Shown: one piece after another, positions 1 through 35,938 of the stretch
How positions within the stretch are numbered: the first letter of the stretch is position 1
Layout: each line of letters opens with the position of its first letter
Origin: Defluviitaleaceae bacterium
Lineage (GTDB): Bacteria > Bacillota > Clostridia > Lachnospirales > WQUN01
Direction of reading: 5' to 3'
NCBI GenBank assembly: GCA_009785615.1
Contig: WQVX01000011.1
Span: 1-35,938 of the forward strand
Length of the DNA: 35,938 nucleotides
Notes under the pieces: generated by a model
The model's database searches: none
What the model was told of the DNA's origin: nothing
The model's input: only the letters and a program-made list of their open reading frames with translations
Position numbers and translations under genes: made by a program

Positions 1-184
1 AAAACATTTGACCTTTTCCTTTTTGGTTTTGTTGGGGAACTCAACTATATCAGGATTTTCGTCAGTTGTTTTGCTTTTTTATTTTCATTACCAGTTTTTT
101 ACTTTGGTTTTGCACATTCATAGAAATAAACTTAAATTACATATTTTTTTGTGCATTTTTCAAATCCTCTCTTTAATAACCAGA

Positions 185-228
185 CAAGCAGAAATAGCTT
201 TCACTATCTCTACTTGCCCGTCCTGGGC
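185..228 (+). promoter_or_regulatory. Double hairpin in leader of first small gene
   Basis: CAAGCAGAAATAG (185-197) pairs with CTATCTCTACTTG (204-216) around a six-base loop, and GCCC (216-219) pairs with GGGC (225-228). The two hairpins end 13 bases before the ATG at 242, where no Shine-Dalgarno is visible, so they could control translation. The 5' bases 1-184 show no gene I can support. Confidence 0.35.
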
Positions 229-241
229 TTTAGTCAGTAAA

Positions 242-499
242 ATGGCTAAAGCCTTTACTTTTGGCGTAGAACATGGAAAGGTAAAATTTGGTGCTAAAGT
301 AATGGTATCAGCAGCATTCGCACTTTACGGCAATTTATTACTTGGTGCAGGTGCAGTAGGTGTATTATCTAACCTTGGGGAGAAAATGACGAAAGAAAAT
401 GGCTTTTTAATTTCTTACTTAACAGAAGATGACCCCGACAAGCCAATGCTGGCAAAGGTAAGAAGGACAACAAGAACGACAAGAAAGTTATTCCCCTAA
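242..499 (+). CDS. Small membrane protein of the integrative element
   Basis: An 85-residue protein with no recognised family. It begins MAKAFTFGVEHGKVKFGAKV and has one hydrophobic, glycine- and alanine-rich segment around residues 20-45 (ALYGNLLLGAGAVGVL), an acidic stretch (EDDPDKP) and a basic tail rich in arginine and threonine. The open frame extends upstream to position 8, but that part is a phenylalanine/leucine-rich translation of AT-rich DNA, so the internal ATG at 242 is preferred. No clear ribosome binding site precedes it; a double hairpin does. It is the first of a row of tiny membrane proteins. A virion or conjugation membrane component is possible but unproven. Confidence 0.5.
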   Translation: MAKAFTFGVEHGKVKFGAKVMVSAAFALYGNLLLGAGAVGVLSNLGEKMTKENGFLISYLTEDDPDKPMLAKVRRTTRTTRKLFP

Positions 500-520
500 C
501 CAAATAATGGTTGGGGGATT
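493..520 (+). terminator. Hairpin overlapping the end of the first small gene
   Basis: CCCCTAACCA (493-502) pairs with TGGTTGGGG (508-516), with one bulged base and an AATAA loop; the stop codon lies inside the stem. The following ATTTGTCTTTG is only moderately T-rich, so this may be a weak terminator or an RNA-stabilising stem. Confidence 0.4.
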
Positions 521-534
521 TGTCTTTGTTCTCA

Positions 535-651
535 ATGTTCTACTCTATCGCTTTAGGCATGGGGTACAAATACCTACGTCCATGCGAAACAGAGCTAATC
601 GCATTATTACATGAAGCAGTAGACCACGGATTAGGGCTGGTATCCGAATGA
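535..651 (+). CDS. Putative 38-residue protein
   Basis: A short open frame from ATG 535, with a hydrophobic start (MFYSIALGMGYKYLRP) and a helical, acidic second half (ETELIALLHEAVDHGLG). The only G-rich sequence upstream (GGGGGAT at 513-519) is about 15 bases from the ATG, which is far for a ribosome binding site. It is kept because it fills the gap between two other small genes in the same direction and its composition is protein-like. It may be spurious. Confidence 0.25.
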   Translation: MFYSIALGMGYKYLRPCETELIALLHEAVDHGLGLVSE

Positions 652-713
652 GCAGCCTATCCAATTATCCAGCTAAATTAATCAAATCTATCATCCTGAG
701 AGGGGTTTGTATT

Positions 714-806
714 ATGTTTTTATTTATCATGTCTTTTGCTATGACCCTAACTGTTTTAATGGTTATCCATGATTATCACGAGAGGAAGGCGAGGAATTAT
801 GCTTAG
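714..806 (+). CDS. 30-residue single-span membrane peptide
   Basis: ATG 714 opens a 30-residue peptide starting MFLFIMSFAMTLTVLMVI and ending HDYHERKARNYA: one membrane span followed by a short charged cytoplasmic tail. GAGAGGGG (698-705) ends 8 bases before the ATG and is a convincing ribosome binding site. Its last 8 bases overlap the next gene (ATG 799), suggesting translational coupling. No family is recognised. The form (one span, charged tail) resembles small phage or mobile-element membrane peptides, but nothing here assigns a role. Confidence 0.5.
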   Translation: MFLFIMSFAMTLTVLMVIHDYHERKARNYA

Positions 807-957
807 TCTATTAATGGTGGCGGCAGCTACGGCAAAGGTAGCAAGTGATGTTGCTACAGTTAAATTGATTACAATGGGCGTAAGTTCTGCAATATCGGTA
901 TATGTAGCAACTAGACCAAGGGCTTATCAGCAGCCTAGAACGTCAAAGAAAAGGTAA
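799..957 (+). CDS. 52-residue membrane protein, coupled to preceding peptide
   Basis: The frame opens at 769, but the ATG at 799 has GAGGAAGG/GCGAGG just upstream and overlaps the stop of the previous peptide, so 799 is preferred. The product starts MLSLLMVAAATAKVASDV, is almost entirely small and hydrophobic residues up to about residue 36, and ends in a basic, glutamine-rich tail (RPRAYQQPRTSKKR). A short hydrophobic body with a strongly basic C-terminus is the layout of filamentous-phage major coat proteins, but no homology can be claimed and no other filamentous-phage gene is visible. Confidence 0.5.
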   Translation: MLSLLMVAAATAKVASDVATVKLITMGVSSAISVYVATRPRAYQQPRTSKKR

Positions 958-1019
958 GTAATATACAAGGCGTTATCTGAACCTAGCCGAAACTAATCAA
1001 ATTTATTTGAAATTTGTGG

Positions 1020-1049
1020 TTGACAATTAGGCTATGGTTGGAGTATCAT
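1020..1049 (+). promoter_or_regulatory. Possible sigma-A promoter
   Basis: TTGACA (1020-1025), an 18-base spacer and TATCAT (1044-1049). A small GTGGTG/CACCAC hairpin (1054-1078) follows at once, so any transcript could be attenuated early. Confidence 0.35.
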
Positions 1050-1116
1050 GGAAGTGGTGTAGAAATTCATTGCACCACACTTTTCAGCGAAATTACAATT
1101 TAATATTAAATTCTCT

Positions 1117-1175
1117 GGCAAGAAAGAGACTCTCGACTTAATAATCTGGCGATGGTCTATTTCTTGTCTTTTTTT
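1117..1175 (+). terminator. Rho-independent terminator of the small-gene cluster
   Basis: GGCAAGAAAGAGAC (1117-1130) pairs imperfectly with GTCTATTTCTTGTC (1155-1168) and is followed by seven T (1169-1175). It separates the left small-gene cluster from the DUF927 gene region. Confidence 0.55.
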
Positions 1176-1586
1176 GTCTCTCTCCCGACCTTCAATAGAT
1201 TAACACAATTTCATATGCAGTATCTCAAGTACACGTTCGTGGAGAGCGAGGGACGTGCCGCCATGACCACCGAAAGGTGAGAGCGATAAGCATTAGTTCC
1301 CAACAAACCTATTTGTACGGTTTGCCGCCATGACCCACATAATGATACTTCTGCCTAGCCACAGACATCGCAATGAGGGCAGCCCGTAACATATGGGGGG
1401 AGTTGCTTGTCTGACCGCATAATCGGCAGATTGGCACTATGACGTTTCTAACAAGAAACGGCTTGGGATATTCCCTCTGTCGGGGGTGCAGGGCAAATAC
1501 GACAGATTCTTAAATCCTAGAGTATTATTTGTGTGGAGTTATCCGAATATTGGATAGCTCCATTTCTATTGAAGGAGGCGGCTATA
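1176..1586 (+). other. Hairpin-rich non-coding stretch before the DUF927 gene
   Basis: About 410 bases with no gene above roughly 24 codons and visibly higher GC than its surroundings. It holds a CACC-GAAA-GGTG hairpin with a GNRA-type loop (1268-1279), CTGCC/GGCAG arms (1351 to about 1381), a bulged TCTGACCG/CGGCAGA hairpin (1410-1430), a perfect CGTTTCT/AGAAACG hairpin (1443-1460) and CCCT/AGGG arms (about 1473-1493). TGCCGCCATGACC occurs twice (1256-1268 and 1323-1335). It could be a structured RNA, a long leader or an origin; no known RNA family is recognised. Confidence 0.35.
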
Positions 1587-3392
1587 TTGCCAAATAAAGA
1601 TGTTGTAAAGGAAAATAGAGGTCAATTAATGGTTGTGACCGAAGACCACAATAGAAACTTTGTAATGAAAGGTCATGGATCTGTTACTTATATTGAGGAA
1701 ATAACAAGAACCTTGGAAACAGGGATTATCTATCTTGTATTGAAATTTGAATATGGGGGCGAATGGCAAACAGTTACTATCCCTAGAAGTCACTTACAAG
1801 ATAGAGAGTTGTTGAAATATGCAGATTATGGGCTTAATGTTAGTAGGGGTAATATCAAGCATGTTGTAGAGTTTATACGAAGTCAGGAGAAAAAGCATAC
1901 ACCTAGACTTGTTCATGAGGGTATTGGATTCGATACGATTATGAACAAAGATACTGGCAAGGTTGAACCTATCTTCAAATGTCATGAATCCTTACCTATG
2001 GGTACAGGTTCGACGTATGCTGGAACGTATGACATCAAGCCCAAGGGCAACAAATTGGTAGGATTCCGTAAGTTCCTACAGGAAAATGTCTATGGTACTC
2101 CCTTGGAATTAGCTGTAGTTATAGGGCTAGTAGGTGTACTGATAGGATTCATTACCAAAGAGGTACAATGTCCTAATATCGTTACCAGTATCTACGGAAA
2201 AAGTAGTTCTGGGAAAAGTTCATTTGCTATGCTTAGTATTTCAATGGGTTCTAATCCAGATGAACATGCCGAAAACCCATTATTTCGTGACTTTTATGGT
2301 ACGGACAATTCGCTTATGGGTTCTCTTGATGGAAACTTTGGTTATCCGATATGTTTTGATGAAGCCAATCGTTATCAAGGCAAGGATTTATCTGCATTTG
2401 TTTATAACATGGAAGCTGGTACATCTAAGCAACGTATGACCCGAGAGGCTAAAATGCAGAAGCGCAAAATATATCATACTTCTGTTATTACTACTGCGGA
2501 AATGTCTATCATTAACAGGAATAGCCAAAATGCAGGAGAGGCGGTACGTTCCTTAGAATTTGGTAATATATCTTGGACTCGTGACGCTGCTCATTCAGAG
2601 CGTATTAAAGAATATGCGCTAAATAATTATGGTCGTCCTATAATACATCTTGCTAATAAGGTGATAACTCTAGGCAAAGCGGAAGTAATAAGACGCTTTA
2701 AGGAGAATCGCAAAACCTATCTTGCCAAAGGGAAAGTCAATGATGAATTTACGCATAGAATGTCTATCAAGTACGCTCTGCTGCTAACTACCTTACAGTT
2801 AGCCAATGAATGTATGGAGTTGGATTTGTCCTACGATTTAGTTATGGATATGTTGGTGGACAACGAATACGAAACGTCTGGTAAGCGTGACCTTAAAATG
2901 AAAACATATGATTACCTTGTCCAGACATTTAATGTAAATATTGATAAGTTTTCGATTGCATTGAATCGTAACTTAATCTTTAGTGCGAGAGGCCAAGCAT
3001 GGGGGATACAAGACCCACAGCGTAGAATATTTGTGGACAATTGCGGTAAATACCGTACTATAGTATATTTCTCCGAGCAAACATTCGAGAGGATATTGAG
3101 AGAGGGTAACTTCGAGGATACAAGTGTAATCTTGAAGCAATTGAATGAGAGCGGTTATCTTCATTGTCAGAAAGATGGTAAACGCTACCATTTGCGTAAG
3201 ACATCCGCTAATGGTTCACAAGCGAAAGTCTACGGTATTAAGCTGTATGACGACTCTGATATGGATTCCGATGAAGCACTGGCGGAGCAGTTGCATGAGC
3301 TTGATTTGCTTAAAAAGAAGCATGGTATGAAGTCTAGGGATGACGAGGATGGTATGCCTAAGTCCAGAGGTTCAAACCCAATGCTACCATGA
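1587..3392 (+). CDS. DUF927-type helicase/primase-like ATPase
   Basis: A 601-residue protein. The frame opens at GTG 1533, but AAGGAGG (1572-1578) sits 8 bases before TTG 1587, which is the better start (MPNKDVVKENRG). Residues about 204-212 form a Walker A motif (GKSSSGKSS), about 254-260 a Walker B-like PICFDEA, and about 299-307 a sensor-like strand (SVITTAEMS), matching the DUF927 ATPase family found in phages and integrative elements. Such proteins are thought to act in element DNA replication, as helicase or primase-helicase. The C-terminal third (YFSEQTFERIL...) reads like a winged-helix DNA-binding region. A leader of unusual structure precedes it, and no recognisable primase catalytic motif is visible. 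Confidence 0.8.
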   Translation: MPNKDVVKENRGQLMVVTEDHNRNFVMKGHGSVTYIEEITRTLETGIIYLVLKFEYGGEWQTVTIPRSHLQDRELLKYADYGLNVSRGNIKHVVEFIRSQEKKHTPRLVHEGIGFDTIMNKDTGKVEPIFKCHESLPMGTGSTYAGTYDIKPKGNKLVGFRKFLQENVYGTPLELAVVIGLVGVLIGFITKEVQCPNIVTSIYGKSSSGKSSFAMLSISMGSNPDEHAENPLFRDFYGTDNSLMGSLDGNFGYPICFDEANRYQGKDLSAFVYNMEAGTSKQRMTREAKMQKRKIYHTSVITTAEMSIINRNSQNAGEAVRSLEFGNISWTRDAAHSERIKEYALNNYGRPIIHLANKVITLGKAEVIRRFKENRKTYLAKGKVNDEFTHRMSIKYALLLTTLQLANECMELDLSYDLVMDMLVDNEYETSGKRDLKMKTYDYLVQTFNVNIDKFSIALNRNLIFSARGQAWGIQDPQRRIFVDNCGKYRTIVYFSEQTFERILREGNFEDTSVILKQLNESGYLHCQKDGKRYHLRKTSANGSQAKVYGIKLYDDSDMDSDEALAEQLHELDLLKKKHGMKSRDDEDGMPKSRGSNPMLP

Positions 3393-3622
3393 CCAAGGGC
3401 ATAATCCCTACAATCCGTTGATTTCCCCTAGTGAGTGGGGTTAAGTTTTCGTTGATATTACTAGGTTTCTTGGGCTTAACCCCTTAATCCCTCATTTCAG
3501 CGCAGCACTATATACGTAGTATAATTGTTGACTCGCTTTCATGCTGAATTTGCCTCTAGCTGTTAAATTATTACGCTTTTAGAGCCGAGTTTGACTTTAA
3601 GCCGTTTTTGAGGGTTTCTGTA
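3393..3622 (+). promoter_or_regulatory. Alternative hairpins after the DUF927 gene
   Basis: GGGG at 3437-3440 can pair with the upstream CCCC (3425-3428), or, as GGGGTTAAG (3437-3445), with CTTAACCCC (3475-3483). The two pairings exclude each other, as in attenuators. GTAGTATAAT (3513-3522) contains a -10-like TATAAT without a convincing -35. No gene is seen here. Confidence 0.3.
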
Positions 3623-3874
3623 GGCTTCCTTGCGACGATTTTTCTTATTGAGCCGAAAACTCCATTTTTGGGTACACAGACTTTAGCGACGCTTTCCTTG
3701 ACGCTCCAACATGAATTTTTGCAGATTTTTATGGTTTTTCTGAATTTCCGTCTTGTTTTCGTCAAGGCTTTCCTTGCCGCTTTCGAGACGGATTTTTGCA
3801 TTTTTTGACCAGAGAGATTTTTTAGAGGGTTTCTACATTTTGAGAGGATGATTTTTATGCAGAAGGCTTCCCTT
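3623..3874 (+). repeat. Iterated GCTTTCCTTG motif and 44-base palindrome before excisionase gene
   Basis: GGCTTCCTTGCGACG (3623-3637), GCTTTCCTTGACG (3691-3703), GGCTTTCCTTGCCGC (3766-3780) and GGCTTCCCTTG (3864-3874) are variants of one motif. The third lies in an imperfect palindrome at 3748-3791 with 20-base arms: CCGTCT and AGACGG outside, CAAGG and CCTTG inside, CTTT loop. Repeated sites next to an excisionase gene suggest protein binding (recombination or replication), but that is inference. Confidence 0.4.
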
Positions 3875-4066
3875 GTTTCCTTACCCGATGTTTTAGACGC
3901 AAAGGACATTGCAGGTTTCCTTGGTATTGGTTATGTGAAGGCTCTAAAACTTATTCGTTATGGTGGTATGCGCTATATTCAGATTGGTAGGGTCTATCGA
4001 GTATCCAAGGCTAATTTTACTGACTGGTTGAATTGCGAACAGTCAATGATTATTAATCTTGATTGA
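3857..4066 (+). CDS. Excisionase/AlpA-type helix-turn-helix protein
   Basis: A 69-residue protein (MQKASLVSLPDVLDAKDIAG...) with the winged helix-turn-helix pattern of excisionase-family DNA-binding proteins: a DAKDIAGFLGIG helix-turn, a second helix (VKALKLIRYG), a strand pair (MRYIQIGRVYRVSK) and a closing helix (ANFTDWL). ATG 3857 is chosen over ATG 3848 because GAGAGG (3842-3847) abuts the latter but lies 9 bases from the former. It probably directs excision together with the integrase downstream and may regulate element genes. Its own upstream DNA carries repeated motifs that could be its targets. Confidence 0.8.
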   Translation: MQKASLVSLPDVLDAKDIAGFLGIGYVKALKLIRYGGMRYIQIGRVYRVSKANFTDWLNCEQSMIINLD

Positions 4067-4092
4067 TATTAATAGTTTTGTTAGTGTTGCTG

Positions 4093-4143
4093 GTATGGGA
4101 ATGGGTTGTTGTTCTTACAATTTCATTCCCTTTTTATATTTCA
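4093..4143 (+). terminator. Leader hairpin before nrdG (copy A of element repeat)
   Basis: GGGAATG (4097-4103) pairs with CATTCCC (4124-4130), followed by TTTTT. The sequence from GTATGGGAATGGG through TTCTTACAAT and the T-run to TCACA is repeated before the integrase gene at 4693. It may end the excisionase transcript or act as an attenuator. Confidence 0.6.
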
Positions 4144-4162
4144 CAGTTGTAGGAGGGTAAGT

Positions 4163-4681
4163 ATGTCTATGATGATTTCTGTTGCTGATGTATGTATGGA
4201 GTCCATGGTTGACGGCGAAGGTGTGAGGGCAGTTCTGTTTGGTGCAGGTTGTACCCATGCTTGCATGAATTGTCACAATCCACAGTCTTGGGATATCGAC
4301 AATGGCACATGGGTATCACTTCAATATATTTTTGATGATTTAGGCGTTGCTACCAGAAAACTCTTAGACGGTGTTACATTTTCTGGTGGCGACCCTATGT
4401 ACCAAGCAGCAGCATTTTGCGAATTGGCTAAGATGATTCATGCTGTCCCTAACAGAGATGTATGGTGCTACACAGGTTATGTATTTGAGGATTTGATTAA
4501 TTTCCGTGACGCTAAGTACGAGTTACTAATTAATGTAGATGTGCTGGTAGATGGGCTTTATATTCATGAATTGCGGGATTTGACACTAGGTTTCCGTGGC
4601 AGTTCCAACCAACGTATTATTGATGTTCGAGAGAGTTTGAAGCATGGTACAGCCATTGAGTATGTCGTAAGAATGTTTTAA
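4163..4681 (+). CDS. nrdG: Anaerobic ribonucleotide reductase-activating protein (radical SAM)
   Basis: A 172-residue protein. ATG 4163 follows AGGAGGGT closely and is preferred over the upstream in-frame start at 4106, which lies inside the leader hairpin. The N-terminus VDGEGVRAVLFGAGC runs into C30-x3-C34-x2-C37, the 4Fe-4S/SAM motif, followed by the NrdG-typical HNPQSWD and a SGGDPMYQ motif at about 74-81. NrdG makes the glycyl radical on NrdD, so that ribonucleotides can be reduced without oxygen. No nrdD is present in the window, which is unusual: phages and genomes normally carry the two together. It may act on the host NrdD, or activate another glycyl-radical partner. Confidence 0.88.
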   Translation: MSMMISVADVCMESMVDGEGVRAVLFGAGCTHACMNCHNPQSWDIDNGTWVSLQYIFDDLGVATRKLLDGVTFSGGDPMYQAAAFCELAKMIHAVPNRDVWCYTGYVFEDLINFRDAKYELLINVDVLVDGLYIHELRDLTLGFRGSSNQRIIDVRESLKHGTAIEYVVRMF

Positions 4682-4692
4682 TTATTTTTCTT

Positions 4693-4747
4693 GTATGGGA
4701 ATGGGGTTGATTTTCTTACAATCCCATTCTCTTTTATATATATCACA
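4693..4747 (+). terminator. Leader hairpin before integrase (copy B of element repeat)
   Basis: GTATGGGAATGGGG (from 4693) pairs with CCCATTCTC and is followed by TTTT and ATATAT. It is near-identical to the sequence at 4093, exactly 600 bases upstream. It lies between nrdG and int and ends just before the integrase ribosome binding site. Confidence 0.6.
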
Positions 4748-4777
4748 CACAGTATATTTGGTTAGGAGTTGATTATT

Positions 4778-5962
4778 ATGGATTTGAGAGGTATGCACGT
4801 TCGGGAACGTAAGGGTAAGCGTGGACGTTCATGGCAGATTATTATTGAACAGTCTCCATGTCCTGATACTGGTAAGAGACGTAGAGTATTCAAGTCTGTA
4901 TCTAATGTTACTAAGAAACAGGCTGAGAAGATGGGTATGCAGATTATGCAAGACCTTGAGACGGATTCCTATGTGAAAAGCACTACTATGACAGTTGAGA
5001 AATACTTTAGGGAGTGGTATGATACTTACATTGTGCCGTACAAGTCACCTACTACGGCAGCAACGTATTTATACAACCTTGAGAGCTATATTTTCCCAAG
5101 GTTTGGTAAGTTGAAGTTGCAGGGTGGATTGACCACTATTGAGATTCAAAGATGGATTAACGAATTATCTATTAAGAGTCCGATTAGTGACAATCCGTTA
5201 AGTCCTAAGTCTATTCGTAACCTGTACATGAATCTTAATGCAGGACTGAAGCGTGCTGTTATCTTGGGGTATATTGTAAAGAACCCAGCAGAACATATTG
5301 AATTGCCTAAATGTAAGCCTGTTAAGCCAGAGGTTTACAATGCTGCTGAACTTCAAAAGTTGTTAGAGGTTGCACAAGATACTGATTTGATGACAGGTCT
5401 TATGCTTTTATGTTGTTTAGGGATCCGTCGTTCGGAAGCATTAGCATTATTGTGGACAGACATTGATTTTGACAACGGATTAGTGAGTATTACTAAAGGT
5501 GTTGTTAGGGTTAAGTCTGGAGAGAGTGTAACGAAAAGTCCTAAGAGTGACGCAGGTACTAGAATTATTCCAGCACCTGCTGTATTGATTGATTTCTTAC
5601 GTCGTGAGAGGGTGGAGTATTTGACAAGTAAGCTACGGTATGGTGCTATGTATCACGACAACAACCTTATAGTTTGTCAACCTAATGGCGAACCATACAC
5701 TGGTGATTATTTTAGTCAGAAGTTTAGACGTTTGCTGGCCGACAATCAGCTAAAGAAAATTAGACTACATGATTTGAGACATAGCCATATCACCTATTTA
5801 TTGAATCTTGGTATTAATGTGAAGGTGATTCAGAGTAGGGCAGGACATAGTACAATTAATACTACGTTAGATACGTATTCCCATGTTTTGGATGACATGG
5901 GGCGTGAAGCTGCTGATACTCTTAATGATGGTTTGCAGTCTATTGTTGCTAGGGTACTGTAG
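4778..5962 (+). CDS. int: Tyrosine recombinase/integrase
   Basis: A 394-residue site-specific integrase. The start is ATG 4778, 9 bases after TTAGGAG; a TTG at 4769 is too close to that site. Residues 1-60 form an arm-type DNA-binding domain (basic, with a strand-rich RGRSWQIIIE). Residues about 70-165 are the core-binding SAM-like domain (TVEKYFREWYDTYIVPYKSP). The catalytic domain shows R217 (LGIRRSEAL), H331-x2-R334 (HDLRHSH), H357 (AGHSTI) and nucleophile Y367 (DTYSHV), so the active site is complete. Length and layout match integrases of Tn916-like elements and temperate phages of Bacillota. It should insert and, with the excisionase, remove the element. Confidence 0.95.
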   Translation: MDLRGMHVRERKGKRGRSWQIIIEQSPCPDTGKRRRVFKSVSNVTKKQAEKMGMQIMQDLETDSYVKSTTMTVEKYFREWYDTYIVPYKSPTTAATYLYNLESYIFPRFGKLKLQGGLTTIEIQRWINELSIKSPISDNPLSPKSIRNLYMNLNAGLKRAVILGYIVKNPAEHIELPKCKPVKPEVYNAAELQKLLEVAQDTDLMTGLMLLCCLGIRRSEALALLWTDIDFDNGLVSITKGVVRVKSGESVTKSPKSDAGTRIIPAPAVLIDFLRRERVEYLTSKLRYGAMYHDNNLIVCQPNGEPYTGDYFSQKFRRLLADNQLKKIRLHDLRHSHITYLLNLGINVKVIQSRAGHSTINTTLDTYSHVLDDMGREAADTLNDGLQSIVARVL

Positions 5963-5980
5963 TATTTATGGTATGGACAA

Positions 5981-6016
5981 GGGGGGATTGCTGTTATGGC
6001 AATGCCCCTGTTTTCT
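5981..6016 (+). terminator. Terminator after int
   Basis: The two arms GGGGGGATTGC (5981-5991) and GCAATGCCCC (5999-6008) form a stem with unpaired bases inside it, and the downstream side is TGTTTTCTTG. It is preceded by GGTATGGACA, similar to the start of the two leader repeats. Confidence 0.55.
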
Positions 6017-6066
6017 TGTTTTTCTTGATTATGTACGGTATAATTATGCTTGAAGGGGTGATTTTA

Positions 6067-7008
6067 TTGGCCTATGCAAAAGACAATCCGCATGACAAAA
6101 GACACAAGGAATTGCTTTCCAACAAGAAAAGTTTCCTTAGTCTACTTAGGGATTGTGTCAAAGAACCTTGGGTCTATGAACTTGATGAGGACAGTATAAC
6201 CAAAACTAACAACAGCTTTATTCTGCAAGATTTTTCAGAGAAAGAAGCTGATATAGTATATGAAGCAACCTTGAATGGTAGGACTGTAATATTTTATATC
6301 CTACTGGAATTACAGAGTAAAGTTGATTACAGGATGCCTTATAGACTATTACTCTATATTGTGGAGATTCTAAGGCATTACTACAATCATGTAGATGTAA
6401 ACGAACGTGACAACAAGGATTTTAAGTTTCCTGTAGTATTTCCCATTATATTCTATAGTGGAAAAGACTCATGGACAGTACCTCTCAACATTAAGGGCAT
6501 GTTTTCTGACTATGAAACATTTGGGGATTACGTATTGAATTTTGAGTACATGTTAATTAGTGCCAAAGGTTATGATAATGACACTCTAAAGGGCTTTTCA
6601 TCAAAGTTATTGGGCTTGATACTGATGTTGGAAAAGTCAAAGAATGATTTAGAGTTTTACAGCAGTATCCGAGATAATTTAGATTCTATTGGAACATTCG
6701 ACAATGAAGAAAAACGTGTATTAAGCCTATGTATCAAGATAATGGATATAGCCTATGGGTATAATAAGGGTGATGATATTCAGAGGCTTTTAAGTGATAA
6801 TCAGATTGAGGAGGTAGATAAAATGCTTTGTGATGTTATTGAGTATGCTAAGGTTGAGAAAGAGGAAATAGCTACTAATGCTAAGTTAGAGAAAGCAGTG
6901 GAAGTAGCAAGAAACATGTTAATCGAAAACATACCTATTGACGTTGTAGCTAGAACAACTGGACTTTCAAGAGAACAGATTGTAGAAATTGAGATTGCTG
7001 TAATGTGA
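6067..7008 (+). CDS. Rpn family PD-(D/E)XK nuclease
   Basis: A 313-residue protein. TTG 6067 is chosen because GAAGGGG (6052-6058) sits 8 bases upstream; the longer reading from 5968 would translate the int terminator. The N-terminus (HDKRHKELLSNKKSFLSLLRDCV) and the D62 ... E81-x-Q83 pair (EADIVYE, LLELQSK) are the PD-(D/E)XK core of the Rpn/YhgA family, once called putative transposases. A C-terminal helix region (EIATNAKLEKAVEVARNML, then a short HTH-like TGLSREQIVEIE) is typical of Bacillota members. E. coli Rpn proteins promote RecA-independent recombination and cut DNA; some act in toxin-like defence. The role here, recombination or protection of the element, is inference. Confidence 0.85.
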   Translation: MAYAKDNPHDKRHKELLSNKKSFLSLLRDCVKEPWVYELDEDSITKTNNSFILQDFSEKEADIVYEATLNGRTVIFYILLELQSKVDYRMPYRLLLYIVEILRHYYNHVDVNERDNKDFKFPVVFPIIFYSGKDSWTVPLNIKGMFSDYETFGDYVLNFEYMLISAKGYDNDTLKGFSSKLLGLILMLEKSKNDLEFYSSIRDNLDSIGTFDNEEKRVLSLCIKIMDIAYGYNKGDDIQRLLSDNQIEEVDKMLCDVIEYAKVEKEEIATNAKLEKAVEVARNMLIENIPIDVVARTTGLSREQIVEIEIAVM

Positions 7009-7030
7009 TTCATTAACTAAAGCCTTGTTT

Positions 7031-7203
7031 CTTTCGATACTTGCGGCATTTTCGGTATATTTCCCCTAAATATTTTTAGGATGATTAGAGTTATGGATTC
7101 CCCAAACGGCAAGGAGTAGCTTGCCGTTGTGGGGATTTCCTATATTTATTTATTTTCTATTTTATTTATAGAAAAATAGTGAAAATGCCGACAATACCGA
7201 AAG
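7031..7203 (+). repeat. Nested palindromes after the Rpn gene
   Basis: Two 23-base arms, 7031-7053 and 7181-7203, are inverted copies matching at 19 of 23 positions (both share CTTTCG and CGGCATTTTC read in the same sense). Between them lie CCTAAA/TTTAGG (7065-7080), a long stem from CCCC 7100 to GGGG 7134 containing ACGGCAAG/CTTGCCGT with one bulge, and CTATTTT/AAAAATAG (about 7158-7180). It could be the Rpn terminator, an origin, or an end of the element. Confidence 0.5.
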
Positions 7204-7462
7204 TTGCTAGGATTGGCTTGACTGAATTGGTATGCGGATTTTGATTGGATTTCAGTATTTTAGAGAGAGGTATTTTTATTTGGTATGGTAGTATTACCAC
7301 TTACATCACTGGTTGGAACACTGTTTTTCTCTAGGATTTTGTTTTTTTCGGTCAGTTTAGAGATGGGGTTCTGGACAATGTTCCTGCGTCTCCAAACTTG
7401 CTTCTTTCTCGTTTCTTGTGGTATCCTTTAGGTGTGGTTGCTTGCCCGTCCAGCTTGTTTCT
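7204..7462 (+). other. Intergenic stretch with one doubtful hydrophobic ORF
   Basis: No convincing gene. An open frame from ATG 7285 to 7431 would give a 48-residue hydrophobic peptide (MVVLPLTSLVGTLFFSRILF...), but the nearest purine-rich site (GAGAGAGG, 7263-7270) is 14 bases away and the sequence is T-rich, so it may be chance. Confidence 0.25.
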
Positions 7463-7736
7463 GGCAGTCTTGCGGAAAGACTTCTGACATCTTTTTACAA
7501 GTGTCGGTCGGCGAACCGTCGGCGAGTGATTTCGTAGACATACCGCTTTTGTTGGTTTTGCTCGATTCTCGAACCTATGTTCGGATTTCTTGAAAACCGG
7601 CAACACTAATATTACAATTTAGTTGATGTACGCTATTTTACTGATAACTGCAAGGATAGTTGACCAAACTGTAATAGTCATTAGTTTCAGTTACCTTCAA
7701 TGAGTTTGTATTATTTTGCCGTCAAGTTAGGCGGCA
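7463..7736 (+). repeat. ~280-base direct repeat, copy 1, upstream of PIN toxin module
   Basis: It aligns over its length with 8831-9117. Shared blocks are CATCTTTT-ACA, GGTCGGC-AACCGTCGGCG, ATGTTCGGATTTCTTGAAAA followed by CCG, a TACGCTATT/TGCGCTATT block, CAGTTAC and the closing hairpin TGCCGTCAAGTTAGGCGGCA (7717-7736). GTCGGCGA occurs twice in tandem in it. It ends 18 bases before the antitoxin ATG and so probably carries its promoter or operator. Confidence 0.7.
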
Positions 7737-7754
7737 CGAAAGGAGAATAAACTT

Positions 7755-8006
7755 ATGTCTGAAATAATTTTAGATATAAACGCTGTGCCTTCATATTTGA
7801 TAGCAACATTACGAGTAAAAAAAGTAAAAGTTCAAGAAGCTAATCACGTTATAACCATTCTACCCATTGAGGAGTCAGTAGCGAAAAAAGATTATAGTTG
7901 CCCTTTTCTTGGCATAGCATCCGACAGCAAATTAACGGTGGATAAATTTCTCGAATGGAAATCTGAAGAAAGAGACGCTGAATATGAAAAAGAATTACAT
8001 TCTTGA
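7755..8006 (+). CDS. Antitoxin of PIN-domain toxin module (copy 1)
   Basis: An 83-residue protein starting MSEIILDINAVPSYLIATLR, with AAAGGAG well placed before ATG 7755. It overlaps the toxin gene by 23 bases, as expected for a toxin-antitoxin pair. It is homologous to the protein at 34361: both share the I(L/M)DINA(V/L)PS opening, a basic V-K-V strand, and a (L/M)(T/S)VDKFLE C-terminal helix. The C-terminal part probably wraps the PIN toxin; the N-terminus is likely the DNA-binding dimer part. No standard antitoxin fold (MazE, RHH, Phd) is clearly recognised, so the family name is left open. Confidence 0.75.
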   Translation: MSEIILDINAVPSYLIATLRVKKVKVQEANHVITILPIEESVAKKDYSCPFLGIASDSKLTVDKFLEWKSEERDAEYEKELHS

Positions 8007-8400
8007 TGCGTGTGCTTTGATTGCGGCAATTAAACAAGAAGAAGGTTCGTTGATTATTGCCGAATTATACGAAGAAGCGGCGAAGGGCGATGCAAACCTT
8101 ATTATGAATAAAGTCAATTTGCTTGAGGTCTATTATGGTTTTCGGCGTGACCACGGCAAGGAGTATGCCGATATAATCCTCAAAAGTGTTATAGACTCTG
8201 TTGTAGAAATTTCTGATATAAGCATTGCAGTTTTGGTAGAGGCTGGACGGATAAAATCTGCCTATCGTCGCATATCACTTGCGGATTCTATTGCCCTCGC
8301 TGAAACAGTTAGCTGTGGTGGATATCTTGTAACAGCAGATCATCACGAAATGGATATATTAGATAAAGCAGGAGTTGTGAATTTTTTGTGGATTCGATAA
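7984..8400 (+). CDS. vapC: PIN-domain toxin, VapC type (copy 1)
   Basis: A 138-residue PIN domain ribonuclease. The acidic metal-binding residues are all present: D8 (ILDACAL), E48 (NLLEVYYG), D101 (LADSIALAE) and D119 (TADHHEMD). VapC toxins cut tRNA or rRNA when the antitoxin is lost. ATG 7984 lies within the antitoxin gene, so translation is coupled. The copy at 34582 has the same four residues and the same ending (F-W-IR), so the two modules are paralogues. The active site looks intact, so the toxin is probably functional. The pair lies between two ~280-base direct repeats. Confidence 0.9.
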   Translation: MKKNYILDACALIAAIKQEEGSLIIAELYEEAAKGDANLIMNKVNLLEVYYGFRRDHGKEYADIILKSVIDSVVEISDISIAVLVEAGRIKSAYRRISLADSIALAETVSCGGYLVTADHHEMDILDKAGVVNFLWIR

Positions 8401-8436
8401 AACACTGGCATCCATCCTGAGGAGGGAGTGTACTAA

Positions 8437-8809
8437 ATGATTAAAGTTGGATTATTTGCTGGATTTATATATGCTATGGCAACTCTACCTAGTGGCATGG
8501 GTACACATTTATGGTCATACACCTTTATATGCGTTGTTATTGGCGGAATAATTGGGGCAATTTTGAATCGTGTAATTAAATGGGTGAATATTGATTTCGC
8601 AATTTGGAATATGAAACGGAAACTTGGAAAGTGTCCGAGGGTGTGGTCGGCGTGTAGCATCTGGTTACTTTGCTGGCAAATGTAACCATTGCAAACATAA
8701 GGAACACCGTTGTTCACATGAATATAAAACGGAACGTGATGATAACAGTGGTATTGTCACTCAAACTTGTCTCAAATGTGGAATGAGTAGTTACTGGAGA
8801 CTCTGGTGA
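8437..8809 (+). pseudogene. Two-span membrane protein with C-terminal zinc ribbon, broken by a frameshift
   Basis: GAGGAGGG precedes ATG 8437. The first frame gives two membrane spans (about 4-20 and 28-47) and then MKRKLGKCPR before running into unrelated sequence and a stop at 8685. Dropping one G of the GGG run at 8639-8641 restores the reading KCPRCGRRVASGYFAGKC and joins it to a frame ending at 8809, with zinc pairs CPRC, CNHC and CLKC. The mended product is about 123 residues. It may be a real pseudogene, a sequencing error or a programmed shift. Function unknown; perhaps a membrane-tethered zinc-ribbon protein left by a mobile element. Confidence 0.5.
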
Positions 8810-8830
8810 TTTTTCGCTGATTTACATCAA

Positions 8831-9117
8831 GGCAACTGTCTTTTGAAAGCATTATGGGCATCTTTTCACAGAGGCCGGTCGGCAAACCGTCGGCGTGTGC
8901 AGTCATTGAAGCCCCACAACTCCTTGATTTCATTCGACCCCTGAACTAATGTTCGGATTTCTTGAAAACCGATATCAGTATTGTGGTAAAATGGATGTAA
9001 TGCGCTATTGTATGTGTGGCTACCAGATTGTTGGTAAGGGTGTAGATGCAGGTAATTGCAGTTACTTTCCATAGATTTTAATTAGTTCGTACTATTATGC
9101 CGTCAAGATGGACGGCA
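8831..9117 (+). repeat. ~280-base direct repeat, copy 2, upstream of hicB
   Basis: Second copy of the repeat at 7463. Conserved blocks include GGTCGGCAAACCGTCGGCG, ATGTTCGGATTTCTTGAAAA followed by CCG, and the perfect hairpin TGCCGTCAAGATGGACGGCA (9098-9117). It sits directly before the DUF1902 antitoxin gene. Apart from this repeat, 8810-9151 holds no gene. Confidence 0.7.
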
Positions 9118-9151
9118 ATAATTTAATTTCATGAGATGAGCCGCTGATTTT

Positions 9152-9382
9152 ATGATGAGCGAATATAGGATTACATTTACTTGGGATAATGAAGCTTTTG
9201 TTTGGATAGCGACTAGCGAAGATATCCATGGCTTGATATTGGAGCATAGTTCCTTTGACACACTTGTGGAGCGTGTACGCCAAGCTGTTCCCGAATTGTT
9301 GTCTTTAGAGGGGCGGGATTGTGACAACATTGCCCTTGACTATGGTATGTTCAGAAAGGAAAGGTTGGCAACAAGTGGCTGA
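9152..9382 (+). CDS. HicB-like antitoxin, DUF1902 family
   Basis: A 76-residue protein (MMSEYRITFTWDNEAFVWIA...). The pattern of strand, GL-LE turn and helix (SEDIHGLILEHSSFDTLVERVRQAVPELLSL) is that of DUF1902, a degraded-RNase-H-like fold of HicB antitoxins. ATG 9152 and ATG 9155 are both possible; the ribosome binding site is weak. It has no added DNA-binding domain, so the promoter-proximal hairpin is perhaps bound by the complex. Its stop overlaps the start of a broken hicA, giving an antitoxin that has outlived its toxin. Such orphan antitoxins can still neutralise related HicA toxins elsewhere. Confidence 0.8.
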   Translation: MMSEYRITFTWDNEAFVWIATSEDIHGLILEHSSFDTLVERVRQAVPELLSLEGRDCDNIALDYGMFRKERLATSG

Positions 9383-9568
9383 GTATGAAAAGAAGGTGCG
9401 AGATCTGCGCAGTGAAAACGGCTGCCATTTGAAGCGTTGTGGTAAAGGTGACCATGATACTTGGTAAGCCCTATCACAAACCGTCCAATAACTGTGGACG
9501 GTAAAATAAAATCAAGGCATACTGCAAATGGAATATTAAAGCGAGCAGGTATCAATCACAAATTTTAG
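9375..9568 (+). pseudogene. hicA: HicA toxin gene with a one-base deletion
   Basis: From GTG 9375 the frame reads MAEYEKKVRDLRSENGCHLK, then RCGKGDHDTW, then hits TAA (9465-9467). From 9467, one frame over, it continues SPITNRPITVDGKIKSRHTA, then NGILKRAGINHKF, and stops at 9568. HicA proteins have an aromatic residue between W and SPI, so a single base (TA instead of TAY) is missing after 9466. The histidine of GDH, which corresponds to the catalytic histidine, and the C-terminal RHTANGILK helix are kept, so the loss appears recent. With the base restored, the product would be about 64 residues, the normal HicA size. Confidence 0.88.
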
Positions 9569-9574
9569 TTATTA

Positions 9575-9594
9575 TGCCGTCAAATTAGGTGGCG
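9575..9594 (+). repeat. Hairpin repeat copy 3
   Basis: TGCCGTCAAATTAGGTGGCG, preceded by TTATTA as in copies 1 and 2, starts six bases after the hicA stop. It is a partial copy of the hairpin that closes the ~280-base repeats. Confidence 0.5.
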
Positions 9595-9650
9595 AGAGAT
9601 TCATACAGATTGTAACCGGTATGTTTTTTTAATGGCTCTTGTTGTTAATT

Positions 9651-9685
9651 TGTGATATCATGCCACCAAAATGGGCGGCATGATA
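9651..9685 (+). repeat. Hairpin repeat copy 4, extended stem
   Basis: TGCCACCAAAATGGGCGGCA (9661-9680) lies inside a longer palindrome with ATATCATGCC and GGCATGATAT arms. It stands about 30 bases before the HicB-like remnant, the same placement as before the other two antitoxin genes. Confidence 0.5.
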
Positions 9686-9713
9686 TTTCACGATGGATAT
9701 GAGGTGATTGATA

Positions 9714-9938
9714 GTGAAATTTTATTTCTTGCCATTGCCCAACACTATGCCTGAACTTTTGGAAAAAATAAAAGAAGTTATTTTATTGTGCCTAGATTTA
9801 GAAAATGACATTCCACCCATCAGTAAAAGTAAATTTATAGATATTCAGCAAAGACCCCCAACCGGTGACAAAATGAGACCGGTTGAGGGCTTTTGTTTTG
9901 CCAACAAACGTGATTATTCTAAGCTTTTAATCATCTGA
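9714..9938 (+). pseudogene. Truncated HicB-like antitoxin remnant
   Basis: GTG 9714, 7 bases after GAGGTG, opens a 74-residue frame. Residues about 8-25 (NTMPELLEKIKEVILLCL) resemble the helix of HicB antitoxins, but the strands that should precede it are missing: the start (MKFYFLPLP) is too short for the domain. The last 28 codons translate a terminator hairpin (9854-9895), so the native stop has been lost. This is best read as the 3' part of a decayed antitoxin gene; the assignment rests on pattern alone. Confidence 0.35.
9854..9898 (+). terminator. Terminator inside the HicB-like remnant
   Basis: CCCCCAACCGGT pairs with ACCGGTTGAGGG around a GACAAAATGAG loop and is followed by CTTTTGTTTT. 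The loop start CGGTGACAAAATG is shared with the terminator at 33748. Confidence 0.8.
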
Positions 9939-10050
9939 ATGCCTATGAACCGATGTCAAAATTTGAATTACTAAATTCAACTCTTTAGCGGGTATACTCC
10001 TGCATATTGCGAATATTTTATTGAGCTTAACCTGATATTCTGAAGAAGCC

Positions 10051-10275
10051 TCATCTATATTTATGCACAAGTTGGTCTAATGTTACGCCAAAAGCATCAG
10101 CGATTTTTACCAAAGTACATGCTGATGTGCCTCTTGCTCCTGTTTCAATTAAATGTAAAGATGAGTCAGCATAATCTATCAGATTTGCTAATTCTTTAAC
10201 GCTTAGGTTGTGCGAAATACGCAGTTTGTAAACATTGTTGCCTATCATCTCGTTTAGTTCGTTGTCACTTCTCAT
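10051..10275 (-). CDS. XRE family transcriptional regulator
   Basis: A 74-residue single-domain Cro/C1-type helix-turn-helix protein. On the minus strand AAGGAG ends 6 bases before the ATG at 10275, so this start is preferred to the one 13 codons upstream. The five-helix pattern is clear: IGNNVYKLRISHNLSVKELA, then the recognition helix region (YADSSLHLIETGARG), then ACTLVKIADAFGVTLDQLV. It points away from queT. It may be part of the toxin-antitoxin island on its right side or an unrelated regulator; its operator is not visible. Confidence 0.88.
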   Translation of the reverse strand: MRSDNELNEMIGNNVYKLRISHNLSVKELANLIDYADSSLHLIETGARGTSACTLVKIADAFGVTLDQLVHKYR

Positions 10276-10472
10276 GCCTAACTCCTTACATTCTTGACTC
10301 TTACACGTTAACATATGAGGCTAAACCTCTTCAGCCTTGAGCCTGCCGTGTGCTTAATGCTAATGCTTTAGTACTTACTCTTTGAGAAGGGTTTATGTTT
10401 TGTCCTATTATTGCGCAATTTTGGAGTGAAAATATACCAAGTCTCTATACTTGAGCTATTTCAAACGAAAAA

Positions 10473-10515
10473 TCAGTTGGGGAGTGTGGCTCACCAACTG
10501 AAAATTGCTTTTTAT
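10473..10515 (+). terminator. Hairpin upstream of queT
   Basis: TCAGTTGG (10473-10480) and CCAACTGA (10494-10501) form a perfect 8-base stem with a T-run on both strands. The stretch 10276-10577 holds this hairpin and the queT promoter and no gene. Because the queT promoter begins just after the stem, it probably insulates queT rather than attenuating it. Confidence 0.5.
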
Positions 10516-10532
10516 AGATAAAGTAATATAAT
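10505..10532 (+). promoter_or_regulatory. Sigma-A promoter of queT
   Basis: TTGCTT (10505-10510), 16-base spacer, TATAAT (10527-10532). The transcript would have a leader of about 40 bases; it shows no preQ1 riboswitch pattern. Confidence 0.65.
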
Positions 10533-10577
10533 GGTTAACAAAACAGGTTGATACTACATAATTTAAAGGAGTGTCTT

Positions 10578-11078
10578 ATGACAACAAAAAGAATAACTGC
10601 AATTGCGATGGTAGCCGCCATTTATGCTGTACTTACCACAGGGCTTGGAATAATAAGCTATGGCCCGATCCAAATACGTTTTGCCGAGATCTTAAATTTA
10701 TTAGCTTACTTTAATCCGGTTTTTATTTTTGCTGTAACATTAGGAACTTTTATAGCCAATATGTTTTCCCCATATGGGTTGCTAGACATGATAATTGGAA
10801 CATCGGCAAGCTTTATTTCCCTTGTGCTTGTATGGTTTACCGGTAAAATTAACAATATGTTTTTGGCGTCCTTTTGGCCTGTCATTATTAATGCAGTTAT
10901 GATTAGCTTTTTAATTTTAATTGCTACCGAAACAGAAATAACCTTTATTTCTTTTGCCGGTTTTGCCGCAACCGTAGGGGCAGGGCAATTTATTGTCATG
11001 ATACTTATGGCTTATCCATTGTTCAAATTTTTGACATTAAAGCATGAAAGAATAATTGAAATGATCAGAAACATTTGA
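10578..11078 (+). CDS. queT: QueT family queuosine precursor transporter (ECF S component)
   Basis: A 166-residue integral membrane protein. AAAGGAG precedes ATG 10578, which is chosen over the in-frame start at 10548. Five or six membrane spans cover nearly the whole length, and the QueT/DUF988 signatures are present: an N-terminal MVAAIYAVLT helix, GPIQIRFAEIL and SPYGLLDMIIG. QueT is the substrate-binding subunit of an energy-coupling factor transporter, taking up preQ0/preQ1 or queuine-type precursors for tRNA modification; the shared EcfA/T module lies elsewhere. The gene is converging with tmcAL, also a tRNA modification gene, but they are separately transcribed. Confidence 0.9.
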   Translation: MTTKRITAIAMVAAIYAVLTTGLGIISYGPIQIRFAEILNLLAYFNPVFIFAVTLGTFIANMFSPYGLLDMIIGTSASFISLVLVWFTGKINNMFLASFWPVIINAVMISFLILIATETEITFISFAGFAATVGAGQFIVMILMAYPLFKFLTLKHERIIEMIRNI

Positions 11079-11092
11079 GAACCTGCGGTTCT
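11078..11092. terminator. Small hairpin between convergent queT and tmcAL
   Basis: AGAACC (11078-11083) and GGTTCT (11087-11092) form a six-base stem with a TGC loop in the 19-base gap between the two stops. There is no real T-run, so it is a weak candidate for a shared terminator. Confidence 0.35.
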
Positions 11093-11097
11093 TAAAT

Positions 11098-12273
11098 TCA
11101 TACTATCACCAATGGCATAACATGTTCGTTAAAGTTAACATGTTTTGAAAAAGCCATAGAGTATAGTTTGGTCGAGTTTAATTCTTCCTCCAGCATTTGA
11201 ACAGCTAAAGGAGAAAGATTTGCATCTTTTATATTTTTTAAATTTGTTATAACGGGCAACATTGCTCGTTTTTCCAAAAGTTTAAGGATATCCGCACTTT
11301 CTTTTCTAAAGCCAAGCACACGTATATATTGAGGGCCTCCGGCAGATTCATAGGCAAGCAAATTATCATGGGTAATACCTAAGATAATATGCAGTACTGC
11401 CCGCTGGAGGCGCAAATACGTATAACTTTTGTTTTTTGCAGCCAATAAAATTTCAGAGATTAATCCATTATTTTTTGCACACTTGATTATACGGTTTGCT
11501 AACACTTCCGATACATCCACAAAACTTTGAATTTCTTTGGCACTACCGGTTTTTAGTATATATTGCAAAATAGGGCTTAAATAATCTATATCTGCTGCCC
11601 CATAAATCGAAAGAGAATCCTTTAAAATATCCCAAGAGTAAGAAGGCATATTTGACAATGCATTCTTTTCTTTTTTTATATCAGCTCTAATATCCTTTGC
11701 AGACCCCGGTGATCTTAAAACAGTAGTTGGCTCAATATTAGAATTTAGCTCTAACAGTGCCTTAATATATTCTATCCCCAAGATGTTATTGGGTGCATCA
11801 GGAAATCCGTACAAATTTGGCAAAAAAGATTCTATTGCTTTTGCCCTGGCTGCCGGATATGACAATCCCAGTTTCAGGTATTTGTATATATTATTTTTAA
11901 AATCTTCATCTTCTTTAGAAATAGCTTGTGCGCATTCTTTTAATGTGTCTATATTAGCCCATTCACTTCCAAAACACATACAATCTATAAATCCAAGCTT
12001 ATCTAATAACGTAACAGCACCCTTTGCAAAATATCCTGCACTTGATGTAGCATAGTACAGTGGTAGCTCTATTACCAAGTCTATCCCGGCTTGTAAGGCC
12101 ATTTTAGTTCTTTGCCACTTGTCACATATTGCCGGTTCTCCTCTTTGGACAAAATTACCACTCATTATTGCTACAACTTTTTTGCACCCGTTAATTTCTT
12201 TAGAATTGGCTAAATGACTGCTGTGTCCGTTATGGAAAGGGTTGTATTCAACTATAATTCCAAGTGATTTCAT
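11098..12273 (-). CDS. tmcAL: tRNA(Met) cytidine acetate ligase TmcAL
   Basis: A 391-residue cytosolic enzyme of the nucleotidyltransferase fold. The N-terminus MKSLGIIVEYNPFHNGHSSH holds the HxGH adenylation motif (HNGH, residues 14-17), followed by the family-typical VVAIMSGNFVQRGEPA and LVIELPLYYATSSAGYFAKG. TmcAL forms acetyl-AMP from acetate and ATP and acetylates the wobble cytidine (ac4C34) of elongator tRNA-Met in Bacillota, replacing TmcA. The length matches the family. It is transcribed away from cheR, with about 106 bases between the two starts. Confidence 0.93.
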   Translation of the reverse strand: MKSLGIIVEYNPFHNGHSSHLANSKEINGCKKVVAIMSGNFVQRGEPAICDKWQRTKMALQAGIDLVIELPLYYATSSAGYFAKGAVTLLDKLGFIDCMCFGSEWANIDTLKECAQAISKEDEDFKNNIYKYLKLGLSYPAARAKAIESFLPNLYGFPDAPNNILGIEYIKALLELNSNIEPTTVLRSPGSAKDIRADIKKEKNALSNMPSYSWDILKDSLSIYGAADIDYLSPILQYILKTGSAKEIQSFVDVSEVLANRIIKCAKNNGLISEILLAAKNKSYTYLRLQRAVLHIILGITHDNLLAYESAGGPQYIRVLGFRKESADILKLLEKRAMLPVITNLKNIKDANLSPLAVQMLEEELNSTKLYSMAFSKHVNFNEHVMPLVIV

Positions 12274-12294
12274 TATTTTCTTTACCTTTCCCTA

Positions 12295-12323
12295 TTGATT
12301 TGTTCCTCAGTAACGATTATTAT
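12295..12323 (+). promoter_or_regulatory. Probable promoter of cheR
   Basis: TTGATT (12295-12300), 17-base spacer, TATTAT (12318-12323), about 50 bases before the cheR start. It lies between divergent tmcAL and cheR. Confidence 0.5.
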
Positions 12324-12379
12324 AAAGGGTATTGATAGTAACATCAAATGAGTAAATACTCAAAATAGTTGTTGGGTGG

Positions 12380-13201
12380 GTGACAGCTTTGAAAGAAATT
12401 ACAGACTCTGAATTTAATAGAATACGCGACTATATTAAAGCTAACTATGGTATTAACATGGGTAAGGAGAAAAAATCCCTTATTTATTCTCGTCTGCGTA
12501 CTACCTTAGTAAAAAAAGGGTTTGAGAATTTTACCCAATATTTTGACGACTTGATTGCAGATAAAAGTGGCGAAGCTGTTATTGACTTTGTGGACAGAGT
12601 TACTACAAACCATACATTTTTTATGCGCGAAACAGACCATTTTGATTATTTTAAAGATAATGTTCTTCCGCACATGGAAAAAACACTTGAAAATCAAAAA
12701 GACCTATGCTTGTGGTGTGCAGGATGCTCTTCCGGAGAGGAACCTAATACATTACAAATGATCCTACAAGACTATTTTGGTAATAAAGGATGGAATACAG
12801 ATATTTTGGCTACAGATATTTCTTCGCAAATATTGGATAAAGCTGTACATAGCGTATATCCTAACGATAGAGTGGCAACAGTACCGGAGACTTGGAGAAA
12901 AAAATACTTTCAAAAATTTGATGACCACAACTCTGTTGTAATGGACTCTGTTAAAAAAAATATTATTTACCGTAGGTTTAATTTAATGGAACCGGAATAT
13001 AGATTTAAGAAAAAAATGCATGTTATTTTTTGCCGTAATGTTATGATCTATTTTGATAATGATACTAGAGATAAGGTTGTACAAAAGTTTTATGACGCTA
13101 CTGCGCCGGGTGGATATCTTTTTATTGGACATTCAGAGTCACTGACTCATACAAAAACACCGTATAAATATATCAAACCTGCCGTTTATCGGAAAGAATG
13201 A
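12380..13201 (+). CDS. cheR: Chemotaxis protein methyltransferase CheR
   Basis: A 273-residue SAM-dependent methyltransferase that adds methyl groups to glutamates of chemoreceptors. An all-helical N-terminal domain (1-70) is followed by TTNHTFFMRE (about 75-84), the SAM-binding motif CAGCSSGEEPNTLQM (113-127), RNVMIYFD (219-226) and the closing GHSESL (250-255). Two starts are possible: GTG 12380 (MTALKEI) and TTG 12389, the latter better spaced from GGGTGGG; the difference is three residues. It opens the chemotaxis cluster cheR-cheA-cheW and should act on the chemoreceptor at 21995. Confidence 0.95.
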   Translation: MTALKEITDSEFNRIRDYIKANYGINMGKEKKSLIYSRLRTTLVKKGFENFTQYFDDLIADKSGEAVIDFVDRVTTNHTFFMRETDHFDYFKDNVLPHMEKTLENQKDLCLWCAGCSSGEEPNTLQMILQDYFGNKGWNTDILATDISSQILDKAVHSVYPNDRVATVPETWRKKYFQKFDDHNSVVMDSVKKNIIYRRFNLMEPEYRFKKKMHVIFCRNVMIYFDNDTRDKVVQKFYDATAPGGYLFIGHSESLTHTKTPYKYIKPAVYRKE

Positions 13202-13259
13202 GAAAATTAGCTATTGTTTTTCTTGGAATATTCGTATAGAATTCTTCTTAGAATCCCGA

Positions 13260-13306
13260 CATCTAAAAGTACATAATCGCTTTTAGATGCCCCCCTTGCA
13301 AAGGGG
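13260..13306 (+). other. Two tandem hairpins between cheR and cheA
   Basis: CATCTAAAAG (13260-13269) pairs perfectly with CTTTTAGATG (13280-13289), and at once CCCCTT/AAGGGG (13292-13306) forms a second stem. Neither has a T-run, so simple termination is unlikely; mRNA processing or stabilisation between cheR and cheA is possible. Confidence 0.4.
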
Positions 13307-13418
13307 CTAAGGCGTATGCCAATGGCTAATACTAATCAGCGATTAAAACCTATTACTAAAAATAATAGACAAATCGGTTTTCAATATAGATTAGTATAAA
13401 AAAAGAAAGGTGATGGGG

Positions 13419-15557
13419 ATGGCAGATTTTGACAGAGAATCAATGTTAGAGATGTTCATCTTTGAGATGAACCAATTGGTTGAACAGTTAGAGCAGGTAG
13501 TTGTACAAAGTGAAACTGAGTACAATACAGAGCAAATAAACGAAATATTCCGCATCATGCATACTATTAAAGGTTCCGCTGCTATGATGATGTTTGACGA
13601 AGTTGCCAATGTTGCCCATGTAATAGAGGATCTATTCTACTACCTTCGTGAAGAATCCCCACAAAATATTGATTATCCGACCTTGTCCGACTTGGTTTTG
13701 GGTGGGGCCGACTTTGTAAAGATGGAATTGATTAAAATACAAGATGGTCAAGAGGCTGATGGTGATCCAACTGCAATTAAAGATGCTATAAAGTTATTTT
13801 TGGACACTTTAAAAAATCCCGGAGCTGTTAATGCAAAACCTTCTAAGGCAACAAAAGCAAAGTTAGAAACTAAGCTTGAAGCTGAGTCAAAAATGGAGTC
13901 ACAAACGGCCAATGTTGAGAATGGAGCCGGTATGCATACTTACAAAGCAAAAATTATGTTTGAAGATGGCTGCGAGATGGAAAATATCCGCGCCTATACG
14001 TTGGTTCACAACTTGATGGATATTGCTGATAATATCAGACATTCTCCTGAAGATGTAATTGATGAGGAATCCATTGAAGTAATACGTAGAACCGGGTTCC
14101 ACGTAGAATTCACCAGTGTTAAACCTTACAAGGATATTGACAAACATTTGTCCGGTACCGTTTATTTGAGATCATTAGAGCTTGAAGAGATAGGTGCCCA
14201 AGTAGAAGAAGAGCCGGTTTTAACTGTTGCGCCGCCTGTAGTAGAACAAAGGCCAACAATGGATACTAACGTTGAATCTAAAATGGAAAGCCCCTATCCA
14301 TTATCAGATGTGGCTATGGATATACAGTTGCCTGAACGTAAGCCACCCGGAGCAGCAGCAGTGGCTCCGGATGAGAATAAAGGCGGCAAATCCGGGCCGA
14401 CTCAACATGTAATAAGTGTAAATGTAAATAAGTTGGACGCCCTCTTAAATTTGATGGGTGAGCTTGTTATTTCAGAAGCCATGGTTACGCAAAATTCTGA
14501 GCTGGACGGTATGCAACTGGACAACTTTTATAAAGAGGCTCGTCAGTTGCGCAAAATAATTAATAACCTGCAAGAAACAGTTATGTCTATGCGAATGGTT
14601 CCTTTGTCCGGTACGTTCTTTAAAATGCACCGCATTGTTAGAGATATGTGCCGTGCTTTAAACAAAGATGTAAATTTAGAAATCATTGGCGAAGATACCG
14701 AAGTGGATAAAAACATAATTGAGCATATTGCTGACCCAATTATGCATATTATTCGTAACTCTATAGACCATGGCATTGAAAGCCCGGAAGATAGGGTTAA
14801 AGCTGATAAATCTACAAAAGGTAAAGTTATATTGCAAGCCAAGCATTCAGGCAGTGATGTGCTTATTATCATACAAGATGATGGTAAAGGGTTAAACAAG
14901 GAAAGAATTATGGAGAAGGCCAGAGACAATGGACTTCTTCGTAAATCTGAATCTGAATATACAGATAAAGAGATACACCAGTTTATATTTATGCCAGGAT
15001 TCTCAACTAATGCTGAAGTAACGGCTTTTTCGGGTCGTGGTGTTGGTATGGATGTAGTATCAAATAATCTTGAAGTAGTAGGCGGCACCGCTTTAGTAGA
15101 TTCTACCCCCGGCGTAGGTAGCACCTTTACTTTAAAAATTCCATTAACACTTGCTATCATTGAAGGTATGACAATTCTTATTGCCGGAGCTAAATATACT
15201 ATACCAATTGCTTCTATCAAGCGTTCATTTAAACCTAAAATGGAAAATGTTTTTACAGATCCAAATGGTAATGAGATGATTACCGATAGAGGCGAAATAT
15301 ACAATATAGTCCGTTTATATGATTTCTTTGAAATAGATGGAGCCATTACTGATCTGGAGGAAGGTATACTTATCCAGCTTGAAAATGGTGATCAGTTTAT
15401 TTGCCTTTTAGTAGACGATCTAATTGGCGAGCAACAAGCAGTAGTGCAGTCCATGCCTAGATATTTTAACAAGGTACGCGGGTTAAGCGGATGTACTTTG
15501 ATGGGTAATGGTGATATCAGTTTGATTATTGACGTAGCAGGCTTCTTTGATAAATAG
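13419..15557 (+). CDS. cheA: Chemotaxis histidine kinase CheA
   Basis: A 712-residue kinase. AAAGG ends 8 bases before ATG 13419, which is preferred over starts at 13410 and 13413. The P1 phosphotransfer domain carries H48 in MHTIKGSAAMMM. A P2-like region follows (about 170-255, TYKAKIMFEDGCEMENIRAY). P3 dimerisation starts at ISVNVNKLDALLNLMGELVI. P4 is the ATPase: N box (IMHIIRNSIDHGIE), G1 (IQDDGKGL), G2 (SGRGVGMDVV). P5 is the CheW-like regulatory domain to the end. It couples receptor state, through CheW, to phosphorylation of CheY. cheW follows after 13 bases, so the two are one operon; no cheY or cheB is in the window. Confidence 0.96.
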   Translation: MADFDRESMLEMFIFEMNQLVEQLEQVVVQSETEYNTEQINEIFRIMHTIKGSAAMMMFDEVANVAHVIEDLFYYLREESPQNIDYPTLSDLVLGGADFVKMELIKIQDGQEADGDPTAIKDAIKLFLDTLKNPGAVNAKPSKATKAKLETKLEAESKMESQTANVENGAGMHTYKAKIMFEDGCEMENIRAYTLVHNLMDIADNIRHSPEDVIDEESIEVIRRTGFHVEFTSVKPYKDIDKHLSGTVYLRSLELEEIGAQVEEEPVLTVAPPVVEQRPTMDTNVESKMESPYPLSDVAMDIQLPERKPPGAAAVAPDENKGGKSGPTQHVISVNVNKLDALLNLMGELVISEAMVTQNSELDGMQLDNFYKEARQLRKIINNLQETVMSMRMVPLSGTFFKMHRIVRDMCRALNKDVNLEIIGEDTEVDKNIIEHIADPIMHIIRNSIDHGIESPEDRVKADKSTKGKVILQAKHSGSDVLIIIQDDGKGLNKERIMEKARDNGLLRKSESEYTDKEIHQFIFMPGFSTNAEVTAFSGRGVGMDVVSNNLEVVGGTALVDSTPGVGSTFTLKIPLTLAIIEGMTILIAGAKYTIPIASIKRSFKPKMENVFTDPNGNEMITDRGEIYNIVRLYDFFEIDGAITDLEEGILIQLENGDQFICLLVDDLIGEQQAVVQSMPRYFNKVRGLSGCTLMGNGDISLIIDVAGFFDK

Positions 15558-15570
15558 GTGAGGTGATAAT

Positions 15571-16023
15571 GTGGCTGAAAGAATGAGAGAAGCAAGAGAT
15601 ACCATGAAGGATATGTTCTTTATCTTTGAGATAGACAAAGAAGATTATGGTGTAGAAGTGGCCTTTGTTAAAGAAATTATCTCTATGCAAAATATCACGC
15701 GGGTTCCAAAGATGCCTCACTTTATAGAGGGTATCACTAACCTAAGAGGCGACTTAATTGGCGTTTTAGACGTACGTAAACGTTTTGGCAAGGAACCAAA
15801 GGAATATGATGAGGAAACTTGCATAGTAGTAATAGAATTTAATAAATATACTTTAGGTCTTATTGTTGATGGTGTAAAGGCGGCTCAAACCATAGAAGCT
15901 GAAAATGTGTCTCCTCCTCCTAATGCCAAGCTTAATAGTTATAACCAATTTATCCGCAATATTGGTAAGGTGGGCAACAGTGTCAAACTTCTTTTGGATC
16001 TGGAGCGATTTTTGGAACAATAG
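15571..16023 (+). CDS. cheW: Chemotaxis coupling protein CheW
   Basis: A 150-residue scaffold that links chemoreceptors to CheA. The GTG at 15571 follows GAGGTG by 5 bases. After a short helical N-terminus, the CheW beta-barrel fold is evident: MFFIFEIDKEDYGVEVAFVK, VPKMPHFIEGITNLRGDLIG, VLDVRKRFG and VDGVKAAQTIEAENVSPPP. The conserved N-L-R-G turn that contacts CheA and receptor is present. It is the last gene of the cluster, closed by a terminator at 16050. Confidence 0.95.
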   Translation: MAERMREARDTMKDMFFIFEIDKEDYGVEVAFVKEIISMQNITRVPKMPHFIEGITNLRGDLIGVLDVRKRFGKEPKEYDEETCIVVIEFNKYTLGLIVDGVKAAQTIEAENVSPPPNAKLNSYNQFIRNIGKVGNSVKLLLDLERFLEQ

Positions 16024-16049
16024 TGATGGTATTTTAGTTATACTTCAAG

Positions 16050-16081
16050 AGCGTTTCCTTTCCTAAGGTACGCTTTTTTTG
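16050..16081 (+). terminator. Terminator of the cheR-cheA-cheW cluster
   Basis: AGCGT (16050-16054) pairs with ACGCT (16070-16074), with CCTT/AAGG inside, followed by a run of T to 16080. Confidence 0.75.
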
Positions 16082-16103
16082 TAATTTGAAAGGTTGGAAC
16101 ATT

Positions 16104-17660
16104 TTGGAAATAACTGTGTGGGATAATGACCAAAAACAGATAATAATTGCTAAAAAAAATCAGACGGTACTGCAAGCTTTACAAAGCGCAGATATTTTTT
16201 TAGAGGCTGTATGTGGTGGTGGCGGTACTTGTGGTAAATGTTTGGTAAAAATTGATGGCGTCTCTCAACTGGCCTGTCAAGTTATGGTTGCAGAAGGCAT
16301 GGAGATTGTGACAAAAAACTTTGATCAAAAAGATTTCGCTATAGTTTTTGATCGTGCCAATATATCTGTACCTGCATCAAAAAAGCAAACTATATCATCT
16401 ATGGGTTTAGCAATAGACATTGGCACTACTACTATAGTTTTTTCATTAATTGATTTAGAAACAGGGAAAAATGCCGCCTCATTGCATGGAATAATGAATA
16501 GTCAGCGGGCTTTAGGCGCAGATGTAATATCCCGAATTAAAGCCGCAAACGAAGGTAATCTGGATGCATTAAATAAATATGTAGTTGAAGATATTCGACA
16601 GGGTATTTATGAAATTTTTGATTCACATGATCCTATAGCTTCTTTTGACACCTTTGATTCTATTGACAATATTAACAGAGTAGTTATATCTGGTAATACC
16701 ACTATGCTTCATATTTTAATGGGCATGTCTTGTGAATCTTTAGGACAATATCCATTTACGCCGGTATTTATTGATTTGCAAAAGCATACTTTTAAAGAGC
16801 TTTTTGGTGCAGAGTTTTTTTATTCAAATCGTTTTGATTTAAAACAGTTTGGTGAGAAGCTTCTTACTTGTGATGTAACACTTTTACCTGGTATTTCCAC
16901 ATATGTAGGATCAGATATTGTTGCAGGTGTTTCCTATTGCTATTCTCTAAAAGAAGAAGGCACCTGTCTACTGGTAGACTTAGGAACTAATGGAGAATTG
17001 GCCTTGTTTTCTCAAGATACTATAGTTTGTACTGCTACTGCCGCCGGGCCTGCTTTTGAAGCCGCAAATATCTCGTGTGGAACGGTTAGCGTCTCCGGAG
17101 CTATTTACAAAGCAGTGTATAACCCGACTACTAAATCTTTTGAATATGAAACCCTTAACAACCAAAATCCTATTGGTTTATGTGGATCTGGAGTTTTGGA
17201 TGTAGCCTCTCAATTGGTTCTTCATGGAATTATTGATGAGACCGGGGCATTGGATGAAGAATTTATTGTTGCCTCGGGAACAAATGGTGCAGATCCGGTA
17301 ATTTTTACTCCAAAAGATGTACGGGAACTGCAACTGGCAAAATCTGCTGTTAGAGCCGGTATAGAAGTGTTGCTTGCAGAAACTCAAACATCTTATGAGG
17401 ATGTAAAAAAAGTGTATTTAGCCGGTGGGTTTGGGAGTACATTTAATTTGGAAAGTGCTTTAATTTTGGGTCTATTGCCGGAAGAATGGCGGTATAAAGT
17501 TGAGCCGTTAAGCAATACTTCATTAAAAGGCTGTGAACAAGCCTTGGCAGATCCCTCAGCTTTAGACAGAATTATTTCCGTTGCATTAAAAGCAAAAGAG
17601 ATCAATTTGTCAGATCATCCACAATTTAACGACTTATTTATGGATCATATGATGTTTTGA
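16104..17660 (+). CDS. Ferredoxin-ASKHA protein (RACo/DUF4445-like reductive activator)
   Basis: A 518-residue protein. TTG 16104, 10 bases after AAAGG, is preferred to TTG 16086, which lies upstream of that site. Residues 1-80 are a [2Fe-2S] ferredoxin with C-x5-C-x2-C (CGGGGTCGKC) and a later cysteine (LACQ). The rest is an actin-like ASKHA ATPase: phosphate-1 loop (GLAIDIGTTTIVF), VVISGNTTMLHIL, LLVDLGTNGE and VYLAGGFGSTF. Relatives reductively reactivate corrinoid proteins at the cost of ATP; many homologues have no known partner. Neither a corrinoid protein nor a methyltransferase is nearby, so the substrate here is unknown. It lies between a terminator and the mcs operon. Confidence 0.88.
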   Translation: MEITVWDNDQKQIIIAKKNQTVLQALQSADIFLEAVCGGGGTCGKCLVKIDGVSQLACQVMVAEGMEIVTKNFDQKDFAIVFDRANISVPASKKQTISSMGLAIDIGTTTIVFSLIDLETGKNAASLHGIMNSQRALGADVISRIKAANEGNLDALNKYVVEDIRQGIYEIFDSHDPIASFDTFDSIDNINRVVISGNTTMLHILMGMSCESLGQYPFTPVFIDLQKHTFKELFGAEFFYSNRFDLKQFGEKLLTCDVTLLPGISTYVGSDIVAGVSYCYSLKEEGTCLLVDLGTNGELALFSQDTIVCTATAAGPAFEAANISCGTVSVSGAIYKAVYNPTTKSFEYETLNNQNPIGLCGSGVLDVASQLVLHGIIDETGALDEEFIVASGTNGADPVIFTPKDVRELQLAKSAVRAGIEVLLAETQTSYEDVKKVYLAGGFGSTFNLESALILGLLPEEWRYKVEPLSNTSLKGCEQALADPSALDRIISVALKAKEINLSDHPQFNDLFMDHMMF

Positions 17661-17726
17661 TGTTTGAAAATGCAACTTGACGGGGAATATAAATAATATA
17701 GATTAAAACGCATAATGGGGGTTAAT

Positions 17727-18251
17727 ATGTTGTGTGAAAAATGTCATCAAAAACAGGCAACTGTTCATATGCAGCAAATAGTAAACGGTGTTAAAACTGA
17801 AATGCATATATGCCAGGATTGCTCAACCCAAATAGATTCGCCCATTTCTATAGAGGCGTTGTTTAATGGGCTGTTAGGTTCATTTTTATCCATGTTAGTA
17901 GAGAAACAAAGTAACAAAGAAGCCTATGCACATTATGAGCCATGCTCTAAATGTGGCATGACTTATGAGGGGTTTAAGTCTGGTGGAGGCAAGCTTGGCT
18001 GTGCTGCTTGTTATCGGGTATTTTCTCGTGAGCTTGAAACTATTCTCAAAAATGTACAGGTTAGTTCCAGGCACGAAGGAAAATTTCCTCAAAAATCCGG
18101 CCGCTCTATGTATCAAAAACGAGAAGTTGATAGAAAACGTATTCTTATGAGCAAAGCGATAGAAGAAGAAAATTTTGAAGAAGCTGCTCGCTTGCGTGAT
18201 GAAATTCGATCCCTGGAACATTTATTAAATGACTCGGAGGAGGTGCTGTAA
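17727..18251 (+). CDS. mcsA: McsA, activator of protein arginine kinase McsB
   Basis: A 174-residue zinc-binding protein. GGGGG (17717-17721) precedes ATG 17727, preferred to ATG 17715. Two zinc modules are visible: C3-x2-C6 with C29-x2-C32 (LCEKCH, ICQDCS), and CSKC with CAAC. The C-terminus has a UvrB/UvrC-type coiled motif (MSKAIEEENFEEAARLRDEI). McsA binds and activates McsB and helps control ClpC. Its stop overlaps the mcsB start by one base (TAATG). The usual first gene of this operon, ctsR, is absent: the ferredoxin-ASKHA gene lies directly upstream and no GGTCAAA-type CtsR operator is seen. Confidence 0.95.
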   Translation: MLCEKCHQKQATVHMQQIVNGVKTEMHICQDCSTQIDSPISIEALFNGLLGSFLSMLVEKQSNKEAYAHYEPCSKCGMTYEGFKSGGGKLGCAACYRVFSRELETILKNVQVSSRHEGKFPQKSGRSMYQKREVDRKRILMSKAIEEENFEEAARLRDEIRSLEHLLNDSEEVL

Positions 18252-19297
18252 TGGCAGCATGGTACCAAGATTTACGTACCGACAACGGGCCAATAATATC
18301 TGCCAGGGTAAGACTTGCGCGCAATGTAACCAAGTATCCTTTTCGCACCAAACTTTCGGAAGAATCTGCTAAAGATATGATTGCAGAAGCCACCGCCGCA
18401 ATAAAAGATGACCATACAGAGTGGGCTAATCAAATTCAAGTAATTGATCCGGCCACATATACCGAAAACGACAAACGTATGTTTTTAGAGAAGCATATAA
18501 TAAGCCCGGAATTCATTAAAAATGACTTGCCCAAAGGACTGCTTTTGCAAAATGATTTTAATGTAAGTATTATGATTAATGAAGAAGACCATATACGTAT
18601 CCAAACAATCAGCCCCGGTGATGACATTAATGCATCTTGGGAAATGGCAAATCGTATAGACGACTTAATAGAAGAATCGTTAGAATTTGCTTTTGACAAA
18701 GAATATGGTTATCTTACTGCATGTCCTACAAATGTAGGAACCGGTATGCGTGCAAGCTTTATGATCCATTTGCCCATGCTTGAAAAAACAGGGCAGCTTA
18801 AAAATATGCTTCCGGCTATCAGTAAATTTGGTATTGCTGTCCGTGGCTTATATGGCGAAGGCTCTGAATCTATGGGTGGGATATTTCAAATATCTAACCA
18901 GGTAACTTTAGGAAAATCAGAGCAAGATATTATCCAAGGGGTGCAAAGTGTTGCTAAAAATCTCATAGACAAAGAACTATGGTTACGTGACAAAATGATG
19001 GATAAACACAGGCTTGATATTGAAAATAATATTTTTAGATCATATGGAATACTTACCTATGGACGCAAAGCCACTGTTAAAGAAGCAATGGATATGCTTT
19101 CGGAAATCAGATTAGGATACGCACTGGGTATACTAGACCTTCCTAAGCCCTATAAAAATATCTATCAAATAATGATGGAAATTCAGCCGGGGCATTTGTT
19201 ATGGGTGGCAGAAGAAACAGTAGGCAAAATATTAAACGAAACTGAACAAGATATTATGAGAGCAGATCACTTGCGTAGAAATTTTAGCCGTAACTAA
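18251..19297 (+). CDS. mcsB: Protein arginine kinase McsB
   Basis: A 348-residue phosphagen-kinase-fold enzyme that phosphorylates arginine residues on misfolded proteins, marking them for ClpCP. Characteristic blocks are ISARVRLARNVTKYPF near the start (ATP binding arginines), CPTNVGTGMRASFMIHLP (catalytic cysteine and substrate loop) and RGLYGEGSESMGGIFQISNQ (nucleotide-binding arginine loop). The length matches the usual ~350 residues. It overlaps mcsA by one base and is followed by clpC after 58 bases. Confidence 0.96.
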   Translation: MAAWYQDLRTDNGPIISARVRLARNVTKYPFRTKLSEESAKDMIAEATAAIKDDHTEWANQIQVIDPATYTENDKRMFLEKHIISPEFIKNDLPKGLLLQNDFNVSIMINEEDHIRIQTISPGDDINASWEMANRIDDLIEESLEFAFDKEYGYLTACPTNVGTGMRASFMIHLPMLEKTGQLKNMLPAISKFGIAVRGLYGEGSESMGGIFQISNQVTLGKSEQDIIQGVQSVAKNLIDKELWLRDKMMDKHRLDIENNIFRSYGILTYGRKATVKEAMDMLSEIRLGYALGILDLPKPYKNIYQIMMEIQPGHLLWVAEETVGKILNETEQDIMRADHLRRNFSRN

Positions 19298-19355
19298 TTT
19301 TTTTTGCTTAAATTATGAAACGATAGACGAGAGTTAAAAAGGAGGTCAAGAGTAA

Positions 19356-21794
19356 ATGCAAGGACCGTTTACGGAAAAGGCAAGACAGGCCGTAGATAAT
19401 GCCCAACATGTAGCAGTAATGATGGGTCATAGCCATGTAGGTACAGAGCATCTTCTGCTTGGGCTTTTACAGGTAGAAGATAGTGTTGCCGCCAAAGCAC
19501 TTATTAATCAAGGTTGCAGCCAACAAGAAGTAGAATCTCAAATAGAAGAGATGATGGGGCCTCATAATGCAGGAGGATCCACCGGCCCTAAAGACTTTAC
19601 CCCAAGAACCAAGCGCATTTTTGAGATGAGTTACCAGGAAGCCGCACGTATGGGTGTAAAATATGTAGGCACAGAACATATCTTGATTGCTTTAATGAGG
19701 GAACAAGACTGTATAGCTGTAAGAATTCTTGTAGCTTGCAACATTAATATCCAAAAAGTGTATGACGATATTTTGTCTATGCTTGGCGAGGGGCACAAAC
19801 TAGGCCCGGTGCATCCTATGGGGCCAAAAGGATTCCCAAAACAGCGGACTGCCACGCCTTTTTTAGATAAATTTAGCCGTGATCTTACCCAAATGGCTAA
19901 TAATTTTGATCCTATTGTAGGGCGTAACAGAGAAATAGAACGAGTTATTCAAATTCTTAGCCGTCGTACTAAAAATAATCCCTGTTTAGTTGGTGATCCC
20001 GGTGTAGGCAAAACAGCTATCGCGGAAGGGCTTGCTCAGCGTATCCAATCCGGTGATGTGCCGGAGATTTTAATAGATAAGCGTTTGGTATCATTGGATT
20101 TATCATCCATGGTTGCAGGTAGTAAATACCGTGGAGAGTTTGAGGAACGCATTAAGCGAGTTATACAGGAAGTAACAGGCTCTAACAGTAACGTAATACT
20201 TTTTATTGACGAGCTTCATACTTTAATAGGCGCAGGGGCGGCAGAGGGAGCCTTAGATGCTGCAAACATCCTAAAACCGGCCTTGGCACGTGGCGAGCTG
20301 CAAGTAATAGGCGCAACTACGCTAGACGAGTATCGTAAGCACATAGAAAAAGATGCGGCTTTAGAACGACGCTTTCAGCCTATCATGGTAGATGAGCCTA
20401 GCGAAGAAGAGGCCATTGCCATATTGCTTGGCATTAGAGATAAATACGAAGCTCATCATGGTGTTAAAATCACTCAAGATGCAATTGAAGCATCAGTAAC
20501 ACTTGCATCGCGATATATAACAGATCGCTTTTTGCCGGATAAAGCTATTGACTTGCTGGACGAAGCTTCTTCCAAGGTGCGTTTGCGTCAATATACGGCA
20601 CCACCAAATATCAAAGAGTTAAATAATAAAATAGCTGAAATTGACAAGGAAAAAGAAGAGGCTATAAAAACTGAAGAGTTTGAAAAAGCAGGTATGTTAA
20701 AGCAAAAGCAAAATGCGTTAAAATTCAAACTGGAAGAGGCTCAGGAAGAATGGAAAAAGAAAAATACAAAGGATGACCTTGTAGTAGACGAAGAAGAAAT
20801 TTCTGATGTAGTTTCCAACTGGACGGGTATTCCTGTTAGGAGGCTGCAACAAGAAGAAAGCAAACGCCTTATGCAAATGGAAGATACGTTGCATAAGCGC
20901 ATAATCGGCCAAAACCAGGCAGTAACAAGCTTATCTAAAGCCATACGCAGAGGACGGGTAGGGCTTAAAGATCCCAAGCGACCAATAGGTTCTTTTATGT
21001 TCTTAGGGCCAACAGGTGTTGGTAAAACCTCTTTATGTAGAGCTTTGGCAGAAATACTTTTTGGTGATGAAAATGCCGTTATACGAGTGGATATGTCTGA
21101 GTTTATGGAAAAGCACTCCGTTTCTCGAATGATAGGCTCGCCACCCGGGTATGTTGGCTATGATGAAGGCGGTCAGTTAAGCGAAAAGGTTCGCCGTAAG
21201 CCATACTCTGTTATCCTTTTTGATGAAGTGGAAAAAGCTCACCCGGATGTATTTAATGTACTTTTGCAAATGCTTGATGATGGTCATATTACTGATGCCC
21301 AAGGACGTAAAATTAATTTCAAAAACACAGTAATTATCATGACATCTAACGCAGGAGCACGATCCATTGTTAACCCTAAGCGATTAGGTTTTGTATCGGA
21401 AGTGGATGCAGATCGTTCTTATGAAGATATGAAAAAAGTAGTAATGGATGAAGTCAAGCAACTTTTTAGGCCGGAATTTATTAATCGTATAGATGACATT
21501 ATTGTATTTCATCCACTAACCAAAGATGATGTAAAAGAAATTGCTAAGTTGCGTTTGGAAGAAACCGCTAAGCGAGTACTGCATAATGTTGGTATTGCCT
21601 TAGAATATACCGACGCGGCAATGGATTTCATCTCAGAAGAAGGTTTTGATCCGGTTTATGGTGCAAGGCCACTACTACGGGTAATCCAAAATAAAGTAGA
21701 AGATGAATTGGCTGAAGCTGTATTGCAAGGGAAATATAAAGAAGGCGACAAGGTAAAAGCTGATCTTCTGGACGGAAAGATTGTGTTTTTATAA
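19356..21794 (+). CDS. clpC: ATP-dependent Clp protease ATP-binding subunit ClpC
   Basis: An 812-residue AAA+ unfoldase. AAGGAGG precedes ATG 19356. The N domain has two Clp-N repeats ([22 protein letters not shown]; then GTEHILIAL). D1 has Walker A GDPGVGKT at 213-220 and Walker B ILFIDELH; a UVR/M-domain coiled coil follows ([20 protein letters not shown]). D2 has Walker A GPTGVGKT at 551-558 and [11 protein letters not shown]. The C-terminus is the ClpC/ClpB D2 small domain. It receives McsB-marked proteins and feeds them to ClpP (not in the window). Last gene of the mcs operon, closed by a strong terminator. Confidence 0.97.
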
Positions 21795-21821
21795 ACGAAA
21801 ACGACCCCCCGACCGGTAACG

Positions 21822-21859
21822 AAAAAAGCCTGTAGCTATTACGCTTACAGGCTTTTTTT
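21822..21859. terminator. Bidirectional terminator between clpC and the chemoreceptor gene
   Basis: AAAAAAGCCTGTA (21822-21834) pairs with TACAGGC plus T-run (21846-21859). With A-run and T-run on opposite sides it can end clpC on the plus strand and the chemoreceptor transcript on the minus strand. Confidence 0.88.
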
Positions 21860-21884
21860 GTATAGATCAACTTCTTCATTATGC

Positions 21885-21949
21885 TATAGCAATTCTGATT
21901 GACATTAACACGTTTACGTGTTGATAAGCGGAAATTGCGCCCCCTTCAC
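21885..21949 (+). repeat. 65-base inverted repeat, left copy
   Basis: It runs from TATAGCAATTC to GCGCCCCCTTCAC and matches the reverse complement of 24929-24995 at about 60 positions, with one two-base gap. An inner palindrome AACACG-TTTA-CGTGTT lies in the middle. Together the copies bracket the chemoreceptor gene and the MITE. Confidence 0.85.
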
Positions 21950-21994
21950 CGACACGAAGCACGTTAGTGCAAAGTGGAGGTATTACTTATAAAA

Positions 21995-24568
21995 TCACTT
22001 GCAATCATCTGTTCTAAAGAAGGATAACTTCTCTTTAAGAATCTTCACTTGGGTATCCAATTCTATTGCAGCGGCGGCGGTTTCTTGGCTGGTAGCAGCT
22101 CCCGATTGTATAACGCCGCTTATTTGTACAAGCCCGGAATTAATTTCGCTTATAGCTTCAGTCTGATGCATTGATGATTTATATATATCTCCAACTACAT
22201 CTTCAACGTCAACAACATTAGAAACAATTTTTTCTAAACTTGCGGCAGTGTCATTGGCGCGTGTCATACCTTCTCTTATGCTGGCGATAGATTGTTGGAT
22301 TAGCTCATCAGTCTCTTTGGCCGCTTCGCTGCTTCGGGCAGCAAGGTTACGCACTTCTTCGGCAACAACTGTAAATCCTTTGCCATGGTCGCCGGCTCTT
22401 GCCGCTTCAACAGATGCATTAAGTGCCAACAGATTTGTTTGAAATGCAATATCTTCAATGGTTTTATTAATTTTAGAAATTTTGTCAGAGGACGTATTAA
22501 TTTGCTCCATAGAAGATAGCAGTAGTTTCATTTCTTCGTTACCTGTTTCTGCATTAGAGCGGGATGTTTTAGCAAGATCCGCCGCCTTTTGCGAGTTTGT
22601 AGCATTGTCCTTTGACTGAGAATCCACATCACCTATAATTTGAGTCAAATTATCCAAAGAAATCATCTGCTGTGAAACTCCGTCAGCAAGTGCCGTAGAG
22701 GTTTGGGTAAGCATACTTGCCCCGCCGGAAATCCCATAAGCTACTGTTGCAATATCTTTCATAGTGGTATTTAACTGTTCAAGGATAGTATTAACTGATT
22801 GCTTAATTGCATTAAATGCCCCCACATATTCCCTATGAATTTTAATATTTAAATTTCCATCTGCAATAGAAGCCAATGTGGCATCTATTTCACTGATATA
22901 AGATGAAATATCATGAGTAGTTTCATCAAGAGTATTTATCATGTCTTTAAATACGCCCTCAAGAGCATTTTTTTGAAGTCGTTGGGAAGTAAATTGTCCA
23001 TTTCTCATATTTTGCATTACATCGCCAATTACAACAAATGGCCGGTCAATATTTTGCAAAGTAGCATTTAGGCCACTAACAACACTTTTCCATTGTCCTT
23101 GGTATCCGCCTTCATCTAAGCGATAATGAATATCGCCGCTTTGAGCATGAGAAGATACTTTAAGTATTGCATCAGCTATAGAATTAATGTTGCTGCGCAA
23201 ACCTTCAATGGCTTGATTAATGTATGCTTCGTCTCCCGGAAATTGGCGCAATGTTGCTGCAAAATCTCCGTCTACTATTTTGGATATACATTCCAAAATT
23301 TCTGTACGGCTGTTGGTTAAATCATCAACTACTTCGTTAAGGTTATGAATAACTTCTGCATATGCCCCATCATAGCGGCTTGAATTTAATCTAAACTTAT
23401 AGTTTCCCAAAGTTTGCTCGCGGTGCATATTTGTCATATCTTGTATCAAGTTAAGTACTGCACGCATGTTTGCATCAAACTCGGTAGTTATTTTGTCAAG
23501 GCCAAAAGAAGAGTCAGCATAGGCTTCGCTTGGATTAAATTGATTGTTGGGATATTGTCCTTTTGCCACTGCCGTAGTGTATTCTCTAAAGTCGCTGATG
23601 CGATTATTAATTTGTGTAACAGTGCTACCCAAAAGTCGCGGAATAATAACCAGTAGTACAAATGCAAATACCATAATCATAACTACTGAAAAAGTAATCA
23701 TATTCATGTGAAGGATCTGCCAAACAGGGCCGGATGTTACAGTCGTAGGCATAACACTAACTAATGTCCAACCGGTAGAACCCATATTAAAGGCCATCAT
23801 ATATGAACGTACACCCGCAAAATTTGTAAATGAAGTGAACCCTCTATCTATGTGTATAATGTCATTTAACGGAGCATACACCTGAAATTCGCTTATATTA
23901 CGCAAGTATGAATCTCGTGGATCAGCAGAATCAACGTATGGAGCAAAGTTTGAATGTGGGTGATGCACAATATATCCGCTTTCGTCCAATACAATAAGAT
24001 ATCCGCCTCCGGGAACATCAAAACCTGCCAACATAGAAGTAATGTCAGCCATATTTATATCTACTCCAATAACTGCCCCATACCAATTGGGCATATGCCG
24101 CACAATAGAAACAACTAAATTATGAGGATAAGCGGCGGATACATACGGGCCGGTAAAAACAGCCCGGCCACGTGCAGCTACAGCTTGCTGATACCAAGGT
24201 CTGTCTTGTAAAATCCAGCCAACACTGGTTTCCCTTATTGTACAAGAGTCAAATGTTCCATCAATGCCAAAGCCTGCGTATGCCATCTCCAAAAAAGGAT
24301 ATTCATTTACAAAATTAACAGCAATGTAATGCATATACTCTCGATTAAAAGATGACATTGCCGCCGCCATGCTGTCAGTTATATAAAGACTATTAACAAA
24401 CCATGAGTCTAGTTCGTTAGCATAAATGGTCATATTATGCTGCGTAGATTCAATAATATTGTTATGTACTGCATTGCGCACAAATGTATTGAACACAAGG
24501 AATGCAATTGTTAGCCCCACAACTGATGTTATAAAGATGCTTAAAACTAGCTTTGTTAATAATTTCAT
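21995..24568 (-). CDS. Methyl-accepting chemotaxis protein with dCache sensor
   Basis: An 857-residue chemoreceptor on the minus strand; AGGAGG lies upstream of its ATG. TM1 spans about 5-27 and TM2 about 289-310; between them is a dCache-type ligand domain (RPWYQQAV at 123-130, GVDINMADITSML). A long HAMP/linker region (about 311-620) has repeated NxxI-DGDF-like turns, and the signalling tip is IEDIAFQTNLLALNASVEAA. The ligand is unknown; dCache sensors often bind amino acids or small acids. It probably signals through CheW-CheA of this window, and CheR modifies it. It is flanked by inverted repeats, and a MITE lies about 80 bases upstream of its start, which may have displaced or supplied promoter sequence. 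Confidence 0.94.
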   Translation of the reverse strand: MKLLTKLVLSIFITSVVGLTIAFLVFNTFVRNAVHNNIIESTQHNMTIYANELDSWFVNSLYITDSMAAAMSSFNREYMHYIAVNFVNEYPFLEMAYAGFGIDGTFDSCTIRETSVGWILQDRPWYQQAVAARGRAVFTGPYVSAAYPHNLVVSIVRHMPNWYGAVIGVDINMADITSMLAGFDVPGGGYLIVLDESGYIVHHPHSNFAPYVDSADPRDSYLRNISEFQVYAPLNDIIHIDRGFTSFTNFAGVRSYMMAFNMGSTGWTLVSVMPTTVTSGPVWQILHMNMITFSVVMIMVFAFVLLVIIPRLLGSTVTQINNRISDFREYTTAVAKGQYPNNQFNPSEAYADSSFGLDKITTEFDANMRAVLNLIQDMTNMHREQTLGNYKFRLNSSRYDGAYAEVIHNLNEVVDDLTNSRTEILECISKIVDGDFAATLRQFPGDEAYINQAIEGLRSNINSIADAILKVSSHAQSGDIHYRLDEGGYQGQWKSVVSGLNATLQNIDRPFVVIGDVMQNMRNGQFTSQRLQKNALEGVFKDMINTLDETTHDISSYISEIDATLASIADGNLNIKIHREYVGAFNAIKQSVNTILEQLNTTMKDIATVAYGISGGASMLTQTSTALADGVSQQMISLDNLTQIIGDVDSQSKDNATNSQKAADLAKTSRSNAETGNEEMKLLLSSMEQINTSSDKISKINKTIEDIAFQTNLLALNASVEAARAGDHGKGFTVVAEEVRNLAARSSEAAKETDELIQQSIASIREGMTRANDTAASLEKIVSNVVDVEDVVGDIYKSSMHQTEAISEINSGLVQISGVIQSGAATSQETAAAAIELDTQVKILKEKLSFFRTDDCK

Positions 24569-24649
24569 TTGGATATTACCTCCTATGACTATGTTTATAT
24601 GAAATCTCTTGCACAGTTATGCAAAAGATTTATTGACAAAAGCATGTTA

Positions 24650-24806
24650 GAGCCTGTTTAAAATCTTTTTTACCAGAGTTGCGCAGGCGATTTTCCGCCA
24701 TTTCAGGGATGCGACGACGACATTTACCAAAGGTAAATTAGGAGGAAATGGCGAAAAAGAGCGGAGCGACCGCAAAAATGATGAAAAAGAGGTTTTAAAC
24801 AGGCTC
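24650..24806. mobile_element. MITE (157 bases) with TTA target duplication
   Basis: The two ends begin GAGCCTGTTTAAAA in opposite orientation, and the inverted match continues through T/A-rich DNA and TCCGCCATTTC-like inner blocks to the centre ATTTACC-AAA-GGTAAAT (24722-24738), so the whole element can fold. TTA flanks both ends (24647-24649 and 24807-24809), a 3-base target duplication. It encodes no transposase. A GAGCC end with a 3-base TNA target suggests mobilisation by an IS5-group transposase; this is inference. The rest of 24569-25090 holds no gene. Confidence 0.85.
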
Positions 24807-24928
24807 TTAACAGGCAAGTCTATATTTGTTGGCAAATCACAACAATATATAAAATGATTACATGAAAACAATTCTTATACAACACCTATTTTTGCACAAA
24901 ACAGGACGATTTTTAACTACAACACAAT

Positions 24929-24995
24929 GTGAAGGGGGCGCAATTTCCACTTGCATCAATACGTAAACGTGTTAATGTCAATCGGAATTGCTATA
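24929..24995 (-). repeat. 65-base inverted repeat, right copy
   Basis: Reverse complement of the repeat at 21885-21949, from GTGAAGGGGGCGCAATTTCC to GAATTGCTATA. It ends five bases before the terminator of the fucose isomerase family gene. Confidence 0.85.
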
Positions 24996-24999
24996 TGGC

Positions 25000-25031
25000 A
25001 AAAAAAGACGCCTCCGGTTTTGGGGGCGTCT
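25000..25031 (-). terminator. Terminator of the fucose isomerase family gene
   Basis: On the minus strand AGACGCC and GGCGTCT (25031-25025 and 25012-25006) form the stem, followed by seven T (25006-25000 read on the minus strand). Confidence 0.85.
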
Positions 25032-25090
25032 CATCACAATAGGCTTGCCGTGCAATGTTAAAGCAATGCCTCGTAGTTCTATGGAGCAAC

Positions 25091-26569
25091 TTACTTGCAG
25101 AAAGGATTTTCTGTTGGATAAGGCAAGCTTGCAGGTTGATTATAAGATATTTTGCTAATGTTAAGTATTTTAAGCACATCATACAAAGTTTTACCAATAT
25201 GGCAAAACGCGGTAGCACTATGGTGAGGATAGCTATCTTCAATAAGAACATGGCGGTAAAAACGACCCATTTCGGGGATAGCAATTACACCAATGCCACC
25301 AAAAGATTGAGGATCCACGTCCTTAATTTCACCTTGAGCAATATAGCTCTTTAACACACCTTCAGCCGTAGATTGCAGTCTAAAGATAGTTACATCACTT
25401 GGCTTAAATTGCCCTTCCAGTGTACCTCTTGTAATATCCGGGTCATTGTCCGGCTCAAGCAGGCGTTTCATAATAAGCTGGTGACGAAGCTCCGGTGTTT
25501 TTAAATGGCACGCAGGAGTATTGCCGCAGTGGAAGCCCATAAAAAGATCACACTGTTTATATCCGTCCAGGATAGTTTTGTGAGACTCATACATATCTTT
25601 AGGCACAGTGTTATTGATATCAAGGATAGTTGGTGGGGCTTCTGTAGCAGCAGCTAAAATATATTCAGACAAAGCACCATAAATATCTGCTTCACAAGCC
25701 ACGGGAATACCTTGAGATGCAAGGCGGCTGTTTACGTAACAGGGCACAAAGCCAAACTGAGTTTGAAAAGCAGGCCAACATTTGCTTGCAAGGGTAACAT
25801 AATTGCAAGCTCCCTTGTTGTTTTCTATCCAATCCAGCAAAGTAATTTCATATTGTGCTAATTTAGGCAATATTCCCGGATGCTTACTGCCTACACCAAG
25901 TTCTTTTTCCATGTCAGCTACTACGGAAGCGATACGTGGATCATTAGCGTGGGCATTATAGGAGGCAAACAAGTCAAGCTCAGAGTTTTCTTGTATCTCT
26001 ACGCCTAAATCATACAAAGGCTTGATAGGTGCATTACATGCCAAAAAGTCGAAAGGACGCGGCCCAAAAGAAAGGATTTTGAGAGAAGATAAACCGATCA
26101 AAATTCTGGCAATTGGTAAAAATTCGGCAATCATAGCAGCAACTTCGTTAGGAGTACCTACCGGATATTCCGGTATATAAGTACGCAAATTGCGCAGTCC
26201 TAAATTATAAGACGCATTAAGCATACCACAGTAAGCATCACCGCGATTGTTCATTAAATCATTTTCTTCTGCGGCGGCAACAAACATAACAGGCCCGTCA
26301 AATTTTTGAGCCAGCATAGTTTCAGGGCCTTCAGGGCCAAAATTGCCTAAATACACTACCAAAGCGTTAGCATTAGCTTGACGCAATTCGTCTAATGCTT
26401 TAAGGGTGTCTTTTTCATTTTCTACAACAGTTTGGGCTACAACAGGGTTAAGTCCGGCACCGGACATAGCTTTTACTACAGCATCCCTACGATCTCTGCT
26501 TAACTCAATAGGGAAGCAGTCGCGGCTAACAGCCACCAGCCCTAAAGTAACATTTGGTATGTTTTTCAT
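25091..26569 (-). CDS. L-fucose/L-arabinose isomerase family protein
   Basis: A 492-residue cytosolic sugar isomerase family protein; AAGGAG is 8 bases before the ATG. The N-terminal part (MKNIPNVTLGLVAVSRDCFP, ALVVYLGNFGPEG) and the residue set CEADIYGALSEY, TILDINNT and YPHHSA resemble the metal-binding Glu, Asp and His of FucI-type isomerases, which convert aldoses to ketoses with Mn2+. The substrate is not certain: family members act on fucose, arabinose or related sugars, and many are uncharacterised. No kinase, aldolase or sugar transporter is adjacent, so a complete catabolic operon is absent. The following htrA gene is separate. Confidence 0.85.
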   Translation of the reverse strand: MKNIPNVTLGLVAVSRDCFPIELSRDRRDAVVKAMSGAGLNPVVAQTVVENEKDTLKALDELRQANANALVVYLGNFGPEGPETMLAQKFDGPVMFVAAAEENDLMNNRGDAYCGMLNASYNLGLRNLRTYIPEYPVGTPNEVAAMIAEFLPIARILIGLSSLKILSFGPRPFDFLACNAPIKPLYDLGVEIQENSELDLFASYNAHANDPRIASVVADMEKELGVGSKHPGILPKLAQYEITLLDWIENNKGACNYVTLASKCWPAFQTQFGFVPCYVNSRLASQGIPVACEADIYGALSEYILAAATEAPPTILDINNTVPKDMYESHKTILDGYKQCDLFMGFHCGNTPACHLKTPELRHQLIMKRLLEPDNDPDITRGTLEGQFKPSDVTIFRLQSTAEGVLKSYIAQGEIKDVDPQSFGGIGVIAIPEMGRFYRHVLIEDSYPHHSATAFCHIGKTLYDVLKILNISKISYNQPASLPYPTENPFCK

Positions 26570-26681
26570 GTGTTCTTCTCCTTCTATACTGCTAGGATTT
26601 TTTATAGCACCAAGGGTGTTTTAAAGTTATGCGGCTATATAGCTAAAAAGTACCATACTTAAAGGAAAAACACAACAAAAT

Positions 26682-27842
26682 TTATCTGGCGTTAGCGTCT
26701 CCAACAATAACAGTAATATCCATAGGCTGAATCCCTCTTCGATAAATGCTTAGTGTTATGACTTCGCCTACCGAGCTTTGGGAAATAGCGTTAGCTAAAT
26801 CTTGCGCCGTCTCTATATTAATTTGATTAAAGCCCACCACAAGATCACCTTGTTCAAGACCTGCTTGCTCTGCCGCACTGTTTGTTTCTACTCCGGTTAT
26901 CATTACACCGATAGCAGGCAACGCAAACATTTGCTTCATACGTTCATCTACTTGTGACAAAGCTATTCCTAAATATGGCCTTGGGGTAGTGCCCTCTTCC
27001 AACAGTAATTTTAAAATATCTAAAGCTTCATTGGATGGTATCGCATATCCCATTCCTTCTATATAAAAAGATATGGCCTTAGCAGTGTTGATACCAATAA
27101 CTTCGCCATTAATATTAGCAAGTGCGCCACCACTGTTTCCGGGATTGATAGCCGCATCTGTTTGCAAAACATTTAATGTGCGCCCATCTACTGTAATTTG
27201 ACGGTTAATAGCACTTATTATACCTCTGGTGGCTATTTGACCTGCACCCATAGGATTACCAATTGCCACTACCTCATCTCCGGCAAGCATACTATCAGAA
27301 TCACCAAAGGTTGCAACATGGTATTCTTTGCCTGCTAAAGCAGAGCGGGGCACAGAAACTACTGCTAAATCTGCGTGCCAATCTCCACCTATAAAAGTGG
27401 CCTCTACCTGATATTCATCATCCAGAGAAATATAGATACGCGCAGCATGATCCACAACATGATTATTGGTGGCTATATACACAAAATTTTCGTCTTTAGA
27501 AAAAATTATCCCGGACCCGGACCCGGGGTGATATGTCTGTTGACGGAAACGATTTGTAGTAGGTACTTCTATGTTAATACTTACTACAGAACCGGATACT
27601 GCTTGAACAACTCCTGTAATATTACTTACCCGTACGTCTAAAGGAATTGTTTCTGTATCTTGTTCCTCAAATAAAAATGCGATGGGATCTCCTTCTAATT
27701 GCTGATAATAATTTACATTAGCAGTAGATGGTACTTGAATACGACCAAGGTTAAAACCTATGCTTAACCCTAACCCCAAACTACCTCCACCAAGTATAGA
27801 TATAATAGCCACTACAACAACTAAACGTTTAAAAGTTTTCAT
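26682..27842 (-). CDS. htrA: HtrA-like serine protease with PDZ domain
   Basis: A 386-residue membrane-anchored protease on the minus strand; GAAAGGA lies before the ATG. One hydrophobic anchor (residues 7-32) places the rest outside the cell. The chymotrypsin-fold domain has H128 (ATNNHVVD), D158 (WHADLAVV) and S237 (NPGNSGGA), a complete triad. A PDZ domain runs from about 285 (RPYLGIALSQVDERM) to the end. HtrA proteases remove misfolded secreted proteins and are usually induced by envelope stress. It is divergent from the XRE-led operon, with 201 bases between. Confidence 0.93.
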   Translation of the reverse strand: MKTFKRLVVVVAIISILGGGSLGLGLSIGFNLGRIQVPSTANVNYYQQLEGDPIAFLFEEQDTETIPLDVRVSNITGVVQAVSGSVVSINIEVPTTNRFRQQTYHPGSGSGIIFSKDENFVYIATNNHVVDHAARIYISLDDEYQVEATFIGGDWHADLAVVSVPRSALAGKEYHVATFGDSDSMLAGDEVVAIGNPMGAGQIATRGIISAINRQITVDGRTLNVLQTDAAINPGNSGGALANINGEVIGINTAKAISFYIEGMGYAIPSNEALDILKLLLEEGTTPRPYLGIALSQVDERMKQMFALPAIGVMITGVETNSAAEQAGLEQGDLVVGFNQINIETAQDLANAISQSSVGEVITLSIYRRGIQPMDITVIVGDANAR

Positions 27843-27987
27843 AAAGCCCTTCCTTTCATAATTTTGTAAGACTACTATATCAAGAGATGTTGAACAAATT
27901 GTGTCTAAAATGTTAATTTTAATTATTCACTACAAAAAAGATAAATTTCAACTTTGTAAATTTTTTAAGAAAAAAATAAAATAATTG

Positions 27988-28016
27988 TTGACAAAATAAA
28001 ATAATAATGTTATAGT
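27988..28016 (+). promoter_or_regulatory. Strong sigma-A promoter of the XRE-ABC-OmpA operon
   Basis: Consensus TTGACA (27988-27993), 17-base spacer and TATAGT (28011-28016), so a start near 28023 and a leader of only about 20 bases. It lies in very AT-rich DNA. Confidence 0.8.
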
Positions 28017-28043
28017 TCTGTCACAGGAAAGGAGTGGCCAACT

Positions 28044-29225
28044 TTGAAGGCAACAAAAGTAACCGAATTCGGAAAATTTATGAGAGCGTTAAGAGCAGAA
28101 AGAACTGAAACGCAAGAAGATACAGCTAAAATTTTAGGATGCACAAAATCATATTTATCAACTATTGAATTAGGCAAGCAACCCATCCCTTCCGGATGGA
28201 TAGAAAAAATAATACAAGCTTACGAACTAAACGAACCTATTGCAAATAAGTTAAAATTATCGGTTTTAGATATTACCAAAACAGTTAAGATAGATACAGA
28301 TAACTTGTCTATAGGCAAAAAGCATTTGGCAATAAATATGGCAGGTAAAATTGAGCATATGCAAGATGGCGAAGTAAGTGAAATTAATGAAATTTTAAGA
28401 AAAATTGAAGGTCATGATATGTCTGCTATGGGAGGATGGGAAACACAAGAGTTTAGATTATTAGTTGGGGACGGGAGCTACGCTTCAAATAGTGAAATTT
28501 ATCCGCAAAGTATGTTTGTGTACTTTATAGGATACAAAGGTGAAGATGGAGTATTGGTAGACTGTAGAAACAGCCCTAAAAAAATATGCTTAGTTTGCGA
28601 AAATAAAGAAAAAGCTCCCAAAATACAGAAAGAATGGTATAATATTAAGCCATGTACAGTTATTAGCACAAGGGCAACTGTTAACAACATAAGAGGTCTT
28701 GTAAACAGCAGATTATTTAACGCCGAATTATTAAAAACAGGGCTAAATATTAAAAATGATGAACAAAAACTTTTTGATAAATACTTGAGTAAAATGGTTT
28801 TGAAAGGGGCTTTTGGAGAAATTGAGTTTAATAGAGTAAAGTGGTGGTTTAAAGGGACTGTAGCGTTTGATGGACACAAAGTAGAGGTTAGGATAGATAA
28901 ACGTAAAGACGGCGAAAAATTTTTTGGAATAATATATGATAGTTTAACAGAGATGCTACAAAAGTTTAAAGAAGAATTATGCTTAAAGCATTTGGATCAC
29001 AAAGATGCAACATTGGTTTTTAATACAGAAGTGGTTACAAAAGAAAACGTATTATCAGAAATAAGGCCAGCAAAAATTGAATGTATATGTGAATATGGTT
29101 ATAGTGTAGAATTTAATTTTAGAGGCGTACCTTTTGCCGGGGCTTTTATAAATTTGATCAAGAAGGAAGATGAAAAAGAAGATATCAAAATAGTTGGATT
29201 TTATATGAGCCTAAATAATTCTTGA
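28044..29225 (+). CDS. XRE-family regulator with unrecognised C-terminal domain
   Basis: A 393-residue protein from TTG 28044, 9 bases after AAAGGAG. Residues about 8-66 are a Cro/C1 helix-turn-helix (MRALRAERTETQEDTAKILG, YLSTIELGKQPIP, WIEKIIQAYEL). The rest matches no family I recognise: a strand-rich part (about 130-250, EFRLLVGDGSYASN, FVYFIGYKGEDGVLVDCRN) and a lysine-rich part to the end that includes VKWWFKGTVAFDGHKVEVRI. Two cysteines lie close (ICLVCENK), but no metal site is evident. It opens the ABC transporter operon with a 45-base gap to the permease, so it may sense the transported solute and regulate its own operon; that is inference. Confidence 0.7.
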   Translation: MKATKVTEFGKFMRALRAERTETQEDTAKILGCTKSYLSTIELGKQPIPSGWIEKIIQAYELNEPIANKLKLSVLDITKTVKIDTDNLSIGKKHLAINMAGKIEHMQDGEVSEINEILRKIEGHDMSAMGGWETQEFRLLVGDGSYASNSEIYPQSMFVYFIGYKGEDGVLVDCRNSPKKICLVCENKEKAPKIQKEWYNIKPCTVISTRATVNNIRGLVNSRLFNAELLKTGLNIKNDEQKLFDKYLSKMVLKGAFGEIEFNRVKWWFKGTVAFDGHKVEVRIDKRKDGEKFFGIIYDSLTEMLQKFKEELCLKHLDHKDATLVFNTEVVTKENVLSEIRPAKIECICEYGYSVEFNFRGVPFAGAFINLIKKEDEKEDIKIVGFYMSLNNS

Positions 29226-29270
29226 AATCAAATAAGAAATAAGATTAAAAAGATAAGAGGTTAGTAATAA

Positions 29271-30047
29271 ATGGATATATTATCACAGGGATTATCAAAG
29301 TTAAAGGCACTTAGTATACCTATTTTAATATTGATTGTGTGGTTAATGGCCGGTGACTCTTTCCGTCCCGCTATATTGCCATCATTTGAAAGCACAATGC
29401 AAGCACTTATAGACTCAATTGAAAATGGAATGATGATAGATGCTTGGCTGCACTCAATGAATAGGATAATGATAGCAACATTAATTAGTGTAAGTATAAG
29501 TGTCCCGTTAGGGCTATTAAGCAGAAGTTTTAAAATAGTAAAAGAAATTGTTATGCCATTTACAAATTTCATGAGATATATTCCGGTAACTACATTTTAT
29601 CCATTATTAATTGTATGGTTGGGCATAGATGAAGAAATGAGAATAGCATTTTTGTTTGTAGCAACATTCTTTGTGTTCTTTCCATCAGTTATGTTGATTT
29701 TAGAAAATATAAACAACAGCTTAATAGAAAAGGCATTAACAAGCGGTGCAAATAAATGGAAAATGATGATACATGTATATATACCGGCAGCATCACCATT
29801 ATTATGTAAATCGTTTCTTTCGATGCTTAGTGTTGGATTTACATACATGATTATTGCAGAAACAGTAAATCCAAGGCATGGGCTTGGTTATCTAATGCTG
29901 ATAGGCAGCGCAAGAGGACGCACAAACTTAGTATTTGCAGCAATTTTAGTAACCATATTAACAGGTGCCATAATTGATATAATAGGAAGTTTTATTATAA
30001 AAAAAGCATTTAGGTGGCATTTTGAAAGCACTAAACAAAGTGTGTAA
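29271..30047 (+). CDS. ABC transporter permease, NitT/TauT-like
   Basis: A 258-residue inner-membrane permease with about six spans. The EAA-type coupling loop is visible as EKALTSGANKWKMMIHVYIP, typical of the SsuC/TauC/NrtB family that imports sulfonates, nitrate, taurine or cyanate-like solutes. AAGAGG lies about 10 bases before ATG 29271. The ATPase gene follows after 12 bases. The paired binding protein is probably the OmpA fusion at the end of the operon, whose solute domain resembles NMT1/NrtA-like proteins. The solute itself cannot be told from sequence. Confidence 0.88.
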   Translation: MDILSQGLSKLKALSIPILILIVWLMAGDSFRPAILPSFESTMQALIDSIENGMMIDAWLHSMNRIMIATLISVSISVPLGLLSRSFKIVKEIVMPFTNFMRYIPVTTFYPLLIVWLGIDEEMRIAFLFVATFFVFFPSVMLILENINNSLIEKALTSGANKWKMMIHVYIPAASPLLCKSFLSMLSVGFTYMIIAETVNPRHGLGYLMLIGSARGRTNLVFAAILVTILTGAIIDIIGSFIIKKAFRWHFESTKQSV

Positions 30048-30059
30048 AGGGCGAAAAAT

Positions 30060-30668
30060 ATGATTGTTGTAGATAATATCACAATAAAATTTGGAAATAA
30101 GGTTATATTTGAAAATTTTACAGCAAAGTTCTCAGATTTGGATATTTACTGTATTGTTGGGAAAAGTGGATGCGGAAAATCCACTTTGCTTAGAGCAATA
30201 AGTGGTTTGCTAAAACCAAGTGCCGGGCAGATAATAGTAAATGATAAAGTAGTAAAAAAGCCCTCGGCAGAAATAGCTGTTATGTATCAAAGATATGAAA
30301 ATTATCCCTGGTTATCGGTGTTGGATAATACGTTGTTTCCTGTTAAAATGCAAAGGAAAATTACTAATGCAGATAAAGATAGGGCAGTGGATATTTTAGA
30401 AAGGTTTGGATTAGCTGATGATTTAAAAAAGCTACCTCACGAATTAAGCGGAGGCATGAACCAAAGATTGGCAATGGCAAGCGTTATAATGAATAATCCG
30501 CCTGTATTGCTAATGGATGAACCTTTGAGTGCTTTAGACCCGGAAAATAGAGAAAAGCTTCAAGATTTTCTGTTAGAGTTTAATAATGGAGATAATCAGA
30601 TTATAATAGTAACGCATTCTATGGAAGAAGCAGAAAAATTGAGTAAAGGGAAAATTTTAAAACTGTAA
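30060..30668 (+). CDS. ABC transporter ATP-binding protein, NitT/TauT-like (short form)
   Basis: A 202-residue ATPase. Walker A GKSGCGKST (34-42), Q loop (Q77, MYQRYENYPWLSV), signature LSGGMNQR (129-136), Walker B VLLMDEP (149-155), D loop SALD and H loop (THSMEEAEKL) are all present. It ends a few residues after the H loop, about 40 residues shorter than typical SsuB/TauB proteins, and lacks the usual C-terminal helices. AAAGGG precedes ATG 30060. It should power the adjacent permease. Confidence 0.9.
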   Translation: MIVVDNITIKFGNKVIFENFTAKFSDLDIYCIVGKSGCGKSTLLRAISGLLKPSAGQIIVNDKVVKKPSAEIAVMYQRYENYPWLSVLDNTLFPVKMQRKITNADKDRAVDILERFGLADDLKKLPHELSGGMNQRLAMASVIMNNPPVLLMDEPLSALDPENREKLQDFLLEFNNGDNQIIIVTHSMEEAEKLSKGKILKL

Positions 30669-30691
30669 ACTCAAAAAGGAGGCGGGGAAAA

Positions 30692-31240
30692 ATGCCTATA
30701 AAAAAATTGTTTATTAAAGAAGATGACAGTCCTAAGAAAATGAATGACGTGGATGTAATGGAAATTTTAGCAAGCATCCCTGATGTCAGTGATTATGAAG
30801 GGCAAGGAGAATATAATCTAATTGCAGCAAATATGGACGGGGTAGAGACTGTAGAAGATGTATATTCTAAATTCGATATGACAGATAACAAAATTTATGA
30901 AGTTGTGCCCTATATTGATAGCCTTCCCAACACTATGGACACAGTATCAAAAAAGACAACATTGCTAAATCTTTTGCAAAATGCTGCTAAACTTGATCTT
31001 GCTGATTTGGTTGACAATGCTGATAAATGTCTTGATGCCTTAAAATCTGCCCGTGGAATTGTAATTGAAAAAAGTGCATCTACAGTTCAGGATATGGAAG
31101 AGATAATAGCAATGAAAAGACGAGAAATTGAAACATTAAGATCAAATATTGAGGTTGAAATGGCAAGATGCGACAGGCAAGTAGCACTTTATGATGAAGA
31201 GTCAGACAAGATTAGGGTCATTAAAAATCATATTGTATAA
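30692..31240 (+). CDS. Hypothetical coiled-coil protein of the ABC-OmpA operon
   Basis: A 182-residue soluble protein with a strong AAGGAGG site before ATG 30692. No family is recognised. Residues 1-90 are acidic and mixed (SIPDVSDYEGQGEYNLIAA); about 90-130 is helical (LLNLLQNAAKLDLADLVDNA); the C-terminal 50 residues form a likely coiled coil (MEEIIAMKRREIETLRSNIE). It lies 16 bases before the membrane coiled-coil gene and 23 bases after the ATPase gene, so it is part of the same transcript. A partner or scaffold for the next protein is a reasonable guess only. Confidence 0.65.
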   Translation: MPIKKLFIKEDDSPKKMNDVDVMEILASIPDVSDYEGQGEYNLIAANMDGVETVEDVYSKFDMTDNKIYEVVPYIDSLPNTMDTVSKKTTLLNLLQNAAKLDLADLVDNADKCLDALKSARGIVIEKSASTVQDMEEIIAMKRREIETLRSNIEVEMARCDRQVALYDEESDKIRVIKNHIV

Positions 31241-31256
31241 ATAAGGAGGAATTGTC

Positions 31257-32015
31257 ATGAATGGTATTTTCATAATAATTGGTGTAGTTATAGTTTTATT
31301 GTTGATATTAACTCCAATGGGCAGAACTATTGCCAGGAGTGCAAAAAATTTGTTTCTTGCAGATGCTATGTCAAATCCAAAAGCTGCAAAAGCTGTATTC
31401 TTAACTGCAATTGAAGATGCTCAAAAAAAGAAAGCTCAGGTAGCAGACTTGCACCATAAATTATCCGGTAGGCTTATAGAAGCTGATAGAAATATGAAAG
31501 ATGTAAACAAAGAATTGGAAAACACTGTAAGTAAAATGGAACGTGTAGTTGCATCAGGAGGTTCTGACGAAGATTTAAGCTTATTAAACGATAAAAGACT
31601 GTCACTTCTGCAAAGGCAAGAATCTATCAATAATATTCTTATTGAGTTAAAGCCCAGGGTAGAAGAAGCAGCAGAGGCACAAAGATTGCTTGATGCAGAA
31701 GTTAGGAAGTTGAAAGAGCAAAAAGACCTTAAAATAGCAGAGATGGAGACAGCAAAAGCCATAGCGGATACATACAAACAATTGGATGGAATTGATGTAT
31801 CTGCAACGGGCAAACTTCTTGAAAAGTTTAACGATAACCTTGCGACTGTTAAAAGAAGTGCAGATGGCGGCAGAGCAGTACATGAAAATAAATTAGAAAC
31901 CAGAGAAGCGCATATGAATAAAAGATTGGCAGCACTTGAAGGTGACGAGTTTATACGGCAGTTAAAAGCTAAGCATGATAATAGTAACGCCCCAAACAGT
32001 AACAACCCAAACTAG
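31257..32015 (+). CDS. Membrane-anchored coiled-coil protein, PspA-like in shape
   Basis: A 252-residue protein: one N-terminal membrane span (residues 3-19, GIFIIIGVVIVLLLIL) and a long helical coiled coil (about 40-235, rich in A, E, K and Q; VEEAAEAQRLLDAEVRKLKE) with a serine/asparagine-rich tail (NSNAPNSNNPN). The helical pattern recalls PspA/IM30 proteins, but those lack a membrane anchor and no conserved PspA motif is evident, so it is not named. AAGGAGG precedes ATG 31257. Its operon partner, the OmpA fusion, follows after 62 bases. An envelope-stress or cell-wall scaffold role is inference. Confidence 0.6.
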   Translation: MNGIFIIIGVVIVLLLILTPMGRTIARSAKNLFLADAMSNPKAAKAVFLTAIEDAQKKKAQVADLHHKLSGRLIEADRNMKDVNKELENTVSKMERVVASGGSDEDLSLLNDKRLSLLQRQESINNILIELKPRVEEAAEAQRLLDAEVRKLKEQKDLKIAEMETAKAIADTYKQLDGIDVSATGKLLEKFNDNLATVKRSADGGRAVHENKLETREAHMNKRLAALEGDEFIRQLKAKHDNSNAPNSNNPN

Positions 32016-32077
32016 TTTTGCAGCTATAGTAAAAGTTGTGATAGTTTATATATGAGAAATATGAGAGGAGAATGGTT

Positions 32078-33694
32078 ATGAGAGCTTTACATCGTTTGAC
32101 TCCCTTGGCGAAATGTTTAATTGTAGGGGTAACAGTTTGTTGTGTAGCAGGCGGCTTGTATTTTGCAGGATTGTTTGATGATATACTTCCCGGTTCAAAT
32201 GGGTCTGAAACAAACGTAACATCATCAGTAAGTGGAGAGCAATCGAGTACAAGTACTGCTACAGGAACCGGTAGCGCACCCATCCAAGCTCCGGCAGATA
32301 GAACAATTAGGATTTCATTAGACGAGTGGGTTGGATGGAAAAATTTATTGGATGCTAACGGTGGTCTTAGGACACAGCCCGGATCAATATATTACAACCT
32401 TGGCCTTGACATTGAATTTGTAATAATTAACGATGCTGACCATTCATCTTCTGCATTGATTGCCGGAAGTATAGATGGAGCAGGATATACAATTAACCGC
32501 TACGCATTCTTGTTTGATCAATTTGTAGAAAATGGCCTAAACCCGGTTTATATTGGAACATTGTATGCCTCTACCGGTGGTGACGGTGTTATTGCAAGAG
32601 AACAGTTTGCAAGCATTGAGTCATTGTATGGACAACGGATAGGTGTTGCCAGATTTAGTGAGGCAATGGCTTTGATGGATTGGTTAATTGCTCAGTCCAG
32701 TTTAACAAATGAGCAAAAAGCAACAATGAGAAACGATTTGGTTATGTTTGACAGTCCGGATGATGCAGCAAGAGCATTCTTTGCTGGACACTTAGAAGCC
32801 GCTGTAACATGGCAGCCTTACTTGAGCCAGGCTCAAGAAGCACCGGGTACACACCTTCTGTTCTGCACAACTCATGCAACAAACTTAATTACAGGCGGAT
32901 TGGTATTTGACTACGGTTTTGTTCAAGCTAACGAAGATCTTTTGGTAAACCTGATGCAAGGAGCAATTGATGCAAAAGACATGTACTTGGTAGAATTATC
33001 AGTTATTAGAGCATCCATGCCAATGTTTTCTTTGGAAAGTGACGCTTCTATAATTGAAATGGCCGGAGATGCCACCCTATTAACAGCAAGGGATATGAGA
33101 GACAGTATACAAGGTATAGACCAGTTGTTATTTGCAGAAATGGCTGATATATGGGCATATCGTGGAGAGCAAGCAAATAGGGCAAACGCAGACATTGCAT
33201 TTACAAATAGAATTGTTAATAGGTTGGAACTAGAGCAAATAGATGTACTTGCACAACCTGTAGGCCCTGCATTTACAGAAGAAGAAAGAGGCCAGGTTCG
33301 CGATCAGGCGGAACAAGGACATCGAATAGCAAGTTTGCTGACCATGAGGGCAGATATCCGCTTTGAGCCAAACACGGCTGTTATACTGCAAGACGGTAGC
33401 TTTTCGGCAATTGAAAGCTTTGTAGATACAGCAACTCTTATCAATGGTTCAATTATCCTTATCGAAGGTAATGTAGCAAATATTGCAGGTGATGCAGATA
33501 ATACACCATTTGCAGTGCAGTTATCCTACGAGCGTGCTAGAGAAGTTGCCCGCCAAATGCAGTTAAGGGGCATTGATCCAAACAGAATGGTTATTGCAGG
33601 CAATGGTATCGAAAACCAAATTGCTTCAAATGATACAGAAGATGGACGCATTTTAAATCGCAGAACAGACGTAAGCTTCATAATAATGGAGTAA
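32078..33694 (+). CDS. Membrane-anchored solute-binding domain fused to OmpA-like domain
   Basis: A 538-residue protein; GAGAGGAG is 7 bases before ATG 32078, preferred to ATG 32072. One N-terminal span (about 12-32, CLIVGVTVCCVAGGLYFAG) is followed by a serine/threonine linker (about 36-70) and a periplasmic-binding-protein-like domain (about 75-380, RISLDEWVGWKNLL, IDGAGYTINRYAFLFDQFV, AAVTWQPYLSQAQE), resembling NMT1/NrtA-type binders of the permease family upstream. The C-terminal part (about 410-538) is OmpA-like: EGNVANIAGDAD, LSYERAREVARQMQLRGID, DGRILNRRTDVSFI. OmpA domains bind peptidoglycan. The protein therefore joins solute capture and cell-wall binding. No lipobox is seen. Confidence 0.82.
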   Translation: MRALHRLTPLAKCLIVGVTVCCVAGGLYFAGLFDDILPGSNGSETNVTSSVSGEQSSTSTATGTGSAPIQAPADRTIRISLDEWVGWKNLLDANGGLRTQPGSIYYNLGLDIEFVIINDADHSSSALIAGSIDGAGYTINRYAFLFDQFVENGLNPVYIGTLYASTGGDGVIAREQFASIESLYGQRIGVARFSEAMALMDWLIAQSSLTNEQKATMRNDLVMFDSPDDAARAFFAGHLEAAVTWQPYLSQAQEAPGTHLLFCTTHATNLITGGLVFDYGFVQANEDLLVNLMQGAIDAKDMYLVELSVIRASMPMFSLESDASIIEMAGDATLLTARDMRDSIQGIDQLLFAEMADIWAYRGEQANRANADIAFTNRIVNRLELEQIDVLAQPVGPAFTEEERGQVRDQAEQGHRIASLLTMRADIRFEPNTAVILQDGSFSAIESFVDTATLINGSIILIEGNVANIAGDADNTPFAVQLSYERAREVARQMQLRGIDPNRMVIAGNGIENQIASNDTEDGRILNRRTDVSFIIME

Positions 33695-33747
33695 TACATG
33701 TTAAAAGCTGTATTTCAAGAAATATATTTACGATTATTTCAATTTAA

Positions 33748-33796
33748 AACGTGCTCAATCGGTGACAAAATGTTATCGGTTGGGCACGTTGTTTTT
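33748..33796 (+). terminator. Terminator of the XRE-ABC-OmpA operon
   Basis: AACGTGC (33748-33754) pairs with GCACGTT (33784-33790), with TCGGT/ATCGG inside, then GTTTTT. The loop includes CGGTGACAAAATG, as in the terminator at 9854. Confidence 0.85.
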
Positions 33797-33854
33797 ATGG
33801 CATCATCCTTCCAAGCGCATGCTATTTTCACAAAGTAGTGGGGCTTGGGTACGC

Positions 33855-33904
33855 AAAAAGGCGTGCAGGGAGTCAACCCTATAGGTTGAAATCACCCACA
33901 CGCC
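33855..33904 (-). terminator. Minus-strand terminator with no evident gene
   Basis: Stem GGCGTG/CACGCC (33860-33865 and 33899-33904) with TCAACC/GGTTGA inside; the T-run lies on the minus strand (AAAAA on plus at 33855-33859). No minus-strand gene is complete nearby; the remnant at 33941-34048 could be its source. Confidence 0.5.
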
Positions 33905-33940
33905 CAATTATCATAAAACGAAAACAATATGTAAAAGGAC

Positions 33941-34048
33941 TCAAACATCAAGCACACCTATAAATCCATCTGCATAATATACATCAACTCTAATCCCGCC
34001 GCCTTTTCGCGCCTTTCTTGTATTACAAGCGTAAATAGAGTATAATGC
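33941..34048 (-). other. Possible 3' remnant of a minus-strand gene
   Basis: A 35-codon frame without start reads ...CNTRKARKGGGIRVDVYYAD and then GFIGVLDV before TGA, with protein-like composition, and about 37 bases later comes a minus-strand terminator. A neighbouring frame continues upstream with TNTGKPIAVAIGI, so a frameshifted gene end is possible. It overlaps a plus-strand promoter candidate, so both readings cannot easily be functional. Confidence 0.25.
34018..34046 (+). promoter_or_regulatory. Sigma-A promoter of candidate RNA
   Basis: TTGTAT (34018-34023), 17-base spacer, TATAAT (34041-34046). No gene starts within 300 bases, so it fits a short RNA gene. Confidence 0.6.
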
Positions 34049-34052
34049 CTAT

Positions 34053-34255
34053 TGCTACAGCGATAGGTTTACCTGTGTTTGTAGTGCGGATGATGCGCTA
34101 CATCATCCCTGCAAGCGTCGGTTGGTGGTGGTACACTTTCCGAACGCTGTAGTAGTATTTATACTGCAAGCTAAACTTGTGTAAACAAATAGTAACATGA
34201 ACTTGTAAATTTTGCAAGTGCTTAAACGCCGTTTGAAATATAAGCGGCGTTTTTT
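34053..34255 (+). ncRNA. Candidate structured small RNA, about 200 nt
   Basis: The stretch lies between a good promoter (34018) and a perfect terminator (34224-34255) and holds no coding frame. It can fold: GCTACAGCG near the 5' end (34054-34062) pairs with CGCTGTAG (34145-34152), enclosing a perfect GGATGATG-CGCTA-CATCATCC hairpin (34088-34108) and a GCGTCGG/CCGAACGC stem. The family is not recognised; the size and closed fold fit 6S-like or regulatory RNAs, but no diagnostic motif was matched. The gap 33695-34360 contains this, the two terminators described and no certain gene. Confidence 0.45.
34224..34255 (+). terminator. Terminator of candidate RNA
   Basis: AAACGCCG (34224-34231) and CGGCGTTT (34245-34252), followed by T to 34255: a perfect 8-base stem. 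Confidence 0.85.
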
Positions 34256-34360
34256 AAATCCTTTTTGACATATTTCCTCCCCTTGCGTATAATAATAATT
34301 GAATTTTTATACGGCAGATTATAAGCTAAAATGCAAAACACAAATTTGGAGGTTATCACG

Positions 34361-34585
34361 ATGAGAGATAATGTTATGGATATTAATGCATTGCCGTCAC
34401 TACTGTTTAGACTGTTTTCTACAGCCAAAGTCAGCGTTTCGGAGATAGACGGAGGACTTCATGTAATGCCCATAAAAGAAGAAAATTCAATTGACGGTCT
34501 TATTGGCATACTTGCTGATTATCCCGAAATGTCAGTTGATAAATTTTTAGAACGCATGAGAGCCGACAAGGAGCTAGACCGATGA
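34361..34585 (+). CDS. Antitoxin of PIN-domain toxin module (copy 2)
   Basis: A 74-residue protein; TTGGAGG ends 8 bases before ATG 34361, so the upstream in-frame ATG at 34331 is rejected. It shares the DINA-LPS opening, an acidic/basic centre and MSVDKFLERMRADKELDR C-terminus with the antitoxin at 7755. The stop overlaps the toxin start by four bases (ATGA), coupling translation. It lies downstream of the candidate RNA and its terminator. It should neutralise the toxin next to it and, through the paired complex, regulate the operon. Confidence 0.75.
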   Translation: MRDNVMDINALPSLLFRLFSTAKVSVSEIDGGLHVMPIKEENSIDGLIGILADYPEMSVDKFLERMRADKELDR

Positions 34586-34995
34586 AAGTTTATGTATTGG
34601 ATGCTTGTGCGCTCATGGCTGTTTTATACAGAGAAAAAGGCGCAAGCGTGGTTAAAGCGGCATTTGATGAAGCAGACAAGGGCAAAGCAAAGATTATCAT
34701 GCACAAGGCAAATCTTCTCGAAGTTTATTACGATATTTTGCGAAATCTCGGCAAGGAAAAGGCAGATGCTATAATATCCGAAATAAAGAAGCGTCCCATC
34801 AGCTTCAATGCGGAAATAACTGATGAAATTTTTATAGAAGCCAGTCGGCTAAAATCATCATATAAAATTTCATTTGCAGATTCTTTTGCACTGGCACAGG
34901 CGTTGATTTCAGGTGGCTCGCTGTTGACTTCCGACCATCATGAGTTTAATGTGATTGAGGGCAAGGAAAGTATACATTTTGCGTGGATCCGTTGA
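34582..34995 (+). CDS. vapC: PIN-domain toxin, VapC type (copy 2)
   Basis: A 137-residue PIN ribonuclease with D7 (VLDACAL), E47 (NLLEVYY), D100 (FADSFALAQ) and D118 (TSDHHEF), all four metal ligands in place. It is clearly homologous over its whole length to the toxin at 7984: same (L/M)-DACAL start, ANLLEVYY, LADS/FADS, and an F-A/L-W-IR ending. Two related modules 27 kb apart suggest duplication or independent gain; cross-neutralisation is possible. A terminator at 35045 closes the unit. Confidence 0.9.
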   Translation: MKVYVLDACALMAVLYREKGASVVKAAFDEADKGKAKIIMHKANLLEVYYDILRNLGKEKADAIISEIKKRPISFNAEITDEIFIEASRLKSSYKISFADSFALAQALISGGSLLTSDHHEFNVIEGKESIHFAWIR

Positions 34996-35044
34996 CATTA
35001 TATGAGATTTTTATTAATGGACAAACCGCAAAACTTATTCCATC

Positions 35045-35090
35045 AAAAACGCACCCTCTATCTTGAGTATAAGACAGTAGGTGCGTTTTT
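35045..35090. terminator. Terminator after PIN module
   Basis: AAAAACGCACC (35045-35055) pairs perfectly with GGTGCGTTTTT (35080-35090). A-run and T-run on either side make it usable in both directions. Confidence 0.88.
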
Positions 35091-35156
35091 GTTCATCAAA
35101 CTTCATGTAATTTAGAATGCACAAGGCTTCAACCAAACCGGCGCATTAAATTTGTA

Positions 35157-35186
35157 TTGGAATATCTATATCATATGAGGTAAAAT
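35157..35186 (+). promoter_or_regulatory. Possible promoter of hutU
   Basis: TTGGAA (35157-35162), 18-base spacer, TAAAAT (35181-35186), giving a short leader of about 20 bases. Plausible but not strong. Confidence 0.4.
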
Positions 35187-35212
35187 GCTTTTGAAAGGTT
35201 GGTGAAGGAATA

Positions 35213-35938
35213 ATGATAACAGATTTACCCAAGTATCCCGTGTTTCAAGAAGGGATAAACCGTGCGCCCAGCCGTGGCTTTCGCTTAACTAAAGCACAGG
35301 CCGAAACAGCATTAAGAAATGCCCTCAGATATGTACCGGAAAACTTGCACGAAGCTTTGGCGCAAGAGTTTATGGAAGAGCTTGTAACGTATGGCAGGAT
35401 TTATGCCTATCGCTTTCGCCCTCCCGGTAGGATTTATGGCAAGCCCATTGACGAATATCAGGGGCAGTGCCTGGCCGGAAAAGCATTTCAAGTAATGATC
35501 GACAATAATTTAGACTTTGCAACAGCTTTATATCCCTATGAGCTGGTGACGTATGGAGAAACAGGCAGCGTGTGTTCTAACTGGTTGCAATATAGGCTTA
35601 TAGTAAAGTATCTGCAAGAGCTTACAGAACACCAAACACTTGTAATTTCAAGTGGACATCCCTTGGGGCTATTCCCATCTAAGCCTGATGCCCCGCGTGT
35701 TATTATCACAAATGCCCTGATGGTTGGCATGTTTGATAATATTCATGATTGGGAAATTGCCCAGCAAATGGGGGTTTCTAATTATGGACAAATGACCGCA
35801 GGCGGCTGGATGTATATTGGCCCACAGGGCATTGTTCACGGAACTTACAATACCTTATTAAATGCAGGAAGGATTAAACTTGGCCTGTCAAATGATGCAG
35901 ATTTAAAAGGGATCCTTTTTGTGTCCAGCGGACTTGGC
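35213..35938 (+). CDS. hutU: Urocanate hydratase (5' part; runs off window)
   Basis: ATG 35213 follows GAAGGA and opens a frame of 242 codons that runs to the right edge without a stop. The N-terminus (MITDLPKYPVFQEGINRAPS) and the HutU signatures are present: TYGETGSVCSNWLQYRL, VISSGHPLGLFPS, then QMTAGGWMYIGPQGIVHGTY and NTLLNAGR, which contribute to the NAD+ site. HutU adds water to urocanate to give imidazolonepropionate in histidine breakdown. Full-length enzymes are about 550-680 residues, so roughly 40% is seen. No hutH, hutI or hutG is in the window. Confidence 0.93.
   Translation, partial: MITDLPKYPVFQEGINRAPSRGFRLTKAQAETALRNALRYVPENLHEALAQEFMEELVTYGRIYAYRFRPPGRIYGKPIDEYQGQCLAGKAFQVMIDNNLDFATALYPYELVTYGETGSVCSNWLQYRLIVKYLQELTEHQTLVISSGHPLGLFPSKPDAPRVIITNALMVGMFDNIHDWEIAQQMGVSNYGQMTAGGWMYIGPQGIVHGTYNTLLNAGRIKLGLSNDADLKGILFVSSGLG

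Follow-up and report, generated by a model that had tools for sequence, protein, structure and literature searches.

The genes for an ABC permease (PERM), a short ABC ATPase (ATP), two coiled-coil proteins (CC1 and CC2) and a receptor that joins a solute-binding domain to an OmpA-like domain (SBP-OmpA) form a genuine conserved cassette, which is mostly carried by phages. In the window, i.e. the whole stretch of 35,938 nucleotides that was analysed, the cassette is part of a bacterial chromosome and follows a strong promoter and an XRE gene that is unrelated to it.

Operon layout and distribution of the cassette

Six open reading frames, all on the same strand and separated by short gaps, extend from 28044 to 33694, with the promoter on their left and a strong terminator on their right. 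Beyond the operon the contig continues to its end at 35938.

27988..28016, + strand: promoter TTGACA-17-TATAGT, sigma-70-type, 11/12 matches, 5' of the operon
28044..29225, + strand: XRE-type regulator, 393 aa, TTG start; PF13560 HTH (E 1e-9), C-terminal half without known family
29271..30047, + strand: PERM, NitT/TauT-type ABC permease, 258 aa; PF00528 (BPD_transp_1, E 7e-18), SsuC/TauC-like
30060..30668, + strand: ATP, short ABC ATPase, 202 aa; ABC ATPase match (E 6e-30)
30692..31240, + strand: CC1, soluble coiled-coil protein, 182 aa; no known family, no TM segment
31257..32015, + strand: CC2, TM-anchored PspA/IM30-like helical-hairpin protein, 252 aa; coil predicted cytoplasmic
32072..33694, + strand: SBP-OmpA, 540 aa; TM helix, type-2 solute-binding domain and OmpA-like domain
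32102..32164, + strand: N-terminal TM helix of SBP-OmpA, residues 11-31 (AF2 model), predicted N-in
32306..33226, + strand: solute-binding domain, residues ~79-385, TauA/SsuA/Thi5-like (AF2 model, Foldseek)
33278..33691, + strand: OmpA-like domain with leading helix, residues ~403-540; Arg488 invariant, canonical GHTD Asp absent
33748..33790, + strand: intrinsic terminator, 20 pairs followed by T-rich sequence

The layout of one promoter, six genes and one terminator described in an earlier note on this DNA is thus confirmed. Other promoter-like matches in the region are weaker and little above chance in number (39 observed, 26.6 expected), and GC content, 32-42% in the operon genes and 34-42% in their neighbours, is not decisive. 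The six-gene unit proposed in that note holds for five of its members, PERM, ATP, CC1, CC2 and SBP-OmpA, which recur together. No XRE gene was found beside the cassette in any of 68 related loci, and relatives of the XRE protein match its N-terminal half only, as short stand-alone proteins. The XRE gene was rejected as a member of the unit on these grounds; it is a local addition, outside the conserved cassette.

Close full-length homologues of SBP-OmpA were detected in 1 of 96 family and order relatives and in 3 of 391 genomes of the class, both counts including the window's own, and CC2 in 2 of the 391, inside the cassette only. Among viral contigs, the SBP is present on about 40 in IMG/VR, most of them with the whole set, and CC2 searched alone retrieved 32, all of which were already known for SBP-OmpA. 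The order permease-ATPase-CC1-CC2-SBP/OmpA was found in 39 loci, near-duplicates included. Three loci have no detected ATPase homologue beside the permease, and two have neither permease nor ATPase in the visible stretch, one of them being cut by the contig end. Other neighbours recur in 7 of 38 loci at most; the few of these that were typed are phage replication genes.

Bacillus phage G encodes all five cassette genes in the same order, with 45% identity to the window for PERM (gp243), 48% for ATP (gp245), 29% for CC1 (gp246, E 9e-11), 28% for CC2 (gp247) and 44% for SBP-OmpA (gp249). Unlike the window, it has two SBP-OmpA genes in tandem (the second being gp250), a small extra ORF (gp244) that separates permease from ATPase and a further gene (gp248) before gp249, and it has no XRE gene. 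In GenBank the phage G cassette genes are annotated solely as ABC and OmpA/MotB domain proteins. As giant phages such as phage G carry the same set gene for gene, the five genes probably make up one working unit that phages and bacteria trade with each other. The version in Lak megaphages is divergent, with a changed gene order and a coiled-coil gene upstream, and a second group of Clostridia has SBP-PERM-ATP-SBP beside VWA and TelA genes. In the SBP tree the branch of the window protein is long and unresolved, and its closest neighbours are a Bacillota MAG contig (L064) and phage G; the composition of the protein differs from the rest of the tree, and we claim no direction of transfer.

The importer and its receptor

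By family, PERM and ATP are predicted to form an ATP-driven uptake system of the NitT/TauT type. The permease has the BPD_transp_1 domain, the Walker A, Q-loop, LSGG, Walker B and H-loop motifs of the ATPase are all intact, and the solute-binding domain is of the TauA/SsuA type according to the AF2 model and Foldseek. The ATPase is indeed shorter than its family, as the earlier note had it, and this is shared: ATPases of CC2-bearing loci have 193-242 aa (median 205), as compared to at least 224 aa in related loci without detected CC2. A short ATPase is a mark of the coiled-coil-bearing cassettes.

The AF2 model of SBP-OmpA (pLDDT 87, pTM 0.81) is mostly above 90 pLDDT in the solute-binding domain. 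Its best Foldseek matches are TauA, SsuA and Thi5, with TMt of 0.68-0.75 to TauA; by sequence, the middle of the protein gives a weak NMT1/SsuA match. The motifs E85, W86, Y139-R143, S167-G172 and T246-Y250 show little or no variation among 41 sequences, and this conservation suggests that the cassette SBPs bind one ligand class. The SBP side is predicted to be outside in 31 of the 41.

The C-terminal region has the expected OmpA fold, matching PF00691 (E 9.5e-10, profile positions 2-98 of 98) and PDB profiles (to 4e-17), and the AF2 model agrees. In OmpA and Pal, the Asp of the GHTD motif contacts diaminopimelate and an Arg is its partner. The partner, Arg488, is present in 41 of 41 homologues, the Asp in only 8; in the window protein it is replaced by Ala, so the contact pair is incomplete. 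The proposal that the receptor is fixed to the cell wall is accordingly weakened: the OmpA fold is present, but most members lack this residue. The OmpA-like domain probably touches the cell wall, and in any case the N-terminal helix holds the protein to the membrane.

The two coiled-coil proteins

Taken singly, neither CC1 nor CC2 of the window was assigned a confident family by domain search, and the two match their earlier description as coiled-coil proteins of which one is membrane-anchored. As a family, CC2 can be placed: 27 of 32 members match PF04012 (best 7.8e-11; the window CC2 itself is below the threshold), and comparison with PspA/LiaH by hhalign gives a probability of 93 (E 3e-7). 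The AF2 model has a hairpin (41-99/104-178), preceded by an invariant Pro41, in the alpha1-alpha2/3 arrangement with a downstream helix. It aligns to Vipp1 over 211 of 214 residues with a Z of 12.2, a value that unrelated coils also reach; structure matches to PI3K, FliJ, dynein and similar proteins, with the same Z, were rejected as generic coiled-coil. As the CC2 profile did not match PspA among PDB sequences, the link is based on Pfam, hhalign and the model, by which CC2 is classed as a membrane-anchored relative of PspA/IM30, in the ESCRT-III superfamily. Canonical PspA has an N-terminal amphipathic alpha0 and no TM segment, whereas a strong TM helix, with the coil predicted inside, is found in 32 of 32 CC2 sequences; we therefore describe CC2 as TM-anchored PspA-like and not as PspA.

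CC1 has no relatives above coiled-coil noise in Pfam, PHROG or PDB, and hhalign showed no relation of it to CC2 or to PspA. The median spacing between the CC1 and CC2 genes is -1 bp across loci, which suggests that they are translationally coupled.

Possible roles and known systems

We give roughly even credence to the reading that the cassette, which large phages have in common with some Clostridia, imports a solute and that a PspA-like membrane scaffold organises this import. PERM and ATP would act as a NitT/TauT-type importer whose binding protein is not released, SBP-OmpA being held in the membrane by its TM helix at one end and in probable contact with the cell wall at the other. CC2, anchored by a TM helix of its own, would polymerise on the cytoplasmic face of the membrane, surrounding the importer, and CC1 would be either its soluble partner or what connects it to the ATPase. 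In this way a single conserved small solute would be taken up at a patch of stabilised membrane, which may benefit a large phage in a long infection or lysogeny and be kept by a few hosts. The parts, their folds and order, their conservation and their carriage by phages are observed; the physical complex, the direction of transport, the ligand, the binding to wall and peptidoglycan, the polymerisation and the benefit we infer from them. A bolder version, which we consider doubtful, is that of a widespread large-phage module, also domesticated by a few bacteria, in which an ESCRT-III-like scaffold around its own importer and a wall-tethered uptake site re-equip the host membrane, and CC1 and CC2 replace the usual C-terminal regulatory part of the ATPase and directly gate transport.

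A phage could also use such a complex for a purpose other than uptake. Possible, if rather unlikely, is an envelope-stress or phage-conflict device, in which the ABC pair and SBP-OmpA serve mainly to sense or to tether mechanically and so drive the PspA-like scaffold, with import reduced to a side role or lost; the output would be repair of the membrane, a delay of lysis or the exclusion of other phages. The grouping of CC2 with PspA, a membrane-protection family, the retention of the set by a wide range of large phages and the Clostridia loci with VWA and TelA, genes with known stress links, all favour it. However, the SBP and ATPase motifs are conserved as in a working importer, and the PADLOC defence library gave only generic matches (ATPase, HTH, OmpA/ZorB). 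A listed defence system was rejected for this reason; the families of the operon include neither a ZorA/MotA-like protein, the partner expected for Zorya, nor a diagnostic protein of other listed systems.

That the cassette is simply an auxiliary importer of a nutrient, perhaps an NAD precursor, with the coiled-coil genes as minor accessories, is improbable. This reading would fit the TauA/SsuA/Thi5-type fold, and NAD genes do occur nearby: PnuC and an NMN-adenylyltransferase-like gene within the cassette in one locus (L041) and directly downstream in another (L024), a Prs-like gene, NAMPT and NAD synthase directly upstream in Clostridium sp. 12(A), and NAMPT on 13 of 27 records. But CC1 and CC2 are kept as tightly as the transporter, and beside PnuC a second importer of NAD precursors would be redundant. 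Large phages commonly carry NAD salvage genes anyway. The proximity is marginal (combined p ~0.03, from non-independent records), and an NAD-precursor ligand was rejected. The earlier suggestion, that all six genes form a transport-and-sensing unit and that the XRE regulator senses the state of a receptor fixed to the wall, appealed to gene order and the shared promoter, but it has no comparative support from the related loci or the XRE relatives, is largely refuted as a conserved unit and is very improbable.

Phages are not known to carry complete ABC importers, and we found no account of a phage-borne relative of the host 'phage shock' protection protein that is always beside a membrane-anchored solute receptor. 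If the import reading is true, cultivable phage G offers a compact five-gene system for asking how PspA-like scaffolds affect a transporter, and why the host membrane is worth an investment to very large phages. The cassette also gives a concrete partner list, including the coiled-coil CC1, for a bacterial association so far known from genome context only.

The cassette shares its permease and ATPase families and its SBP fold with NitT/TauT importers (TauABC, SsuABC, ThiXYZ), but its ATPase is ~50 aa shorter, its SBP carries a membrane anchor and an OmpA-like domain in the same chain, and two coiled-coil proteins are added to the set. With PspA, Vipp1 and LiaH, CC2 has in common the conserved Pro, the alpha1-alpha2/3 hairpin and the downstream helix; it differs in its very divergent sequence and in a real TM helix in place of alpha0, and the cassette includes no PspF, LiaRS or AAA+ partner.

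From genome context, Ravi et al. 2024 (mSystems, PMC11237479) predicted bacterial operons of PspA/TM-Snf7, AAA+ ATPase, ABC ATPase, permease and PBPB-OmpA, and proposed that membrane remodelling is linked to solute transport. Their text does not mention phage carriage ('bacteriophage' and 'caudovirales' are absent), and our search of open-access journal articles found no account of the phage cassette, the AAA+-less compact form or the CC1 partner. The cassette has the ABC ATPase, permease, SBP-OmpA fusion and TM-anchored PspA/Snf7-like protein of those operons. It differs from them in that no AAA+ ATPase was found in the window operon or among typed recurrent neighbours, and in its conserved soluble CC1, its short ABC ATPase and its carriage mainly by large phages.

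The cassette and its chromosomal setting

Direct reading of the sequence found the six genes at 28044-33694, with their promoter and terminator, as the earlier note had described them. Five of them form the cassette, which encodes a NitT/TauT-type permease and ATPase with every catalytic motif present, the coiled-coil proteins CC1 and CC2, and a solute-binding protein with an OmpA-like domain (SBP-OmpA). The remaining XRE gene had been proposed as a member of the same transport-and-sensing unit, a membership that we reject since the gene was found in 0 of 68 related loci scanned. The first 124 residues of its product match short stand-alone proteins in relatives, and the second half gave one weak partial match. 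As a local neighbour of the cassette, it may control the window copy.

The window is an entire contig of a 3.29 Mb assembly (240 contigs, 97% complete). The left flank of the operon includes cheR/cheA/cheW, mcsA-mcsB-clpC and a chemoreceptor, recognised by sequence, and an HtrA-like protease, recognised by Pfam; a PIN-domain gene and its small partner lie to the right. Because the genes on the left are ordinary chromosomal ones, this copy of the cassette is chromosomal, and no phage structural genes are in view in the window.

The two genes directly after the operon (34265-34995) look like a toxin-antitoxin pair. A perfect 12/12 sigma-70-type promoter (34265-34293) precedes the small ORF (34331-34585), which the PIN-domain ORF (34582-34995) overlaps. 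Another PIN-domain-like gene lies at 7984-8400; the two products have 138 (7984-8400) and 137 amino acids and similar N-termini. Judged by eye, the left contig end (1533-5962) resembles the terminus of an integrated element and contains:

1533-3392, large ORF
4106-4681, radical-SAM-activase-like ORF
4769-5962, tyrosine-recombinase-like ORF

Elsewhere in the assembly, L003 (G000:C177:4936-5169) is a third OmpA-domain protein, with an open frame of 486 amino acids.

Folds and topology of the cassette proteins

SBP-OmpA was modelled with high confidence as a transmembrane helix, a type-2 solute-binding domain and an OmpA-like domain. The nearest structures to the solute-binding part are TauA, SsuA and Thi5-type proteins, and those to the C-terminal part are OmpA/Pal/MotB domains. 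By the charge rule the domains lie outside, as positive residues are more numerous before the helix in 31 of 41 homologues. In OmpA and Pal, the Asp of the GHTD motif and an Arg together contact diaminopimelate. The Arg is invariant in the 41 homologues but the Asp is kept in only eight and is Ala in the window protein, and the predicted wall binding is therefore rated plausible.

CC2 is PspA-like. Searched alone, the window sequence gave no confident family; PspA_IM30 (Pfam) was matched by 27 of 32 CC2 sequences (the window protein and 31 homologues; best E 7.8e-11). A CC2 profile matched PspA/LiaH of Clostridia along roughly 100 columns of its N-terminal half (probability 93, E 3e-7), and the Pro of the PspA "...NP" motif aligned with the invariant Pro41 of CC2. 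The AlphaFold2 model predicts a transmembrane helix, a hairpin of helices (41-99 and 104-178) and a further helix (181-241), the layout of PspA and Vipp1. Vipp1 chains align with the model over 211 of 214 residues, with a Z score equalled by many unrelated coiled coils. Positive residues are more numerous after the CC2 helix in 32/32 sequences, placing the coil in the cytoplasm by the charge rule, and CC2 may polymerise. CC1 is a soluble coiled-coil protein for which no known family was found.

ATPase lengths bear out the earlier statement that this ATPase is shorter than its family. Loci with CC2 encode ATPases of 193-242 amino acids (median 205), whereas those in which CC2 was undetected encode at least 224; a short ATPase is thus a mark of coiled-coil cassettes, with the exception of Lak megaphages (of Prevotella), whose coils are divergent. 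CC1 and CC2 may substitute for the role of the missing part, and the cassette proteins may form one complex. No CC1 or CC2 was detected in five chromosomal Clostridia contigs (L065, L066, L069, L070 and L071) with the order SBP-PERM-ATP-X-SBP, which is followed by a VWA protein in all five and accompanied by a TelA-like protein in four.

Occurrence in bacteria and large phages

SBP-OmpA was found in 0 of 95 other genomes of the window's family and order. Across 391 genomes of the class, close full-length relatives occur in two others, G331 (Clostridium sp. 12(A), of the same order as the window organism) and G386, and a distant one in G204. In the collections searched, gp249 of the Bacillus jumbo phage G matched best, at 44% identity along almost the full length. 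Phage G has the window's order, with gp243 (permease), gp245 (ATPase), gp246 (CC1), gp247 (CC2) and gp249 and gp250 (SBP-OmpA), each counterpart being confirmed by alignment.

An IMG/VR scan returned 39 loci and a genome scan 20, and 11 of the 20 (L064-L074) are true relatives from Clostridia/Bacillota; as the collections and patterns differ and near-duplicates are included, these counts are not frequencies. Once every locus was annotated, 39 showed the order PERM-ATP-CC1-CC2-SBP. A second scan, with CC2, found 32 viral contigs, all already within the SBP set, and two occurrences in the 391 genomes, both inside the cassette, although this test is somewhat biased by a profile built from cassette members. 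A frameshift or a sequencing error has divided SBP-OmpA into a pair of overlapping ORFs in one phage contig (L028:9830-11676).

Among the genes that recur beside the viral loci are those for phage DNA polymerase, primase, DnaB-like helicase, Sak4-like recombinase, exonuclease, RNA ligase and NAMPT. Of 31 phage records, 12 have a terminase domain scoring above cut-off, phage G and Lak-A2 among them; a 13th match lies in a bacterial genome and is outside this count. Carriage may benefit phage or host.

Lak megaphages and the 161-kb contig L063 carry a rearranged form (a putative CC1-like protein, then CC2-like, SBP-OmpA, permease, ATPase). Against the CC2 profile their CC2-like proteins scored a probability of 89; against the PspA profile they gave no direct match. 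In the Lak version (L018:7361-13727) the coiled-coil proteins are longer and the ATPase is extended at its N-terminus. The Lak-type order recurs in chromosomal contig L074, where CC1 and CC2 are both clear.

A substrate lead and known operons

Some loci suggest a ligand that the cassette might import. In L041 (7356-8611), a PnuC-type transporter gene and a cytidylyltransferase-like (NMN-adenylyltransferase-like) gene lie inside the cassette, between the ATPase and CC1, and their homologues stand directly downstream of the cassette in L024. Just upstream in Clostridium sp. 12(A) are a PRPP-synthetase-like gene, NAMPT and NAD synthase. NAMPT is present on 13 of 27 records and PnuC on 6 of 27. 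The distance test between NAD genes and cassette was weak (p ~0.03, records not independent), and their proximity is offered only as a lead for ligand screening.

In the part of the literature covered, we found no description of the compact form without AAA+, of its CC1 partner, or of the cassette's presence in large phages, which include phage G, Lak and many more. Ravi et al. 2024 (PMC11237479, AAA+ section) described bacterial operons of PspA/TM-Snf7 homologues, an AAA+ ATPase, an ABC ATPase, a permease and a PBPB-OmpA protein, and proposed that solute transport is linked to membrane remodelling. The window cassette falls in this class, but in its compact form it lacks the AAA+ ATPase of those operons.
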